This document shows positions 1-64,000 of a stretch of 64,000 bases of DNA, in pieces. The translations under genes and the position numbers were made by a program. The DNA comes from Verrucomicrobiaceae bacterium (GTDB lineage Bacteria > Verrucomicrobiota > Verrucomicrobiia > Verrucomicrobiales > Verrucomicrobiaceae). The stretch is taken from contig JABTUN010000002.1 in the NCBI GenBank assembly GCA_015075365.1, positions 1,054,001-1,118,000 on the forward strand, in the 5' to 3' direction. The first letter of the stretch is position 1; every line of letters begins with the position of its first letter. The notes under the pieces were generated by a model that was not told where the DNA came from, ran no database searches, and was given only the letters and a program-made list of their open reading frames with translations.

Positions 1-555
1 ACCGTCCACCAGACCCGCCTCGAGGTTCGCGGCCATCTGCGTGGGCGGCAGCGCGACGATGCGCACATCCTTTTCCACATCAATGCCGCCCGCGGCCATC
101 CACTGGCGTAGCAGGAAGAAATGGGAGGAGTAGCGCGACACCATGCCGAAGGTGAATTTCCGGCTCGTGCTGCTGCGGACCAGCTTCTTGAGGCTGGCGG
201 CATCGCGCACGCCGCGGTTCCAAAGATCGCGGCTCAGCGTGATCGCGTTTCCGTGAAGATTGAAGACGAACGGGGCCACCACCCGGCTTGGCGGCGTGCT
301 CAGGCCCATGCGCATCGCCAGCGCAAGGCCGGCGATGGCGTGGGCGGCATCCACCTGGCCATAGAGAAGCTTTTCCCGGATGGTGGCCCATCCGACCTCA
401 CAACTTAACTCGACACGAACGCCATGCTTGCGGAACAGCTCACGGCACCGGGCCACGAGGAGCGGGGCGCAGTCGGCGAGCGGGATGAACCCGATGCGCA
501 CCGGCTGCACGACCCCGCTGAGGGCGGCTTTGGGACTGTGGGAGGCGCTTGGCAT
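1..555 (-). CDS. NrtA/CmpA-like ABC substrate-binding domain protein, 3' part cut by window edge
   Basis: The first 185 codons are visible and the C-terminus lies outside the window. The segment RIGFIPLADCAPLLVA near residue 20, followed by a GVRVELSCEVGWATIREKLLYGQVD-type stretch, is the N-terminal lobe pattern of nitrate/bicarbonate or alkanesulfonate-type binding proteins of ABC importers. No signal peptide or lipobox precedes it; the start MPSASHSP leads straight into the domain, so a cytoplasmic sensing role is as possible as a periplasmic one. The gene is divergent from the LysR regulator at 649, which suggests a regulator-target pair. The ligand cannot be told from this fragment. Confidence 0.8.
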   Translation of the reverse strand, partial: MPSASHSPKAALSGVVQPVRIGFIPLADCAPLLVARCRELFRKHGVRVELSCEVGWATIREKLLYGQVDAAHAIAGLALAMRMGLSTPPSRVVAPFVFNLHGNAITLSRDLWNRGVRDAASLKKLVRSSTSRKFTFGMVSRYSSHFFLLRQWMAAGGIDVEKDVRIVALPPTQMAANLEAGLVDG

Positions 556-635
556 GACTAGACCTCTCCAAGCAGCCGCGGTGCCAGCGTGCCACGGTCG
601 TGAAGAAATAAGGCGCAATGTTATTCACCTGATGT

Positions 636-650
636 ATGAATGACATTCAT
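636..650. promoter_or_regulatory. Palindromic LysR-type box overlapping the lysR start
   Basis: A 15-bp perfect palindrome with one central base (ATGAATG-A-CATTCAT) lies between the divergent NrtA-like and LysR genes and includes the LysR ATG at 649. Within it, T637 and A649 are separated by exactly 11 bases, the T-N11-A form of LysR-family operators. Binding here would block initiation of the regulator gene, which is the usual negative autoregulation. The operator assignment is inferred from form and position. Confidence 0.55.
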
Positions 651-1572
651 GGACCCCGCCATCGACTCACGCCAGCTACGCGCCTTTGTGTGCCTCGCAC
701 GCAGCGGCAGCTTTACACAGGCAGGGCGCGAGCTGCACCTCACGCAGAGCGCCATCAGCCACGCGATCAAGTCGCTCGAAACCGATCTCGGCAGCCAGCT
801 CTTCCACCGCCAGGGGAAGAGCGTGCACCTCACCCACGCGGGCCGCGAGCTGCTGCCGCACGCCGAGACCATCCTGCAGAGCATGGGGACCGCGCGCGCC
901 ATCCTGGGCACGCTGGACCAGACGCCGCGTGGAAAGCTGCGCATCGGCTGCACCACCGCCGCCGCGCAATTCATCCTGCCGACCGTGTTCCGTGAGTTCA
1001 AGGAGAGCTTCCCTCTATATGAGATCAAGGTCGTCACCGGCGAGACGCCGGACACGATCGAAAAGCTCCTCAAAAACCAGATCGACATCGCCGTGAGCCT
1101 GCGCCCGCCGGAGACCGGCAAGCTGAGCTGCCATGCCATCTTTGACGACGAGCTCGAGTTCCTTGTCTCCCCGCTGCATCCGTGGGCGCAGAAAACGCCG
1201 AGGCTCAAGGATGCCGCGGGCGAGACCTTCATCGTCGCCAGCCGCAACAGCCTCAACTTCGCCATGGTGCAGGAATTCTTCATGAAACAGGGCGTGCGGC
1301 TGAACAACTTCATCGAGCTGGGCAGCTCGGAGGCCACAAAGGAGCTCGCCAAGCTCGGCATCGGCGTCGCCATCGCCGCGCGCTGGATCGCGCGCGCGGA
1401 GATCGAGGCCGGGCAGCTCGTGGCCCTGCCGCTGCCCAAAACGAAGCTGAAGCGCCGGTGGGCGGTGTCCACGCTCAAAGGACGCCCGCTCAACCTGCCT
1501 GAACGCACCTTCATCGGCCTGTGCGAGGAAGTAGGCCGCCGCATGGTGGTGGACGGCGTCTCCACACGCTGA
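649..1572 (+). CDS. LysR-family transcriptional regulator
   Basis: The protein has 307 aa, normal for LysR regulators. The N-terminal winged helix-turn-helix is at residues 5-63 (RQLRAFVCLARSGSFTQAGR, then LTQSAISHAIKSLE). The effector-binding domain follows from about residue 90 (GKLRIGCTTAAAQFILP) and matches the periplasmic-binding fold. An ATG nine bases upstream (640) is in frame, but 649 is preferred because it gives the standard short lead into the helix and the operator palindrome ends there. It is divergent from the NrtA-like gene, which it probably controls. The effector is unknown. Confidence 0.9.
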   Translation: MDPAIDSRQLRAFVCLARSGSFTQAGRELHLTQSAISHAIKSLETDLGSQLFHRQGKSVHLTHAGRELLPHAETILQSMGTARAILGTLDQTPRGKLRIGCTTAAAQFILPTVFREFKESFPLYEIKVVTGETPDTIEKLLKNQIDIAVSLRPPETGKLSCHAIFDDELEFLVSPLHPWAQKTPRLKDAAGETFIVASRNSLNFAMVQEFFMKQGVRLNNFIELGSSEATKELAKLGIGVAIAARWIARAEIEAGQLVALPLPKTKLKRRWAVSTLKGRPLNLPERTFIGLCEEVGRRMVVDGVSTR

Positions 1573-1581
1573 CCATGCCTC

Positions 1582-2049
1582 TCAACGCGCACGACAGGAC
1601 AGGCACCACCACACCGCCAGCGCTCCCCACACCAGCGCTCCGACGACACGCGGCACACCTTGCGCGAAAACCACGCTGGCCTGGAACCAGATGAAGGCGA
1701 GAAAACCATGCAGCAGCCTGCCGGCAAGCGCGGGCCGCGCCGCATGGCTGCGCGGGCCGAACCATAGCCAAAGCGCCTCGGCGAGCACCAGCAGCAGCAC
1801 GGCGTAGTTCACCCAGATACCCGCGCCGAGGCGCAGGCCGGTCACCGCGCCGGACTGGGCCGCCGTGGCCTCAAACGCGGCCGCGTGACTCCAATGGTGC
1901 GCGAATTGGAACGCGCACACCGCATGCGCGATCAACAACATGCTGCCGGCGAGCCACCACCCGCGAGAACGGCGCATCCACGCGATCACGCACGCGGCAA
2001 AGGCCGCCCAAGCCGTGCCGCGCACCATCCACTCCTCTGCCAGGCTCAT
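1582..2049 (-). CDS. Hypothetical multi-pass membrane protein
   Basis: A 155-aa protein starting MSLAEEWMVRGTAW with about four hydrophobic segments (near residues 8-22, 30-48, 72-92 and 112-150). No family was recognised. Its ATG overlaps the stop of the upstream membrane-protein gene in an ATGA arrangement at 2049-2046, so the two are translationally coupled and probably work together. Longer in-frame starts upstream would run through the neighbouring gene and the tRNA and are rejected. Confidence 0.6.
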   Translation of the reverse strand: MSLAEEWMVRGTAWAAFAACVIAWMRRSRGWWLAGSMLLIAHAVCAFQFAHHWSHAAAFEATAAQSGAVTGLRLGAGIWVNYAVLLLVLAEALWLWFGPRSHAARPALAGRLLHGFLAFIWFQASVVFAQGVPRVVGALVWGALAVWWCLSCRAR

Positions 2050-2585
2050 GAGCGCGGCATGCGGGAGATGACATACCCGGTGCCCGCTCCGAATCCCAGG
2101 CCGTAAAGCGTCCCCCACAGCAGCTCGCTGGCGGTGGAGTGCAGGGAGGTGTAGCAGACATGCCTGCCGGCGAAATAACCTGCCGAATGTCCCGCGAACA
2201 ACACCGTCACGGATATCAGATACACACGCCACCCGCGCCGCATGGCCGCCAAAACGGCTGCAAAGGCCGCGCAACCCGCCAGCGAGGCGATCCACTCCCC
2301 CGCCCCATCGCCCGCCAGGAAATACACCGCGCACCACGCGACCGCGTAGGAAAGAAAAGCGGGCACAAACTCCGCGTAAAACCGCGCCCAGCCGCCCCAG
2401 CGCAGCGCAGGCCGCAGCAGCAGGCCGGAGAACAGCAGAAACGCAGCACAGCACGCCGCATACATCCCCGCCTCGCCACCGCGCCCGGCAAACCACCCGG
2501 CGCCAAAGGCCCAGACAGCAAAAGCCGCCGTGCTGACCAGTGAAAACGCCAGCGCGCCACGAAACATAGCCGGAACAGCCTTCAT
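2046..2585 (-). CDS. Hypothetical multi-pass membrane protein
   Basis: A 179-aa, very Ala/Gly-rich protein with about five or six hydrophobic stretches, starting MKAVPAMFRGALAFSLVST. It has short loops with Arg clusters (MRRGWRVYL), consistent with an inner-membrane protein. No family was recognised. It is first of a two-gene unit with the coupled gene ending at 1582, and its start lies just 23 bp downstream of the tRNA-Leu 3' end on the same strand, so co-transcription with the tRNA is possible. Confidence 0.6.
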   Translation of the reverse strand: MKAVPAMFRGALAFSLVSTAAFAVWAFGAGWFAGRGGEAGMYAACCAAFLLFSGLLLRPALRWGGWARFYAEFVPAFLSYAVAWCAVYFLAGDGAGEWIASLAGCAAFAAVLAAMRRGWRVYLISVTVLFAGHSAGYFAGRHVCYTSLHSTASELLWGTLYGLGFGAGTGYVISRMPRS

Positions 2586-2608
2586 GAGAGGAACGATGTG
2601 AAATGAAG

Positions 2609-2693
2609 TGCCGATGGCCGGACTCGAACCGGCAAGGGAGTTTCCTCCCAGCGGATTTTAAGTCCGCTGTGTTTACCATTTCACCACATCGGC
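2609..2693 (-). tRNA. tRNA-Leu (anticodon UAA)
   Basis: Read on the minus strand, the 85-nt sequence folds as a class II tRNA: acceptor stem GCCGATG/CATCGGC with discriminator A, anticodon stem GCGGA/TCCGC around the loop CTTAAAA (anticodon TAA), a long variable arm (GGGAG..CTCCC) and the T-arm GCCGGTTCGAGTCCGGC. The 3' CCA is not encoded; the sequence after the discriminator is CTT. Confidence 0.97.
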
Positions 2694-2736
2694 GCGGGAA
2701 AATGCCGCCGCGAGTGTAGCGGGTCTGCCGTCAGCC

Positions 2737-3162
2737 TCAATAGCTGAAAAGCTCGCCGTGGTGGAAGAAGCGCTCCAGCTCAATGGCGGCGTTTTCCGGC
2801 GAGTCGGAGGCATGGACGACGTTCGTCATCTTGTCCGTGCCGAAGTCGCCTCGGATGGTGCCTTTCGGCGCGACTTTAGAGTCCGTGGGGCCAAGCAAGT
2901 CACGCACATGGGCGATCACGTTTTCACCGGTCAGCGCGATGGCGATCACAGGCTTGCTCTTCATGAAATCGGCCACGGTGGGGAAGAACGGGCGGTCGGC
3001 GATGTGCGCGTAATGCTCCTTGAGCAGTTCCTCGGTGAGTTTGATCATCTTGCAGCCGCGGATGCGGAAGCCTTCGTCTTCAAAGCGCTTGATGACTTCG
3101 CCATTGATGCCGCGGGCAACGCAGTCGGGCTTGAGCAGGATGAGGGTGGTTTCTTGAGCCAT
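2737..3162 (-). CDS. ndk: Nucleoside diphosphate kinase
   Basis: Transfers the gamma phosphate of ATP to NDPs through a phosphohistidine. The 141 aa match the usual bacterial length. It starts METTLILLKPDCVA-like (MAQETTLILLKPDCVARGI), and the active-site segment NVVHASDSPENAA near residue 117 holds the catalytic His. The Lys of LLKPD and the Arg residues of the nucleotide pocket are present. It appears to be transcribed alone. Confidence 0.97.
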   Translation of the reverse strand: MAQETTLILLKPDCVARGINGEVIKRFEDEGFRIRGCKMIKLTEELLKEHYAHIADRPFFPTVADFMKSKPVIAIALTGENVIAHVRDLLGPTDSKVAPKGTIRGDFGTDKMTNVVHASDSPENAAIELERFFHHGELFSY

Positions 3163-3237
3163 GTGGTGGGGGTGGGAAAAGGGCGCGCACAGTGCCGCCC
3201 GCCTCCAGTGCCGTCAAGATGGGAATCCGGGGCGATT

Positions 3238-4017
3238 TCACCCTCTCCTCAGCCTGAATTGCCGCAGGTAACGCAGCGGCGTCATGCCCATGTGCCGGTG
3301 AAAATGCTGCGTGAAGGCGCTTTGATCGCAAAAGCCCAGCTCACGGCCCACCTCGGCGATTTGCGCGCCTTCTTTCTGCAAGGCCTCGCAGGCGGCCTGG
3401 ATGCGCAGCTTCATGATGAAGGCCTGCGGACTCGCGCCAAAGGTCTCGACAAACTTCCGGTGAAGCTGCCGCGGCGAGAGATGCACGATTTCCGCCAGCT
3501 CGGTGATGGAGACGCCCGTGCGGAAGTGCTCGCGGATGTAGGCCAGCGCGCGGTCGATTTGCAGGTAGGGCTGGAGGACCTGTTTCTTGCCCTCAAAGCT
3601 CTGCACCGTGCCCATGAGGCCGATGACGCGGCCTTTGTCGTCGAAGAGCGGCAGCTTGTTCGTCACAAACCAGTCCGGGATGCCCTGGTCGGTGAAGAAG
3701 AGCTCCACGATGTTCAGCTTTGGCTTGCCGCTCGAAAAGACCTCCTCGTCATCGCGGCGGAAATTCTCCGCGAGACGGTCCGGGAAGAGATCGAAGTCAC
3801 TTTTGCCCACGATCTCATTTTCGTCGTGGAAGCCAAAACGCTCGATGAAACGGCGTGAGGCGCACATCAGCCTGAAATCGCGGTCTTTGGCGAAGAACGC
3901 GAGGTCCGGCAGATGATCGAACATCTGGTAAAACGGAGAGGCCGCGCTGACACGGCGGATGAACCGCTCGCGCAGCGCGGCAGGGGAATCAAAGCGTGAC
4001 ATCGTGCGGCTGGCCAC
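3238..4017 (-). CDS. AraC-family regulator with N-terminal PAS domain
   Basis: A 259-aa protein. Residues about 25-135 look like a PAS domain (FYQMFDHLPDLAFFAKDRDFRL, then IGLMGTVQSFEG as the PAC end). Residues about 150-255 are a double helix-turn-helix of AraC type (VSITELAEIVHLSPRQLHRKF; AEVGRELGFCDQSAFTQHFHRHMGMTPLRYLR). It probably senses a small ligand or redox cue through PAS. No obvious target is adjacent; the btuB-like gene upstream on the same strand is a possible but unsupported one. Confidence 0.92.
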   Translation of the reverse strand: MASRTMSRFDSPAALRERFIRRVSAASPFYQMFDHLPDLAFFAKDRDFRLMCASRRFIERFGFHDENEIVGKSDFDLFPDRLAENFRRDDEEVFSSGKPKLNIVELFFTDQGIPDWFVTNKLPLFDDKGRVIGLMGTVQSFEGKKQVLQPYLQIDRALAYIREHFRTGVSITELAEIVHLSPRQLHRKFVETFGASPQAFIMKLRIQAACEALQKEGAQIAEVGRELGFCDQSAFTQHFHRHMGMTPLRYLRQFRLRRG

Positions 4018-4040
4018 GCGCTTGATTTAGCATGGCTGGA

Positions 4041-5969
4041 TCAAAAGCGCAGCCGGAATCCCGCGTACGCGCCGGTGCGCATCGAGGGGAAGTTCAACAC
4101 CTCCGAATAGCGCTCGCCGAGCAGGTTTTCGACACGGGCGAAGAGCTCGACGTTTTTCGTGAGCGCAAGGCTGGCCGTGAGGCGCAGGCGCAGGTAGTCC
4201 TCCACATCCCGCTGGGCGGCGCCGAAGCCGTCCTCGCGGTCGATGGCATACAACGCGCCGAGTCCGATGCGCAATCGCTCGCACGGCCGCGCCCACACAT
4301 CGCTGGAGAAGGAATGACGCGGACGGCGCACAAGACGGCGCAGGTCGCTCACATTGTCCGCCTCAAGGTAGGTGTAATTGACGCTCAGGCCGAAGCGATC
4401 GCTGGGAGACCAGTTGAAAAGGGCTTCCAGGCCCTCCGTGCGCACGCGATCGATCTGCTGGAGCGCGCCGAAGGGCGGCACGAAGGGATCGAACTCGATG
4501 AAGTTGCGGATGCTGTTGCGAAACCACGTCAGGCCGATGCTGGCGGTGTTTTTCGCGAAGGGCTGCTCGATGCCGATCTCAAAGCCGCGGCTGCGCTCCG
4601 GCCGGACAAAGAGCGGATTGCCAAAAAGCGCTGCCTCGCGGTTCTGCGGGCTGGCGGGGGCAAAAGCGGTGCCGTAATTCGCGTGCAGCACCGTCTGTGT
4701 CCACGGCAGCCGCCAGCTCGTACCGGCGCGCCAGGTGGTGGCATCCTCAAAATCGGAGTACGAATCGTGGCGGACCCCGCCGATGACATTCCAGCCGGGC
4801 AGTATCTCCGCCTGCGATTGCAGGAAGAGCGCCCAGTTTGTCTCCGCCTGATCGACATCATAGCTGTTGGCTCCTGGATTGGTGAAAAAGCCGAACACCG
4901 GCTCAAACAAGCCATCATTGTTGTAGCGCGAGTAACCGTTGTCCTGCACCCACGCGCCCGCCGTGATCGTCCAGCGATCCACGGGGCGGAACACGCTCTG
5001 GTATTCCCAGAAATGCGTGCGGGAGGTTATGCGGTTGTTCAGGCCGTAGCCGGGCGTGAAGTCCGTGGCCACCTGGCGGAAACTGCCAAACTGGTACGTC
5101 AGCGACTGCGTCCACCACGGTGTTGTTTCCCAAACAAGACGCGGCGAGACGCTCCAGAACTCCGTCAGGAGGTGGTCGTCGCTGTTGTCACTGGGGAAGA
5201 ACGGGTTCGCCGGCGCGTGCGTCGTGATGTCACCCGGCACACCCAGGTCCGCATTGTAGTAGCGGAAGTCGATGTCGAGCCGCAGCGTGTCCGCGAGCTG
5301 GAATCCGAGACGTCCGCTGGTGTTGTCCATCTGCACCTGGCTGTTGATGCGGTAGCCGTCGGAGTCGAGGCGGCTGTATTCGAGGCTCCAGTCCATGATG
5401 CCCGCCTCGCCGCGCGTGCTGGCGCCCTCGCGGAAGGTGCCGAAGCTGCCCGCCTCGAAAAACGCACCGAACTCCGGCTTTTTGAGGCCCTTGCCACCGC
5501 GCGTGATGATGTTGATCACGCCGCCGAGCGTCCTGCCACCGTAAATGCTCGCCGCCGGGCCGCGCAGCACCTCGATGCGCTCCACATTGTCCAGCGCCAT
5601 GGTCTCAATGTTGTAAAGACCGGCCAGATTCGCCGGAATCGGCCTGCCATCGAGCACGACGAGCGTCTGGTCGCTGTTCGTACCGCGCAGGAAGACGCCG
5701 GCGACCATGCCGGTGGTGCCGCGGTCGGCGATGTTCAGGCCGGGAACCTGCCGCAGGGCGTCAGGCAGCAGTTGGAGCTGGTCCTGCTCGATTTTTTTCC
5801 GGTCGATGACCGTCACGCTGCTGGCGGTGCGCCAGCGCTCGGTCTCGGTTTTCGTCGCGGTGACGACGCGTTCCGTCAGTTCGACGGCTTTGTGAGGCTC
5901 GGCGGCAGGGAGGCTGCCGAGGGTGAAAAAGAGCGCAAAGGCCCTTCCTCGCAGTTTTTGGAGGTACAT
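4041..5969 (-). CDS. btuB: TonB-dependent outer-membrane receptor, BtuB-like (probable vitamin B12 uptake)
   Basis: The protein has 642 aa from the ATG at 5969, which gives a signal-like start (MYLQKLRGRAFALFFTLGSL). The plug domain is at about residues 40-150 (ERVVTATKTETERWRTASSV, then VFLRGTNSDQTLVVLDGRP and VERIEVLRGPAASIYGGRTLGGVINIIT), closest in pattern to BtuB. The beta barrel fills the rest and ends YAGFRLRF with the terminal Phe typical of outer-membrane barrels. A cobalamin-riboswitch-like leader supports B12 as substrate. Energy would come from a TonB-ExbB-ExbD complex such as the one at 28876-31251. In-frame extension to 6287 would translate the riboswitch and is rejected. Confidence 0.88.
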   Translation of the reverse strand: MYLQKLRGRAFALFFTLGSLPAAEPHKAVELTERVVTATKTETERWRTASSVTVIDRKKIEQDQLQLLPDALRQVPGLNIADRGTTGMVAGVFLRGTNSDQTLVVLDGRPIPANLAGLYNIETMALDNVERIEVLRGPAASIYGGRTLGGVINIITRGGKGLKKPEFGAFFEAGSFGTFREGASTRGEAGIMDWSLEYSRLDSDGYRINSQVQMDNTSGRLGFQLADTLRLDIDFRYYNADLGVPGDITTHAPANPFFPSDNSDDHLLTEFWSVSPRLVWETTPWWTQSLTYQFGSFRQVATDFTPGYGLNNRITSRTHFWEYQSVFRPVDRWTITAGAWVQDNGYSRYNNDGLFEPVFGFFTNPGANSYDVDQAETNWALFLQSQAEILPGWNVIGGVRHDSYSDFEDATTWRAGTSWRLPWTQTVLHANYGTAFAPASPQNREAALFGNPLFVRPERSRGFEIGIEQPFAKNTASIGLTWFRNSIRNFIEFDPFVPPFGALQQIDRVRTEGLEALFNWSPSDRFGLSVNYTYLEADNVSDLRRLVRRPRHSFSSDVWARPCERLRIGLGALYAIDREDGFGAAQRDVEDYLRLRLTASLALTKNVELFARVENLLGERYSEVLNFPSMRTGAYAGFRLRF

Positions 5970-6048
5970 GTGTTTTGGAGGTTCATTGGTTCGATGAAAG
6001 CTTCGCAGAGAGATGTTCGGACTCCGGGTTTGTGCGGCTGCTCCGCGG

Positions 6049-6070
6049 TTTGAAATTTGAAATTTCAAAT
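6049..6070. repeat. Short 7-nt-period palindrome in the btuB leader
   Basis: Three consecutive heptamers TTTGAAA, TTTGAAA, TTTCAAA form a perfect hairpin (TTTGAAAT, loop TTGA, ATTTCAAA). The 7-nt period matches the longer heptad elements at 7901, 19823, 33472 and 49131. It sits between the riboswitch core and the btuB start. Confidence 0.55.
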
Positions 6071-6255
6071 GCGCAAAGCGCCGCTCCTCGCCTCCGCCTT
6101 CACCAGGGATGGCTCCCCGATTGGCTTTGCTCCGTGGTTGCCCACGAATGGAGGTCTGTGACCCGATACCGCAGCGCCACTGTGGCCGGTTTTCACGGCC
6201 TTCCCTGCATCTGCGAAGATAAAGAAAACGCGGGGAGGTGATCCTCGCGCCATGC
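6060..6255 (-). promoter_or_regulatory. Cobalamin riboswitch-like leader of btuB
   Basis: On the minus strand the leader has GGGAA followed by the stem GGCCG..CGGCC with GTGAAAAC, then CACAGTGGCGCTGCGGTAT at about 6171-6203. This is the same order and spacing as the GGGAA-stem-GUGCGAAUC-stem-CUGnCGCnGCGGUAA core of the E. coli btuB B12 riboswitch. A further hairpin (CGTGGGCAACCACG) lies downstream, and a weak B12-box-like AGCCA segment follows near 6110. The boundaries are approximate; the 3' B12 box is divergent, so the class is likely but not certain. Confidence 0.65.
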
Positions 6256-6311
6256 GCGTGCCTAGCGCCCGGATCCGGCACCGTCAAGCCTGTGACCGCG
6301 GGGAGGGCCGG

Positions 6312-7172
6312 TCATGCGGGCCCGTCCAGCACCTCAAACGCAGGCAGCTTCACCAGCAAGGCCGGGTTCGTCTCCTGCCGCATGCGGCGCATCACATCCA
6401 GGGCATGCTTGTCGATGATCACACGCTGCTTTTGCACGCCGCCGTCGATCACCGCGCCCTCGATCCAGCGTGGCGAGTCACGGAAAGGCGACTGGGAGGG
6501 AAAATAGACCGCCGCACGGCCCACATTGTCATCAATGAGCCCGGAATCCGCCCGGCCGGTGAGGTGGCTCACCGCCACGATGCAGCCCAGCTCCACCGCG
6601 CGCGCGCTGGCGCAGCGGTCCACGCGCTCCACCCCCAGGATCGTCTCCGTGGCGCTGGGCACCAGGATCACATCCGCCTCCCTGCCGCGCAGCTTCGCGC
6701 TGATTTCCGGAATCTCGATGTCCAGGCAGATGACCACGGCGAATCGAAGGCCACCAAACTCCCACACGCGCAGTTCCGTCCCGGGTGAGAAATCGGTTTC
6801 CCACGGTGTGAGGTGCAGCTTGTCCTGATGAAGGACCGTCCCTTCGACCAGGATCGGGGCGCGATTGCGCAGCACGCCGCCGTCCTTGTCATCATACGGG
6901 CAGGTTCCCAGCACGACCGCCTTGCCAGGCCGGTTCAGCAGCGATTTCAGCGTGGGCAGCACGTCGTTCCAAAACACCTCCGCCACCCGGCCCGGCGTCC
7001 GCGGTTCCACCAGCGGTTCCATGCCCATCCAGGTAAACTCCGGCAGCAGGACCACATCCGCCCCGTCATCCCAGGATGTCTCCACACACTCCGCCACCGC
7101 GGCGGCATAGGCAGCCGTGGAGCGCGCGGCGATCCCGGGGTCAAACGTGATGATATCGAGGGTCAGGGGCAT
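6312..7172 (-). CDS. Carbon-nitrogen hydrolase (nitrilase superfamily)
   Basis: A 286-aa amidase-fold protein. The catalytic triad is visible in order: Glu in VVLLPEFTWMG (about residue 45), Lys in LHQDKLHLTPWE (about 135) and Cys in FAVVICLDIEIPE (about 170). It hydrolyses amide or nitrile C-N bonds; the substrate is not predictable here. The start MPLTLDIITFDPG is standard for the family. No operon partner is evident; the next minus-strand gene ends far downstream. Confidence 0.93.
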   Translation of the reverse strand: MPLTLDIITFDPGIAARSTAAYAAAVAECVETSWDDGADVVLLPEFTWMGMEPLVEPRTPGRVAEVFWNDVLPTLKSLLNRPGKAVVLGTCPYDDKDGGVLRNRAPILVEGTVLHQDKLHLTPWETDFSPGTELRVWEFGGLRFAVVICLDIEIPEISAKLRGREADVILVPSATETILGVERVDRCASARAVELGCIVAVSHLTGRADSGLIDDNVGRAAVYFPSQSPFRDSPRWIEGAVIDGGVQKQRVIIDKHALDVMRRMRQETNPALLVKLPAFEVLDGPA

Positions 7173-7263
7173 GGGGGGAAGGGATGGCTCCCCCTAGTCT
7201 GGCCGGTCCTGCCCGCCAAGCCAAGCATCTTCCGCGCCTCGTCAAACGTCCTGGCAATCCGCT

Positions 7264-7455
7264 TCAAACCGGACCGCCACGCCGCACGAGCATCACGAGG
7301 ATGACGATCACGGCCAGGGGCAGAAAGGCCAGATTGAAGTATTCCAAGGCATGCTCGTCATCCGTGACCTGCGCGATCTCCCGCGCCTTCTGGATCTCGT
7401 AGGCCGAACTGGCGGCAAGCACTGGAAAAGAGTCAAACATCAGAAATGCACGCAT
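7264..7455 (-). CDS. Small single-pass membrane protein, hypothetical
   Basis: A 63-aa candidate with a C-terminal hydrophobic segment (FLPLAVIVILVMLV, about residues 44-58) followed by RRGG, as in a tail-anchored small protein. The N-terminal half is amphipathic with charged residues (EIQKAREIAQVTDDEHALEYF). An internal Met at residue 6 is an alternative start. No family was recognised. Support is the membrane segment and clean composition only, so it could be a chance frame. Confidence 0.4.
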   Translation of the reverse strand: MRAFLMFDSFPVLAASSAYEIQKAREIAQVTDDEHALEYFNLAFLPLAVIVILVMLVRRGGPV

Positions 7456-7826
7456 GGGAGCTGACAGACGCCGCTCCGTGCTCCTATACCGGAATGTGCG
7501 ACGAAAGTTACGAACTTTTGCAAACAGGAGAGCATTTAAATGATTGTTTAGAATTCAATAACTGGGAAACCGTCCCAAACAAATAGCAGATAAAAACTTA
7601 ATTGCACGTCCATTTTCCAGATTTTCGTTTATGAAAAATCCACCACTAGCAGGGCACCGGAGTCCCATTTCTCCCCCGCGCCGCCCCGGACGCGCTCCGC
7701 CGCGAGACGCCCCGAGGTCAGAAGTGCGCCAGCACTGCCCTGTCGATCGGGGCAGCCGAAGAGAGAAGATAGAGAAGAGAGAAGGGAGTCGGTCAGAGGT
7801 CAGACGTGTGCGGGCACGAACGCGTT

Positions 7827-7885
7827 TCGTAGAGGAAGTCGTGAGACTTCCCCGATCCGGGGCAAACTTACGTTTGCCTCTACGA
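7827..7885. repeat. 59-bp three-hairpin (cloverleaf) palindrome
   Basis: An outer stem of 9 bp (TCGTAGAGG/CCTCTACGA) encloses three consecutive small hairpins with perfect stems: AAGTC-gtga-GACTT, CCCCG-atc-CGGGG and CAAAC-ttac-GTTTG. Every base is either paired or in a 3-4 nt loop. This is too regular for chance and suggests a mobile palindromic element or a structured RNA. Confidence 0.85.
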
Positions 7886-7900
7886 GGGGCGTGGAGACGT

Positions 7901-7932
7901 GGAACCTGAAACTTGGAACCTGAAACCTGAAC
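7901..7932. repeat. Heptanucleotide-period array (single arm)
   Basis: Consecutive 7-mers GGAACCT, GAAACTT, GGAACCT, GAAACCT, then GAAC. The same unit occurs as the right arm of the palindromic elements at 19823, 33472 and 49131. No matching left arm is visible here; the cloverleaf palindrome lies immediately to its left. Confidence 0.8.
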
Positions 7933-7974
7933 CCCACCCTCCCCTGCCCTGCGGGCGGCGGCTCCGGCAGCGCC

Positions 7975-9597
7975 TCAGTTTCCGACCGCGGTGGCTTCTT
8001 TGAAGGGCGAGGTGACGCCGAGCGTGCTGGGCAGGAAGTCATCCGTGCGGAAGCAGGAGGCGGGAAGGCCCTCGGCGTTGATGAGATTGGCGCCCTGGGG
8101 CCAGGCGGCCCAGGCGTAGCGAACGCCGGCGGGCTGCTTCACGCTGTCATGCCACACGACGACCTCGTTGCCCTCGATCTTGGCCTTGGCCCAGACCCAT
8201 TTCTTGTCGGGGCCGGCGATCTGGAAGTGCTTCAGCTCCCCGCCGTCGCGGGTTTTGAGGCCGGTGCCGGTGTAGTCGAACTGGATGCGCACCTGGCCGC
8301 CCTGGATGGTGGAGTTGCGATACAGCGGACCGCTGGGGATGGTGCTGGCCTTGCCGTAGTCCTTGGCCAGCGCCCACAGCGCGAGACGGCGGCCGACCTC
8401 CTGCTTGTTCTTGGGATGGATGTCCTTTTCCTCGCCGATGTCGTTGGCGACGACGAGGCCGCACTTGGGCAGCGTGATGGCGGTGAGGTACTGGGCCTCC
8501 TGAAGCTCCGCCCAGGTGTCAGCCTCGCCGGCGTTGGTGCTGACGGGCTTTTTGTTTCCGTAGCTGGCGAGCTGCACGATGTAGAAGGGGAACTCGCTCT
8601 CCCAGCGCCGCCGCCAGTCGTTGATCATCGTGGGCAGCAGCTCCTGGTACTGGAAGGCGCGGCGCTGGTTTGACTCCCCCTGATACCAGATGGCTCCCTT
8701 GATGCCGTAGCCGATGAGCGGGGCCACCATGCCGTTGTAAAGCGCGGCGGGGTGATGCTGGGACTTGGACGGGTCCTCCGGCGGACGCGGCGCGGCGGGC
8801 TTGTTGAGCCTTGGCCTGCCTTCCTTGACGAGCTGTTTGTTCTGCGCGTCGATCTGCCTCACCTTCTCCTGCCAGTCAGCCTTGGCTTTTTCAAACATGG
8901 CCTGCTGGAGCTTGTCGTCCCACTTTTGGACCGCGTCCTTCCAATCGGCCAGCATCTCCGTGGCGCAGGGGCGCTCGGCGAGGGCCTCGCCGCTGGTCCA
9001 GGACTCCACCCGCGTGCCGCCCCAGGAGGTGTTGATGAGGCCCACGGGCACCTTGAGCACCTGATGCAGATGGCGGCCGAAATAAAACCCGACGGCGGAG
9101 AAGGCGCCCACGTTTTGCGGACTGGCCTCCTGCCACGTCCCTTTGCAATCAGCCTGCGGCGTGAGGCTGGGGGAACGCTCGACGGTGAACATGCGGATGG
9201 CGGGAAACTTTGCGGCGGCCATCTCCGCCTCGGCATTGAGCGTGCGGTTCACGCTCATGGCCATGTTGGACTGGCCGGAGCAGACCCACACCTCGCCGAC
9301 GAGCACGTTTTTGATCGTGAGCGTGTTCTTGCCCGCCACGACGAGGTCCGCGGGCGTGGCGCTGGCATTCAGCGGATCCAGCGTGATGCGCCACCTGCCG
9401 TCCTTGGCGGCGGTGGTGCGCTGCGTTTGCCCGCCAAAAGTCACCTTCACCGCCTCGCCGGCATCCGCCTTTCCCCACACGGGCAGCAACTGCGTCTGCT
9501 GAAGCACCATGCCGTCGGAAAAGAAGGCCGGGAGGCTGACATCGGCACGAACCGACGCGGCAAAAAAGGCGGGCAGGAGGACAAGGAGGCGTTTCAT
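7975..9597 (-). CDS. Sialate O-acetylesterase family protein (SGNH hydrolase), exported
   Basis: A 540-aa protein from the ATG at 9597, chosen because it begins a clear signal peptide (MKRLLVLLPAFFAASVRA). The nucleophile Ser is in VCSGQSNMAMSV (about residue 105), the mark of the family that removes 9-O-acetyl groups from sialic acids or acetyl groups from other glycans; GAIWYQGESN near residue 310 is a second family block. It acts in the periplasm or outside the cell. The same window encodes nonulosonic-acid synthesis (20316-23014), but many family members act on plant or algal polysaccharides, so the substrate is open. Confidence 0.9.
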   Translation of the reverse strand: MKRLLVLLPAFFAASVRADVSLPAFFSDGMVLQQTQLLPVWGKADAGEAVKVTFGGQTQRTTAAKDGRWRITLDPLNASATPADLVVAGKNTLTIKNVLVGEVWVCSGQSNMAMSVNRTLNAEAEMAAAKFPAIRMFTVERSPSLTPQADCKGTWQEASPQNVGAFSAVGFYFGRHLHQVLKVPVGLINTSWGGTRVESWTSGEALAERPCATEMLADWKDAVQKWDDKLQQAMFEKAKADWQEKVRQIDAQNKQLVKEGRPRLNKPAAPRPPEDPSKSQHHPAALYNGMVAPLIGYGIKGAIWYQGESNQRRAFQYQELLPTMINDWRRRWESEFPFYIVQLASYGNKKPVSTNAGEADTWAELQEAQYLTAITLPKCGLVVANDIGEEKDIHPKNKQEVGRRLALWALAKDYGKASTIPSGPLYRNSTIQGGQVRIQFDYTGTGLKTRDGGELKHFQIAGPDKKWVWAKAKIEGNEVVVWHDSVKQPAGVRYAWAAWPQGANLINAEGLPASCFRTDDFLPSTLGVTSPFKEATAVGN

Positions 9598-9658
9598 GAC
9601 GTGACAGGAGAAAATGCCCCTGGCGGGGACTGTCAACGCCGGCTCTGCCAGACATTTG

Positions 9659-11035
9659 TCAGCGGCGGGCCATCGCCGGCTCCAGGGCCTTGCGATAATT
9701 GACCACCGCGTCCGCGATCGCCGCCGCCACGGTCCTCTGGTAGTTGTCCGAGGCGATGAGGAGGCATTCCTTCGCATTCGTGACGAAGCCGCCCTCGAAC
9801 AGGATGCCGGGTTTCTTGATGCCGGTGAGCACGCTCCACTGGGCGCGCTTGATGCCGCGGTCCACGACCTTCACCGTGCTGAGCACCCGGGCCTGGATGG
9901 CGCTGGCGAGGGCGATGTTGGCGGAGTCCTGCTTGTTGCCGGTGGTGCCGTTCATGTTGTAGCCGCCGCCGCGGGAGATGGTGGCCGCGGCGTTCTGCGG
10001 GGTGAGCGCCCAGGTCTCGATGCCGCTGGCGGTGCTGCCGCCGGAGTTCAGGTGCAGGCTGATGAAGATGCTGTTCGGAATCTGGTTGGCGATGGAGACA
10101 CGCCCGCCAAGGCTGATGAAGGCGTCCGTGCTGCGCGTGAGCACCACCTTGAAGCCGCGCGCCATGAGCGCCGTGCGCAGGTGCTGCGCCATTTTGAGGG
10201 CGAAATCCTTTTCGTAGCCGTACACGCCGCGCGCGCCGACATCGTGACCGCCGTGGCCGGCATCCACCACCACGGTGTCAAAATACTCCGCCCCCTGGAT
10301 GTGGCTCGGGTTCAGGATCGGATCGACCAGCTTCACCAGGTCGAGGCGGGAGATGAGCGCCTTGCCGCCATGCGTCACCACGGGGAAGCTCAGGATGAAC
10401 TTCATGTTGTTCATCAGGAGCTCCTGGGAACCCACCTGCGCCTTGATGACGAGCTTGTTGGACATCAGCCAGATGTGGTTCCCCTGCTCCCGGAATCCGG
10501 TGAAGCCGAAGAGCGGGTTGTAGAAGTTCCGGATGCTCTCCAGCGTCACATAATCGCGACCGCCGATGTCGATGATGTGCCAGGGATTGCTGGCGGAAGG
10601 CTTCACCTCGCCACGCACATTGGTGGTCATCACGGCGGGTTTCTCGGCAGGCTTCGGGGCGGGCGTGGGTGCCGCCGGGTTGGGAGCCTCCTTCGGCTTG
10701 TCGGCCACTTTCGGCGCGGCGGGCTTGGTCTCCGGCTTTTTGGCGGGCGTGGTCGTTTTCGCCGTGGATTTGGCGGGGGTGGACTTCGCTGTGGATTTGG
10801 CGGTCGTGGGCTTCGGCGACGAAGATGCCGGTTGGGGCTTCTCCGGTGATTCTGGCTCGCTTTTGCCTTCCGCGGGCACCGGGGGCTTCTCCTCGCCTTT
10901 GCCGCCAAAAATCTTGGAGAAAAATCCCTTCTTCTCCTCCTCGGCGTGCAGCGGACTCGCCTGGGAGATCATGAATACCGCCACAAGGGCCGCGGCGCTG
11001 ACAAATCGGCTGTTGGAAAGGGAACCGGAGAACAT
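9659..11035 (-). CDS. N-acetylmuramoyl-L-alanine amidase (Amidase_3), exported
   Basis: A 458-aa protein from the ATG at 11035, which starts MFSGSLSNSRFVSAAALVAV, a signal-like segment ending near SPLHA. Residues about 35-150 are a Lys/Pro/Ala/Thr-rich linker with repeated STAKSTPAKS units. A middle region (about 165-270) resembles a copper-amine-oxidase-like N-terminal module. The C-terminal amidase carries the zinc ligands in VVDAGHGGHDVGARG, the Glu of GYEKD, the His of FISLHLNSGG and the catalytic Glu of ILFEGGFVTN. It cleaves the stem peptide from peptidoglycan. Longer in-frame starts overlap the divergent gpmI promoter region and are rejected. Confidence 0.9.
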   Translation of the reverse strand: MFSGSLSNSRFVSAAALVAVFMISQASPLHAEEEKKGFFSKIFGGKGEEKPPVPAEGKSEPESPEKPQPASSSPKPTTAKSTAKSTPAKSTAKTTTPAKKPETKPAAPKVADKPKEAPNPAAPTPAPKPAEKPAVMTTNVRGEVKPSASNPWHIIDIGGRDYVTLESIRNFYNPLFGFTGFREQGNHIWLMSNKLVIKAQVGSQELLMNNMKFILSFPVVTHGGKALISRLDLVKLVDPILNPSHIQGAEYFDTVVVDAGHGGHDVGARGVYGYEKDFALKMAQHLRTALMARGFKVVLTRSTDAFISLGGRVSIANQIPNSIFISLHLNSGGSTASGIETWALTPQNAAATISRGGGYNMNGTTGNKQDSANIALASAIQARVLSTVKVVDRGIKRAQWSVLTGIKKPGILFEGGFVTNAKECLLIASDNYQRTVAAAIADAVVNYRKALEPAMARR

Positions 11036-11257
11036 GCGGTCTTTTTTGAAAGGGCTTGGGAACAGTGCGGGGAGGCTTTTTATAGTCCGACGCGGCGGAT
11101 TTGGCAAACGGGGATGCAAGACCGATTTTTCGCAGATTTGCGAGCAGAGGCGCTCCGCCATGCGACCGGTTCCCGTCCCGAGCGGGCAAAAACGTGCCCT
11201 CATGCCCACGCGGCTGTCTTGACCACCGCGTAAACCTGACCCATTGACCCGCTTTCC

Positions 11258-12808
11258 ATGTCTAAAAAACCTGTTGTTCTCATCATCCGTGACGGCTGGG
11301 GCATCAACCCCGGCGGCAAAGCTCAAGCTCAAGCCAATGGCGATGCCACGCTGCTCGCGAAGACGCCGTTTCATGATCATCTTTACGCCACGTATCCTCG
11401 TGGCACCGTCAGCGCCAGCGGCGAGGACGTGGGCCTGCCGGAAGGCCAGATGGGCAACAGCGAAGTGGGTCACCTGAACCTCGGAGCGGGCCGCATCGTC
11501 TATCAGGACCTCACCCGCATCAACAAGAGCATCCGCGATGGCGAACTGGCAAAGATGCCCGTGCTCGTCGAGGCCTTCGAGAAGGCGAAAGGCAAGCGTT
11601 TGCACTTCCTCGGCCTCATCAGCGATGGCGGTGTGCATTCGCATCAGGATCACCTCGCCGCGCTTTGCAATGCGGCGAAGGCCGCGGGCGTCACCGATTT
11701 GATGGTGCATGCCATCACCGATGGTCGCGACACCTCACCGACCGGCGGTGCGGCTTACATGGCCAAGCTGGAGGCCGATTTGAAGCCGAGCGGCGCGACG
11801 ATCGCCACCGTGATTGGTCGCTACTACGCCATGGACCGCGACAAGCGCTGGGAGCGCAACAAGCTCGCCTGGGATGCCATCGTGCTCGGTCGCGGTGAAG
11901 TGCGCACCGATCTGCCGAGCGCCGCCGTGCAGGCCGCGTATCCGAAAGACCCGCGTGGCGATGAATTCATGCAGCCGATGATCTTCTCGAACGCCAACGA
12001 GCAGCGCATCCGCGATGGCGATGTCATCCTGTGGTTCAATTTCCGCGCCGACCGCGCCCGCCAGCTCAGCGAGGCCTTCCTGAAGGCCGATTTCGCCGGC
12101 TTTGACCGCGAAGTGACGCCGAAGACCGGTTACTACACGCTCACCGAATATGACGCGACTTACGTCGATCTCGGCGCTCGCGTGATTTTCGGCACCGAAA
12201 GCCTCAGCAACAACCTCGGCCAAACCATCGCCGCCGCAGGCCTCACGCAGCTCCGCGCGGCCGAAACGGAGAAATACCCGCACGTGACCTTCTTCTTCAA
12301 CAGCGGCGTCGAGGAGCCGAATCCCGGCGAGGATCGCTACCTGGCCATTTCGCCCAAAGAAGTGCCCACCTACGACAAAAAGCCGCAGATGAGCGCTCCG
12401 GACCTCACCTTCGAAGTGCTTCGCCGTTTGGAGAAATACGACGCCGTCATCATGAACTACGCCAATCCCGACATGGTCGGCCACACCGGCGTCGTCGAGG
12501 CCGGCGTGCATGCCTGCGAGACCATCGACCTCGGCGTGAAGCTCATCGTCGAGAAGGTGCTCGAACTCGGCGGCAAGCTCTTCATCACCGCCGACCACGG
12601 CAACTGCGAGCAGATGCGCAACGCCGACGGCTCCCCGCACACCGCCCACACCACGAACCTCGTCCACGGCATTTACGTCGCCGCCGATGCCGCGAACTAC
12701 ACCGTCCGCAATGGCATCCTAGCCGACATCGCCCCGACGCTGCTCGACATGCTCGGCGTGAAGCAGCCGGCAGAGATGACGGGCAAATCGCTGCTTGTGC
12801 GCAAATAG
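11258..12808 (+). CDS. gpmI: 2,3-bisphosphoglycerate-independent phosphoglycerate mutase
   Basis: A 516-aa glycolytic enzyme interconverting 3- and 2-phosphoglycerate through a phosphoserine, of normal length (about 510). The N-terminal metal Asp is in IIRDGWG, and the catalytic Ser is in GQMGNSEVGHLNLGAGR (about residue 70). The other family blocks are present: HAITDGRDTSPTGG, IGRYYAMDRDKRWER, NFRADRARQ, NYANPDMVGHTG and ITADHGNCEQM, giving the two-manganese site. Divergent from the amidase gene. Confidence 0.97.
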   Translation: MSKKPVVLIIRDGWGINPGGKAQAQANGDATLLAKTPFHDHLYATYPRGTVSASGEDVGLPEGQMGNSEVGHLNLGAGRIVYQDLTRINKSIRDGELAKMPVLVEAFEKAKGKRLHFLGLISDGGVHSHQDHLAALCNAAKAAGVTDLMVHAITDGRDTSPTGGAAYMAKLEADLKPSGATIATVIGRYYAMDRDKRWERNKLAWDAIVLGRGEVRTDLPSAAVQAAYPKDPRGDEFMQPMIFSNANEQRIRDGDVILWFNFRADRARQLSEAFLKADFAGFDREVTPKTGYYTLTEYDATYVDLGARVIFGTESLSNNLGQTIAAAGLTQLRAAETEKYPHVTFFFNSGVEEPNPGEDRYLAISPKEVPTYDKKPQMSAPDLTFEVLRRLEKYDAVIMNYANPDMVGHTGVVEAGVHACETIDLGVKLIVEKVLELGGKLFITADHGNCEQMRNADGSPHTAHTTNLVHGIYVAADAANYTVRNGILADIAPTLLDMLGVKQPAEMTGKSLLVRK

Positions 12809-12830
12809 CCGGTGACCTAATCTTGGGCCG

Positions 12831-13043
12831 ATGAGCCATCCCCTCACCATCCGCATTCCTGCCGAACTTTCCGACTGGCTGGCCAGCGAGGCCAAGCGAG
12901 CGGGGGTTTCGCCTGGAAAGCTGGTGAGGGATCAGTTGGCCAAGGCGAAGGCTGAGGCTGGAGGCAAGCCGTTCATGCAGCTCGCAGGCCGCATCAAAGG
13001 GCCGAAGAACCTCAGCCAGCGCAAAGGCTACGCCAAGGCATGA
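12831..13043 (+). CDS. Probable VapB-type antitoxin
   Basis: A 70-aa protein with the ribbon-helix-helix pattern at its N-terminus (PLTIRIPAELSDWLASEAKR, then SPGKLVRDQL) and a basic, flexible C-terminus (RIKGPKNLSQRKGYAKA) suited to wrapping a toxin. Its stop overlaps the PIN-domain start in ATGA at 13040-13043, the usual antitoxin-first layout. It is expected to neutralise the toxin and repress its own operon. Confidence 0.82.
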   Translation: MSHPLTIRIPAELSDWLASEAKRAGVSPGKLVRDQLAKAKAEAGGKPFMQLAGRIKGPKNLSQRKGYAKA

Positions 13044-13444
13044 AGGCCATCGCCGACACCGGTTTCCTCGTGGCTTTTGCGAACCGGGGCGACAAGCATC
13101 ATGCGTGGGCCTTGGCCGTGGCGCAGAACATCACCGAGCCTCTGCTTACCTGTGAGGCGGTTCTGTCGGAGACTACATTTCACCTCGGTGACGCCGTTTT
13201 GGTGCTGGCGATGATTGAGCAAGGCCTGATCAAGCTGGCTTTCGATGCAGATGAGCACCTTACGCAGCTCAACGAGCTCGCCAGCCGCTATGCCGACCGC
13301 TCACCTGACTTCGCTGATCTCTGCCTGGTCCGAATGAGTGAACTGTATCCCAAGCACTCCGTGATCACGGTGGATGGAGATTTTCGCGTTTATCGCCGCA
13401 ACAAGCGCGAGCTGATCCCTCTGATCTGTCCAAAGGGCGTATGA
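13040..13444 (+). CDS. vapC: PIN-domain ribonuclease toxin, VapC type
   Basis: A 134-aa PIN-fold protein. The acidic metal-binding residues are in place: Asp in IADTGFLVAF (residue 5), Glu in VLSETTFHL (about 45), Asp in SPDFADLCLVRM (about 95) and Asp in VITVDGDF (about 112). VapC enzymes cleave tRNA or rRNA when released from antitoxin. It overlaps both its antitoxin and the following phosphatase gene by 4 bp, so the phosphatase is coupled to the module. Confidence 0.88.
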   Translation: MKAIADTGFLVAFANRGDKHHAWALAVAQNITEPLLTCEAVLSETTFHLGDAVLVLAMIEQGLIKLAFDADEHLTQLNELASRYADRSPDFADLCLVRMSELYPKHSVITVDGDFRVYRRNKRELIPLICPKGV

Positions 13445-13776
13445 AGCTCCTCTTCCTCTGCTCCCGCAACCACTGGCGCAGCCCGACGGCGGAGGCGGTG
13501 TATCAAAATGATCCGCGGGTGGAGGTGCGCAGTGCGGGCGTGAGTGCCTCGGCGAGGCGGCGGGTGTCGGAGAAGCTGCTGCGCTGGGCGGATCTCGTGC
13601 TCGTGATGGAGGCCGCGCACAAAAAGAAGCTGCGGGAGGATTTTCCGGAGGTGTTTCACGACCTTCGCGTCGAGGTGCTGGACATCCCGGACGACCACGA
13701 GTTCATGGACCCGGCGCTCATCGAATTGATCCAAGCCAGCGTGGAACCGCTGCTCGACGATGTGTTGCCGTCTTGA
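13441..13776 (+). CDS. Short low-molecular-weight protein tyrosine phosphatase
   Basis: A 111-aa protein with the C-X5-R signature at its extreme N-terminus (LCSRNHWRSPTAE, Cys7 to Arg13) and a DIPDDHEFMDP segment near residue 85 that should carry the general-acid Asp. It belongs to a shorter subgroup than the typical 150-aa enzymes. Its start overlaps the VapC stop (ATGA), so it is translated with the toxin-antitoxin genes. The substrate is unknown; a phosphotyrosine or arginine-phosphate role is possible. Confidence 0.85.
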   Translation: MKLLFLCSRNHWRSPTAEAVYQNDPRVEVRSAGVSASARRRVSEKLLRWADLVLVMEAAHKKKLREDFPEVFHDLRVEVLDIPDDHEFMDPALIELIQASVEPLLDDVLPS

Positions 13777-13817
13777 CTTTGCCAAGGCCCGGCACACTTC
13801 ATGCGCCCCCATCCATC

Positions 13818-14378
13818 ATGCCCCAAACTCCATCGAAGCGTCTCTGGACCGTCAAACGTTCGTCCATTCACAACCGCGGCATTTTTGCCAAGCACGACAT
13901 CCCCAAAGACACACCGGTGATTGAATACATCGGCGAGAAGATCACCAAGGCCGAGTCCAGACGGCGCGGGGACGCGCTGATCGCCAAGTCAAAGAAGACA
14001 GGCGGGGCGGCGGTGTATATTTTCACCCTCAACCAGCGCTACGACATTGATGGAGCCAAGGGACGCAACCCGGCGCGCTACATCAACCATTCGTGTGATC
14101 CCAACTGCGAGGCCTACATCATCCGCGGGCGGATCTGGATCTACTCCCTGCGCGAGATCGCGGCGGGCGAGGAACTGACCTACAACTACGGCTTTGACGC
14201 GGACACCTGGGATGAGCATCCCTGCCGCTGCGGGAGCGAGCGCTGCATCGGCTACATCGTGGAGGAGAAGCAGTGGCCGAAGCTGCTGCGCATCTTTGAG
14301 AAGATGGAGGCGAAGGCGCGCGCCCAAAAGGTCAACGGCGCAACCACCGCGCTGCCCCGGAAGCGCAAGGCGGCCTGA
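13818..14378 (+). CDS. SET-domain protein (lysine methyltransferase-like)
   Basis: A 186-aa SET protein. The family blocks are clear: SSIHNRGIFAKHDIPKDTPVIEYIG, RYINHSCDPNCEA (cofactor-binding NHSC), GEELTYNYGF and a post-SET cysteine cluster CRCGSERCIG that would bind zinc with an SET-core Cys. A Lys/Arg-rich tail follows. The in-frame TTG at 13773 overlaps the preceding stop, but the ATG at 13818 starts close to the domain and is preferred. Bacterial members methylate lysines of DNA-binding or ribosomal proteins in the few known cases. Eukaryote-like architecture points to an old transfer. Confidence 0.92.
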   Translation: MPQTPSKRLWTVKRSSIHNRGIFAKHDIPKDTPVIEYIGEKITKAESRRRGDALIAKSKKTGGAAVYIFTLNQRYDIDGAKGRNPARYINHSCDPNCEAYIIRGRIWIYSLREIAAGEELTYNYGFDADTWDEHPCRCGSERCIGYIVEEKQWPKLLRIFEKMEAKARAQKVNGATTALPRKRKAA

Positions 14379-14396
14379 GCCTGCGGCTTCCCCATC

Positions 14397-15170
14397 TCAT
14401 GGCAGCCCCCACGCGGCCCTCAGCGCGGCATAATCCGCCTTGGGCAGCAGGACATAGTGCGGCGCGGCCGTCGGATCGATCCAGCGGATGAGCCGGACGA
14501 GATCAGCCTCCGCCATGGTCGTGCATCCGGCGCTGGGAATGGAGGGACCGCGGCGCACATGAAAAAAAATGGCGCTGCCGTAACCAGGGGCGGCGGGCTG
14601 CTGATTATGGCGGATTTCGAGCATCCACTTGTAAGCGGCATCACCGAGGCGCATTTTTTGTTTTTCGAACCACGGCGGGATGCCGTTGCGTGGGTCGATG
14701 CGGACATGCCGGTTGTAGTAGGGGGAGCCGGAGTCGTCCACATAGGCGTCCCAGGGCCCCACCTGGGTGTAGGGCCAGCGTGCGCCCCCCGGCGGCGTGG
14801 CAGCATAGCCAAACAGGCTGCCCAGTTGAAACACCCCTGCGGGAGCCTTCCAGTCTTTTTCGATTTTCAGCGGGACGCCGTTGGCGGGCGGCGAAAAGAC
14901 CCCACGGCCCCAAGCCATGCCCTTTTTCCCCAGGAGCACGGGGACGGCCTTGGCAAACACAGGCTGCCATGCGTCACGAGCCGAGGCGCGCTGGTAGCAC
15001 TGCATCGTGGCGGTATTTGCATTCCACGAGGCCGCCTGGGTGACAATCACCTGCCGCACGGACCTCCCCAATTGAGCCCGGGCTGGAACGGCCAGGAGAA
15101 GGCTGCCAGCCGCCAGCCAGAGAAGGCAAAAGAAAGGTTTTTTTCGGAAAGGAACTTTTTGGTATTGCAT
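14397..15170 (-). CDS. L,D-transpeptidase family (YkuD-like) protein, exported
   Basis: A 257-aa protein starting MQYQKVPFRKKPFFCLLWLA with a signal peptide ending near PARA. The catalytic segment FFHVRRGPSIPSAGCTTM (about residue 205) has the His and the Cys nucleophile of the YkuD/ErfK fold. Such enzymes cross-link peptidoglycan or anchor outer-membrane protein; this single-domain form resembles the YafK/DUF-type branch. The start at 15170 is preferred because upstream in-frame codons cross a terminator-like hairpin. Confidence 0.85.
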   Translation of the reverse strand: MQYQKVPFRKKPFFCLLWLAAGSLLLAVPARAQLGRSVRQVIVTQAASWNANTATMQCYQRASARDAWQPVFAKAVPVLLGKKGMAWGRGVFSPPANGVPLKIEKDWKAPAGVFQLGSLFGYAATPPGGARWPYTQVGPWDAYVDDSGSPYYNRHVRIDPRNGIPPWFEKQKMRLGDAAYKWMLEIRHNQQPAAPGYGSAIFFHVRRGPSIPSAGCTTMAEADLVRLIRWIDPTAAPHYVLLPKADYAALRAAWGLP

Positions 15171-15203
15171 GACGCGATGATTTTTGAATATAACCAATAA
15201 ATC

Positions 15204-15286
15204 AACCCTGCCGGGTAAATTGGCTTCAGGTTTTGGGGGTTTTTTTCCTGAGGACCGAATCCGGCAGGGTTGTTTTTTTATTTTTT
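15204..15286 (+). terminator. Long terminator-like hairpin upstream of the lipoprotein gene
   Basis: AACCCTGCCGG (15204-15214) pairs perfectly with CCGGCAGGGTT (15261-15271); CTTCAGG and CCTGAGG pair inside. It is followed by a T-rich tract (TGTTTTTTTATTTTTT). No plus-strand gene ends just upstream, so it may be an attenuator for the gene at 15356 or the 3' end of a small RNA. Confidence 0.7.
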
Positions 15287-15355
15287 GCGGCCCCGGCGGG
15301 AACATCTCGGCCATTGATTCGTCAGCGGAGACGCGTATGGAGGCCCACCCATTCC

Positions 15356-15976
15356 ATGAAACGACTCTTTTTGACCGCCCTGTGTTCTCTTGCCATCCTG
15401 GGGCTGCCCTCCTGCACGAACACCTCGACGGTAACCTTGGATTATGTGCCAGTCCCGGGTGCCGTGGTGCGCGGAGCGCCGGAATTCAGCGTCGGGGCGT
15501 TCGCCAACAAGCGCGGCGTGCCCTCCCACATCTTGGGGCGCGTGCGCCTGCCTGTCGGCATGCCGGTGGACACGATCCAGACGGCCGTGCCGGTGGAAAC
15601 GGTCGTGGCCAATGCCTTTGCCCACGCTTTGCACGAGCGAGGCATGCTGACGGAAGGCGGAGGAGCGCGCTACCTGCTGACGGGGGACGTGCTGAATCTG
15701 GATGCCCAGCTCCTGGTCCATCCCTATGCCTATGCCAAAGTGCGGGTAAACGTGGTCGAGGTGGGCGCGGGCCGCGTGTTGTTTTCAAAGGTCTATACCG
15801 GCGAACGGCAGAGCACAGCCTATCGCCCCGGAAGCGGCTCCCCGGTTCCGCTGCTGCAGGAACTGACGTCCAGGGCGCTGCAGGATGCCGTGGATCGCGC
15901 CGTGGACGACCCGGCCCTGCGTTCCCAACTGGGCGCTGGCGGCCTCCGTCCGCGCTATGTGCCGGGCATGCTATAA
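15356..15976 (+). CDS. Hypothetical lipoprotein
   Basis: A 206-aa protein with a lipoprotein signal peptide: MKRLFLTALCSLAILGLPSC, lipobox LPSC with Cys20. The mature part contains VGAFANKRGVPSHILGRVR and GARYLLTGDVLNLDAQLLVH, which resemble lipoproteins that assemble envelope or efflux-associated structures (DUF799/LptE-like), but no family is certain. It is preceded by a strong hairpin and followed, 157 bp downstream, by an intrinsic terminator before nusA. Confidence 0.75.
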   Translation: MKRLFLTALCSLAILGLPSCTNTSTVTLDYVPVPGAVVRGAPEFSVGAFANKRGVPSHILGRVRLPVGMPVDTIQTAVPVETVVANAFAHALHERGMLTEGGGARYLLTGDVLNLDAQLLVHPYAYAKVRVNVVEVGAGRVLFSKVYTGERQSTAYRPGSGSPVPLLQELTSRALQDAVDRAVDDPALRSQLGAGGLRPRYVPGML

Positions 15977-16133
15977 AAAGAAGAGCGTGGAAATACAGGG
16001 TTCGCCGATGCCAGGGGCAGATTACAGCCCCCTGTGGACGGCGTGTAATTTGAGGCTTTTTCCGCTTGCCCAGCACAGCCCCTCCCCCTATCATTCACGC
16101 TCTTTTGCAGGACAGAAATGTGCATCTTGGCCA

Positions 16134-16159
16134 GAGTGGGGTCCGCCCCGCTCTTTTTT
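16134..16159 (+). terminator. Intrinsic terminator in the nusA leader
   Basis: GAGTGGGG (16134-16141) and CCCCGCTC (16146-16153) form an 8-bp stem (one G-T pair) with a 4-nt TCCG loop, followed at once by TTTTTT. It ends 25 nt before the nusA ATG. It may end the lipoprotein transcript or attenuate nusA. Confidence 0.8.
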
Positions 16160-16183
16160 GTCTTGTGACACGACCATTTTTCT

Positions 16184-17449
16184 ATGATCAGCGAACTCAA
16201 AACCCTATTCGACTACTACGAGAAAGAGAAAGGCATCGACCGAGGCAAAATGGTCGAGGCCCTCTCCCAGGCCCTTCTCGCAGCCTCGAAGAAGAGCATC
16301 GGGCCCGCCCGGGAGCTGCGCATTGACATTGATCCCGACAAGGGAACCATCAAGGCTTTCGCCAAATTGCTGGCGGTAGAGAATGTGTCGAACCCGTGGG
16401 AGGAGATCCCCCTCGCCAAGGCGCGGAAGCTCAAGAAGGATGCCGTCATCGGTGATGAGATTGAAATCGAGGTCACCCCGAACAACATGGGACGCATCGC
16501 CGCGCAAACGGCCAAGCAAACCATGCTTCAACGCCTGCGCATGGCGGAGAAGGAAAACCTCTACGAAGAGTTCAAAGACCGCACGGGTGATGTCGTCAGC
16601 GGGGTGGTCCGCCGCTTTGAGAAGTCGGATGTCATCATCGACCTGGGCAAATTTGAGGGCGTGATGCCCTCCAAGGAGCGTGTCAGCACGGAGGACTACA
16701 CCTCCGGGGATCGCATGCGCTTCTACGTCAAGGCGGTGGAGAAGGACACGGGCCGCGGCCCGGAGATCATCCTCTCCCGCGCCCATCCGAATTTTGTCCG
16801 CCGGCTCTTTGAGTTCGAGGTCAGCGAGATCGGCGACCGCACGGTCGAGATCGCCAGCATCGCCCGCGAGGCCGGTTATCGCACCAAAGTGGCCGTCCAC
16901 AGCGAGGACGACAAGGTAGATCCCGTCGGCGCATGCGTCGGCCTGCGCGGCGCCCGGGTGAAGAACATCGTGCGCGAGCTCAACAATGAGAAGGTGGACA
17001 TCATCCGCTGGAAGTCCGACCCGGCGGAGTTTGTCCGCGAGGCGCTCAAGCCCATCAAGGTGCTCACCATCGCCGTGGACAAGGACAAGAAGCAGGCGCG
17101 CCTGACAGTGAGCGAGGAGGATCTTTCCAAGGCGATCGGCCGCCGCGGACAGAACGCCCGGCTCACTTCCCGCCTCGTCGGCATGGATCTGATCATTGAG
17201 AAAGACGAGCACGCCGCCGAGGTCTTTGAAGGCCAGATGGGCAGCGCCGCGCAGCAACTCGTCGATGCCCTCAGCATCTCCGCTGATGTGGCACGCCAGT
17301 TGATCAACGGCGGCATGGGCGACTTTCGCACCCTTGCCACCGGTGTTGACGTGGACGATGTCACCGAGGTGCTCGGTGGTGATCGCGACCTCGCCGAGCA
17401 GATCCTTGCCAAGGCTCAAACGAACGTTCAGGCTCCTGCCGAGGAGTAA
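16184..17449 (+). CDS. nusA: Transcription termination/antitermination factor NusA
   Basis: A 421-aa protein. The order is N-terminal RNA-polymerase-binding domain (1-125), S1 domain (about 135-200, GDVVSGVVRRFEKSDVIIDLGKFEGVMP), then two KH domains (DPVGACVGLRGARVKNIVREL and AIGRRGQNARL) and a short C-terminal helical tail. It lacks the full acidic repeats of the 495-aa E. coli form. It begins the nusA-infB-rbfA operon; rimP, normally first, is not present upstream in this window. An intrinsic terminator sits 25 nt before its start. Confidence 0.96.
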   Translation: MISELKTLFDYYEKEKGIDRGKMVEALSQALLAASKKSIGPARELRIDIDPDKGTIKAFAKLLAVENVSNPWEEIPLAKARKLKKDAVIGDEIEIEVTPNNMGRIAAQTAKQTMLQRLRMAEKENLYEEFKDRTGDVVSGVVRRFEKSDVIIDLGKFEGVMPSKERVSTEDYTSGDRMRFYVKAVEKDTGRGPEIILSRAHPNFVRRLFEFEVSEIGDRTVEIASIAREAGYRTKVAVHSEDDKVDPVGACVGLRGARVKNIVRELNNEKVDIIRWKSDPAEFVREALKPIKVLTIAVDKDKKQARLTVSEEDLSKAIGRRGQNARLTSRLVGMDLIIEKDEHAAEVFEGQMGSAAQQLVDALSISADVARQLINGGMGDFRTLATGVDVDDVTEVLGGDRDLAEQILAKAQTNVQAPAEE

Positions 17450-17538
17450 GCCCGTTTGCGCCATGAAATCCCTCTTACTCCATCTTCACCCACCCACCCA
17501 GCCAGCAGCCCCCGCCGCCCGACTGACAGACGCCTCTC

Positions 17539-19818
17539 ATGCCAAGCAAGCCCTCCTCCACCAAAGCCGCCAAGCCCGCCGCCGACGATATTGTTGACGA
17601 CGCGACTGCGGTTGAAGCCTCTCCAAAACCGAAGAAGAAATCTTCGGCAAAAAAGGAGGTGCTTTCGCTGATTGAGGAAGGAGGAGAGGACAAACCCAAG
17701 GCCAGGACGCCGCGCAAGGAAGCCTCGAGCGTGCTCCCCCGCATCGGGGCGAAGCCTGTGGCACCAAACAAGGAAGCGGAGCCGGAGAACGCCCCCGCCG
17801 AGCCGGCCAAACCCACGCTCGAAGACCAGAAAAAAGCCGCGCTGAGCCTTTTTGACGAAAAACCGAAAAAACGCGAGCGCCCTGCGACAGCCGCGCCGTC
17901 CGCCTCGGCCCTCCCGCCCATCTCTCTGCTGCTGGACGAGCCTGCCAAACCCAAGCCCGTCATCGCTCCAACGCCCCCGCCCGCCGCTGTCGAGGCCGCT
18001 CCGCCAGAGTTCGAGCTGGGTGAAAACGGAGAAAAGATCATCCATTTGAAGCCGCCGATCATCGTGAAGGATCTGGCGGAAAGGATGGGCCTGAAGCCTT
18101 TCAAGATCATTTCCGACCTCATCGCCTTCAAGGTCTTTGCCAGCGCGGACAAGGCCATCGACATTGAAGTCGCCGAAAAAGTCTGTGAGAAGCACGGCTT
18201 CAAGCTGGAGCGCAAAAAACGCGAAGAAGGCGGCGGCGTCCACAAGGTCGAGGAGGTCATTGTCGAGCCGGAGCGCCTCCCCGAGCCCACCGCCGAGGAA
18301 AAAGACACCCGTGAGCTCCGCGCCCCCATCATCACTTTCATGGGCCATGTGGACCATGGCAAAACCTCCCTCCTCGACGCCCTGCGCAAAACGCAAGTCG
18401 CCGCGGGAGAGGCTGGCGGCATCACGCAGCACATCGGTGCCTACTGCATCTTCCACGACGGCAAGCCCATCACTTTCATCGACACCCCCGGCCATGCCGC
18501 CTTCTCCGCCATGCGCGCGCGTGGCGCCAATGTGACCGATATTGTCGTCCTCATCATCGCGGCGGATGACGGCATCATGCCGCAAACAAAGGAAGCCCTC
18601 GCCCACGCGAAGGCCGCTGGAGTGCAGCTCATGGTCGCCATCAACAAGTGTGACCTGCCCACCGCCAATGTCATGCGCGTCAAAAGCCAGCTCCAGGAGA
18701 TCGGCCTCGCGCCGGTGGACTGGGGTGGTGAGATCGAGTGCATGGAGGTTTCCGCCAAAAGCGGCCTCGGCCTCGACAACCTGCTCGAAACCATGGCCCT
18801 GCAGGCTGAGGTGCTCGAATTGAAGGCCGATCCGAAGGCTCCCGCCCGCGCCACTGTCATCGAGTCCTCCATGGTCGCCGGCAAAGGCCCCGTGGCCACC
18901 GTCATCGTCGGCCAGGGCACGCTCAAAGTCGGCCAGTCCTTCATTTGCGGTCCGTATTGGGGCAAGGTGAAGGCCCTCGTGAACGACCGCGGCCAGAACA
19001 TCAAGGAAGTGCTCCCCGGCATGCCCTGCGAGGTCATCGGCTTCTCCGACATGCCCAACGTGGGCGACGAAGTCGTCGTCATGGACAGCGAGCGCTCCGT
19101 GAAAAAGCTCAGCGAGGAACGCCTCGAGGAGCTGCGGCAGAAAAAGCTCACCGTCCCCCGCCGCACCACGCTGGAGCATCTCTTTGCCTCGATCGAGGAA
19201 GGAAACAAAAAGTCCCTCAAAGTCGTCCTCAAGGCCGACGTGCAGGGCTCCGTCGAGGCCATCGCGAAGTGCCTCAAGGACATCAAGAGCGACAAGATCA
19301 ATCTCGAGCTCCTTCACTCCGAGGCCGGCTCCATCAACGAGAGCGACGTGCTCCTCTGCTCCGCCTCCGACGCGCTCATCCTTGGCTTCAACGTCAAGGT
19401 CGAGAACAAGGCCCTCGCCGTCGCCAAGCGTGAAGGTGTGCAGATCAAGCTCTACTCGATCATCTATGAGCTCATCGACCAGGTCAAAGAGGCCATGCAG
19501 GGCCTGCTCGACCCGATCACTCGCGAGAAAGTCCTCGGCCACGCCCGCGTGAAGCAGGTCTTCAAGGTCAACAAAGGCTACGTCGGCGGTTCCGTCGTCA
19601 CCGATGGTCTCATGCACCGCAAGCAGCGCGCCCGCGTGCTGCGTGACGGCCAGGCCGTCTATGACGGTGGCTTCGAGACGCTGCGCCGCTTCCAGGACGA
19701 AGTCCCCGAAGTCCGCAACGGCCTCGAGTGCGGCATCAAGCTCTCCGGCTTCTCCGACTACGAAGAAGGCGACATCATCGAGTGCTACGAACTCGAAAAA
19801 ATCGCCCAAACCCTCTGA
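17539..19818 (+). CDS. infB: Translation initiation factor IF-2
   Basis: A 759-aa GTPase that brings initiator tRNA to the 30S subunit. The first 170 residues are a Lys/Pro/Ala-rich low-complexity tail, variable in the family. Then come IF2-N ([21 protein letters not shown]), the G domain with [14 protein letters not shown] (G1), DTPGHAAF (G3) and NKCDLP (G4), and the C-terminal domains including GSVEAI and [10 protein letters not shown]. It is second in the nusA operon; the 89-bp gap from nusA shows no gene. Confidence 0.98.
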
Positions 19819-19822
19819 TTGT

Positions 19823-19909
19823 CCCAGGTTTCAAGTTTCAGGTTTCAAGCTGGCACCGTCACCACCGCCAGGCCTGATCTTGAAACATGTCACCAGAAAC
19901 TTGAAACCC
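19823..19909. repeat. Palindromic heptad-repeat element between infB and rbfA
   Basis: The left arm (19823-19850) reads as 7-mers AGGTTTC, AAGTTTC, AGGTTTC, AAGC. The right arm (19879-19909) is its inverted counterpart (CTTGAAACAT, then AGAAACTTGAAACCC), with a 28-nt GC-rich loop. It fills the gap between the infB stop and the rbfA start, so the mRNA of this operon would contain a large hairpin. Confidence 0.88.
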
Positions 19910-19916
19910 ATACACG

Positions 19917-20276
19917 ATGTCCCTCCGCCTCGACAAAGTCCGTGAACTTCTCCGCCGCGAGCTCTCGCTCGTCATCGAGAAGGACTACCGGATGGAAAAC
20001 GGCCTGCTCACCGTGCATGACGTGAGCATCACGCCTGATTTGAAGCAGGCATTCGTGTATGTCGGCGTCATCAGCAAGCCGCACCAGCAGGAGGCAGCCG
20101 TGGAAAAGCTCAACAAAGCGCGCGGCTCCATCCAGCGGGACCTCTACAAACGGGTGAAACTGCGCAACAGCCCCCAGCTCATCTTCCGGCTCGATCACAC
20201 CACGGAGAAGGCCGTTCCGCTCGTCCAGCTCATCGACAGCCTGCCGCCGCCCGCCGAGGACACACCACCGGCATGA
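19917..20276 (+). CDS. rbfA: Ribosome-binding factor A
   Basis: A 119-aa protein acting in late 30S maturation. The KH-like fold is recognisable from RLDKVRELLRRELSLVIEKDY at the start, DVSITPDLKQAFVYVGVI in the middle and LRNSPQLIFRLDHTTEKAVPLVQLID near the end. Third in nusA-infB-rbfA, the classical order. Separated from infB by the heptad element rather than by the usual short gap. Confidence 0.95.
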   Translation: MSLRLDKVRELLRRELSLVIEKDYRMENGLLTVHDVSITPDLKQAFVYVGVISKPHQQEAAVEKLNKARGSIQRDLYKRVKLRNSPQLIFRLDHTTEKAVPLVQLIDSLPPPAEDTPPA

Positions 20277-20315
20277 TTGGGGCACGGTCAAAGCCTGTCC
20301 CGGTGTCCTCCAGGC

Positions 20316-21344
20316 TCATCCCAGATCGTCCCATGCCAGAAGTGTCCCCTCTTTGACATCGCGGACAAGCGTCCTGCCGATCACCTCCCCCAGGCGGGCC
20401 GGCTCGATGCCTGTGCCCGGCCGGCGCAGCAACAGCAGTTCGCTGGAAAGGGTCTCCCCCGCCTTTAAATCACGCGCGGCCACCACACTGCGGCGGACAA
20501 TCTTCGCCACCGCCTTTTCCGCCTCGTTGGGCTGCTTTCGTCCGCTTCCCAGCAGCACTTCGACACGACGGATGCCGCGCACCATCTCCGCAAGGTCATC
20601 CGGCTCCAGTGAGGCCTTGTGATCCGGCCCCGGCAGGCTGCAATCCAGCGTGAAATGCTTCTCAATCACCTTCGCGCCCGCCGCCACGGCGGTCACGCTG
20701 GCCTCGATGCCCATCGTGTGGTCGGAGTAACCGATGGGCACATTCAGCGCCTGCGCGATGACATGCATCGCGCGCAGGTTCACCTGGTCCGGTGGCGTGG
20801 GATAATCCGTCACGCAATGCAGCACGGTGATGTCCGTGTTGCCGGTGGCCTGGATGGCCTCCACCGCCTCCTGGATCTCCTCGATCGTGCCCATGCCGGT
20901 GGAGACAATCATCGGCTTCCCAAACCGCGCGATGTGCTGCAGCAGCGGGATGTTGGTGAGCTCGCCGGAGGGAATCTTGAAGATCGACATGCCCAGCCCG
21001 GCCAGGAAGTCCGCGCTCTCCTCGTCAAAAGCCGTGGACATGAACAGAATGCCCAGCTCCTGGCAAAAGCGGCTCAGCTCCGCAAAACTCTCCAGCGGCA
21101 GTTCCAGACGCTTCAGCATGTCGAACTGACTCTCCGTCTTGCCGGAGTTCCGCGCCTGATAAGCCGCCTGCGGCGCGTCAGCCGTCACCAGATGCTTCGC
21201 CTGAAAAGTCTGGAACTTCACCGCGTCCGCGCCCGCGTCCTTCGCCGCCTGCACCAGTTGCTTCGCGAGCGCGAGGTCTCCATTATGGTTCACACCGGCC
21301 TCAGCGATGATGAAACAAGGACTTTCAGGAGTAACTAAGGGCAT
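20316..21344 (-). CDS. neuB: N-acetylneuraminate synthase family enzyme (NeuB)
   Basis: A 342-aa enzyme condensing phosphoenolpyruvate with an N-acetylated hexosamine to make a nonulosonic acid. The TIM-barrel domain starts CFIIAEAGVNHNGDLALAKQLV and contains KFQTFQA, ISTGMGTIEEI-like (MIVSTGMGTIEEIQ) and GYSDHTMGIEASVTAVAAGAKVIEKHFT. A C-terminal SAF/antifreeze-like domain covers about 285-342 (RRSVVAARDLKAGETL). Last gene of the oxidoreductase-neuA-neuB operon. Legionaminic or pseudaminic acid is as possible as sialic acid. Confidence 0.93.
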   Translation of the reverse strand: MPLVTPESPCFIIAEAGVNHNGDLALAKQLVQAAKDAGADAVKFQTFQAKHLVTADAPQAAYQARNSGKTESQFDMLKRLELPLESFAELSRFCQELGILFMSTAFDEESADFLAGLGMSIFKIPSGELTNIPLLQHIARFGKPMIVSTGMGTIEEIQEAVEAIQATGNTDITVLHCVTDYPTPPDQVNLRAMHVIAQALNVPIGYSDHTMGIEASVTAVAAGAKVIEKHFTLDCSLPGPDHKASLEPDDLAEMVRGIRRVEVLLGSGRKQPNEAEKAVAKIVRRSVVAARDLKAGETLSSELLLLRRPGTGIEPARLGEVIGRTLVRDVKEGTLLAWDDLG

Positions 21345-21365
21345 GGGCTTGTGGGTCTCGATTTC

Positions 21366-22055
21366 CTACTTCCGCCCGGCCATGATGTTTTCGGCGATGG
21401 CGAAGTCATTGAGCGTGTCGATATCGACGGAGCGTTCCTCCGGCATGATCCAGCCGTGGGCGCCGGGTGGCTGAAACATCTGCGTCTCCCGCAGCGAGGT
21501 GCAGCGGTTCAGATACAGCCCGCCGTTGAGGTTGTAGGCAGGCGGCAGGTCCTGCCGGCGCGGGTAGCGCATGCCGTGATCGATGAAGCCCACTAGTTTC
21601 CCGCCTTCCTCCACCTTGTAAGTGAGATAAGGATGCACGGCCGCCGGACACACACCCACCACCGCCGGGCAGCCCGTGGCCTGCATCAGGCGGATCGCGC
21701 CGTCCAGATCCTCGGGCGTGCGCATCGGTGTTGTCGGCTGTAGCAGCAGCACCGCATCAGGGAGGCCGCCATTGGCCTCCAGCCAGTCCACCGCATGCAG
21801 CATCACGTCGATGTGCGCGGATTCGCCGGTGGAAAGCTCCGGCGGACGCACAAAAGGGACTTCCGCCCCCCATTTGAGGGACACGTCCATGATTTCCGCA
21901 TCATCGGTCGAAACAATCACCCGGTTCACCAGCTTCGCCCCTTTCGCGGCCAGGATGGAGTGCGCCACCAGCGGCTTCCCGGCCAGCGGCAGCAGGTTTT
22001 TACGCGGCAGCCCGGTGGAGCCTCCGCGCGCTGTGATCACGGCGACGACATTCAT
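21366..22055 (-). CDS. neuA: Acylneuraminate cytidylyltransferase (CMP-nonulosonate synthetase)
   Basis: A 229-aa enzyme that activates the NeuB product to the CMP sugar. The nucleotide loop is ITARGGSTGLPRKNLLPLAGKPL at residues 7-29; LLLQPTTPMRTPEDL and the C-terminal ERSVDIDTLNDFAIAE are family blocks with metal-binding Asp residues. The start at 22055 overlaps the oxidoreductase stop in ATGA, and neuB starts 21 bp after its stop, so the three genes form one operon. Confidence 0.92.
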   Translation of the reverse strand: MNVVAVITARGGSTGLPRKNLLPLAGKPLVAHSILAAKGAKLVNRVIVSTDDAEIMDVSLKWGAEVPFVRPPELSTGESAHIDVMLHAVDWLEANGGLPDAVLLLQPTTPMRTPEDLDGAIRLMQATGCPAVVGVCPAAVHPYLTYKVEEGGKLVGFIDHGMRYPRRQDLPPAYNLNGGLYLNRCTSLRETQMFQPPGAHGWIMPEERSVDIDTLNDFAIAENIMAGRK

Positions 22056-23014
22056 GCGACTTGGAAGATGGTGGAGATCAAGCGCATCGTCTCGATGGCG
22101 CTGGCGAGTGTCGGCGCGCGATTCGGCACACCACGCAGGGCCTTGAGCACTTCCTCCGCCTGACGCCGGAAGCCCGGTTTGAAGCTCTTGTCGTTGTCCG
22201 TCTGAGGGACCTCGTTCAGCGCACGCTCCCCGGCGTTGATGAATTTCGCCTGCTCCAGCGGCCTCAGCTCCCAACGGCGGCCCGGTGTGTTCACCGTGAC
22301 CGTCCACGGACCAGGACCATTCCAGGTGCTCTCATACAAACCGACATCGCCGCTGTCGAATTCGACGGCGGCCAGCACATATGAGGGCGCGTCCGGCCTC
22401 CAGGGTGTGATGGGTGTGATCTTTTTCACACTGCCACGGCAGAGGCTGCGCAGGTAGTCCATGAGATGGATGGAATTCGCATACATCCAGCGCTGCACGA
22501 TCTCCTCCGGATGGCCGATGACCCGCGCCGTCTCCAGCGACTGCTGGTCCTCCACGCGGACGAAGCGCGGCTCGTTCCGCGAATGGATGTCATCCAGCAC
22601 CGCCTCCGTGCTGCCGAGAAAACGGCGGTTCAGACCGACATAAACCGTGCGCCCATGCTTCTGCGCGAGCGATTCGAGATGGAGGGCTTCCTCCAGATCC
22701 TTCCCTGGCGGCTTCTCCATCAAAATCGTCCATGGAAACTGGAATGCCTGCTCCGCCACGGCACGGATGGACATCTCCGGCACCGCGATCACCAGCAGGT
22801 CCGCCTTTGTGGCCTCATGCAGCTCCGCGATGCTGTCCGCCACCAGCGGGATGCCGCATTCCGCCGCCAGGGTCTCCGCTTTGCCACGCGTGCGGCTGTG
22901 GATGCCCGCCAGCTTCGCACCCGGCAGGCTGGCAAAGGCTTTCGAATGCTCGCGGTTCATGCCACCGGCACCGATGAATGCGACAGAGAGGCTGGAGGAG
23001 GAGGGATCAGGCAT
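22052..23014 (-). CDS. Gfo/Idh/MocA-family NAD(P)-dependent sugar oxidoreductase
   Basis: A 320-aa protein. The Rossmann motif is SVAFIGAGGMNREHSKAF at residues 9-26, and EKPPGKDLEEAL near residue 100 carries the conserved Glu-Lys-Pro catalytic segment. The start at 23014 (MPDPSSSSLS) puts the dinucleotide motif close to the N-terminus. First gene of the nonulosonate operon; it may modify the sugar precursor or sidechain, in the manner of dehydrogenases seen with surface sugar clusters. Confidence 0.88.
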   Translation of the reverse strand: MPDPSSSSLSVAFIGAGGMNREHSKAFASLPGAKLAGIHSRTRGKAETLAAECGIPLVADSIAELHEATKADLLVIAVPEMSIRAVAEQAFQFPWTILMEKPPGKDLEEALHLESLAQKHGRTVYVGLNRRFLGSTEAVLDDIHSRNEPRFVRVEDQQSLETARVIGHPEEIVQRWMYANSIHLMDYLRSLCRGSVKKITPITPWRPDAPSYVLAAVEFDSGDVGLYESTWNGPGPWTVTVNTPGRRWELRPLEQAKFINAGERALNEVPQTDNDKSFKPGFRRQAEEVLKALRGVPNRAPTLASAIETMRLISTIFQVA

Positions 23015-23175
23015 GGACGGCCATCTCTCACACCCGGCCCGAAAGTCCGTCAACCGGATTTCCATGTCTCCTGAATGAACCATCGCAAGAGAACCATTGA
23101 ATCCCGCCCCTGCCTTCGCTACCAAGCCTCTGATCACCTCCGGCTCTTTGCCCCCAGCCCTGCGCTCTCCGCTTC

Positions 23176-24093
23176 ATGCTCCCCTTCCTCCTCCGCCGCG
23201 CGTTCAGCAGCATCCTCGTGATGTTCTGCGTGGTGAGCCTCGCCTTCGTGCTCATCCGTTCGATCAAAGGCGGGCCCTTTGAGCGGGAAAAAACGCCCGC
23301 GCACATCGTCGCGGCCATGGAGGCGAAATACCAGCTCGACGGCTCGCTGTGGCAGCAGTACCTGGCCTACCTCGGCCGTCTTGCCCATCTGGATCTCGGA
23401 CCTTCGGCCAAATACCGCGACTGGCAGGTGTCCGAGATCCTCGCGCAGAAGCTGCCGAACTCGATCTCCATCGGCAGCGTCGCTTTTCTGCTCGCCAGCA
23501 CGCTCGGCGTGCTCATCGGCAGCTTCGCGGCCATGCACAAGGACCAGGCCGCCGACCGCGCCGCCATGCTCGGCGCGCTGATGGCCATTTCGCTGCCCAG
23601 TTTCATCACCGGGCCCGCCTTGATCGCCATCTTCGCGCTATGGCTCGGCTGGCTGCCGGTGGGCGGCTGGGGCACGGCGCAGCAGATGATCCTGCCCGCG
23701 ATCTGCCTCTCAGGGCCTTACATCGCCTACATTGCCCGTTTGATGCGCAATTCGCTGCTCGACGTGTTGAAGAGCGATTTCCTCCGCACCGCGCGCGCGA
23801 AGGGCTTGGGTGAGACGAGCGCCGTGGCGCGTCACGCTGCCAAAATCGCCATCCTGCCCGTCATCACCTACCTCGGCCCGCTCGCCGCGCATCTGCTCAC
23901 CGGCTCGATGATCATCGAGAGCGTCTTTAACATCTCCGGCGCTGGCAGCGTGTTCGTGAACTCGATCCAAAACCGCGATGTTTTCCTCCTGGGCGGCGCG
24001 GTGATCGTGCTTTGCGCCCTGCTCGTGCTCTTCAACCTCATCGTGGACCTGCTCTACACGGTCCTCGACAAACGCATCCGCCTGCATGGCTAG
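23176..24093 (+). CDS. ABC transporter permease, OppB/DppB type
   Basis: A 305-aa inner-membrane protein with six hydrophobic segments. The EAA-loop that contacts the ATPase is DFLRTARAKGLGETSAVARH near residue 205, and the N-terminus LLRRAFSSILVMFCVVSLAFVLIRS is the usual first helix of OppB. It overlaps the OppC-type gene by 8 bp. No ATPase or binding protein gene is next to it in this window, so the transporter must use subunits encoded elsewhere. Confidence 0.93.
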   Translation: MLPFLLRRAFSSILVMFCVVSLAFVLIRSIKGGPFEREKTPAHIVAAMEAKYQLDGSLWQQYLAYLGRLAHLDLGPSAKYRDWQVSEILAQKLPNSISIGSVAFLLASTLGVLIGSFAAMHKDQAADRAAMLGALMAISLPSFITGPALIAIFALWLGWLPVGGWGTAQQMILPAICLSGPYIAYIARLMRNSLLDVLKSDFLRTARAKGLGETSAVARHAAKIAILPVITYLGPLAAHLLTGSMIIESVFNISGAGSVFVNSIQNRDVFLLGGAVIVLCALLVLFNLIVDLLYTVLDKRIRLHG

Positions 24094-25048
24094 CGCACCC
24101 GCCCAGATTTCCCGCCCCGATGGCTGGGCGCTGCTGCGGCGGAACCGCGCGGCCATGATCTCGCTTTATGTGCTCGGCTTGCTCGCGCTCGCGGCCATCG
24201 TGGGGCCGATGTTGATGCCGGACGCGTTGAAGACGACGAGCGATGCGCAGTTCCTCCCGCCGCGCAGCGCCGGGCATGTGTTGGGCACGGATTTGAACGG
24301 ACAGGACCTTTTTTACCGCCTGCTCAGCGGCGCGCGCGTCTCCCTGGGCATCGGCGTGGCGGGCGCGTTCCTCAGCCTCGTCATCGGCACGCTCTACGGG
24401 ATGGTCAGCGGCTACGCGGGCGGGCGGGTGGATGCCTTCATGATGCGCGCCACGGAGGTGCTGCAATCCGTTCCGCGCATCCTCTTCATCATGATCCTCA
24501 TCGCCGCCCTCGATGACCGCGTGAAGGACGGGCTCGATGCCGCGCGCCTGTGGGCGCAGGAGGCCGGGTGGGCGGCCATCGAGGGCTTTTTCCGCGATGC
24601 GATCCCCTACAGCCGCATCCTCGTCATGATCCTCTCGCTCGGCATTGTCGAATGGCTGACCATGGCGCGCATCGTGCGCGGCCAGGTGCTCGTGCTGCGT
24701 GAAATGACCTTTGTCACCGCCGCCCGGGCGATGGGCCAGAGTCCGTGGGGCGTGCTCAAGAAGCATCTGCTGCCCAATTTGAGCACCATCATCCTCACCT
24801 ACCTCACGCTCACCATTCCCGCCGTCATCCTCGACGAATCTTTCCTGAGTTTCCTCGGCCTCGGCATCGAAGACCCCGCCGCGAGCTGGGGCAGCCTGCT
24901 CAAAGACGGCGCGCAGGTCATCAATCCGCTCGACAGCAAGTGGTGGCTCCTCCTCTTCCCCGCCCTGTGCATGTCCATCAGCCTGCTCGCCCTCAATTTT
25001 CTCGGCGATGGCCTGCGCGATGCGTTTGATCCAAAAAGCGCGGAGTGA
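24086..25048 (+). CDS. ABC transporter permease, OppC/DppC type
   Basis: A 320-aa protein. The N-terminus has the OppC extension and first helix (LLRRNRAAMISLYVLGLLALAAIVG), followed by HVLGTDLNGQDLFYRLLSGARVSL, the family's periplasmic block. The EAA loop is FVTAARAMGQSPWGVLKKHLLPN. An insertion around residues 140-175 (LDDRVKDGLDAARLWAQEAG) is longer than in E. coli OppC. Partner of the preceding OppB-type protein; the peptide or other solute is unknown. Confidence 0.92.
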   Translation: MASAPAQISRPDGWALLRRNRAAMISLYVLGLLALAAIVGPMLMPDALKTTSDAQFLPPRSAGHVLGTDLNGQDLFYRLLSGARVSLGIGVAGAFLSLVIGTLYGMVSGYAGGRVDAFMMRATEVLQSVPRILFIMILIAALDDRVKDGLDAARLWAQEAGWAAIEGFFRDAIPYSRILVMILSLGIVEWLTMARIVRGQVLVLREMTFVTAARAMGQSPWGVLKKHLLPNLSTIILTYLTLTIPAVILDESFLSFLGLGIEDPAASWGSLLKDGAQVINPLDSKWWLLLFPALCMSISLLALNFLGDGLRDAFDPKSAE

Positions 25049-25060
25049 GGGCATCTTGAC

Positions 25061-27313
25061 TCACTCCTTTTCGTCGAGTTTGACTTCATCCAGCGGAATG
25101 AGCTTTGAAAGCCACGATGGCACTGGAGGCCTCTCATCACCTTTGAATTGCTCCATCCACTCGGAATCCGTCATCGATTTATCGGTGCTCAGCTCGTGGT
25201 AAGGAAGGACGACTCCACGACACAAGAATTCCTTCCCCTGCGAGGGATACAACACATACATCACTCGCGGTCGACCGATGCCAGCGTGAAACACACCGCC
25301 AGTCCGTGGGTTCGAGGAAATGCGCGCGATTCGCGGAGCGTCGTCGCGCGGAGTGAGGTAAGAATTGCCATCGTAAAGCATGACCTTTGCCAGCACTTCT
25401 CCAATGCTTCCCAACCACGCCTTGTCCCGGTTCGTATGCTCTTTGCCATCAAGCTGCCGTTGCGCGATTAAAGCCAGCCGCAGGCAGACACTGGCCAGGC
25501 GAGACCACTCACGAGATGTCTCCCTCACAAAAGCCCTCCGTTGCTTTGTAATCTGGCTCACAAGCCCCGGTTCAGCCGTGGAGATGCGGGCACGGAGCGA
25601 CTTCAGGGCGGTGACAACCGGTTTGTAGTCACGTGTGTTCCTCGGCTTCTCCAAGATCGCAGGCATGTCGGTGGTGACACCAAGCATGAATTGTAATGTC
25701 GCAAGCCTTTCATAAAGACTCATGACCTGGAGATCATCATCAGGTGGATGACTCAGCAGTTCGATCATCCCGTCCAGTTCTGTCATCAGCGCATTCTGCG
25801 GCGAAATAAGCGCTTCCATGCGCGACAGGCTCTCGGCCATTTGCTCACAACTGTACGCCAGACGCTCAAAAAACGCCGGAACTGGCTCCACGAAAGCCTC
25901 GGGCGGTGCGGTCAGCCCCATGTAATGAATTTCAAGTCGCGACTGCAACGACCACGCGTGACGATGCTGTGCCCAGCTTGCGGCAACGGTCATTAGCGAC
26001 TTCCGTTGCCAAGGTTCGCTCTTCATGAACGCGGGTGCGCGCGTATCGATCACACCGAGATTGTGCAGCGCTCCGAGGTAGTTCCACACAGCCCCTCCAC
26101 CTGCTTCTTGAAAATCCGCCGCATCCTTTTCCGCTCGCAGGATTTGCAGGCGGTCTTTTTGCGGGCTGTCGCGCAGGAGAGAGATGGCAAATGGATGATC
26201 AAGCCAGGCCGCCACCTCCAGACTTCCCGGCGGAGGCCCGGGGGTCTCATCCATGCAGCGGCGCAGTGCCTTTTGTTCAGGCAGCACGAAGGATGGCAGC
26301 AGGCGCGCTTCGATGATTTCTGCTTCTTCCGCGCCAGGCGGCTGCCGCACACGGTCTTTCGCTGGGGAGACGTTCCCGGCTGTCTTGAAGTCCCGGACAA
26401 ACTCCTCAACCAACCCGTCCAAGAATTCCTTCCCTACCTGGACATTCTCCCGGTTCTTATATTGTTCCATTTTCCGCATGATGACTCCTCCGAGTTGCGG
26501 AAACCCGATGCCGGAGAATGCATACGAGTGGTCATAAAAGGCTGTCCTGGCAAAATCCGCTTCGTTGTTGATCGAGAAGTCGTGCCCGGGCTCTTCCTGC
26601 AGCGCAAGAATGATCATATCGAACGCCAGCATCTCTTCATGTCTGTCACTGCGGAAGGGGACAAGCTGGAGCCAGCGCACGGCGCGAAAGTAACGCTGAA
26701 GCACTGCGGATCGATCATAAAACCCCGCGGGCCTGAAAGCGGTGTAGTCGAACGCCTCAAAGGAAGGCTCGGGCTCGCCGAGAAGCGCCGGTTTGAGCAA
26801 TCCTTCCTCTCGGCGGATGCGTACAAGCTCGCTGTCCACCTGCACGCGCAAACCAGCCGGCAGAACGGACAAATCCAACTCAAACAACCCGGCCGCCACG
26901 CCAATGGTGAAGCAGGCGCGCGCATAAGCCGCCTCAACCAGTGCAGGACTCCCCTGGTAGACGGTGCGAGTCTTGACCAGCTTCCGCAGCACCTCTCGAA
27001 TAACGATGCGAAGATGGTCCGCCACGGCCTGCTCCTGCAGGTGTAGCGATTCCTCAAAGAGCACATGATAGGCGTTCAACACAGCGTCCGCGGTCACGAA
27101 CGATTGTCCCGCGCCTTCGATGTAGGCGCTGAAAGACTGCTTCAGTTCCGTGCGGGAGATGACAAAGCGGTTTTTCTCAAGCTGCTCCGCGTCAACCGGC
27201 GTCAAAACACCATCGAGCAACAGTTTGGCGATCCCATCCTCTTTCTTGTCAGATGCTGTAGCAGCCGCCATAACAAAGGAAAGACATAGTCCGGGGAGGT
27301 AAGAGCGGATCAT
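25061..27313 (-). CDS. DUF3160 family protein, exported
   Basis: A 750-aa protein with a signal peptide (MIRSYLPGLCLSFVMAAATA). The segment YTAFRPAGFYDRSAVLQRYFRAVRWLQLVPF near residue 210 is the hallmark of DUF3160, a family of large secreted proteins common in archaea and PVC bacteria. FVTADAVLNAYHVLFEESL precedes it. The function is not known. The start at 27313 gives the signal peptide; the upstream in-frame Met at 27349 would bury it. No operon partner. Confidence 0.85.
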   Translation of the reverse strand: MIRSYLPGLCLSFVMAAATASDKKEDGIAKLLLDGVLTPVDAEQLEKNRFVISRTELKQSFSAYIEGAGQSFVTADAVLNAYHVLFEESLHLQEQAVADHLRIVIREVLRKLVKTRTVYQGSPALVEAAYARACFTIGVAAGLFELDLSVLPAGLRVQVDSELVRIRREEGLLKPALLGEPEPSFEAFDYTAFRPAGFYDRSAVLQRYFRAVRWLQLVPFRSDRHEEMLAFDMIILALQEEPGHDFSINNEADFARTAFYDHSYAFSGIGFPQLGGVIMRKMEQYKNRENVQVGKEFLDGLVEEFVRDFKTAGNVSPAKDRVRQPPGAEEAEIIEARLLPSFVLPEQKALRRCMDETPGPPPGSLEVAAWLDHPFAISLLRDSPQKDRLQILRAEKDAADFQEAGGGAVWNYLGALHNLGVIDTRAPAFMKSEPWQRKSLMTVAASWAQHRHAWSLQSRLEIHYMGLTAPPEAFVEPVPAFFERLAYSCEQMAESLSRMEALISPQNALMTELDGMIELLSHPPDDDLQVMSLYERLATLQFMLGVTTDMPAILEKPRNTRDYKPVVTALKSLRARISTAEPGLVSQITKQRRAFVRETSREWSRLASVCLRLALIAQRQLDGKEHTNRDKAWLGSIGEVLAKVMLYDGNSYLTPRDDAPRIARISSNPRTGGVFHAGIGRPRVMYVLYPSQGKEFLCRGVVLPYHELSTDKSMTDSEWMEQFKGDERPPVPSWLSKLIPLDEVKLDEKE

Positions 27314-27409
27314 ACGGTGATGGTAGCAGAAGGACGAGAGTTTTGTCATTCCTCTTCTTCATTCCCATGCCGTTGAAAGCCTTCGGCGGCGGATTCGTTC
27401 CCCGCAGCC

Positions 27410-28372
27410 ATGACACGTCTCTTCCTTCTTTTTTGGCTGACAGGTCGCCTGCTGGCTCAAGACGCCCTCGACGGACAGTGGTCGCTGGATCTGCCCAATC
27501 AGGAGGCGGGATGGCTTTCCGTGACAAAGGACCGCGTGGAGTTGCTCTGGGCCGTTGGATCGGCACGGCCGGTGGAGAACTTTACGCGGCAGGCGGACAC
27601 GCTGAGTTTTGAAAAGGCAGTCAGACGGCCCCTCGCACCGAAGGAGGAGCCTGCCACGCGCTTTCGCATCACTTTCAAGGCTCGTGGCGAGTTTCTGGAG
27701 GCCGAGATGGTCCCCAGCGATGCAGCGGCAACCTCACGAGCCGTGATGTTTTCCGGCAAGAAGCAGCCCCCCATGCCTCCAAGGCCCGATTTGGGGCAAA
27801 TCGCCTTCGGGGAGCCTGTTTCGCTCTTCAACGGGCGCGACCTCACGGGCTGGAAACCAAGCCGCGCGGACAAAAAGAACGGCTGGAGCGTGCGCGAGGG
27901 CCTGCTGTGCAACGACACGCCAAAGACGGACTTCAGCGCCTACGGCGAATACGCGAATCTGCGCACGGAGGCCGAGTTTGAGGACTTCCAGCTCCACATC
28001 GAGTATCGCCTGCCTGCGGGCACGGGCGGGAACAGCGGCATCTACCTGCGTGGTATCTACGAGGTGCAGGTGACGCACAAGGACTCGAAGATGCAGGGCA
28101 TCAGCGGCCCCGGCGCGGTGTTTGGCCGCGTGGAACCAACGCACAACGCGGGCCGCGCCGCGGGCGAGTGGGACGTGCTCGACATCATGCTTGTGGACCG
28201 GCACGTGACGGTCGTTTTGAATGGCAAGAAGGTCATCGACAACGCGCCCGTGCCCGGCTGCACAGGCGGCGCGTTGAAGAGCGATGTGACCCTGCCCGGC
28301 CCGATCTATCTGCAAGGCGACCACACGAGCGTGCAGTATCGCAACATCACGCTGCGCCCGCGGGCGCGGTGA
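27410..28372 (+). CDS. DUF1080 (3-keto-disaccharide hydrolase) domain protein, exported
   Basis: A 320-aa protein with a short signal peptide (MTRLFLLFWLTGRLLA). The DUF1080 domain occupies about 135-318: SLFNGRDLTGWKPS, YRLPAGTGGNSGIYLRGIYEVQV and GEWDVLDIMLVDRHVTVVLNG are its standard blocks, with a jelly-roll concanavalin-like fold. Residues 20-125 are a separate N-terminal module with no clear family. Members cleave 3-keto-glycosides or bind glycans; abundant in Planctomycetes and Verrucomicrobia. Convergent with the DUF2721 gene. Confidence 0.9.
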   Translation: MTRLFLLFWLTGRLLAQDALDGQWSLDLPNQEAGWLSVTKDRVELLWAVGSARPVENFTRQADTLSFEKAVRRPLAPKEEPATRFRITFKARGEFLEAEMVPSDAAATSRAVMFSGKKQPPMPPRPDLGQIAFGEPVSLFNGRDLTGWKPSRADKKNGWSVREGLLCNDTPKTDFSAYGEYANLRTEAEFEDFQLHIEYRLPAGTGGNSGIYLRGIYEVQVTHKDSKMQGISGPGAVFGRVEPTHNAGRAAGEWDVLDIMLVDRHVTVVLNGKKVIDNAPVPGCTGGALKSDVTLPGPIYLQGDHTSVQYRNITLRPRAR

Positions 28373-28377
28373 GCGTT

Positions 28378-28785
28378 TCACCGCTCCCGGCACTTCACAT
28401 CACGGAGCTGGAGGTCCAGCGCCGTGCCGGACATCTGGATCTCCACCAGCGAGAGCGTGAGGGAGCCGAGCATGAGCAGGAGGCTGGCACCAAAGGTGAT
28501 CTGGCCGCCGGTCTGACGGCTGAAAAACAGGAACGTCATGCTGACGACGCACAGCATGAGGCTGAGCACACCAAGCGTCTGCATGTGCTTGATGATCTGG
28601 ATGCGGCGGCGCAGGTTTTGAATCTGCGCCAGCAGCGCGGGCTCCTGGCTGCTCTGCCAGCTCGCATGCAGGCCGCGCACCACATTGGCGAGACCCAGAA
28701 AGCGGTTCGTGTAGGCCAGCATGAGCAGGGAGATGGCCGGAAAGAGCAAGGAAGGGGTGGACAGGGGCAGTTCCGGAAGAGTCAT
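28378..28785 (-). CDS. DUF2721 family small membrane protein
   Basis: A 135-aa protein with three hydrophobic segments (LLFPAISLLMLAYTNRFLGLA near the start; LGVLSLMLCVVSMTFLFF; ITFGASLLLMLGSLTLSLVEI). The Arg-rich middle (LLAQIQNLRRRIQIIKHM) is the conserved cytoplasmic turn of DUF2721. Function unknown. Divergent from the tonB gene, 90 bp away. Confidence 0.85.
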   Translation of the reverse strand: MTLPELPLSTPSLLFPAISLLMLAYTNRFLGLANVVRGLHASWQSSQEPALLAQIQNLRRRIQIIKHMQTLGVLSLMLCVVSMTFLFFSRQTGGQITFGASLLLMLGSLTLSLVEIQMSGTALDLQLRDVKCRER

Positions 28786-28875
28786 GCGGTTTTCTGGCCC
28801 CAAACACGGCCGCTGGCAACCGTGCCCGGCAAGACGGCGCTTGAAACTTCGGCACAAGACCGGAAACTCCGCGCC

Positions 28876-30102
28876 GTGACCGCCCCCAGACATCGAGAGC
28901 TGCCCATCGCCATCGCCGGCTCCCTGCTGGTGCATGCGGTGCTCTTCATGCTGCTGGCGGCGCTGTTTGCCGTGCCGACGAAATGGCAGTTCCGCTCCGC
29001 ACAGCCCACGGTGGTGCCGGTGAAGCAGGTGACCCTGGTCTTTCCGGAGCAGCTCATCCCGCCACCACCGCCGCCGCCAAAACCGGTGACACCGCCGCCC
29101 CCTCCGCCCAAGAAAGAGATTTATATCCGCACCACGCAGAACGAGGGCATGGCGGACAAGCCAAAATCCGCGGCCTTCATTTCCGACCGCAACACCAAGG
29201 CGAGCGCGAAGCTGGCCCCCGATCCCGCTGGCAAGGAACCGATGCCCACCACGACTGGCATCCCGATCCAGATGAAGGAACTGGCGAACCGCGATTACCG
29301 CGATGGCGAGATCAAGGAGGACTCCGCGCCGAAAACACCGCCGCGCGCGCCCGCCATGCAGGCCAGCGCTCCTCCGTCTCCTCCACCACAGCCCCCTGCC
29401 CCGCCGCCGCAGCCTCCTCCACAAGCCGTGGCCGCCGCCACACCCGCGACCACGCCGCTGGCCCGAATGATGGAGGAAGCGGACAAGGATCTGGCGCGAG
29501 TGGACCTCAACCGTCTGCCCATCGAGGTGCGAAAGCCGGAACCGGCCCCGACTCCGCGCATGAAGGAGCCGGACGCGCCGCCTCGCACGCCGCAAGCCCC
29601 GCCCAAACCGCAGATGCGCGAAACCGCGGACTCCCCGCCGCAGACGGTGCCGAAGGCCATTCCTGTTGACGAGCCTGTGGCGCGCAACACGCCTCGCCCG
29701 GACGACAAGGCCTTCATGCCCTTCACCCGCACGAGCGAAAACAAAGGCACCATTTCCAATCGTGGTGATGAGGACGCCGTGGACGCCGAGGACTCGCCCA
29801 AGGGCCGTTACATCCGCTCTGTCACCAGCCAGGTGGAAAAGAAGTGGCATCTCTACCGCGTGCTGAAGCGAGATTCCGTGACCTTTGGCAGCCTGAAGGT
29901 GGAGTTTTATGTCAACCGCAGGGGCAAGGTGGAGGACCTGCGCATCGTCAATGACCGCGAGTCCAATCCGCTGCTCTCCGAGTTCACCCTGCGCGCCATT
30001 CGCGACGCAGAGATCCCGCCGATGCCGAAGGATGTCATCGAAATCCTCCCCATGCTGGACAAGCAGCGGCTCAAGATCGAATACAACGTCCTCATTTACT
30101 GA
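28876..30102 (+). CDS. TonB-family energy transducer
   Basis: A 408-aa protein beginning at a GTG (28876). One transmembrane helix near the N-terminus (AIAGSLLVHAVLFMLLAAL), a Pro-rich periplasmic spacer (PPPPPPPKPVTPPPPPPKK, and a second Pro cluster near residue 175), and a TonB-like C-terminal domain from about residue 315 (GRYIRSVTSQVEKKWHLY, then LKVEFYVNRRGKVEDLRIV). It carries proton-motive energy from ExbB-ExbD to outer-membrane receptors such as the BtuB-like protein. It starts the tonB-exbB-exbD operon. An upstream in-frame extension overlaps the neighbouring genes and is rejected. Confidence 0.85.
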   Translation: MTAPRHRELPIAIAGSLLVHAVLFMLLAALFAVPTKWQFRSAQPTVVPVKQVTLVFPEQLIPPPPPPPKPVTPPPPPPKKEIYIRTTQNEGMADKPKSAAFISDRNTKASAKLAPDPAGKEPMPTTTGIPIQMKELANRDYRDGEIKEDSAPKTPPRAPAMQASAPPSPPPQPPAPPPQPPPQAVAAATPATTPLARMMEEADKDLARVDLNRLPIEVRKPEPAPTPRMKEPDAPPRTPQAPPKPQMRETADSPPQTVPKAIPVDEPVARNTPRPDDKAFMPFTRTSENKGTISNRGDEDAVDAEDSPKGRYIRSVTSQVEKKWHLYRVLKRDSVTFGSLKVEFYVNRRGKVEDLRIVNDRESNPLLSEFTLRAIRDAEIPPMPKDVIEILPMLDKQRLKIEYNVLIY

Positions 30103-30105
30103 TCC

Positions 30106-30813
30106 ATGCCCGTCCCTGCCCTCCTCGCCGCCACTGAACCGGCCTCCGGCCTGCAACTCGTCTGGGATTTCCTCGCCACCGGCGGCTTTGTGATGGGCCT
30201 GCTCGTGCTGTGTTCCATCTCCGCCATCACCGCGATGATCCTGGCCTGGCTGAACCTGCGGGAGCGGCTCATTTTCCCCAACGCGGTTGTCACCCAGCTC
30301 CGCTCCGTGCCAAACTACGCCGCGAAGGGCGACATCCGCCCCCTGCAGGACTTCCTCCAGCGGGACGCCTCCGTGCTGGCACGGCTGGGCACGATGGCGG
30401 TGAGCGGCAGCTACACCAGCAAGCAGGAATGCATCGACGCCTGCACCTCCAAGGCGCGCGAGGAGATCCACCATTTGGAGCGCGGCATCCCGCTGCTGGA
30501 GGTGATGGTGTCCGTGGCGCCGCTGCTGGGGCTGCTCGGCACCACCGCGGGCCTGGTGGGCATGTTCACCGCGTTTGGCGCGGGCGGGGAGGGCGGGCCG
30601 GACACGACTGCCGTGGCACATGAGATCGGCGTGGCGCTGCGCTGCACCATCGCCGGCCTGTTTGTCGCCGTGCCCTGCGTGCTCGCCCATACCTATTTCA
30701 CCCGGCGCATCGACGCCATCGCCGTGAAGGTGGAGGGCATCCTGCAGGAGGCCATCCACCAGTTCTTTGCGCACTTCGAGGTGAAGCATGTGGGGGAGAA
30801 GGCCAACCTCTGA
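30106..30813 (+). CDS. exbB: ExbB/TolQ-family proton channel protein
   Basis: A 235-aa inner-membrane protein with an N-terminal helix (FVMGLLVLCSISAITAMILAW) and the MotA/TolQ/ExbB core from about residue 100: LERGIPLLEVMVSVAPLLGLLGTTAGLVGMFTAFGA, then TTAVAHEIGVALRCTIAGLFVAVPCVLAHTYF. It starts 3 bp after the tonB-like stop. With ExbD it forms the proton-driven motor. Confidence 0.95.
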   Translation: MPVPALLAATEPASGLQLVWDFLATGGFVMGLLVLCSISAITAMILAWLNLRERLIFPNAVVTQLRSVPNYAAKGDIRPLQDFLQRDASVLARLGTMAVSGSYTSKQECIDACTSKAREEIHHLERGIPLLEVMVSVAPLLGLLGTTAGLVGMFTAFGAGGEGGPDTTAVAHEIGVALRCTIAGLFVAVPCVLAHTYFTRRIDAIAVKVEGILQEAIHQFFAHFEVKHVGEKANL

Positions 30814-30825
30814 TACGCGCCACCC

Positions 30826-31251
30826 ATGAACCTGCGCCCCAGCCGCCGCCCCGTGCCTGTCATCCCCATCGTGTCGCTGATCGACATCATGGTCATCCTG
30901 CTGATCTTTTTCATCGCCACGACCACGTTCAAAAAGCAAAAGGTCGAGGTAAAGATCACCCTGCCGGAATCGAAAGCGCTCGGTGGTGCCGCCGCCACGC
31001 CGGAGGCGCGCACGACCATCACCGTCACCAAGGACCAGAAGATCTTCCTTGATGCCCGTCCCGTGGAGCTGGACAAGCTCGCCATCGCGCTGACCTCCCT
31101 CAAGGAGGCCAAACCCGGCGCGAAACTCGAGTTGGAGGCTGACACGGAATCCAACCTGGGACTGCTCGTGAAAATCTGGGACGCGCTGCGGGAGGCTGGT
31201 TACAGCATCAATGACGTTCCCGCGCGCATCCAGCGCGCCGCGGGGCAGTAG
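30826..31251 (+). CDS. exbD: ExbD/TolR-family protein
   Basis: A 141-aa protein: basic N-terminus, one transmembrane helix carrying the essential Asp (PIVSLIDIMVILLIFFIATTTF, Asp near residue 20), and a periplasmic domain ending KIWDALREAGY. It is the last gene of the tonB-exbB-exbD operon and follows exbB by 12 bp. Confidence 0.95.
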   Translation: MNLRPSRRPVPVIPIVSLIDIMVILLIFFIATTTFKKQKVEVKITLPESKALGGAAATPEARTTITVTKDQKIFLDARPVELDKLAIALTSLKEAKPGAKLELEADTESNLGLLVKIWDALREAGYSINDVPARIQRAAGQ

Positions 31252-31254
31252 GGC

Positions 31255-31279
31255 CATTCAGGCTTTCAATGCCTGAATG
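31255..31279. terminator. Hairpin between convergent exbD and the PSD1 gene
   Basis: Perfect 9-bp inverted repeat CATTCAGGC - TTTCAAT - GCCTGAATG, between the exbD stop (31251) and the stop of the minus-strand gene (31289). No long T-run on either side, so it may act as a bidirectional but weak terminator or mRNA end-stabiliser. Confidence 0.6.
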
Positions 31280-31288
31280 ACCTCGCGC

Positions 31289-33991
31289 TCAATCCACATA
31301 CAGCAGCGCATTGCTGCTCATCAGCGCGTGGCAGAAAGCGGTGAGGCCGAGGAAAGCGGGGTCTCCCGGTGTCTTCGACGGCGCGCCCAGCTCGACCTCC
31401 AGCGGTGTGGGATGGGCCTTGTAAAACTCCGTCTGTGCCTGCACGAACTCCACGCTTCCCTGCACGTCCGACTCCGACGGCGCGCGGCCGTGCACAAGCG
31501 TCCACGCGAGCCGGACCTGTCCCGGCAGCTCCCGTCCGCCCTCCGTCTGCACGCGCTGCGCGAACTGCTGCGCATGCACGCGCATCACGGCGCTGTTCAT
31601 CAGCAGCAGACTCTGCGGACTCACGGTGGTGACGGCGCGCGCGTCGCAGCTCGGCTCCATCACCGGCGCGTCAAAGGTGGCGAACATCTCCAGCGGACGA
31701 GACCGCCGCGCCTGCACATAGATGCTGCGGCGGAATTCCTCCCCATTGAGCGGCAGGTACTTGCCCGTGGGGCGGCCCGCGGTGTCCGTGGTGTCGATCC
31801 CGATCACCACCTGCCCCTCCTCGTTGAACATCACCGGCACCGGCGCTCCACCAATTTTGGGGTTGAGCTTGCCGCTGATGGCCAGCAGCGAATCACGCAA
31901 TGTCTCCGCCTCCAGCCGGCGCACATTCATGCGGCTGAGGTACAAATTGTCCGGATCAATCCGGTCGCGTGTCGCATCTCGCGTGGAGGCCTGCCTGTAG
32001 GTACGGGAGGTCATGATGAGGCGGTGGAGCTGCTTCAGGCTCCAGCCGCCGCGCATGAATTCCGCCGCCAGCCAGTCGAGCAGCTCCGGATGCGTGGGCT
32101 TGCTGCCGAGCTGGCCGAAATCTCCCGGACTGGCGACGATGCCTTTGCCGAAATGATGCATCCAGACGCGGTTCACCATCACGCGGGCCAGCAGCGGATG
32201 TTTCCCGTCCGTCAGGGCATTCGCCAGCGCCAGACGGCGGCCGGTGGTCGGCAGCTTGGGATTTTTCTCCGGCAGTTCGACCTTCCGATGACCGGCCAGC
32301 ACAGTGAGATCACCCGGGCCCACCTTGTCCTTCGGCTGGTCATGATTGCCGCGGTTGAAGATAAAGGTCGCGGGCACCAGTTCCGGCTTCGCCTTCGGAA
32401 CCTCGGTGAAGGCATGCACAAACTCCTCCCGCGGCTTCTTCGCGCGCACGGCGTTCGCATCCTCGGTCATCTGCTTGAGCGTGGCGGCATGTTTCGTCTT
32501 GTAGGTCGTGTCGTAGAGATAGAGTGACCCGGCGCTGAGCTGGTTGATGCGCGGCCAGGCCTTCAGCAGCTTTGTCTGGTCCGCCGTGCGTTTTTTCGCC
32601 TCCGTGCGGTAGGCGGTGCGCAGCGCGTCACGATCCTTCTCCGGCGCCTTGGCCAGTTCCTTCTCCAGCACCTCGGTGATGAACTCCTCCTGCTTCTTCA
32701 GCCGCGCCTCGTCGATCTTTTTCGCCTCCGCCTCGATCTTCGCCGCCTCCGCCGCCTCGGAGTCCGTCAGAAGCGAGACGAGCCGTCCCTGCGTGCTACG
32801 CCAGGCCTTCGTGTCAAAGCCCGGCTCAAACACCGCGCGCAGACGGTAGTAATCCGCCTGTGAGATCGGGTCATAGCGGTGGTCGTGGCACTGCGCGCAG
32901 CCGATCGTCAGCCCGTAGAGCGAGGTGCCCACCATCTTGATCGTGTCGGCAATGTTCGCGTTCTGCGTCTCCGCGTCGTTCTTTTCGCCAGTGCCGTTCG
33001 GAGCCATGCGCAGGAAGCCAGTGGCCGTGAGTTTCTCGATCGCGTCCGCGGACAGGTTCTTGTAGGGCTGCGGCACCATCTCATCGCCCGCGAGCTGCTC
33101 CCGCACAAACTGGTCGAAGGGCTTGTCCTTGTTCAGCGCGTGGATGACGTAATCGCGGTACTTCCACGCCCATTTGCGCTCCAGGTCCTTCTCGCCAAAG
33201 CCCTCGCTGTCCGCGTAACCCGCAGCGTCCAGCCAGTGGCGGCCCCAGCGCTCCCCATAATGCGGCGAGGCCAGCAAGCGATCCACCAGCGAGCGCACCG
33301 CCGCCTCGGGATCGCGGATGGAATCCGCCACAAAGGCCTCCACCTCCTGCGGCGTCGGCGGCAGGCCTGTCAGATCAAACGAGGCACGGCGGATGAACGT
33401 CACCGGATCGGCCTCGCGCGAAAAACTGAGGCTCTTTTCGATCAACTTGGCCTCAACGAAGGCGTCAATGCCCTGTTTCAGGTTCCGCGTGTCAAGTTTC
33501 AAGCCGGCCGCCGGGGGCGCGCCTCGGGCACTTGAAACTTGGGACGTGAAACTTGGAACTGACGGACTGGAAACTGGCTGCAGCGACCACCATGCGCGCT
33601 CCTCGTCCGTGAAGGCATGCTCCGGCCCCAGTTTCTCCGGCTCGGCTCGCGCGGTCCTCGCGCCTTGGGCGACCCATTGCTCCAGCGTGGCGATTTCCTT
33701 GTCCTTGAGCTTGGATTTGCCCTTCGGCATTTCACCCGCTTTCACGAGCTCGATGAGGTGGCTCTTCGCCGCGTCTCCAGGAACGATTGCCGGACCGCTT
33801 TCACCGCCCTTTTGCAGAAACCGCGCCAGCCGCACATCGAGGCCGCCCTTCGTCTCGCCCTCCTCGCCATGACAATGAAAGCAGTGCGCCTTCAAGATGG
33901 GACGTACATCCTTTTCAAACGTCAAAATGGCCTCCGCGGCGCGGGCGGACGCAAACGGGGCAAGTGTGGCGATCAGGAGGGGGCGGATCAT
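31289..33991 (-). CDS. PSD1-type protein: cytochrome c + DUF1549 + DUF1553, exported
   Basis: A 900-aa protein with a signal peptide (MIRPLLIATLAPFASARA). A haem-binding CFHCH motif lies near residue 37 in the planctomycete cytochrome c domain (ILTFEKDVRPILKAHCFHCHG). DUF1549 follows from about residue 170 (IRRASFDLTGLPPTPQEVEAF), and DUF1553 occupies the C-terminal part (HPLLARVMVNRVWMHHFGKGIVASPGDFG). These large proteins are typical of PVC bacteria and often sit with sulfatases or sugar genes; function not established. A heptad repeat element is inserted in frame in the linker near residues 138-172. Confidence 0.92.
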   Translation of the reverse strand: MIRPLLIATLAPFASARAAEAILTFEKDVRPILKAHCFHCHGEEGETKGGLDVRLARFLQKGGESGPAIVPGDAAKSHLIELVKAGEMPKGKSKLKDKEIATLEQWVAQGARTARAEPEKLGPEHAFTDEERAWWSLQPVSSPSVPSFTSQVSSARGAPPAAGLKLDTRNLKQGIDAFVEAKLIEKSLSFSREADPVTFIRRASFDLTGLPPTPQEVEAFVADSIRDPEAAVRSLVDRLLASPHYGERWGRHWLDAAGYADSEGFGEKDLERKWAWKYRDYVIHALNKDKPFDQFVREQLAGDEMVPQPYKNLSADAIEKLTATGFLRMAPNGTGEKNDAETQNANIADTIKMVGTSLYGLTIGCAQCHDHRYDPISQADYYRLRAVFEPGFDTKAWRSTQGRLVSLLTDSEAAEAAKIEAEAKKIDEARLKKQEEFITEVLEKELAKAPEKDRDALRTAYRTEAKKRTADQTKLLKAWPRINQLSAGSLYLYDTTYKTKHAATLKQMTEDANAVRAKKPREEFVHAFTEVPKAKPELVPATFIFNRGNHDQPKDKVGPGDLTVLAGHRKVELPEKNPKLPTTGRRLALANALTDGKHPLLARVMVNRVWMHHFGKGIVASPGDFGQLGSKPTHPELLDWLAAEFMRGGWSLKQLHRLIMTSRTYRQASTRDATRDRIDPDNLYLSRMNVRRLEAETLRDSLLAISGKLNPKIGGAPVPVMFNEEGQVVIGIDTTDTAGRPTGKYLPLNGEEFRRSIYVQARRSRPLEMFATFDAPVMEPSCDARAVTTVSPQSLLLMNSAVMRVHAQQFAQRVQTEGGRELPGQVRLAWTLVHGRAPSESDVQGSVEFVQAQTEFYKAHPTPLEVELGAPSKTPGDPAFLGLTAFCHALMSSNALLYVD
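33472..33578. repeat. Heptad-repeat palindromic element inside a coding sequence
   Basis: On the plus strand the left arm reads CTGTTTC, AGGTTCC, GCGTGTC, AAGTTTC, AAG; the right arm reads ACTTGAA, ACTTGGG, ACGTGAA, ACTTGGA, ACTGACG, GACTGGA, AACTGG. A GC-rich loop of about 27 nt separates the arms. It lies wholly within the PSD1 gene, keeps the frame open and encodes a Ser/Ala/Pro-rich linker (SVPSFTSQVSSARG and onwards). Confidence 0.85.
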
Positions 33992-34058
33992 GCATTTAGC
34001 ATACGCCTCCAAAAACGGCCCTCTTGCCTGCGGCGGTCTTCCTGGTTACCCATGCCGC

Positions 34059-35162
34059 ATGACCTCTCCCACCTGCCGCTGGGGCATCCTCGGCGCCGCC
34101 TTCATCGCCCGCAAAAACTGGCAGGCCATCCGTGATGCCGGAAACGCCACCTTGGTCGCCGTCGCCAGCCGGGATCTCGCCCGCGCGCAGGCATTCATCG
34201 ACGAATGCCAGGCCCAGGTGCCGCATCCGGTCGTTCCTCAGGCCATGGACAGCTATGCGGCGCTGCTGGCGCGCGCGGACATCGACGCGGTTTACATTCC
34301 GCTGCCCACCGGCCTGCGCAAAGAATGGGTCATCCGCGCCGCGCAGGCGGAAAAGCATGTGCTGGTGGAAAAACCGGTCGGCAGCACGTCTGACGATGTC
34401 GCCGAGATCATTGCCGCGTGCGAACACCACGAGGTGCAGTTCATGGACGGCGTGATGTTCATGCATGGCCGCCGCCTCCAGCGTCTGCGCGAGGTCGTGG
34501 ACCGTGATGTCGGCCAGATCCGCCACATCGCCTCCCAGTTCAGCTTCCTGAGCGATGACGAGTTCCAGCGCTCGAACATTCGCGCGCATGGAAATCTGGA
34601 GCCGCTCGGCTGCCTGGGTGATCTGGGCTGGTACTGCCTGCGCTTCACCTTGTGGGCCATGGGTGAGAAGGCTCCCGTGCAGGCCACCGGCCGCATCCAC
34701 GCGGAAACCCAGGCCGCGCCTGACGCGCCCGCCGTGCCGCTCGCCTTTTCCGGCACGCTGGCCTTTGAAGGCGGCGCGAGCGCATCGTTCTACTGCTCCT
34801 TCAACGCCGCGCACGCGCAGTGGGCCGTCATCAGCGGTGACAAGGCGCTGCTCCAGGTCTCTGACTTCGTGCTGCCCTTCTCCGGCACGCAGACGCATTT
34901 CAGCCTCACACGCAGCGAGTTTGTGCTCGACCGCTGCCAGTTTGACATGCACGCCGGAAGACAAGTCGAGTCCGTTGACGAGCCCAGCAGCAACGCGCCC
35001 GGCTCCCAGGAGTCGAATCTCTTTCAAAACTTCTCCGCGCTCGTCCTCTCCGGCCGGCGTGATCCGCAGTGGCCGCGCATCAGCCTGCTGACCCAGCGCG
35101 CGCTCGATGCATGCCTGAAATCCGCGCACGCGGGCTCCCTGGTCATCAAGCTCGCGCCTTGA
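34059..35162 (+). CDS. Gfo/Idh/MocA-family oxidoreductase
   Basis: A 367-aa NAD(P)-dependent oxidoreductase. The Rossmann segment is RWGILGAAFIARKNWQAI near the N-terminus; EKHVLVEKPVGSTSDDVAEI near residue 100 holds the catalytic Glu-Lys-Pro, and GNLEPLGCLGDLGWYCLRFTLW near residue 180 is a characteristic block of the dehydrogenase branch acting on sugar diols. Its stop directly abuts the stop of the convergent TIM-barrel gene, leaving no terminator space. Confidence 0.9.
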   Translation: MTSPTCRWGILGAAFIARKNWQAIRDAGNATLVAVASRDLARAQAFIDECQAQVPHPVVPQAMDSYAALLARADIDAVYIPLPTGLRKEWVIRAAQAEKHVLVEKPVGSTSDDVAEIIAACEHHEVQFMDGVMFMHGRRLQRLREVVDRDVGQIRHIASQFSFLSDDEFQRSNIRAHGNLEPLGCLGDLGWYCLRFTLWAMGEKAPVQATGRIHAETQAAPDAPAVPLAFSGTLAFEGGASASFYCSFNAAHAQWAVISGDKALLQVSDFVLPFSGTQTHFSLTRSEFVLDRCQFDMHAGRQVESVDEPSSNAPGSQESNLFQNFSALVLSGRRDPQWPRISLLTQRALDACLKSAHAGSLVIKLAP

Positions 35163-35999
35163 TCACAAATCCAGCACCTTGTCCATGCGCCGCGCCACAT
35201 CGGCCAGGTAGTCCCAGTCACCCGCCTTCACCTCCGCGGCGGCCCAGCCGGTGAACTGGATTCTGGCGAGTTCGGCACGCACCGCAGGCCAGTTGATGCT
35301 GCCTTCGCCCAACGGCGTGTCGAAGCCCTTGCGCATGCCTTCCTTCATCGCCTTGTCGAGGTCGTATTCCTTCACATCCAGCTTCATGCTGCGGTTGCCC
35401 AGCACCTCCACCCAGTGCTCGGCCACACCCCAGCGCATTTGATTGCCTATGTCGAGATGCACGCCCACCCACGCGCTGCCGATGTCGTCAATGAGCCTCG
35501 CCATGTCAAAGGCGCTGATGGTGAAGGTGTTCCAGACATTTTCGACCAGCATGCGCACACCCAGCTTCTCCGCGGGCGACGCAGCCTCCTTCATGCGCGC
35601 CACCGCGTCCTTCCATGTGCGCTGGACGGGCTTGTCCTGCGGATACTCGAGAACGACGAGCATGGAATCACCGCCGAGCCTCCTGGTGATCTCAAGGCCG
35701 GCTTCCAAGGTGTTGGCGCGGCCGCCCACGGTGCCGTCGATGATCAAACCGGCAGCTTTTCCGGCGGCCGCCCACTCGGCGGCGTTTTCGAGCGTCACAT
35801 GCCCCATCAGGCTCGGCTCCACACCTTCAAATCCGCAGGCGCGCAGTTTTTTGAATGCATCGACCAGCGGCATTCCCTGCGCGGCCTTCTGCGCCATGCT
35901 CCACTTGAGCGACTTGCGGATCTTGCCGCTGAACTGTCCCGCGCGGGCCGGAAGGGCAGCCATGGTGGCTGTGGAGATCAAAAAGGTGCGTCGGTTCAT
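35163..35999 (-). CDS. Sugar phosphate isomerase/epimerase-like TIM-barrel protein, exported
   Basis: A 278-aa protein starting MNRRTFLISTATMAALPARA, a twin-Arg-like signal peptide. The rest is an AP endonuclease 2-type TIM barrel (FEGVEPSLMGHVTLENA; GVRMLVENVWNTF; WVGVHLDIGNQMRWG; INWPAVRAELARIQFTGWAAAEV), as in xylose-isomerase-like proteins. It is the fourth gene of a run in which each start overlaps the previous stop, so it belongs to the polyketide operon, which is unexpected. Its reaction is unknown. Confidence 0.88.
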   Translation of the reverse strand: MNRRTFLISTATMAALPARAGQFSGKIRKSLKWSMAQKAAQGMPLVDAFKKLRACGFEGVEPSLMGHVTLENAAEWAAAGKAAGLIIDGTVGGRANTLEAGLEITRRLGGDSMLVVLEYPQDKPVQRTWKDAVARMKEAASPAEKLGVRMLVENVWNTFTISAFDMARLIDDIGSAWVGVHLDIGNQMRWGVAEHWVEVLGNRSMKLDVKEYDLDKAMKEGMRKGFDTPLGEGSINWPAVRAELARIQFTGWAAAEVKAGDWDYLADVARRMDKVLDL

Positions 36000-36643
36000 C
36001 GCCGCATCACAACGCGGTTGGCTCCGAACATCGTACACCAGCCGCGCCAGTGCCAAGGAGGCTGCAAACCGAGCGATCGCGGCAGTTCATCGCCACGAAA
36101 CCCGGCGCGGATGCTGACCCGCATGTCATAGCGTGTCACAAAATGCATGCGCAACAGGCGCGCCACAAAACCACCGGTGATCTGATGCACACGGTAGCGC
36201 GCGGGGTCGGCGGTGAGGATGAGGCGTGTGCTTGCCGGGATGCGTTGCCCCAGTGCCGCAAGCTGCTCCGGGCTGAAATGATGCAGAAACAGGTTGGCGA
36301 TGAGGATTTCACATTCCGGCAGCGCGGCGGCTAAAAGATCTCCGCGCTGCCACGATGCGCCCGCGGGCCAGTCTGGCGGTGCAGGAGCCAGATCGACGGC
36401 GTGGAGATCGTTTGGGCCGCAGAGGCCGTTTGCGATGATTTTGCTGCTCAGCGCGCCATCACCCGCACCGAGCTCGCAAATGCGCTCGCCGGGTTTTCGC
36501 TCGTTTTTGAGCATGCGGAGCATCCAGGCGTGGTTTCCCATGATCCAGTTCACTTTGAGCAGGTCCGCGCGGCTTTGCACCGCGCCGTGATCGTCGTGCG
36601 GAAGCGAATCGAGCAACTCGGGTTCGATGAGGCGTTGTTTCAT
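35996..36643 (-). CDS. SAM-dependent methyltransferase
   Basis: A 215-aa class I methyltransferase with the SAM motif ERICELGAGDGALSSKI near residue 53 and an ILIANLFLHHFSPEQL acceptor block. The start at 36643 overlaps the FAD monooxygenase stop in ATGA, which decides it over the in-frame Met at 36673. In related clusters it methylates the aromatic product of the type III polyketide synthase. Confidence 0.88.
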   Translation of the reverse strand: MKQRLIEPELLDSLPHDDHGAVQSRADLLKVNWIMGNHAWMLRMLKNERKPGERICELGAGDGALSSKIIANGLCGPNDLHAVDLAPAPPDWPAGASWQRGDLLAAALPECEILIANLFLHHFSPEQLAALGQRIPASTRLILTADPARYRVHQITGGFVARLLRMHFVTRYDMRVSIRAGFRGDELPRSLGLQPPWHWRGWCTMFGANRVVMRR

Positions 36644-37722
36644 GAGGCGGGGAGGCTTTTCATCGAAAACCACCCGCCCGCATGGCGTGCCGCGAGCGGA
36701 TGCGTGAGCGCACGAAAGAGCGCGTCACGCCAGAGGCAGTTCCACCGGCCGGTGCGCGTGCCCAGCCACATGCCGAGCGCGGCGCGCGATGCGGCGTGCG
36801 CGGTGACGCGGCGGCGCTGGCCGTCGTAATCATCCATGATGGCATCGCCGCACCACACACGGGAGAGCAGAGCGGCGTCGCCAAAACCGCAGTTCATGCC
36901 CTGGCCGCCGATGGGGCTCATCACATGCGCCGCGTCACCGCAGAGCACGACACGACCTTGATGAATCCTCTCGCAATCGAGGCGACGCGGCGAGAAGTGG
37001 TGCTGGTCGATCTGATCACGTGTTTCGATCAAAAAACCAGTGCGCCGCCGCACGAGATCGGGAATCACACCGTCCTTGGCCTGCACGATCCAGCGCCGCA
37101 GGCCGCCAGGCAGCGGAAAGGACTCCACCGCGCCCTGTGAGGTGAAAAAGACATGCGCCGCGTCACCGAGACCGCTGGCATCACGAAAATCGCCCATGGT
37201 GAAGTGGCAGCCGTAACTGTGCTCGCGCGTGCGGATGCCTAGCATGGCGCGCACGATGCTGCGGCTGCCGTCGCAGGCCGCCACGCGTTGCGCGCGCACC
37301 TTCAGGCCGCTGGCACAGCACAGAGTCACGCCGCCGGCATCCTGCGCCATCTCGACGACTTCCACGCCACGCATCACCGGCACGTCGGGATGCTCCAGCA
37401 GCTCCATCGTGACCGTTTGAGGCAGCGAGAGCACAAAAGGAAACGCGCCGCCGATCTCGCGGAAGGAAACCATGCCGACGCGTTCATATTCGCCATGCAC
37501 CTGGCATTCGTGAACCGGCACGCCACGGCTCACAAAGACCTGCGCGAGGTCGAGCGTCTGCAAAATCTCCAGCGAAGGCGGCGTGATGCCGATGGCCTGC
37601 GACCATACGGGCCGGTGCTCGTTTTTTTCGAGGACCAGCACCTCCACACCGCGCTGATGCAGCAACCGCGCGAGCAGCAGGCCCACCGGTCCGGCTCCAA
37701 TGATGGCGGCATCCGTTTTCAT
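36640..37722 (-). CDS. FAD-dependent monooxygenase (UbiH/PHBH-like)
   Basis: A 360-aa flavoprotein. The FAD-binding GAGPVGLLLARLLHQRG is at residues 9-25, and the second FAD contact is RVVLCGDAAHVMSPIGGQGMN near residue 275. Such enzymes hydroxylate the aromatic ring. It lies between the polyketide synthase and the methyltransferase with ATGA overlaps on both sides, so ring hydroxylation followed by methylation is the likely sequence. Confidence 0.92.
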   Translation of the reverse strand: MKTDAAIIGAGPVGLLLARLLHQRGVEVLVLEKNEHRPVWSQAIGITPPSLEILQTLDLAQVFVSRGVPVHECQVHGEYERVGMVSFREIGGAFPFVLSLPQTVTMELLEHPDVPVMRGVEVVEMAQDAGGVTLCCASGLKVRAQRVAACDGSRSIVRAMLGIRTREHSYGCHFTMGDFRDASGLGDAAHVFFTSQGAVESFPLPGGLRRWIVQAKDGVIPDLVRRRTGFLIETRDQIDQHHFSPRRLDCERIHQGRVVLCGDAAHVMSPIGGQGMNCGFGDAALLSRVWCGDAIMDDYDGQRRRVTAHAASRAALGMWLGTRTGRWNCLWRDALFRALTHPLAARHAGGWFSMKSLPAS

Positions 37723-38777
37723 GCTCCCACGCGTTCGAGCAAGGCGGTTTCCACGGTCAACCCGGGGCCGAAGGCCATGGCGCAGGTCATGCCGTGGTGC
37801 GTGGCGAGCATTTCCCGCAGCACATAGAGGATCGTGGTGCTGCTCATGTTTCCATGCCGGCTCAAAACGGCGCGCGGCACGGCCAGCGCGTGCGGCGGCA
37901 GTTCCAGGCTCTGCTGCACCTTGTCCAGAATGGAGCGCCCGCCAGGGTGCACGGCCCAGTGGTCGATGCGCGGGCCGCCATGGCGCTGGAGCATGCCGCC
38001 CACAAGCGCGCGCACGTTCGCGCCAATGATACCGGGCACATAGCTGGAGAGGACAATGTTGAAGCCCTCGTCGCCGATGTCCCAGGCCATGTCCGCCTCC
38101 CCGGAGGGCAGCAGCGCGGATTCAAAGCCGCGCAGCGCAAAACCCGCCCCATCCGGCGTGCGCGCGCTGACGACGGCGGCGGCGCAGCCATCGGCAAAGA
38201 GTGAATTGGCCAGGATGTTGTCCGGCTTGTCGTCGATCTGCATGTGCAGCGTGCAAAGCTCCAGACACACGACAAGCACGACGGCGCGCGGATCGGCCTC
38301 GCAAAACTGCGCGGCCATGCGCAGCGCGGGAAAGGCGGCGTAGCAGCCCATGAAGCCCAGTGTGTAGCGCTGCGTGTCGTGGCGCAGTCCCAGATCACGA
38401 ATGATGTGGTAGTCCGGACCGGGATTGGCAAAACCGGTGCAGGAGACGTAGATCACATGCGTCACATCGGCGGGGTCCATGCCGGCGATCGCCTTTTCCG
38501 CCGCCTGCACCGCCATTGTGCGCGCGTGGCGGGCGTAGATGGCGTTGCGCGCGCCGGTGCCGGGTGTCTGCTCGCCATACAACTCAGGCACGACGTCATT
38601 TTTAAAATCCGCCAGCACGCTGCCACGCCTCTCGATGCCGCTGCGCTGATAGATGGCATGGATGAGACGTTTCGTCTTTGTTTCCGCACTCCAGTCCTTC
38701 ATGCGCTCCCGGATGAAATCCTGCTCATACCCGTGAGCAGGCTCCTGGATGGCGATGTGGTGCAGGTAGGCAGTCAA
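37719..38777 (-). CDS. Type III polyketide synthase (chalcone/stilbene synthase family)
   Basis: A 352-aa enzyme building aromatic polyketides from acyl-CoA and malonyl-CoA. The catalytic Cys is in VIYVSCTGFANPGPDYH (about residue 130), the His in DHWAVHPGGRSILDKV (about 270) and the Asn in RHGNMSSTTILYVL (about 305). FMGCYAAFPALRMA is a further family block. It is first of a four-gene coupled operon with monooxygenase, methyltransferase and a TIM-barrel protein. An alkylresorcinol or alkylpyrone-derived quinone is a reasonable guess for the product. Confidence 0.93.
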   Translation of the reverse strand: MTAYLHHIAIQEPAHGYEQDFIRERMKDWSAETKTKRLIHAIYQRSGIERRGSVLADFKNDVVPELYGEQTPGTGARNAIYARHARTMAVQAAEKAIAGMDPADVTHVIYVSCTGFANPGPDYHIIRDLGLRHDTQRYTLGFMGCYAAFPALRMAAQFCEADPRAVVLVVCLELCTLHMQIDDKPDNILANSLFADGCAAAVVSARTPDGAGFALRGFESALLPSGEADMAWDIGDEGFNIVLSSYVPGIIGANVRALVGGMLQRHGGPRIDHWAVHPGGRSILDKVQQSLELPPHALAVPRAVLSRHGNMSSTTILYVLREMLATHHGMTCAMAFGPGLTVETALLERVGA

Positions 38778-38900
38778 GGCGATGACAGGATGTATGGCAG
38801 GCGGATACTTCGGACCAGCAGTTTACGCCAGCACTCGCACGGAAGTTTTTTCTATGGAAGACGGAACCGAAACCGTGGTAACAGCTATATCCGGCCATTC

Positions 38901-41264
38901 ATGCAACCTAAGAAACCACGCCGTCGGAATCCACACGCCACTCGCGCCGAGCAAGAGCCATCCCCCTCCAGGGACGAGCGCCTGCGCTATGCGCTGGAGG
39001 GAGCAGGGGACGGCGTGTGGGACTGGGACGTGTCCTCCAACACGGTGAACTACTCCGAACGCTGGAAGATGATGCTCGGCTACCAGGACCATGAGGTCGG
39101 CAACAGCCTCAATGAATGGAAGAGCCGCGTGCATCCCGACGACCTGCCCGGCGTCCTGGGCCATGTGAAGACCACATTCGCGAGCAGGAACGCCGCCTAC
39201 CACGTCGAGTTCCGCATGCGGTGCAAGGACGGCTCATGGAAGTGGATCCTGGCGCGCGCCATGATCACGCACCGGGATGCGGGCGGCAGGCCGCTGCGTG
39301 TCGTGGGCACGCACACGGACATCTCCGCGTGGCGTGCCGCCCAGGAGAGGGAATCCGCCACCCTCCGCATGATCGCCCAGGGAGCGCCGCTTCAGGACGT
39401 GCTCGACACCATCGTGCGAAGCATCGAGGCGCGCAGCCCCGGCCTGCTGTGCTGCCTTTACCTGCTGAATGAGACGCAGGACCATCTGCGTGTCGTCTCC
39501 GCGCCTGGACTGCCGCGTTCTTATCTGAAAACGATCGACAACCTGCCCGTGGGACCCAAGGTCGCCTGTAGCGGACGCGCCACCCACACGGGCACCCGGG
39601 TGGTCAGCCGCAGCATCGAGGCCGATCCGTGCTGGCGGCCCTACCGCGAGGCCGCGCGCAAAGCCAGGCTGGCAGCCTGCTGGTCGGAACCGGTGTGCGA
39701 TGCCACGGGCGCGGTGCTCGGCGCCTTTGCCTGCTACCACCGGGATCCGCACACGCCCACCGCCGGGGAGATCAGCACCATCCTCTACGCCGTGCAACTC
39801 GTCGTCCTGGCGCTCGATCACGACCGCAGGGAAAAAGCGCTGCGTGAGAGCGAGGAGCGCCACGCCCGCGCCCTGCAAGGCTCCACCGACGGTCTGTGGG
39901 ACTGGAACATGATCACTGACGCGGTGTACCTTTCTCCACGTTGGAAGGAGATGCTCGGATTTGCCGAGCACGAGCTGCCCAACATCCGGCAGGAGGCCTT
40001 TCTCGACCGCCTGCATCCCGAGGATGTCGCCAAGGTCAAAGCCGCGCGTCAGGCGCACTTCAAGCGTGGTGTCCCCTACCAGGTGGAGTTCCGGCTCAAG
40101 ACCAAAAGCGGTGCCTACAAGTGGTTCATTACCCGCGGCCAGGCACGGCGCGACGCCCGGGGCCGCCTCGTGCAGATGACCGGCACTATCTCCGACATTG
40201 ATGACCGCAAGCAAGTCGAGGCCGCCCTGCGCGAGAGCGAGCACTTCAGCCGTGCCCTGCTGGACCACACCTCCGCCCTCATCCTCGTCACGGATGCCAC
40301 CGGCCGCTTCACCCATGTGAACCGCGCCGTGGTGGACAAGTTCGGCCCCCCGGCCCTCACACTCATCGGTCGAACGCCTTGGGAAACCGGCATCCTTGAT
40401 CCGGCGGACGCCGACCGCACCCGCCACCGCTTCGCCAATCTCTTCCGCGGCCAGGACAATCCGCCTGTCGAGGTCCGCGTCAGCGGCGCCCACGGCGAGC
40501 CCCTCATCATGGAGGTGCGCAGCACCGCCACGCGAGACGCGGAAGGCCGGGTCGAGCGCGTCATCATCACCGCCACGGACATGACGGAGCACCGCCGCCT
40601 GGAGCAGGAGATCCTGCGCATCGCGGAGGAGGAGCAGGCCACCATCGGCCACAACCTGCATGACGGCATCGGTCAGACCCTCACCGGCATCTTCTCCCTC
40701 TCCAAACTGCTGGAGCTGGAACTTCAAGGTGACGCGCGCAAGTCCGCCGCGCGCATCAGCGAGCTCATTGAGCAGGCCGTGGGGGAGGTGCGGCGCATGT
40801 CCCATGGCCTCTCGCCAGTCTCCGTGCGGCACCGCGGCCTTGTCGGCGGCCTCAAGCTCCTTGCCGAGACCGTGCGCACGGATTTCCATGTGCCGGTCGA
40901 GTCCGAGATCGAAACGGTGCGCATGCAGGACCGGGAGCATGAGGCAAATGTCTTCCGCATCGCCCAGGAAGCCATCAACAACGCCGTGCGTCATGGAAAG
41001 CCCCGTCTCATCCGCATCCATCTCCGCCGGCTCGATGCCGCCAGGGGCGAACTCGTCGTCCAGGACAACGGCCGCGGAATGGAACTCCCGGGCGGCCCGA
41101 ACGGGAGCGGAAACGGCATCGGCCTGCGCGTCATGCAGCACCGCGCGCATTTGATCGGCGGCACCCTTCAAATCACCTCCCGCCCAGGAAAAGGCGTCAA
41201 GATCACCTGCCGATTCCCCTGCTCCACAACGTCCAAGCGCCCGCGAAACGCTGACTCCTCGTAG
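38901..41264 (+). CDS. PAS-GAF-PAS-PAS sensor histidine kinase (NarL-partner type)
   Basis: A 787-aa soluble kinase. PAS1 with PAC (about 27-145, GVWDWDVSSNTVNYSERWKMM), GAF (about 160-310), PAS2 with PAC (about 325-440, GLWDWNMITDAVYLSPRWKEM), PAS3 (about 450-570), a HisKA_3 dimerisation domain with the phospho-His in ATIGHNLHDGIGQTL, and a HATPase_c (EAINNAVRHG, VQDNGRGM, GIGLRVM). No transmembrane helix is evident, so it senses a cytoplasmic cue. HisKA_3 kinases normally pair with NarL/LuxR regulators; the one at 50020 lacks its phospho-acceptor. The start at 38901 is preferred to longer frames that overlap the polyketide promoter. Confidence 0.92.
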   Translation: MQPKKPRRRNPHATRAEQEPSPSRDERLRYALEGAGDGVWDWDVSSNTVNYSERWKMMLGYQDHEVGNSLNEWKSRVHPDDLPGVLGHVKTTFASRNAAYHVEFRMRCKDGSWKWILARAMITHRDAGGRPLRVVGTHTDISAWRAAQERESATLRMIAQGAPLQDVLDTIVRSIEARSPGLLCCLYLLNETQDHLRVVSAPGLPRSYLKTIDNLPVGPKVACSGRATHTGTRVVSRSIEADPCWRPYREAARKARLAACWSEPVCDATGAVLGAFACYHRDPHTPTAGEISTILYAVQLVVLALDHDRREKALRESEERHARALQGSTDGLWDWNMITDAVYLSPRWKEMLGFAEHELPNIRQEAFLDRLHPEDVAKVKAARQAHFKRGVPYQVEFRLKTKSGAYKWFITRGQARRDARGRLVQMTGTISDIDDRKQVEAALRESEHFSRALLDHTSALILVTDATGRFTHVNRAVVDKFGPPALTLIGRTPWETGILDPADADRTRHRFANLFRGQDNPPVEVRVSGAHGEPLIMEVRSTATRDAEGRVERVIITATDMTEHRRLEQEILRIAEEEQATIGHNLHDGIGQTLTGIFSLSKLLELELQGDARKSAARISELIEQAVGEVRRMSHGLSPVSVRHRGLVGGLKLLAETVRTDFHVPVESEIETVRMQDREHEANVFRIAQEAINNAVRHGKPRLIRIHLRRLDAARGELVVQDNGRGMELPGGPNGSGNGIGLRVMQHRAHLIGGTLQITSRPGKGVKITCRFPCSTTSKRPRNADSS

Positions 41265-41325
41265 CCCGTCCTTGCCCGGAAGTCAGCGGTTTGCAGCCTC
41301 CCCGTGGCCCTGTCTTTCCGGTTCC

Positions 41326-42567
41326 CTACTGCGCCGATGAAGCCGGGACGTTCTGACCGGCAGGCAGCCACTCGATGTCCACGCCCTCCTTGCGCAGGGC
41401 CTTCTTCACCTCCTCGGCCAGCGCCGGATAGGCACGCTCACGCAGCAGGTGCTTCTTCACCGCGGCCTCCGTCTCCGCGTCGTTTTTCGCGTTCTGAACC
41501 TCGCGCAGGAAGGCGATCATGTGCGCGGCGTCGCCCTTGTCGTCGAGATGATAAAAGAAGTAGGTCAGCAGGCAGGCGGAGCCGTAGTTCTCCAGCGCCA
41601 TGCCGTCCTTGGCCAGCGCGGCAGCCCAGCGGTCGGAGTCGATGGTCATGAGCTCCTGGAGGTCGATCATCTGGAAGGTCTTGCCTCCGTTGCGGCTCAT
41701 GCGGGATGCATAGGTTTTCAGCAGGCGGTTCAGGCCGATGAGACTGAAGCGTCCGTTGCTGTTGTAGTCGAGCATCTCCACATACTCGGCGCTGCCCTCA
41801 ATATACCAGGTGGGCAGCACCGGCAGCCAGTGGTTCATCATCTGGTGGGTGATCTCATGAATCAGCGTGCCGTTGTCCTCGGTGCTGCCCTGGTCCAGCA
41901 TGACACGGCTGCCGGCCAGCCGCACGCCCAGGCTCTTGAGCGGCACCATCAGCGCCTTCTGGCCGGAAATGTACACTCCGGCGGAGCCCTCCAGCGCGCC
42001 AGCGGCCATGTAGTCCTCCTTGTTGGTGAACAGGCGCGCGAGAAAGATCTCCCTCAGACGCTCCGGCTTTGGCTGGAGATTGAGCGGGAGCTGGCAGTTC
42101 AGCAACCAGGTGGCCTCAAACATCCGTCCGAACTCACGCACCACATTCGCGCCCAGCTTGGAATCGCACACAAACTCATAGTGCGGGCTGCGATACACGA
42201 ACTCCTTCTTCTCCTCGTCCTCGCGCACCACGACGATCTCCGGCCGGTCGGCCAGCGCCACCGTGCGCGGCCAGGTTTGGAGCGCGGCGGAGCCATCCGT
42301 GGCAGCGGGCACAGGCGCGGCAGGCGGTGCCGTCGCCTGGGTTTTCACATAAGCCTGGTCCTCCGCCGAGAAGCGCGTCAGCGGCACCACGGCTTCGCTG
42401 CCATTGGTCAGACGGATCTTCACCGAGTCACCGGACGCGGAGACCAAGGACGCCTGGATTTGCCGGCCATCCGAACTCGTCCAGGTGCGCACAGCAGGTG
42501 CCTGTGCCCCCGCCGGGCTCAGGATGGCAAAACACAGGGAAACAATCAGCGCGCGTTTCAGGTTCAT
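41326..42567 (-). CDS. SHD1-domain zinc metallopeptidase-like protein, exported
   Basis: A 413-aa protein with a signal peptide (MNLKRALIVSLCFAILSPAGA). Residues about 26-75 are an SLA1 homology domain 1 (RTWTSSDGRQIQASLVSASG, then VPLTRFSAEDQAYV), otherwise known from yeast Sla1 and frequent in PVC bacteria. The C-terminal part contains the HEITH zinc motif (GTLIHEITHQMMNHWLPV, about residue 245) and a downstream Glu (WYIEGSAEYVEM) typical of gluzincins of the DUF1570 type. Substrate unknown. Confidence 0.85.
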   Translation of the reverse strand: MNLKRALIVSLCFAILSPAGAQAPAVRTWTSSDGRQIQASLVSASGDSVKIRLTNGSEAVVPLTRFSAEDQAYVKTQATAPPAAPVPAATDGSAALQTWPRTVALADRPEIVVVREDEEKKEFVYRSPHYEFVCDSKLGANVVREFGRMFEATWLLNCQLPLNLQPKPERLREIFLARLFTNKEDYMAAGALEGSAGVYISGQKALMVPLKSLGVRLAGSRVMLDQGSTEDNGTLIHEITHQMMNHWLPVLPTWYIEGSAEYVEMLDYNSNGRFSLIGLNRLLKTYASRMSRNGGKTFQMIDLQELMTIDSDRWAAALAKDGMALENYGSACLLTYFFYHLDDKGDAAHMIAFLREVQNAKNDAETEAAVKKHLLRERAYPALAEEVKKALRKEGVDIEWLPAGQNVPASSAQ

Positions 42568-42657
42568 GCGCTGATGATGCCCGGATCGCCCGCGAAAGTC
42601 GAGAATCATTCTCCGCCCCGCTCCTGATTCCCGCACCCGGACAAGCCTGGCGTGGCT

Positions 42658-43011
42658 TCAGGCAAAGTAAGTATCCTCATGCGAATACGGCGGCGCGCAG
42701 CAGCAGAGAAAGCGCAGGGTCTGGGTGGCGGTGATTTGATGCCAGGCTCCCGGCGGGATCAAAATGGCGTCACCGGGGGACACGGGGCGTTCTTCGCCGT
42801 CGATTTCCATCGTGCCAGTGCCTTCGAGGATGAAGTAGAACTCCTCGCTGAGCTTGTGGTAGTGCCGCTCGGTGGGCTTTCCGACGGGGACGGTGGCCTC
42901 GGCGAGGGACTGGTTCTGCACGGGCGCGTTCGTGCGGTCGAGGATGCTGCGGATGGTGCTGCCGTCCTTCGTGGTGAAGGGTTTCTGCTCGGAAAGCGGG
43001 TTGATGGTCAT
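42658..43011 (-). CDS. Cupin-domain protein
   Basis: A 117-aa single-domain cupin. The metal-binding motif is HYHKLSEEFYFILEGTGTMEIDG near residue 52, and the second cupin motif is GDAILIPPGAWHQITA near residue 90. Such small cupins bind a metal and act as isomerases, dioxygenases or sensors. It is divergent from the SDR gene at 43043, 31 bp away, so the two may share a promoter region. Confidence 0.88.
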   Translation of the reverse strand: MTINPLSEQKPFTTKDGSTIRSILDRTNAPVQNQSLAEATVPVGKPTERHYHKLSEEFYFILEGTGTMEIDGEERPVSPGDAILIPPGAWHQITATQTLRFLCCCAPPYSHEDTYFA

Positions 43012-43042
43012 GCGGAGGCTGTGGTAGGGCTGCGGGGACTTT

Positions 43043-43849
43043 ATGGCGAATGGTTTTCCTCTTCACAACTGCCGCGCGGTGATCACCGGCGCCTCCTCCG
43101 GCCTCGGGGCGGAGTTTGCGCGGCAACTGGCTCCGCAGGCGGAGCTGCTTGTTTTGGTGGCGCGGCGTGTCGGGGCGCTGGAGGAAGTGAAATCGAGCCT
43201 GGAGGGGCAAAAGGCCCGCGTTTTCACCTGCGTGGCGGATCTGGCGACCGATGGCGGGCTCGGGGCGGTGTGCGCGTTCCTGGAGTCCCATGGCATCCGT
43301 CCCAATCTGCTCATCAACAACGCGGGGATGGGGGACTACGGCAGCTTCATGAGCTCCAGCGCGGACAAGACACGGGTGCAGCTCGATCTGAACATCACCG
43401 CGCTGACGATGCTGACGCACGCGCTGCTGCCCCTGCTGGAAAAACCAGGCGGCGTGGTGAATGTCAGCTCCCTGGCCGGCACGCTGCCGATGCCGGAGCT
43501 GGCGGTTTATGCGGCTTCAAAATCGTATGTGACGAGTTTTTCCGAGGCGCTGGCGATCGAGCTGGCTCCGCAAAACATCACCGTGACCTGCGTCTGCCCA
43601 GGACCGACACCGACAAACTTCAGCCAGACGGCGAAGCGCGAGGATGGCACGGACACCAACCGCGAGGGCCAGGATCTGCTGCGCATCCCGCCCTCTCAAG
43701 TGGTGGGCGAGGCGCTGCGCGCCCTGCGGCATGGACGCGCCTGCGTCTTTCCCGGCCTGGGGGTGAAGGTGGCCGGCACACTCTTCCGGCTCATGCCACG
43801 CGGCTTGATGCGGCTCCTGCTGCGCCGGCGGATGAAGAACAACGGCTGA
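43043..43849 (+). CDS. Short-chain dehydrogenase/reductase
   Basis: A 268-aa classical SDR. The nucleotide-binding motif is AVITGASSGLGAEFARQL at residues 12-29, the NNAG motif is LLINNAGMGDYG near residue 90, the catalytic Ser-Tyr-Lys are in VVNVSSLAGTLPMPELAVYAASKSYV (about 140-160), and CPGPTPT follows. A basic C-terminal tail with a hydrophobic stretch (GVKVAGTLFRLMPRGLMRLLLRRR) suggests membrane association. Substrate unknown. Confidence 0.9.
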   Translation: MANGFPLHNCRAVITGASSGLGAEFARQLAPQAELLVLVARRVGALEEVKSSLEGQKARVFTCVADLATDGGLGAVCAFLESHGIRPNLLINNAGMGDYGSFMSSSADKTRVQLDLNITALTMLTHALLPLLEKPGGVVNVSSLAGTLPMPELAVYAASKSYVTSFSEALAIELAPQNITVTCVCPGPTPTNFSQTAKREDGTDTNREGQDLLRIPPSQVVGEALRALRHGRACVFPGLGVKVAGTLFRLMPRGLMRLLLRRRMKNNG

Positions 43850-43864
43850 GGTGCAAAACTTGTC

Positions 43865-45004
43865 TCAAGCGGACGCCGGACGGCGCTGGGGTCCATTTGG
43901 AGCAGGTGGTGCCGGATTCCCAGGCGGATTGGCCGGCCGCTGGCCGGGCATGCTGTCAAACAGGCGCAGCTTGTCCTGAAACTCGCGCGGTACCGCGGCA
44001 CGCTCCTGGTCGTTGTTCACGGGCCAGCTCTGCTCCTGGCCATTGGTGGGCCGCACAGTGAAGGTGGCCTTTCCATCTTCCCGTTTGAAGATGTATTCGC
44101 CGGAGTCATCCCGCCGCACGATCTGGGAGGCGGTATTGGAGTCGATCTGGATGCGCACATCCCCGCCGCGTCCGCCAGCGCTGGCGGAGCCCGAGGCGCT
44201 GGCGCTACCATCGCCGCTGCGCGACTCGCGGTGCTCCTCCCGGTGTTCCACCCCGCCTCCACGGCGCGGGCCGCGGCCATCCGGCCCGTTCATGCCAGGA
44301 AGGGGCTGCATTTGCGGCATCGGCCCCTGCTGGCCGTTGCGTGCCCATTGCTGGATGCGCTCCTGATACTCGCGGATGGCCTGCTGCATCTTTTCCATGC
44401 CCTCCCGCATGTCACCGCCAGGACCGCGCATGTCACCGAAATGGAAGGTGTGCATCTGCGGCCAGCCGAAACCGCCGCCTCCCGGGCCGCGATCCCGCTG
44501 CTCCACCGCCGGCATCAGGCGTTCGCCAAGAGTGACCTGCACCTGCGCCTCCTTGCCTCCGGTGATGATGGAGAGGCTCACGCTCTCGCCCTTCTTCCTT
44601 GCGCGCACGAGCGTCATGAGCTGCTCCATGTTCACCAGTTGCTGGTCGCCCAGCTTCACCAGGATGTCATGCACCTTGATGCCGGCGGCTTGGGCGGGTG
44701 AGTCCGGCATGACCTCGTCCACCATGAGGCCGAATCCGTCCGGCAAGGAAAATTGAGAGCGCAGCTCCGCGGGCACCTCACGCGTGAGTACCCCCATGTA
44801 AGCCACGGCCTTCTCCTGCGGCATTCCGCGTTTCCGCTCATCGGGACGATCACGCTCGCGCCAGCCCTCAGAGCGCGCAGGGCCGGGAGGTGCCTCCCCG
44901 GGCGGCGGAGCAGGCGGGGGAGGCGGTGCATCAGGCTGCTGCGCCTGCACGGTGGCAAGGCCGAGGCCGGCAAGCGTGATGAGAAGGGTGTGTTGGAGTT
45001 TCAT
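43865..45004 (-). CDS. PDZ-domain protein, exported, in a sigma-factor operon
   Basis: A 379-aa protein with a signal peptide (MKLQHTLLITLAGLGLATVQA), a Pro-rich N-terminal stretch, one PDZ domain at about residues 75-160 (PDGFGLMVDEVMPDSPAQAAGIKVHDILVKLGDQQLV), and a long Gly/Pro/Ser-rich low-complexity part. It has no protease domain, so a chaperone or scaffold role is likely. Third gene after the ECF sigma factor and anti-sigma candidate; probably envelope-stress related. Confidence 0.82.
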   Translation of the reverse strand: MKLQHTLLITLAGLGLATVQAQQPDAPPPPPAPPPGEAPPGPARSEGWRERDRPDERKRGMPQEKAVAYMGVLTREVPAELRSQFSLPDGFGLMVDEVMPDSPAQAAGIKVHDILVKLGDQQLVNMEQLMTLVRARKKGESVSLSIITGGKEAQVQVTLGERLMPAVEQRDRGPGGGGFGWPQMHTFHFGDMRGPGGDMREGMEKMQQAIREYQERIQQWARNGQQGPMPQMQPLPGMNGPDGRGPRRGGGVEHREEHRESRSGDGSASASGSASAGGRGGDVRIQIDSNTASQIVRRDDSGEYIFKREDGKATFTVRPTNGQEQSWPVNNDQERAAVPREFQDKLRLFDSMPGQRPANPPGNPAPPAPNGPQRRPASA

Positions 45005-45035
45005 AAGCGTTCAGGTTGGTTGGGGGGGAAATGGA

Positions 45036-45530
45036 TCACTGGAAGCTCACCGGCAGCACGAGGGACTGCTGGCGCGGGTATTCGACGATGACCTCCGCGC
45101 CATCGCGCGGGTCGATGAAGACATGGCGCTCCGTGCCGCGCACGACGAGGTGCTTCACCGGCATCTGGTCCGCGCCGTAGTGGATGCCGTCGTCACGGAT
45201 GTCGTCCAGTTCGCTGATGGTGGAGACGGGCATCAGACCGCCCGCGGCAGCCGGCGTCACAGCGGTGATGCCGGAGGAGCCTGCGGGTGTGTCCGGACCG
45301 GTGATGCCCGGCAGGGCGGCCATGACGGCGATGGCGGCGGCCGCGCCGAGCGCGGCGTAGCTCAATGGAGCGAGCCAGCGGATTTTTTTTTGCCTGGTCG
45401 TGCTGGAGAGCCAGCTCATGTCGAGGCGCAGCTCCTCCTCGACTCGCTGGAAGAGCGCGGGAGACGCGGCGGCAGGCGGCAGGCCGCGCAGCAGGTTTTC
45501 GATGTCGGTTTCGTTGAAGTCGCGATTCAT
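45036..45530 (-). CDS. Putative anti-sigma factor, single-pass membrane protein
   Basis: A 164-aa protein overlapping the sigma gene stop by 4 bp. The N-terminal cytoplasmic part (about 1-50) has acidic helices (ETDIENLLRGLPPAAASPAL), one transmembrane helix (WLAPLSYAALGAAAAIAVMAALPG, about 51-75) and a periplasmic part ending in a beta-rich segment (HLVVRGTERHVFIDPRDGAEVIVEY). No zinc His-Cys motif is seen. The assignment rests on position and topology. Confidence 0.7.
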   Translation of the reverse strand: MNRDFNETDIENLLRGLPPAAASPALFQRVEEELRLDMSWLSSTTRQKKIRWLAPLSYAALGAAAAIAVMAALPGITGPDTPAGSSGITAVTPAAAGGLMPVSTISELDDIRDDGIHYGADQMPVKHLVVRGTERHVFIDPRDGAEVIVEYPRQQSLVLPVSFQ

Positions 45531-46102
45531 GACAGGGCCTCCGTGGTGGTGGAAAAGGGCAGGACGTTGATGGCAGGGACGGTTTCGCTGGTGACCAGCT
45601 CGTCTTTGAGCGGGGCGAGTTTTTTTTGCAGATTGTTCAGGGCGTAGCGATAGCGGCCGGCGACGGTGTTGATGCTGTCCCCGGCGATGGCGGCGATTTC
45701 TTTGAACGTGAGACCGCCCCAGAGATGCAGCGTGACGACCTCGCGCTGCTCCTTGGGCAGGGTTTGCAGGGCTTCCTCGACGAGGGTGGCGGTCTCCTTC
45801 TGCTCCGGCGGCGGATCAAAGGCGGGCGCGTGCTCGCTTTCGAGGGCGATGTCGGACTTGGCCTCGCGCGCGGTGCGGCGCTGGTCGGCGCGGCGTTGAT
45901 CGAGGGCGATGGTGCGGACGGCGGCATAGAGGAGCGGGATGTGCTGGCTGTCCCCCTCCGGAAACCGCCGCCACCACCGCACAAAGGCCATTTGCACGAC
46001 ATCCTCGGCATCCGCCTTCGTCTGAACGAGCTGGCGGGCGTAGAGCACCAACTGCGGGGCCAGTTGGTTGAAGGTTCGTTTCCAGTCAAAGGCGGCTTCC
46101 AT
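45527..46102 (-). CDS. ECF-type RNA polymerase sigma factor
   Basis: A 191-aa sigma-70 family protein. Region 2 is at about residues 20-85 (ARQLVQTKADAEDVVQMAFVRWWRRF) and region 4 at about 110-165 (EEALQTLPKEQREVVTLHLWGGLTFKEIAAIAGDSINTVAGRYRYALNNL). It directs transcription of an envelope or stress regulon. It leads the operon with the anti-sigma candidate and the PDZ protein. Confidence 0.93.
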   Translation of the reverse strand: MEAAFDWKRTFNQLAPQLVLYARQLVQTKADAEDVVQMAFVRWWRRFPEGDSQHIPLLYAAVRTIALDQRRADQRRTAREAKSDIALESEHAPAFDPPPEQKETATLVEEALQTLPKEQREVVTLHLWGGLTFKEIAAIAGDSINTVAGRYRYALNNLQKKLAPLKDELVTSETVPAINVLPFSTTTEALS

Positions 46103-46180
46103 GCGGTGTGGCGTGGTTGAGGGGGGCTTTGACCGGCTTAACGGGCCGCGCGCGGCTTTTTGTGTGCCACGCCTGAAAAA

Positions 46181-47131
46181 TCACCCCTCCGCCGCCCAGC
46201 GCGGCCTGTGACGCGCGATCAGGCCATAGAGGAGAAAGGCGATTCCCGCCACAATCATGAAGGTGGAGAAGAACTGCCCCTTGGTGAGCCCCATGATCAA
46301 CTCCGAGCCGCTGTCCGGCTGGCGCACGTTCTCCAGCGCGATGCGCGCGCAGGCATACAGCAGGAAAAACAGCCCGGTGAGGATGCCGTGGGGCAGTTTC
46401 GGGAAACGCACACGGATCCAGAACAGCACCGCGCTGAGCAGCAGGCCCTCTCCCAGCGCCTCATAAAGCTGCGAGGGGTGGCGCGGGTGCAGAATGGCCT
46501 CCAATTCCGCGCGCCCGCCGCGATTCGCCTCAAACCACGCGATGATGTCCGGGCTGTGGATGATGCCGTCCGGCATCGGCACGGTGACGCCTCCCTGCCT
46601 CACGTAATCCTCGTGCAGCAGCTCCGTGGGAAACTTCACCGCCAGGGAGTGCTGCGTCACGCGGCCAAACAGCTCGCCATTGATGAAGTTTGCGATGCGC
46701 CCGGTGAAAATGCCCAGCGGCGCGCCGCACACCAGCGTGTCGCCGATGCCCACCCAGGAGATCCGGTGTTTCCGCGCATACCACAGGCAGAAGAGCGCCA
46801 CGCCCGCGATGCCGCCGTGGCTGGCCATGCCGCCATCCATCAGATAAAAAAAGATCCACGGCTGGCGGATGAACTCGTCAAAGCTGTAGAGCAGCATGTA
46901 GCCCAGCCGCCCACCCAGGATCACGCCAAAGAGCGCCACCATCGTGATGAAATCCCCCGCGTCCTTCTCCGGGATCTCCGACAGCCCGCGCCGCGCCAGC
47001 CGCGTCATCACCAGATACGTGAGGTAAAATCCCAGCACATAGGCCAGCCCGTACCACTGGATGCCGATCCGGTCGGTGAAACGGATAATCTGCGGGCTGA
47101 GGTCGTGCAGGTAGGTGGCGAGGGTGGTCAT
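46181..47131 (-). CDS. lgt: Prolipoprotein diacylglyceryl transferase
   Basis: A 316-aa inner-membrane enzyme that adds diacylglycerol to the lipobox Cys of prelipoproteins. Family marks are WYGLAYVLGFYL near residue 25, GGMASHGGIAGVALFC near residue 105 and GRIANFINGELFGRVT near residue 145, where the Arg and Asn of the Lgt signature are kept. It has about seven hydrophobic segments. An insertion in the 150-200 region (LLHEDYVRQGGVTV) makes it slightly longer than E. coli Lgt (291 aa). Confidence 0.95.
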   Translation of the reverse strand: MTTLATYLHDLSPQIIRFTDRIGIQWYGLAYVLGFYLTYLVMTRLARRGLSEIPEKDAGDFITMVALFGVILGGRLGYMLLYSFDEFIRQPWIFFYLMDGGMASHGGIAGVALFCLWYARKHRISWVGIGDTLVCGAPLGIFTGRIANFINGELFGRVTQHSLAVKFPTELLHEDYVRQGGVTVPMPDGIIHSPDIIAWFEANRGGRAELEAILHPRHPSQLYEALGEGLLLSAVLFWIRVRFPKLPHGILTGLFFLLYACARIALENVRQPDSGSELIMGLTKGQFFSTFMIVAGIAFLLYGLIARHRPRWAAEG

Positions 47132-47234
47132 CAGATGGCCGCAATCTGTGGCGAGGGCTCACGGAAGGGCAAAGGGCAAAACCGCCACGAGCCTCCCGCC
47201 TTGCGCAGCTCCGGCGGCGCGGTAGCGTGCCCGC

Positions 47235-48266
47235 ATGAGCAAAAAATACGGCTGCCTCCTCGCCTTCGTCTTCTTCCTGCTGTTCATCAGCCTGGCGGTC
47301 AATCTGGGCCAGTTTGCCATCATGGCGGGAGATGTCGATGCCTCCGGCCATTTCACCAAAGCAAGCCCGAGGAAGAAATTCAACGAATCCGTCATCGAGG
47401 ACGCCAAGGGCGAATCAAAGGCCAAGATCGTCCACATCGACCTCGACGGCATCATCTCCTCCATGAGCACGGAGGGCTTTTTCATGGACGCGCTGCCGGA
47501 CATGCACGCCATCAAGCGCCAGCTTGAGCAGGCCGTGGCCGATGAAAACGCGAAAGCCGTCGTCCTGCGCATCAATTCCCCCGGCGGCGAGGTCACCGCC
47601 TCCGACATCCTCTATGACGCGGTGAAAAAGGCCGCCGCGAAAAAGCCTGTCGTCGTCTATATGGACTCCATGGCGGCCTCCGGCGGCTACTACGTGGCCT
47701 GCGGCGCCACCAAGATCGTCGCCAGCGAGACCACGCTCACCGGCAGCATCGGCGTGATCATCGAAACCATGAGCTACCATGAGCTTTTCAGCAAAGTAGG
47801 CCTCGGCACGCAGACCTTCACCAGCGGCGCGTTCAAGGACAGCCTCAGCGGCGCGCGGCCCATGCGTGATGACGAGAAGGCCTATGTGCAAAACCTCGTC
47901 TCGCAGATGTACGACCGCTTCCTCGGCATCGTCAGCGCCGCGCGCCAGCAGCCCGCCGATCTGCTGAAGGCCACCGTGGCCGACGGGCGCGTCGTGACCG
48001 GCCGCGAGGCGCTCAACGCGAAACTCGTCGATCAAATCGGCTATGTGGAGGACGCCTACGCGCTCGCCCGCGAGCTCGGCAAATCTCCGGATGCCGCCGT
48101 CGTGAAATACCGCCACGAGGTATCGCTATTCGATGCGCTGGGCCTCGCCACGGCCAGATCCGCCTCCGCACAGCCTGTGAAGGTCGAGGTCGGCCTCGGC
48201 GGCGGCGCGCTGCCGCGTCTGCAGCCCGGCGTGCTGTATTACCTGCCGTCCATCTTCGCCCGCTGA
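47235..48266 (+). CDS. sppA: Signal peptide peptidase SppA (serine peptidase, S49)
   Basis: A 343-aa protein with an N-terminal membrane anchor (LLAFVFFLLFISLAVNLGQFA). The Ser nucleophile is in MDSMAASGGYYVACGA (about residue 150), followed by GSIGVIIETM, and the catalytic Lys is likely in TFTSGAFKDSLSG (about 200). It degrades leftover signal peptides. Short form, as in Bacillus. Its stop is followed after 12 bp by the CPBP protease gene. Confidence 0.95.
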   Translation: MSKKYGCLLAFVFFLLFISLAVNLGQFAIMAGDVDASGHFTKASPRKKFNESVIEDAKGESKAKIVHIDLDGIISSMSTEGFFMDALPDMHAIKRQLEQAVADENAKAVVLRINSPGGEVTASDILYDAVKKAAAKKPVVVYMDSMAASGGYYVACGATKIVASETTLTGSIGVIIETMSYHELFSKVGLGTQTFTSGAFKDSLSGARPMRDDEKAYVQNLVSQMYDRFLGIVSAARQQPADLLKATVADGRVVTGREALNAKLVDQIGYVEDAYALARELGKSPDAAVVKYRHEVSLFDALGLATARSASAQPVKVEVGLGGGALPRLQPGVLYYLPSIFAR

Positions 48267-48278
48267 TCCCTCCGCCGC

Positions 48279-49118
48279 ATGCCGGACGCCGCCAACATCG
48301 GGATACTGCAAGATCTGACCTGCATCGCGGGCCTGGCCTTGTTCCTAGGCCTCATCGGTTACCGCTGGCTGCGCCTGGTGCGCCCGCACGCCGCCTGGAA
48401 TCATGACGGCCTCGTCATATCGCGCCCGTACACGGATGTGGACCTCGTCGTGATGACCGCCAGCCTCGCGCTGCTGCTCTCCAGCGTCATGAAACCGGTC
48501 GAACAAGCCGCCGGCGGCGATCCGCTGCCGGACGCCGGCATGATCGGCCTGGCCATGCTGGTGAACCTGATGTTCTGCGCGCTGCTGCTCATCTATCTGC
48601 ATCAGATCCGCGGGCTGAATCCGGCGGAGCTCTTTGGCTTCGATCTCATCCGCCGCGGGCGCCGCGTGCTGCGCGCGGTGCTGCTGTTTTATGTGCCCAT
48701 GCTCGTCATCGTCAGCCTGGTGGCGCAGTGGATGTCCGGCTGGCTGCAAAACATCGCCCCCGGCCCGCCGGAGCAGGAGCTGGTGCGCGTGTTTCAGACC
48801 GCCGAGGGCACCGGGCTGCGCGTCATGATCGTACTGGCCGCCGTGGTCATCGCCCCGCTGGCGGAGGAGATCATGTTCCGCGGCTTCGTCTACGGCGTGT
48901 TGAAGCGCTACACGGACGCTCCCTTCGCCGCCATCCTTTCCGGCTTGTTTTTCGCCATCATCCACATGCACATCGGTTCCCTCGTGCCGTTGTGGGTGCT
49001 CGCGGTCATCTTCTGCATCGCCTACGAGATCACCGGCTGCCTGCTCGTGCCCATGCTGCTGCACGCCGCCTTCAACGGCACAAGCATCGTGGTGATGCTG
49101 CTGGGCGCAGGGCAGTAA
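48279..49118 (+). CDS. CPBP-family intramembrane metalloprotease (Abi/Rce1-like)
   Basis: A 279-aa protein with about seven hydrophobic segments. The catalytic motifs of the family are present: PLAEEIMFRGFVYGVL (EE...R) near residue 205, a conserved His in LFFAIIHMHI and another in LLHAAFNGTS near the C-terminus. Downstream of sppA by 12 bp, so both are likely transcribed together. The substrate is unknown. Confidence 0.92.
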   Translation: MPDAANIGILQDLTCIAGLALFLGLIGYRWLRLVRPHAAWNHDGLVISRPYTDVDLVVMTASLALLLSSVMKPVEQAAGGDPLPDAGMIGLAMLVNLMFCALLLIYLHQIRGLNPAELFGFDLIRRGRRVLRAVLLFYVPMLVIVSLVAQWMSGWLQNIAPGPPEQELVRVFQTAEGTGLRVMIVLAAVVIAPLAEEIMFRGFVYGVLKRYTDAPFAAILSGLFFAIIHMHIGSLVPLWVLAVIFCIAYEITGCLLVPMLLHAAFNGTSIVVMLLGAGQ

Positions 49119-49130
49119 AAAGCCCGCGTC

Positions 49131-49207
49131 TCATGTTTCATGTTTCAAATTCCACGTTGCAGGTGCCGTTCGTGATACCTGGCACCTGAAACATGAAACT
49201 TGAAACG
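49131..49207. repeat. Palindromic heptad-repeat element between CPBP protease and fabG
   Basis: The left arm reads TCATGTT, TCATGTT, TCAAATT, CCACGTT, GCAGGTG; the right arm reads CACCTGA, AACATGA, AACTTGA, AACG. The inner GGCACC/GGTGCC-type ends pair around a loop near CGTTCGTGATACCT. The element lies between two convergent genes (stops at 49118 and 49218) and may act as a bidirectional transcription end. Confidence 0.88.
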
Positions 49208-49217
49208 CCCCCCGGCC

Positions 49218-49964
49218 TCACATCACCATCCCGCCATCCACCGCGATGGCCTGGCCCGTGATGTAACGCGCATCCGGACTGGCCAGGAACAATGCCGCGG
49301 CGGAGATGTCCGAAGCCTGGCCCAGTTCTGCCAGCGGGATCTTCTTGAGGATCTCCTCCTTGATCTGGTCGTTCAGGACATGCGTCATGTCCGTGGCGAT
49401 GAAGCCCGGGCAGATCGCGTTCGCCGTCACGCCGCGCCCCGCGAATTCACGCGCCAGCGACTTCGTGAAGCCGATCAGCCCCGCCTTGCTCGCCGCGTAG
49501 TTCGCCTGGCCCGCGTTCCCGATCAGGCCGATCACGGAGCTGATGTTGATGATGCGCGCGCCCTTCTGCTTCAGCATGCTGCGCTGCACCGCCTTCACCA
49601 TGTTGAAGGCGCCCTTCAGGTTCGTGTCCAGCACCGCGTCCCAGTCCTCCTCGCTCATGCGCAGCAGCAGGCCGTCCTTGGTCACGCCCGCGTTGTTCAC
49701 CAGGATGTCCACATGGTCAAAATCCGCCAGGATCTGCTTTCCCACCTCGGCGCAGGCGGCACCGTCGGCCACATCCAGCGCATACCCCTTCGCCGCGCCG
49801 GGGTGCATGGCATTGATGGCATCTGCCGTGGCCTGGGAATTGGCCTGCGTGCGGCTCACCACAGCCACCTTGGCCCCCTCCGCCGCGAAAGTTTCAGCGA
49901 TGGCTTTGCCGATGCCGCGTCCGGCACCGGTCACGACGGCGACCTTGTCTTGGAGTTTTCCCAT
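49218..49964 (-). CDS. fabG: 3-oxoacyl-[acyl-carrier-protein] reductase
   Basis: A 248-aa SDR of fatty-acid synthesis. The cofactor motif is AVVTGAGRGIGKAIAE, the Ser-Tyr-Lys catalytic residues are in IINISSVIGLIGNAGQANYAASKAGL and the C-terminus ends in YITGQAIAVDGGMVM as in FabG. The start MGKLQDKVAVV at 49964 is the family norm. No other fab gene is adjacent, so the reductase could also act outside the FAS pathway. Confidence 0.94.
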   Translation of the reverse strand: MGKLQDKVAVVTGAGRGIGKAIAETFAAEGAKVAVVSRTQANSQATADAINAMHPGAAKGYALDVADGAACAEVGKQILADFDHVDILVNNAGVTKDGLLLRMSEEDWDAVLDTNLKGAFNMVKAVQRSMLKQKGARIINISSVIGLIGNAGQANYAASKAGLIGFTKSLAREFAGRGVTANAICPGFIATDMTHVLNDQIKEEILKKIPLAELGQASDISAAALFLASPDARYITGQAIAVDGGMVM

Positions 49965-50019
49965 GCGGCATTTAGACAGGAGCACAAGGGCGCGCAACAG
50001 GAACGTCCGCCCGCGTCTC

Positions 50020-50679
50020 TCAGCGCCCGTTGCGCGCCACGGCCAGCCGCCGCAGTTCCGCGCTGCGCTCCACGCCCAGCTTCACCTTGATCCGTTGCTG
50101 ATGCGTTTCCACCGTCTTCACGCTGATGGACAGCTTGCGGGCGATCTCCGTGCTCCCGCAGCCGTCACCCACCAGGGCAAAGACCTCCCTCTCCCGCTCT
50201 GAAAGCGGAGCGGCCGCCGCGGACATGCCCTGGCCGTTTTTCGTCATGGTGCGCGATCCGGAAAGCGCCACGCGCAGCCCCTGCGCCGCCTGCCGGCTCA
50301 CATGGATGTCCCCGCGCAGGACCGCGGCGCAGGCCATGCGCAGCTCCTGCAGCGGATCCTGGCTGCACACATAGCCCAGCGCGCCCGCCCGCAGGCACAG
50401 GCTCACATGATCCGCCTCCACCTTGCGGCTGACTACCAGCACCGCCTGCTGCTGCCGTTTGCGCCGCAGGTCCCGGATCAGCCGCACCGCGTCCATCTGC
50501 TGCTGGCAGACACACAACAGCACCAGCGCCGGCTGATGTGCCGCCTGCTGGTTGAGCGCATCCGCCGGGGTGGCCGCCTCCAGGCATTGTCTCATTTCCA
50601 CCTCCTCTTCCAGAAAACGCCGCATCCCCAGCCGCATCAGCGGCTCATGGGAAACGATGAGTGGGATGATCTTGTTCAT
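50020..50679 (-). CDS. NarL/LuxR-type response regulator with degenerate receiver domain
   Basis: A 219-aa protein. The C-terminal LuxR HTH is intact (LSEREREVFALVGDGCGSTEIARKLSISVKTVETHQQRIKVKL). The N-terminal receiver lacks its phospho-acceptor: the usual Asp after the LL strand is Cys56 (ALVLLCVCQQQ), the acidic pair near residues 10-11 is Ser-His, and the conserved Lys before the last helix is replaced (GYVCSQDP). It likely works without phosphorylation. No kinase gene is adjacent. Confidence 0.93.
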   Translation of the reverse strand: MNKIIPLIVSHEPLMRLGMRRFLEEEVEMRQCLEAATPADALNQQAAHQPALVLLCVCQQQMDAVRLIRDLRRKRQQQAVLVVSRKVEADHVSLCLRAGALGYVCSQDPLQELRMACAAVLRGDIHVSRQAAQGLRVALSGSRTMTKNGQGMSAAAAPLSEREREVFALVGDGCGSTEIARKLSISVKTVETHQQRIKVKLGVERSAELRRLAVARNGR

Positions 50680-51097
50680 AATCCAGCGCGTTAGGATGAG
50701 AAGACAAGTCCGGCAGGCCGGTGAGCACCTTTTTTAGCAAAGTCCCAATGATTCATGCAAAGCAATAATCAGGGGGATTACTGACATGGATGCCCGCCGT
50801 GGCATCTAAATAATCATTCAGAGATCAGTAGCGTCCCCTCCGTGTCCTCCCTGCTCACCCAGCCCCCTGCCGGCATCCCCCTTCCCGGCCAGATCCCCTG
50901 ACAGCCCCCCGACACGCGCCGCCACCCGCAAAAATCAGGGATCATGCCCGACAGACAGATGGCCGCTGCGCATGACAGCATCCGCACGCACCTGCCACCC
51001 CGCCCATGCCAGCCGCCCGCCATTCATTGCCGCCACAACCCGCGCCATGCCGCGCAGGCCGCCTTTTATCCGGCGGAGACCCACGTCGGGAAGCATC
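50680..51097. other. Gene-free stretch upstream of the 42-bp repeat array
   Basis: No convincing gene. Around 50730-50815 is AT-rich, with a hairpin GATGCC-CGCCGT-GGCATC at 50789-50806, likely the promoter region of the response regulator. The remainder is GC- and Pro/Arg-coding-like but has no stable frame. Confidence 0.65.
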
Positions 51098-51433
51098 GGC
51101 AAAACCTCCCGCGCAGGCCAGGCAGACTCCCCGGCAGTCGGAAAAGTCTTTCCCGCCGACACCTCGCACTCCCCTAGTCCCAGAAAAACCTTCCCTGCAA
51201 ACCCGCCACACTCCGGGGTCTCCGAACAAGGCTTGGGTGATGCTTGGGCACTCTACCCCACGCGCGCCCAAACCTTCGGCGCAGGCCGGGGAAACTCCAC
51301 CCTGCCCGGCAAAGCCTTCGGCGCAGGGCAGTCAGACTCCCCCTGGCCCGGCAAAGCCTTCCGCAGCCCCTTTCCACACTCCCCTCCGCGCGGAAAAGTC
51401 CTCCATCCGCCCTTCCGGACCCTCTGTCCACCC
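51098..51433. repeat. Eight tandem 42-bp degenerate repeats
   Basis: Eight units of exactly 42 bp run without gaps (unit starts 51098, 51140, 51182, 51224, 51266, 51308, 51350 and 51392). Units 5-7 are closest (GGCAAAGCCTTCGGCGCAGG). In one plus frame each unit encodes 14 residues with the pattern GKxFxAxxxxSPxx (for example GKAFGAGQSDSPWP). The array precedes the FN3-like gene; whether it is translated is unclear. Confidence 0.85.
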
Positions 51434-51462
51434 CGCGCCGTCCTCGTGGCCGCCCCCCGACC

Positions 51463-52476
51463 ATGCGCTGGGATGATCCATCGAGTTTTTGGGATCTCAG
51501 CACGTGGGATTCCGTCGAAACCGCCCCACGGGGCAAAAAACGCAGCCGCCTGATGGCCTCCAATCCCACTCCCGACAATCCCGATGTCATCGTCTCCCTC
51601 ATGGAAGACATGATCGACGGCCTCGAAGATCACGAGACCAGCATCGGCATCAAACAGAACACCGCCGCGGTCATGCAGGCCGTGCTCAGCACCTTTGTCA
51701 GTGCTGAAGACGCCGCCGCTGCCGCCAAAAAAACCCGTGGCCTGAAAGCCAGCGCCCTCTCCGCCAAAGACGGCGAAGTGACCGTCTTCCTCACCAACGC
51801 CGCCAAAATCCTGCGCATCGCCCTGGGCGAAAAATGGAACATCAACTGGGAGCCCACCCATTTCCCCGACAACAAGACACAGGTGCCCGGCAGCCAGACC
51901 AAGCGCTTCACCCTTGTGGGAAAGCTGGCCACCTATTTCACCCATCATCCCAGTCACCAGGCCCCCAACCAGGGCGTCACCGCTGCCGCGGCCGCCGCCC
52001 TCGACAGCCAGGTTTCCGCTTGCCGCGAAGAACTCCACGAGGCCGGATCTGCCCAGGACGCCACCCTCGCCGCCCGGGACACCGCCCTGGCCGCCTGCCG
52101 CAAGCGCATCCGTAGTTTCATCGTCGAACTGGGCACCCTCCTCGGCCCGGACGACTCCCGCTGGGAGCTCTTTGGCCTCTCCAAACCCAGCGATCCGGAC
52201 ACCCCGCTGCCCGCCAGCGCCCTCACCGTCGAGACCAAGGGCCCCGGCAGCGTGCTCTACAAATGGAAGCGCGCCCGCCGCGGCACCTACTACCGCCTCA
52301 TGATCAAAATCATCGGCGTGGACGCCGAATTCCGCCACCACAAGCCCAACACCGAGGGCCTCAGCTACCTGCTGGAGGATCTCACCCCCGGCCAGACCAT
52401 CGAAGCCTTCATCATCGCCGCCAACGAAGCCGGCGAAGCCGACCCCACCGAGACCGTGAGCGCCGTGATGGGGTGA
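51463..52476 (+). CDS. Hypothetical protein with C-terminal fibronectin type III-like domain
   Basis: A 337-aa protein beginning MRWDDPSSFWDLSTWD; a second in-frame Met at 51553 (MASNPTPDNPD) is an alternative. The middle is Ala-rich helical (about 50-200), and about 245-335 resembles an FN3 domain (ALTVETKGPGSVLYKWKRAR to EAFIIAANEAGEADPTETVSAV). No signal peptide is seen. It directly follows the 42-bp repeat array, which could be its translated N-terminal extension in another frame but probably is not. Function unknown. Confidence 0.75.
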   Translation: MRWDDPSSFWDLSTWDSVETAPRGKKRSRLMASNPTPDNPDVIVSLMEDMIDGLEDHETSIGIKQNTAAVMQAVLSTFVSAEDAAAAAKKTRGLKASALSAKDGEVTVFLTNAAKILRIALGEKWNINWEPTHFPDNKTQVPGSQTKRFTLVGKLATYFTHHPSHQAPNQGVTAAAAAALDSQVSACREELHEAGSAQDATLAARDTALAACRKRIRSFIVELGTLLGPDDSRWELFGLSKPSDPDTPLPASALTVETKGPGSVLYKWKRARRGTYYRLMIKIIGVDAEFRHHKPNTEGLSYLLEDLTPGQTIEAFIIAANEAGEADPTETVSAVMG

Positions 52477-52509
52477 CAGTTCCTAACTTCCTCCAGTCCC
52501 TACCTTATC

Positions 52510-53013
52510 ATGAATACTTCAATGCTTTTTGGCCTCACTGGTGAACAACTTGTCCAACTAGCCAACATCGGCTGTGCCGGCATCTGCGTGCTCGGCGTGG
52601 TCATCAGCGGCTTCATGATTTACACGCTGTCCAATGATGCGCCGCCGAGCAAACCGCCCCTCATCAAGAGCTTCATGAAATACTGCGCCGTCATGGCTGT
52701 CATTTCCGGCATTAGCAGCAGTGTGCTTGCCTGGCAAAACGCGCAAAAAGTTCAACTTGCCGAAACACGGACCGCAGAAACCGAACAAACCGCCAAGCAA
52801 CTGCTGGCGGAGGTGGAACAGAGCAAGAAGACGATCAGCGAGACTCAACAGGCTTTTCAGCAAATGAAGGGCCAGTTCGCGGCCCTAAATATCAGCGCAC
52901 CACAACGTGAGCCATTCATCAAAACCCTCAATGATCGCGCGCTCGACTTGAACAAGCTCTCCAGTGAACTCGACAACGCCGCCATTCAGGCCCGGCGGTC
53001 CATTGAGAAATAA
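52510..53013 (+). CDS. Membrane-anchored coiled-coil protein, hypothetical
   Basis: A 167-aa protein with two hydrophobic segments (about 15-40, ANIGCAGICVLGVVISGFMIY, and about 58-75, YCAVMAVISGISSSVLAW) followed by a long charged helical region (AETRTAETEQTAKQLLAEVEQSKKTISETQQ) likely to form a coiled coil. No family was recognised. It sits between the FN3-like gene and a lipoprotein gene on the same strand. Lower GC than neighbours. Confidence 0.72.
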   Translation: MNTSMLFGLTGEQLVQLANIGCAGICVLGVVISGFMIYTLSNDAPPSKPPLIKSFMKYCAVMAVISGISSSVLAWQNAQKVQLAETRTAETEQTAKQLLAEVEQSKKTISETQQAFQQMKGQFAALNISAPQREPFIKTLNDRALDLNKLSSELDNAAIQARRSIEK

Positions 53014-53160
53014 AGACGCCATCCATCCCCCTTCCCTTCAATCGTTCGTCATTCCTGCCGTCATTACCATGCCTGCCTGAAACATGAACAACCCCGGCAT
53101 AGCACCGGAATGATGCCGGTGAATCTGGTCCGCTCATATTCCAAATCCCCCCATTCAACC

Positions 53161-54486
53161 ATGATCAAAACGATTCAATTTATCGTCCTCGTGCCCGCCG
53201 TTTTCATGACCAGCATCCTCCTGTCTGGATGTGTGGTCGGTGAATTCGTCAATTATGTCAGCCATGCGGGCAGCGGGCATTTTGAACGGCTCAATAAGCA
53301 GCGCATTTTGGAGCGCTCCGCCAAAGACTGGTGTCTTGCAATCCGCGCCAACCAGATTGTCCCGGTTTATCCTCTTGATGAGGATGTGCAGGTTGGGGAC
53401 GTGATGATCGTGGACACGCCCGTGAGCCAGTTGAAAAAGAAATGGAACTCCAAGGGCTACCTGCCGATCGAGCATCGCTATGGGCGGTTTCAACCCACCG
53501 GTTATAGCAAATACTACACTGCCGGCCAATACGGGGTAACAAAGGATAGCATGCTCCCCCATTTGTGGCAGTCGCCGCGAAATCCCGAGGAATGGCATTC
53601 GAATCCTTCCGCCTTGCCAATGCCGATCCCCCCCAAAAAAGACGGGGAGAGCGACGCGGATTACAACAAGCGCAAAAAGGAGACTATCGACCGCGCATTA
53701 ACCACTAACTGGCCTCTTGCACCACGGGCGGCTTTTCCAGTGATCGGTTTCAATATTCGCCGGGGAGAGTCGTTCAATGGCGCACTACCTCTCAAAGGAG
53801 TTCCGATCATGCTGGGCGCCCTTGGCGCGCGCTCCGTGACGGGCAGTATCGCACTAACGGATGTCTTCACCTATGGCATTGATGAGCCGTCCATTCGTGA
53901 CGATCTCTTTAACTGGCTGGAAAAATCTGTTGCGACAAAGGACTACCTCACCGCCTATCTCGCACGTCCGACGGACCCTGACTATGGAAAGAGAAAGATT
54001 TTCCTGCGGGTCATCACACGCGTGTACCTCGTGCGGAGCGTGGATGTGAGCCTGGTCAATCAGGACTCCTCAGCATGGAAACTTTCTGCGGGAGATCCAA
54101 AGACAGTGCAGGAGAATGTGGCATTTGAGAAGAAAGACTCTGATCTGCTCACTCAACTCAATCTCGGTTTGCTTCAGCATAGCCTGGACCTGGGTGATGA
54201 CGCGAGTAAAGACCCAAATTCCATCGCTTTGCGTGAGTCCGCCGTGCGCATAGCAGAAGAGAGGCAGGCGATGAAAGACCAATTCGGCGGTTTTGTCGTT
54301 CCCGGGGGGACTGTGGCACTCACAGCTGCAACGCAAAACTCCATCTCGATGCGGGAAACATTCACTCGTCCAATCGTCGTGGGCTATCATGCTCTCGAAT
54401 TTGAAGTTGTTCATCATCCTGAAACAGGAGGGGTCTATGTAAAACATGAACGCCCTGAGTCCACCTTCGCCCGGTTGGATGACTGA
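53161..54486 (+). CDS. Hypothetical lipoprotein
   Basis: A 441-aa protein with a lipoprotein signal peptide: MIKTIQFIVLVPAVFMTSIL, lipobox LSGC with Cys at about residue 23. The mature protein has no recognised domain; LVRSVDVSLVNQDSSAWKL and the acidic charged C-terminal half are visible. A start at 53110 is in frame but lacks the signal peptide at the front, so 53161 is preferred. Composition is less GC-rich than its housekeeping neighbours. Confidence 0.72.
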   Translation: MIKTIQFIVLVPAVFMTSILLSGCVVGEFVNYVSHAGSGHFERLNKQRILERSAKDWCLAIRANQIVPVYPLDEDVQVGDVMIVDTPVSQLKKKWNSKGYLPIEHRYGRFQPTGYSKYYTAGQYGVTKDSMLPHLWQSPRNPEEWHSNPSALPMPIPPKKDGESDADYNKRKKETIDRALTTNWPLAPRAAFPVIGFNIRRGESFNGALPLKGVPIMLGALGARSVTGSIALTDVFTYGIDEPSIRDDLFNWLEKSVATKDYLTAYLARPTDPDYGKRKIFLRVITRVYLVRSVDVSLVNQDSSAWKLSAGDPKTVQENVAFEKKDSDLLTQLNLGLLQHSLDLGDDASKDPNSIALRESAVRIAEERQAMKDQFGGFVVPGGTVALTAATQNSISMRETFTRPIVVGYHALEFEVVHHPETGGVYVKHERPESTFARLDD

Positions 54487-54542
54487 ACAAGCCAGACTCT
54501 GATTTCCCCCTTGCCTGATACCACAACTCAAACCAAACCATT

Positions 54543-54707
54543 ATGCCCGCACCAAGACTCGTTGAACAAGGAACCGGACCTTATTCCAAAGTTCAGGAAA
54601 GAATCCGCCATTACAAGGAGAAGGATAAAAACGAAGGCACAAGACATGAAGTCTGGAGTTACCGGCGCGGTCCTGGAGACTACGCGTATGAGGTCTTCAA
54701 GCTTTAA
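54543..54707 (+). CDS. Small aromatic-rich protein, hypothetical
   Basis: A 54-aa open frame (MPAPRLVEQGTGPYSKVQER to YAYEVFKL) with six Tyr/Trp and strongly charged residues, starting 57 bp after the lipoprotein stop. A longer overlapping frame from 54511 is less protein-like. No family was recognised. Supported by composition, spacing and its place in a run of same-strand small genes. Confidence 0.55.
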   Translation: MPAPRLVEQGTGPYSKVQERIRHYKEKDKNEGTRHEVWSYRRGPGDYAYEVFKL

Positions 54708-54727
54708 TCCTTACCCTTTAAATTAGA

Positions 54728-54985
54728 ATGCCCTTCGACCCCGCCAAGCCGGCCAGCAGCACGAACGCCTCCAGTGCGGAGATGCGCGCGCAGCTCAATG
54801 CGCTGCACACGGACATCCAAAGCCGCGCGCTGCAATCCACGCTCAATAGCAGCATCGCCACCACCGCCGTCAATCCTGCCGGCATCCAGACCTTTGCCGA
54901 GCTGAACATCACCTTTGTCGATGCGAACGACCAGCAGCTCGCCGCCAAGATCGACGAGTTGATCATGGCCGTCCGACGCCCTTGA
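54728..54985 (+). CDS. Small hypothetical protein
   Basis: An 85-aa protein starting MPFDPAKPASSTNASSAEMR with a helical middle (AQLNALHTDIQSRALQ) and an end FVDANDQQLAAKIDELIMAVRRP. Short proteins with the MPFDP start and an AQLNAL helix are familiar from Verrucomicrobia, though no function is known. It starts 20 bp after the small gene at 54543 and may be part of the same unit. Confidence 0.7.
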   Translation: MPFDPAKPASSTNASSAEMRAQLNALHTDIQSRALQSTLNSSIATTAVNPAGIQTFAELNITFVDANDQQLAAKIDELIMAVRRP

Positions 54986-55045
54986 CAGGCCGCAGGCACG
55001 GCACCGCGGTTGCTTCCTGGAAAGGGAATGCCATCATCGCGCGCC

Positions 55046-55663
55046 ATGCCCACGCTCGATCATGAAAACCAGCTCCGCCGTGACGGCTTCCGCATTGTGG
55101 CGGGGGTGGACGAGGCGGGACGGGGGCCGCTGGCGGGGCCGGTGACAGTGGCGGCGGTGGTTTTGCCGGCGGATTTCACGCATGCGCTGCTCAATGACTC
55201 CAAGCAGCTCACCGAGAAAAAGCGGGAACAGCTTTATGCGGAGATCACGGACGATGCGCGCATCCGCTGGCATTGCTGCGTGATCGGGACGGAGGTGATC
55301 GACCGCATCAACATCCTTCAGGCCACGTGGGAGGGCATGCGGCGCTGCGCGCTGGAGCTGGAGCCGCGGCCGGATGCTGTCTTGATCGACGGGAAGCCGG
55401 TGAAGCAGTATCCGCTGCACCAGGTGGCCCTCGTCAAAGGAGACAGCCTGAGTTTTTCCATCGCGGCGGCGAGTGTGATCGCGAAGGTGACGCGGGACCG
55501 GATCATGCAGCGGCTGGCGGCGGAGTATCCGGCGTATGGCTTTGAGATTCACAAAGGCTATCCCACGCCGGGACACCTGGCGGCCCTGAGAAAGCACGGC
55601 CCCTGCCCTGCGCACCGCCGCAGTTTCGCCCCGGTGGCGCAACTGGAACTCGATCTGGCATGA
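55046..55663 (+). CDS. rnhB: Ribonuclease HII
   Basis: A 205-aa enzyme that nicks RNA in RNA-DNA hybrids. The metal-binding DEAGRGPLAGPV motif starts at residue 18 (GVDEAGRG), AAASVIAKVTRDR lies near residue 145 and HKGYPTPGHLAAL near 170. The ATG at 55046 gives the standard lead; an upstream in-frame Met at 55010 is not needed. The stop overlaps the YraN gene start by 4 bp, a common pairing. Confidence 0.96.
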   Translation: MPTLDHENQLRRDGFRIVAGVDEAGRGPLAGPVTVAAVVLPADFTHALLNDSKQLTEKKREQLYAEITDDARIRWHCCVIGTEVIDRINILQATWEGMRRCALELEPRPDAVLIDGKPVKQYPLHQVALVKGDSLSFSIAAASVIAKVTRDRIMQRLAAEYPAYGFEIHKGYPTPGHLAALRKHGPCPAHRRSFAPVAQLELDLA

Positions 55664-56181
55664 ACCCACGCCTCCCAGCCCGCTGGCGCTGGCTGCGCCG
55701 GCATCTGAGCGCGCATCCCTGGGCGCGGACGGCGGGCATCTGGCTGCGCGCGTGGCCGCGGCGGCCTTTTCAGCCGGTCTGGCTCGGGCGGAGGCTTTCC
55801 CGGGAGGAGATCGGCCGCATGGGCGAATGGATCGCCGCACGCTGGCTACAGGCGGATGGGAGACGGGTGTTGGGCCGGAATTTCCGTGGTGTGAGCCGGG
55901 GCGAGATCGACATCGTGGCGCGCCACGGGGAGTCGCTGACCTTTGTGGAGGTGAAAACGCGCACGAGCCGCGCCCATGGCCGCCCGGCGGACAATGTGGG
56001 GCCGGACAAGCAGCGTCTGATGATGCGCGGCGCGCACGACTGGCTGCGGGAACTGGATGTGCGTCCGGTGCGCTTCCGCTTCGACATCGCGGAGATCACG
56101 CTGATCCCCGGGGAACTGCCGCAGGTGCATGTGATTGAGAACGCCTTCCAGTTGCCGGACTCGTCCATGGCCGGGCGCTGA
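55660..56181 (+). CDS. YraN/UPF0102-family putative nuclease
   Basis: A 173-aa protein. The restriction-endonuclease-like core follows a basic N-terminal extension of about 55 residues: GRMGEWIAARWLQADGRRVLGRNFRG, GEIDIVARHGESLTFVEVKTRTS (catalytic Asp-Glu-X-Lys) and QRLMMRGAHDWL. The substrate is not established. Translationally coupled to rnhB by an ATGA overlap, as in many bacteria. Confidence 0.92.
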   Translation: MNPRLPARWRWLRRHLSAHPWARTAGIWLRAWPRRPFQPVWLGRRLSREEIGRMGEWIAARWLQADGRRVLGRNFRGVSRGEIDIVARHGESLTFVEVKTRTSRAHGRPADNVGPDKQRLMMRGAHDWLRELDVRPVRFRFDIAEITLIPGELPQVHVIENAFQLPDSSMAGR

Positions 56182-56256
56182 GCCGGCCGGGCGGCAGCCG
56201 GAAGTTCCTCTTCCCTCCGCGCATGCGCTCGTTACAATCCCCGAAACCCGCCTCCC

Positions 56257-56754
56257 ATGCGCCTCGCAGTTTATCCCGGCAGCTTCGATCCGATCACGAA
56301 CGGTCACCTCGATGTGATCCAGCGTGCGGCGGGGCTGTTTGACCGGCTGATCGTGGCGGTGGCGCGCGACAATGCCAAAAACAGCCTTTTTTCCGTGGCG
56401 GAGCGCGTGGCGCTCGTGGAGGAGGCCGTGCGGAGCGTGGCCCCGAACATCGAGGTGATGCCGTTTGAGGGCCTGCTGGTGAATTTTGCCCAAAAGCACG
56501 ATGCCTGCGCCCTGGTGCGCGGCCTGCGCGCCGTGTCGGACTTTGAGTTTGAATTCCAACTGGCCCTCATGAACCGGAAACTGGACCCGAACCTCGAAAC
56601 GCTCTTCCTGATGCCGCGGGAGGAGTTCACCTACATCAGCAGCCGGCTGGTGAAGGAGATCTGCCGCCTGGGCGGGGCCATCGACCCTTTTGCGCCCGCA
56701 AATGTCGTCAAGGCGCTGCGCGCGAAGTTTCAAGCCCGGACGGAACAGGCGTGA
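56257..56754 (+). CDS. coaD: Phosphopantetheine adenylyltransferase
   Basis: A 165-aa enzyme transferring AMP from ATP to 4'-phosphopantetheine in coenzyme A synthesis. The nucleotidyltransferase T/HxGH motif is PGSFDPITNGHLDVIQRA at residues 7-24; FAQKHDACALVRGLRAVSDFEFEFQLALMN is the family block and FTYISSRLVKEICRLGG carries the ISSTXXR-like motif. Normal length. Followed after 67 bp by the DUF177 gene. Confidence 0.97.
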   Translation: MRLAVYPGSFDPITNGHLDVIQRAAGLFDRLIVAVARDNAKNSLFSVAERVALVEEAVRSVAPNIEVMPFEGLLVNFAQKHDACALVRGLRAVSDFEFEFQLALMNRKLDPNLETLFLMPREEFTYISSRLVKEICRLGGAIDPFAPANVVKALRAKFQARTEQA

Positions 56755-56821
56755 ACGCCGGTCCGCGCGGGAAATCCAATCTGAAACTGAGAACGGACAA
56801 CCCACCACCCCCTTTCCTGCC

Positions 56822-57301
56822 ATGCACCGTCCCTTTCAAATCGACCTCCGGTCCCTCCCCCTGGAGGGAAAGGACATCTCCGGCACCGAGCCGGCCTCCT
56901 TCTTTGCGCTGAACGCGGAGGACAACGCGCAGGCGGTCTCTCCGCTGGAGTACGACCTCCACATTGAGAAGGATGATGACGAGATCGTCATCCAGGGCCG
57001 TCTGGCGGCCACGTTCAGCCTGGAATGCGGCCGCTGCCTGGAGCGCTTTGAGCACCGGGTGGAGATCGATCCCTACCATGCCGAGATCCCGCTTGAGAAG
57101 GATATGACGATCAACTTGACGGACACCATCCGGGAAGATACTCTCGTCGCCCTTCCGAGCTACCCACGCTGTGAGGACGGCAATGTCCGCCCCCGCCAGT
57201 GTCCCGCCGAAGGAAGGTTCGAGCGAGCGCCGGAGACGGCGGCGGAAGAACCTGAAAGCGCGGGTCGCGGTGTCTGGGATGCTTTGAACCAACTGAACTA
57301 A
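56822..57301 (+). CDS. DUF177 (YceD-like) protein
   Basis: A 159-aa protein. The family block ATFSLECGRCLERFEHRVEI near residue 65 carries the CxxC pair. C-terminal Cys residues (PRCEDGNVRPRQCPAEGRF) could complete a zinc site. E. coli YceD binds 23S rRNA precursor, and the gene is placed directly before rpmF (26 bp) here as in most bacteria. Probably involved in large-subunit assembly. Confidence 0.93.
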   Translation: MHRPFQIDLRSLPLEGKDISGTEPASFFALNAEDNAQAVSPLEYDLHIEKDDDEIVIQGRLAATFSLECGRCLERFEHRVEIDPYHAEIPLEKDMTINLTDTIREDTLVALPSYPRCEDGNVRPRQCPAEGRFERAPETAAEEPESAGRGVWDALNQLN

Positions 57302-57327
57302 GAACCTCCTCCGAACCTCCCCCTCTC

Positions 57328-57516
57328 ATGGCCAATCCCAAGCGCAGACAATCCAAGAGCCGCCAACGCATGCGCCAGGGCGCGAACCGCTGGAAAGCGC
57401 CCGTGCTGAAATCCTGCCCCGAGTGCGGCAGCGCCGTCCCCGGCCATGTGGCCTGCCCGTCCTGCGGTTACTACCGCGGCCGCCAGGTGATCAGCAAGGT
57501 CGCCGGCGAGGACTGA
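57328..57516 (+). CDS. rpmF: Ribosomal protein bL32
   Basis: A 62-aa protein starting MANPKRRQSKSRQRMRQGAN, the normal basic N-terminus. Two CxxC pairs (CPECGSAVPGHVACPSCG) mark the zinc-ribbon form. Second of the DUF177-rpmF pair and closed by the intrinsic terminator at 57548. plsX or fabH, often next, is not present before the terminator. Confidence 0.98.
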   Translation: MANPKRRQSKSRQRMRQGANRWKAPVLKSCPECGSAVPGHVACPSCGYYRGRQVISKVAGED

Positions 57517-57547
57517 TCCCCCGGTCCCACCCCGTTGTTTTTCCATA

Positions 57548-57580
57548 CCCCGCCACGTCCCTGACGCGGCGGGGTTTTTT
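57548..57580 (+). terminator. Intrinsic terminator after rpmF
   Basis: CCCCGCCACGTC pairs with GACGCGGCGGGG (one bulge or mismatch) around a short CCT loop and is followed by TTTTTT. It closes the DUF177-rpmF transcript 31 bp after the rpmF stop. Confidence 0.9.
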
Positions 57581-57610
57581 CGCGTGGTGGAGGTGCCACA
57601 TCCCCGCTCC

Positions 57611-58846
57611 TCAGCGCACGTCCCGCCAGAGCCAGCGCAGTGCTTCCGGGAGATGAGGGGCCATGCCTTTGCTGCCGTGGAAGCACTGGTTCCAGTCGAT
57701 GCGGAAGTCGTAGTTCATGTATTTGAGCGCAGCGGCCATCTGTTTGTTGGCGATGGGCCAGTTGCCAAAGCGGTTGTCGAGGTCGTTTTCGCCATCCAGG
57801 AGGTAGATGCGCACAGGTTTGCGCTCCGTGATGCGGATGAGGGAGGGATAGACGTGCCCGCCGCGCAGATCGACGAAGGAGCCAACCCAGGAAAGCACCT
57901 TGCCGAACTTGTCCGGCCGCTCCCAGGCCGCGGTGAAGGCACAGATGCCGCCGGAGGAGCCGCCGGCGATGGCCCGGGCGGCTGGCTCGGCGCGGAACTT
58001 CACCGCATGGCGTTTTTCGACCTCGGGAATGATTTCTTCGATCAGGAAGCGCGCATAGGCGTCCCCCAGCGAGTCATACTCGAAGCTGCGGTTGGCGGCC
58101 TTGTCGCCAGGCTTTTGCTGCGGCTTGCGGCCGGGGTCGATGAAGATCCCCACGGTGCGCGGCATCTGCTTTTGGTGGATGAGGTTGTCAAAAACGACCG
58201 GCACGCGCATCGAGCCCGCCGGGTCGGCATGCCGGCTGCCGTCCTGCCAGACCATGAGGCAGGTTTCCTCGCCTGCCCGGTGGTCCGGCGGGAGATACAC
58301 CGTCACCTCACGCACGGTGTCCGGAAACACCCGGCTGGAGCGCCACTCGAACTTCTCCAGCCTGCCCTTCGGCACGCCGGGCTGCGGCAGGCTGTCGGCG
58401 GTGTAGTCCAGGTGCTCGATGCGCACCGTGCCTGCCGAGCGCGGCGCGCCATCCACCTCGATCCGGTAGGCGAAATCGGTGAAGTTCGGCATCTCCCGGG
58501 CTAGCACCTGCAGCCCGCCCTCCCCCAGCGGCTGCATGTCCGCAAAGAGCGTGCCGTCCTCCCGCATGACCTGCGCGGGCTTCGGGGCGATGATGGCCCA
58601 GAGCACCGTGGTGCCCTCGATCTTGGCCCCCGCGCGTCCCTGCATGAGGTTTTTCAAGCCAAACAGCCGGATGATCTGGTCGTGCAGCCTTTGCTGCTCC
58701 TCCTCACCCGCGTGGGCCAGTATGGCCAGCCGCTTGAGCACCTGGCCGGGCGTGGTGCCCGGCTGGCCGTTTTTGGAAGGCGTCTGCGCGGTCAACGAGG
58801 CGGCAAGGACGACAAAAAGCGGAACAAGGACAGAAAACACACGCAT
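57611..58846 (-). CDS. Alpha/beta-hydrolase esterase (enterochelin-esterase-like), exported
   Basis: A 411-aa protein with a signal peptide (MRVFSVLVPLFVVLAASLTA). A first Ig-like module (about 70-165, VLWAIIAPKPAQVM) precedes an alpha/beta-hydrolase domain: the Ser nucleophile is in AIAGGSSGGICAFTAAWERP (about residue 295) and the catalytic His is likely in FHGSKGMAPHLPEALRW near the C-terminus. Resembles Fes and IroD-like esterases, but in this group such enzymes also act on carbohydrate esters. No operon partner. Confidence 0.88.
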   Translation of the reverse strand: MRVFSVLVPLFVVLAASLTAQTPSKNGQPGTTPGQVLKRLAILAHAGEEEQQRLHDQIIRLFGLKNLMQGRAGAKIEGTTVLWAIIAPKPAQVMREDGTLFADMQPLGEGGLQVLAREMPNFTDFAYRIEVDGAPRSAGTVRIEHLDYTADSLPQPGVPKGRLEKFEWRSSRVFPDTVREVTVYLPPDHRAGEETCLMVWQDGSRHADPAGSMRVPVVFDNLIHQKQMPRTVGIFIDPGRKPQQKPGDKAANRSFEYDSLGDAYARFLIEEIIPEVEKRHAVKFRAEPAARAIAGGSSGGICAFTAAWERPDKFGKVLSWVGSFVDLRGGHVYPSLIRITERKPVRIYLLDGENDLDNRFGNWPIANKQMAAALKYMNYDFRIDWNQCFHGSKGMAPHLPEALRWLWRDVR

Positions 58847-58897
58847 GAGGCCGTGCTAAACGGCACGCGCTTCCCTGCTTTTCCAGTTTTCTCCGCC

Positions 58898-59611
58898 TCA
58901 GAGCGAGGCGGTGAGCGGCACCGGCTGCATCGGCACGCCCAGCGCACCCACGCGGCTTTGAATGCCCTGGATCATCTGCCGCACGTGCGGCCAGCGCGTG
59001 CGGTCGCGCATCAACTGCATGCTGCGCTCATAGGAGCCCCATTTCACCACGCGAATGTCCACATGGCGCACCCCCCAGTCGTTCATCATGCCGCGCGTGG
59101 GCTTGTAGAGGTCGATCGTGCCCGTGCCCACCAGCGCGCTGCCGTAGTCATCCACTTCATAGATGATCCCCGGCTCACTGGCGATGCAGAAGCGGGTCCC
59201 GACCGGAAAGCGGGACCAGTCGGCCGCCGCGCTGCGCACCGTGCCATACTTCAAATGGGTGCCGATGGCGTTCCTGGTCCCGTACACGATGTGATCGCTC
59301 TCATCGTGGCAGTAGGCCGTCGTGCGCACCCGCATCTGCGTGCCGTGCGAAGGTGACGCGGCGAGCATCAGCGGTGGCTTGGGCGTGTTCAGCACGAAGG
59401 TGTAGCTCTTCACGTCCTTCGGACGGAAAGGCACGGTGGAGGCCAGGGCCTTTCGCACCTCATAGCGCACCCCGGACTGGAGTGGCGGGCTCTTTTTGAA
59501 GGTCGTGGCCTTCCGGAAGGAAAACAGCGGCCCCTTGGGCATGGCACAGGACGAAAGAAGCGCTGCTGCGGTCAGCAGGGTGCCAAAATGAATCAAAGTC
59601 GAGTTACACAT
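58898..59611 (-). CDS. 3D-domain (double-psi beta-barrel) lipoprotein
   Basis: A 237-aa lipoprotein with signal peptide and lipobox (MCNSTLIHFGTLLTAAALLSSC, Cys near residue 22). The C-terminal half resembles the 3D domain of MltA- and YocH-like cell-wall enzymes (VRTTAYCHDESD; EVDDYGSALVGTGTIDLYKP, with the conserved Asp-rich block; VDIRVVKWG). Catalysis on peptidoglycan is plausible though not certain without an N-terminal binding domain. Confidence 0.87.
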   Translation of the reverse strand: MCNSTLIHFGTLLTAAALLSSCAMPKGPLFSFRKATTFKKSPPLQSGVRYEVRKALASTVPFRPKDVKSYTFVLNTPKPPLMLAASPSHGTQMRVRTTAYCHDESDHIVYGTRNAIGTHLKYGTVRSAAADWSRFPVGTRFCIASEPGIIYEVDDYGSALVGTGTIDLYKPTRGMMNDWGVRHVDIRVVKWGSYERSMQLMRDRTRWPHVRQMIQGIQSRVGALGVPMQPVPLTASL

Positions 59612-59893
59612 GGCTGATTATTTTCTGATTTGATCCAAATCTAATAAAATTTTCATAAACCTGCAATATAAAAAATACATTCGGTATGATTTAAACAGGT
59701 TTGGATTATCCACTCCCCAGAAATTCAGACTTCTCCATGCGAGACCGTCCTTGCCTCCCCAAAGCTCCTTCCAAGCCCCTACCTACCCGCGATGCCATCC
59801 AGGGCAGCTTCGTGAGTCACGCGTGGTGGAGAAAAAAGATTCCCCTCCGGTCCGCCTGCATCTAAAACGGCAGGGTTTTCAAATCCTGCTCCG
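59612..59893. other. AT-rich intergenic region with inverted repeats
   Basis: Between the divergent lipoprotein and iron-permease genes. Positions about 59615-59700 are the most AT-rich part of the window. Two inverted repeats are visible: GATTTG-atc-CAAATC at 59627-59641 and AAACCTG...CAGGTTT at 59657-59663/59696-59702. Probably holds divergent promoters and an operator. No gene was found. Confidence 0.6.
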
Positions 59894-61594
59894 ATGTCCC
59901 GCCCGCTCGCCCTCCTCGTTTTTGCGGTGATGACCGTGTTTTTCGGCTGCTTTTTTGTGTATCCGATCTGGGCGGCGCTGGAGTCTGCCTTCACCATTCC
60001 CGGAGCGGAGAGGCGTTTCACCCTGGATTTCGTGGCGGAGGTGTTCCTGAACACAATTTACCGCGAGGGACTCGTGAATTCCTTCCTTATCGCCCTGTGG
60101 ACCACCCTGGGCAGCCTCCTGGTGGCGTTGCCGCTGGCAGTGGCCTATGTGCGCTTCTCCTTCCCTGGCCGCGCGCTGATGAATTCGCTCGTGCTGCTGC
60201 CCATGATCTTGCCGCCCTTCGTGGGAGCCATCGGCATCAAGGCCATGATGGGCCAGGCCGGCGCGCTCAATGCCCTGCTCATCCACCTCGGCCTCATGGA
60301 CGCCGCCGCGCCCACCGACTGGCTGGGGCAGGGCCGCATGCTGGGCGTCGTCATCATGGAGGTGCTGCACCTCTATCCCATCATTTACCTCAACGCCGCC
60401 GCGGCGCTGGCCAGCCTCGATCCCGCACTCGAGGAGGCGGCCGCCAATCTCGGCTGCACCACCTGGCGGCGCTTTTTCCGCGTCACCCTGCCCCTTATCA
60501 CCCCCGGGGTCTTCGCGGGTGGCACGATTGTCTTCGTCTGGGCCTTCACGGAGATGGGCGTGCCCCTGGTGTTCGATTTTGACCGCGTGACCGCGGTGCA
60601 GGTCTTCCGCAGCATCAATGACCTCAGCGGAAATCCCTTCCCGTATGCCCTGGTGGCCGTCATGCTCGTCTTCAGCACCCTCTTTTATCTGGGGGGCAAA
60701 TTCCTCTTTGGCGGCGGCACCGCCATCGGTGGCGGGCGCGCCACGACCGGGCGGGAGCTCAAGACGCTCCCCGGATGGCTCTCCTGGCTCTTCACCCTGG
60801 GATTCCTCCTCGTCACCTTCCTGGCCGTCGTCCCCCATCTGGGCGTCGTGCTGCTCTCCCTCTCACGCGATTGGTACCAGAGCGTCATCCCGCACAGCCT
60901 GACCCTGGCCCATTACCATGACGCCCTCAGCCACGAGCTGACGCTCTCCTCCATCTCCAACAGCCTCAAATACTCCTGCCTCGCCGTGCTTGTGGCGCTC
61001 GTGCTCGGCATCGGCGTCGCCTATGTCTCCGTGCGCACGCAGATCTGGGGCCGCCGCGTGCTCGATGCCATGGCCATGCTCCCGCTGGCCGTCCCCGGCA
61101 TTGTCATGGCCTTTGGCTACCTCGCCATGACGCGCCCCGGCCAGCCCTTTGACTGGCTCATGCTCGGGGAGGACCCCGTCCTGCTGCTCGTCATCGCCTA
61201 CGCTGTGCGCCGCCTGCCCTACGTCGTGCGCTCCGCGGCCGCGGGCTTTCAGCAAGTCAGCCCCACCTTGGAGGAGGCCGCGCAAAACCTCGGTGCCTCG
61301 CCGGAGCGCGCCCTGTGGCGCGTCACCCTGCCGCTGATCGCCCCCAGCCTCCTCGCGGGCGGGCTGCTCGCCTTTTCCTTCGCCATGCTCGAGGTCAGTG
61401 ACTCCATGATCCTCGCCCAGCAGACCACCCACTTCCCGATCACCAAGGCCATCTACTCCCTCATCCTCGGCCTCGGCAACGGCCCGAACATCGCCAGCGC
61501 GCTCGGCGTGTGGGCCATGCTCTTCCTCGGCGTCACCATCCTGGCCGCCGGCGTCATCCTCGGCAAAAAACTCGGCGCCCTGTTTCGCGCGTGA
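59894..61594 (+). CDS. Iron-type ABC transporter permease, duplicated (FbpB-like)
   Basis: A 566-aa fused permease with about twelve hydrophobic segments in two halves. Each half ends in an EAA loop: ALEEAAANLGCTTWRRFFRVTLPLITPG (about residue 190) and TLEEAAQNLGASPERALWRVTLPLIAPS (about 455). This internal duplication is normal for Fe(III), thiamine or putrescine-type transporters (FbpB, ThiP). No binding protein or ATPase gene is in this window. Divergent from the 3D-domain lipoprotein. Confidence 0.93.
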   Translation: MSRPLALLVFAVMTVFFGCFFVYPIWAALESAFTIPGAERRFTLDFVAEVFLNTIYREGLVNSFLIALWTTLGSLLVALPLAVAYVRFSFPGRALMNSLVLLPMILPPFVGAIGIKAMMGQAGALNALLIHLGLMDAAAPTDWLGQGRMLGVVIMEVLHLYPIIYLNAAAALASLDPALEEAAANLGCTTWRRFFRVTLPLITPGVFAGGTIVFVWAFTEMGVPLVFDFDRVTAVQVFRSINDLSGNPFPYALVAVMLVFSTLFYLGGKFLFGGGTAIGGGRATTGRELKTLPGWLSWLFTLGFLLVTFLAVVPHLGVVLLSLSRDWYQSVIPHSLTLAHYHDALSHELTLSSISNSLKYSCLAVLVALVLGIGVAYVSVRTQIWGRRVLDAMAMLPLAVPGIVMAFGYLAMTRPGQPFDWLMLGEDPVLLLVIAYAVRRLPYVVRSAAAGFQQVSPTLEEAAQNLGASPERALWRVTLPLIAPSLLAGGLLAFSFAMLEVSDSMILAQQTTHFPITKAIYSLILGLGNGPNIASALGVWAMLFLGVTILAAGVILGKKLGALFRA

Positions 61595-61613
61595 CCCGCA
61601 GGGCCGCCCTCAG

Positions 61614-63572
61614 TCAGTCCACAAACAGCATCTCATTGCCCGCCAGCAGCGCCTGCGCGTAGTGCGACCACGCCACCGCGTCCGCCTCACGTCCCGCCAG
61701 GAAGGCGCGCGACACCGCCGCCTCCTTCGCGCTCGGCGTCCGCTGGAAAAGCCGCTGATACACCGCCTCCAGCGGCTGCTTCCCCGCCCAGCGCCCCAGC
61801 GCCTCCGCCTGCTGCTGCATGAAGGGCGAGTTCAGCGCGAAAAGCCCCTGCAGCGGCGTGATCGTCTCCGTCCGCCATGGATGGTGCGCCCCCGGATCCG
61901 GCACATCGTGGATGCGCAGCATCGGGTCCATGTCCTGGCGGTCCGACGCGCCATACAGCGAGCGGCGCGTGTTCTTCACATCACTGATCGCCGACGCCGG
62001 GCCGCCCATCCGCAGGTCGATCTGGCCCGTGGCCGTCAGGATCGCGTCCCGCCACGATTCCCAGTCCAGCCGCCGCCGCGTCATGCGGGCGTACAGCTTG
62101 TTCTCCGGGTCGCGCGCCTCGGACTCCGGCGCCACGCTGGCCTGCTGCCAGGTGGCGGAGTTCAAAATCTCCCGGTGCAGCCACTTGATCGACCAGCCGT
62201 GCTCGATGAAGCGCCCTGTCAGATCATCCAGCAGCTCCGGATGCGTCGGCGGCTCGCCCAGATTGCCAAACTCGCTCGGCGTGTCCACCAGCCCGCGCCC
62301 GAAGTGATGCTTCCACACCCGGTTCACGATCACCCGCGCCGCCAGCGGCGCCGCGTCCTCGATGATCGCCTGCGCCAGTTGCAGCCGGCCGCTGCCGGAG
62401 GTAAACCGGCGCGGCGCGCCCGACTTCGAGGGAAACGCGCTCAGAAACCGCCGCGGCACCACCTCCCCCAGGTCGTTCGGATCACCGCGCCGCATGAATT
62501 CCAGATCACGCGCCATCCCCGGCTTGTAATCCAGCTTCGTGCCGTGCTCCTTCTCCTTGTTCACCACGAACAGCGCCGCCTCCTCCACCGCGTTTGCCAT
62601 CGGCATGTGGTAATGCGGCGTCGCCGCCTGGATCGCCGCGATCTTCTCCTCCCGCGCCTTCTTCTGCGCCTCGTAATCCGCCGGCTTCTTCTTCGCCATG
62701 TCCTTGATCTCCTTCTCCAGCGCCGCCACCTGCTTGCGCGCCGCCTCCACCGGCTTCCAAAACGCGTCGCTCATCGTCGGCAGCTCCGCCAGCTTCACGG
62801 AGGCAAACACCCCCGCCAGCGCGTAGTAATCCTGCGCCGTCACCGGGTCCGACTTGTGGTCGTGACAGCGCGCGCAGGCCAGCGTCAGCCCCAGAAAGGT
62901 CCGCCCCACCGCGTCCACGTGCTCCTCCCACTCGTCCGCCACCGTCGTCTTGATGATCTCCGGCGGCAGTTGCAGCTCCTTGAAGTAGGTCGGGCTCAGC
63001 CCGATGAAGCCCAGCGCCACGCGGTCCTGCGGGCCGCATTCCGGCAGGTAATCCGCCGCCAGTTGCCACAGCACAAAGCGGTCATACGGCATGTCCTCGT
63101 TGAAGGCACGCACCACCCAGTCGCGGTAGAGATAGGAATACTTCGTCGAGTCCAGCCAGTCCGGCGTGATGTCCGTGTAGCGCGCCAGGTCCAGCCAGTG
63201 CCGCGCCCAGCGCTCCCCGTAGTGTGGCGAGTTCAGCAGCCCGTTGATGTCGTCTTTCAGACCGGGTTGTTCATCCGTGCCCATCGGCAGCCCGGTCAGG
63301 TCAAACGCCAGCCTCCGCCGCAGCACCCGCTCCTCCGCCCTCGGCGCCGGTTTCAGGCCCGCTGCCTCCATCTTCGCCAGGATGTAATGATCGATCCGGG
63401 TCTTCGGCCAGGCCGTCTCCTTCACCACCGGCAGCGGCGTGCGTTTCAGCGGCGCAAAGGACCACGGCACCGGCTTCGGTCCTTCCTTCTTCGCCGCCAG
63501 CGCATGCCCCGCACAGGCAAGCGCGAGCAACGGGCACCAAAACAAAAAGCGAGTGGCACGTGAACAGATCAT
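61614..63572 (-). CDS. DUF1549 + DUF1553 protein lacking a cytochrome c domain, exported
   Basis: A 652-aa protein from the ATG at 63572, which gives a signal peptide (MICSRATRFLFWCPLLALACAGHALA). DUF1549 is at about 65-290 (RRRLAFDLTGLPMGTDEQPGL; HYGERWARHWLDLARYTD; RCHDHKSDPVT) and DUF1553 from about 375 to the end (AARVIVNRVWKHHFGRGLVDTPSEFGNLGEPPTHPELLDDL). Unlike the protein at 31289 it has no CxxCH near its N-terminus, so it is a shorter form of the family. Function not established. Confidence 0.9.
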   Translation of the reverse strand: MICSRATRFLFWCPLLALACAGHALAAKKEGPKPVPWSFAPLKRTPLPVVKETAWPKTRIDHYILAKMEAAGLKPAPRAEERVLRRRLAFDLTGLPMGTDEQPGLKDDINGLLNSPHYGERWARHWLDLARYTDITPDWLDSTKYSYLYRDWVVRAFNEDMPYDRFVLWQLAADYLPECGPQDRVALGFIGLSPTYFKELQLPPEIIKTTVADEWEEHVDAVGRTFLGLTLACARCHDHKSDPVTAQDYYALAGVFASVKLAELPTMSDAFWKPVEAARKQVAALEKEIKDMAKKKPADYEAQKKAREEKIAAIQAATPHYHMPMANAVEEAALFVVNKEKEHGTKLDYKPGMARDLEFMRRGDPNDLGEVVPRRFLSAFPSKSGAPRRFTSGSGRLQLAQAIIEDAAPLAARVIVNRVWKHHFGRGLVDTPSEFGNLGEPPTHPELLDDLTGRFIEHGWSIKWLHREILNSATWQQASVAPESEARDPENKLYARMTRRRLDWESWRDAILTATGQIDLRMGGPASAISDVKNTRRSLYGASDRQDMDPMLRIHDVPDPGAHHPWRTETITPLQGLFALNSPFMQQQAEALGRWAGKQPLEAVYQRLFQRTPSAKEAAVSRAFLAGREADAVAWSHYAQALLAGNEMLFVD

Positions 63573-63847
63573 CCCAGTATCTACACACCTCACCCCGCCC
63601 GGCTTTCAGCCCCCGCTCACCCGCCACTCCTCCCCATGCCCCATTTCAGGCTTCGGCAACCGCAGCGCGGCTGAAAAAGATCAATGGCATGTTGACTCCA
63701 AACTCCATCACTCCACGACTCCGCCGCTGCCAGAATCACCCATCCTGATACCGCGGAGAATGCTCAGCAACCTCCCAAGCCGCCTCTTCCTCCCCGACCG
63801 TTCACCCGGGGAAAAATGACGGGCACGCGTGACGTACTCGTGCAGCC
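63573..63847. other. Intergenic region between divergent genes
   Basis: Separates the DUF1549/DUF1553 gene and the PIG-L gene, which are divergent, so it should hold both promoters. No gene, repeat or clear hairpin was found in it. Confidence 0.6.
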
Positions 63848-64000
63848 ATGATCCACGTCATCTTCTTCCTGCTCGCCTTTGCCTCGCTCCTGAATGCCCA
63901 GACTGATGACGGGAAGCTGCGCATCATCGTCTTTGGCGCGCATCCGGATGACGCGGAGTACAAGGCGGGCGGCACGGCGGTGAAGTGGGCGCGGCTGGGG
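63848..64000 (+). CDS. PIG-L (LmbE-like) deacetylase, exported, 3' part cut by window edge
   Basis: The first 51 codons are visible. A signal peptide (MIHVIFFLLAFASLLNAQ) is followed by RIIVFGAHPDDAEYKAGGTA, whose AHPDDAE carries the metal-binding His-Asp-Asp of PIG-L N-acetylglucosamine deacetylases. The remainder is outside the window, so the substrate cannot be judged. Confidence 0.93.
   Translation, partial: MIHVIFFLLAFASLLNAQTDDGKLRIIVFGAHPDDAEYKAGGTAVKWARLG

Follow-up and report, generated by a model that had tools for sequence, protein, structure and literature searches.

To our knowledge, there is no accepted reason why heptamer repeats are over-represented in bacteria. The GGGNATC heptamers of Xanthomonas, with ~70 inverted pairs per genome, have been interpreted via G-quadruplexes (G4s) by Rehm et al. 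2015 (PMC4692102), who also cite a polymerase-footprint idea for 7-nt tandem repeats. Direct heptamer arrays have been reported in Nostoc and Beggiatoaceae (PMC4692102, PMC4679880), and the TAACTGA arrays of Beggiatoaceae, Cyanobacteria and Bacteroidetes were proposed to be sites for a translational regulator (MacGregor 2015, PMC4679880). REPINs and GTAG- or CGTC-tagged REPs lie between genes as inverted pairs around a loop that varies, also occur as singlets and have lineage-specific copy numbers (PMC3116915, PMC3733652), all of which they share with the element described here.

This element, built from the unit GTTYCAN, is real, dispersed and hairpin-forming, and it belongs with the poorly explained heptamer repeats. 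A description of the GTTYCAN family was not found in the literature searched, which lay largely outside the subscription journals. The earlier note knew of no described repeat family with this pattern; in part there is a precedent, since inverted heptamer arrays built from another unit are known from Xanthomonas (PMC4692102). The stretch of DNA analysed (the window, 64,000 nt) contains three inverted elements and one solo array, listed here with their neighbours and with one stretch that does not belong to the family:

19826-19907, no strand assigned: element 1, filling the infB-rbfA spacer (layout from sequence)
19826-19849: left arm of element 1, AGGTTTC AAGTTTC AGGTTTC AAG
19850-19878: loop of element 1
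19879-19907: right arm of element 1, CTTGAAAC ... GAAACTTGAAAC
17539-19818, plus strand: infB (IF-2), upstream of element 1 (gene call and Pfam IF-2)
19917-20276, plus strand: rbfA, downstream of element 1 (gene call and Pfam RBFA)
33475-33559, no strand assigned: element 2, inside a coding sequence, with left arm 33475-33503 and right arm 33531-33559
31289-33991, minus strand: host gene of element 2, a planctomycete-type cytochrome protein (gene call and Pfam) with domains PSCyt1 (37-89), PSCyt2 (175-389) and PSD1 (585-849)
49128-49206, no strand assigned: element 3, with left arm 49128-49157 and right arm 49179-49206
48279-49118, plus strand: Rce1-like CAAX protease gene, left of element 3 (gene call and Pfam)
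49218-49964, minus strand: short-chain dehydrogenase gene, right of element 3 (gene call and Pfam)
7894-7933, plus strand: solo NTGRAAC array that lacks an inverted partner
6049-6070, no strand assigned: not a family member, inside a cobalamin riboswitch

The heptamer arms and loop that the earlier note had described between infB and rbfA were recovered at 19826-19907, with the infB stop codon ~7 nt upstream of the left arm and 9 nt between the right arm and the rbfA start codon. The copies it placed at 33472-33578 and 49131-49207 share the unit, arm order and inverted layout at 33475-33559 and 49128-49206, the latter occupying a 99-nt spacer between convergent genes, and its half or short copy at 7901-7932 is a single non-inverted array at 7894-7933. 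A further copy claimed at 6049-6070 must be withdrawn, as its unit differs (GAAATTT) and it lies inside the riboswitch at 5991-6229 on the minus strand (Rfam RF00174, 34.3 bits), which is located upstream of a gene at 4041-5969. The heptamer elements of the window and of 12 loci gave no match to the Rfam 15 covariance models, and none of the window copies has a T-run after its right arm, as an intrinsic terminator (a GC-rich hairpin with a U-run behind it) would. The intergenic region of the solo array also holds another stretch with a 7-nt period (AGAGAAG-like, 7755-7793).

The earlier note had made its case depend on a genome-wide excess of such arrays, and this excess is present. The pattern GAAACNTGAAAC had 74 exact matches in the 6.9-Mb genome vs. 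2 for a control pattern read backward, and within the window, with up to two mismatches allowed, it had 30 matches vs. 9.0 +/- 2.9 in shuffles (maximum 17). Same-genus species contain from 0 to ~106 exact matches; taken with the 74 vs. 2 seen here, this range indicates that amplification has been lineage-specific. A strict period-7 detector (18 of 21) overlooked the family because of its free N position and was replaced by a looser one. Array counts, based on pattern scans and ~0.9 Mb of extracted sequence, gave 55 clusters around pattern matches in this genome, 23 of them inverted; the longest array, of ~14 units, has no inverted partner (L042:3983-4188). By the gene calls of a home-made ORF caller, 45 of the 55 clusters are intergenic, against a non-coding share of ~9% for the window under identical calls. 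Inverted elements often occupy spacers of 70-105 nt, ~9 nt from either gene, and arrays are enriched in convergent spacers (p 0.007) and depleted in divergent ones (p 0.06).

The unit reads GTTYCAN in left arms and NTGRAAC in right arms, with N free, giving the layout 5'-GTTYC(ANGTTYC)n-ANG / loop / CNT-(GRAACNT)nGRAAC-3'. All 20 pairs of neighbouring opposite arms run in the order GTTYC to GRAAC, and the most common arm length, both here and in Flavobacterium, is four units. Outer arm ends are phase-fixed at GTTYC/GRAAC with background sequence beyond them, and inner ends carry on as A-N-G. As the earlier note had observed, the repeat phase is kept even where single bases vary.

This anatomy matches that of the Xanthomonas repeats, for which PMC4692102 reports a 7-nt unit with a free position, a mode of four units (two to many), a non-coding excess, a preference for tandem-gene spacers with avoidance of divergent ones, inverted pairs, and frequent conservation at an equal position between species. 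There the unit is G-rich and explained by G4s, and the sections consulted mention no exchange of slots between several families, no fixed phase at the outer ends and no single unit that is spread across phyla. We therefore considered whether GTTYCAN arrays could be G4-forming repeats, as published for the Xanthomonas and Nostoc heptamers; the four-unit mode, the inverted pairs, the tandem-gene spacers and the avoidance of divergent spacers would all fit. Neither GTTYCAN nor NTGRAAC contains a run of three Gs, so four units cannot form a G4, and the four-unit mode exists here despite that missing G-tract on either strand. The G4 reading of this family is refuted by its own sequence and retains practically no credence. 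Since the Xanthomonas anatomy, including the preference for four units, is reproduced without a G-tract, G4 formation cannot be the common cause. The TAACTGA and cyanobacterial heptanucleotide repeats resemble the GTTYCAN arrays in being dispersed intergenic 7-nt arrays that occur in distant phyla and near start codons, but they have another unit and are almost all direct, with one indirect repeat (PMC4679880).

Comparison of orthologous sites points to mobility. Among the infB-rbfA spacers of 30 species, the element 1 hairpin recurs in G066 and G026; other spacers hold hairpins with variant units (G020, G012, G001, G030, G029) or of other heptamer families, GAAGRGC (G008, G004, G025, G015) and GAATGNC (G010), and four have no hairpin (G028, G022, G024, G056). 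GTTTAAN is a further hairpin unit seen at this spacer. Element 1 is absent from G028, whose infB has 95% DNA identity, and present in G066, at 90%. The slot and layout thus persist in many species with the unit sequence replaced. Element 2 corresponds to codons ~145-172 of the PSCyt1-PSCyt2-PSD1 protein, in the linker ahead of PSCyt2. Its orthologous slot measures 27, 75, 87, 96, 99 or 108 nt, all multiples of 3, being empty in G028, G068 and G014 (27 nt) and 75-108 nt long where occupied; in G008 it holds a hairpin of another heptamer family, GAAGRGC.

An exact scan of GTDB genomes found the palindromic GTTYCAN layout in at least 118 stretches; the matches listed are mostly from Flavobacterium and also include Acidobacteriota, Nitrospira, Planctomycetes, Bacteroidales, Chloroflexi and Ignavibacteriales. 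Two Flavobacterium slots were followed across species. Slot 1, an operon spacer, carries an inverted-array hairpin in 30 of 30 species, with GTTTCAR units in 27, AAAGTCN units in one (L370) and an octamer family in two. Slot 2 lies between a stop codon and a separate intrinsic terminator downstream of the element, and holds GTTTCAR arrays in 26 of 28 species and a GTAG-tagged REPIN-like palindrome in the other two, so that such a palindrome can occupy the same slot as a heptamer element. Together they show a hairpin at 58 of 58 orthologous spacers, an occupancy biased upwards because both slots were chosen for recurrence of the element; the informative part is the at least four family swaps with zero losses. 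A third Flavobacterium site is cleanly empty in two species, with flank identity of 84-92%. The replacement of one hairpin family by another in orthologous spacers separates what spreads from what keeps, and both questions can be tested in this cultivable genus.

Loops gave further evidence. Among Flavobacterium loops, 15 pairs have a common 9-mer vs. 0.85 in shuffles, and 8 of the 15 lie at unrelated sites with dissimilar flanks. Among copies in this genome loop sharing is unclear, with top pairs scoring 12, 11, 11 and 11 vs. 9-11 in shuffles; the slight excess may reflect leftover heptamers inside the loops. The earlier suggestion of a non-autonomous mobile element is thus the best supported one, on the strength of clean empty sites, slot swapping, loop sharing between non-orthologous copies and fixed outer ends, but neither a mobiliser nor a target-site duplication was found. 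Such duplications were seen at 0 of 22 elements in this genome (k = 2-9) and were near expectation in Flavobacterium. The element resembles MITEs in its terminal inverted arms, fixed ends and empty sites, and differs from them in that no conserved interior (in this genome), target-site duplication or parent transposase was found. Pairs of left and right arms 150-3500 nt apart, as an autonomous parent with two distant arms might present, occurred three times in the loci extracted; the one examined (L073) encloses an ordinary gene and no transposase, and this candidate was rejected.

Could the elements instead be a product of mutation, in which polymerase slippage generates the 7-nt tandem repeats and template switching in the palindrome generates the inverted arm, with no mobility or function? 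Unit number does differ between orthologous sites, runs reach 14 units, and loops or whole elements are inverted between orthologues. Against this, the two arms of one element differ at their N positions and so are not mutual copies, dozens of unlinked loci carry an identical heptamer, as do other phyla, the outer ends are phase-fixed, and periods of 8, 9 and 11 nt occur too. We regard this explanation as rather improbable. Within slots 1 and 2, the inversions of loop or whole element distinguish L351/L353 from L355/L356 and L374 from L377, the latter pair differing by inversion of the entire element.

Another rival reading places the element in the REPIN/RAYT system, with the abundant Y1 (HUH) transposases of these genomes as its mobilisers. 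The inverted pair with a variable spacer, the intergenic position and the singlets of the REPIN-type layout are all present; Y1_Tnp genes were found in 47 of 48 same-genus genomes, with up to 27 in each; and at one slot the element gives way to a GTAG-tagged palindrome, another of which (7820-7892) adjoins the solo array. However, the GTAG or CGTC tetranucleotide that tags REPs is missing from the palindrome ends, which read GTTYC/GRAAC with background flanks, and the arms are heptamer arrays (compare PMC3116915, PMC3733652). Moreover, a Y1-rich species can have few elements, as does G013 with 23 Y1 genes, and 30 Y1_Tnp loci from other genomes of the genus showed neither GTTYCAN arrays nor a period-7 excess. 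RAYT/REPIN membership was rejected on the grounds that the Y1_Tnp genes examined are not flanked by arrays, and we hold it to be very improbable. The small Y1_Tnp genes are themselves unusually numerous in this genus, and the palindrome at 7820-7892 is of the form GTAGAGG...CCTCTAC, REPIN-like with a GTAG end.

The remaining alternatives concern what is conserved. Predicted RNA folds are better than those of shuffles for element 1 (-31 kcal/mol, z -3.6), element 2 (z -2.4) and element 3 (z -5.4 on the plus strand and -5.0 on the minus strand), and that of the solo array at 7894-7933 is not special (z -0.05). Covariation of arms within families was not detectable, arms pairing no better within species than between species. 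The N positions pair at chance level between arms in this genome and weakly above chance in Flavobacterium (p ~0.02), and a slot 1 alignment of 20 species has double changes at just 2 pairs. An RNA hairpin selected by its pairing was rejected on these grounds. Given arms without detectable covariation within families, it is the unit sequence and not pairing alone that is conserved, and selection for pairing as such is weakened; the unit is kept in each arm with pairing as a consequence, which speaks for sequence-specific recognition, whether by an enzyme that mobilises the element or by a protein that binds it, more than for pure RNA structure. As for the hairpin RNA processing site that had been envisaged, the hairpin is likely a consequence, pairing not being the most visibly conserved feature.

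The protein-binding array of the earlier note is possible on this sequence evidence, given the free N and the arms without detectable covariation within families. GTTYCA would be the site of a sequence-specific protein that binds DNA or RNA and N the spacer, binding would be cooperative through the arrays and two-sided through their inversion, and the hairpin would be a by-product. Six of the seven unit positions are kept, N is free and unpaired between arms, polarity is fixed, arrays have about four units, and one unit occurs in several phyla, all of which a binding protein would accommodate, as it would the missing covariation. It would less readily explain why unrelated repeat families refill the slots, why promoter-bearing divergent spacers are not favoured, why one copy lies in a coding linker, or why copy number varies so widely within a genus. 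We consider a binding array unlikely, though by no means negligible.

The most likely mode of action resembles that of a REPIN: a candidate enzyme would spread the element in trans, and copies would be retained at some spacers. This enzyme, which would copy or transpose the element, would act on its two inverted arrays, each of about four recognition units of 7 nt and with a fixed outer end, and amplify it lineage by lineage, as happens with REPINs or MITEs. Insertions would survive mainly in short spacers that are presumably transcribed, at 3' ends or in in-frame protein linkers, which is where copies are found, and transcripts of these regions would contain the element as a long hairpin. Selection probably maintains this hairpin at some slots, most likely because it protects or separates the mRNA of adjacent cistrons. 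Hairpins of a different family, among them a REPIN-like palindrome, can take over the same slot, as the swaps document. To a non-autonomous dispersed palindromic repeat of this kind, spread in trans and retained at some spacers, we give close to an even chance.

GTTYCAN is one of several unit words. Other 7-nt families in the genus are GAATGAC, GAAGGGC, GAAAACT, GAACCAA and GAGAAGT, and intergenic inverted arrays there also have periods of 8 (GGAGTGNT), 9 (ACACGGAAT) and 11 nt. The strict 7-nt period proposed earlier thus applies to the GTTYCAN family but not to the inverted arrays of the genus as a whole, and the other periods make a special role of 7 nt, e.g., as a polymerase footprint, doubtful. 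A broader and distinctly speculative reading, which we think improbable, is that of a cross-phylum class with one architecture (about four short units per inverted array, outer phase fixed) and interchangeable words (GAAACNT, GAATGNC, GAAGRGC, AAAGTCN and 8- and 9-nt units), spread by an undiscovered enzyme, with the G4 interpretation wrong generally. If true, a class-wide enzyme might synthesise or copy tandem units. The inverted intergenic arrays with 8-, 9- and 11-nt periods (GGAGTGNT, ACACGGAAT, GACGCTGATAA, AATCGTTT) are located at L155:16171, L146:251, L120:19131, L147:1275 and L366/L368. The backward-read control pattern was itself strongly enriched in G047, a member of the same order, with 54 matches that apparently represent CAAAGTN arrays, and an AAAGTCN-type unit like that of G047 fills Flavobacterium slot 1 of L370.
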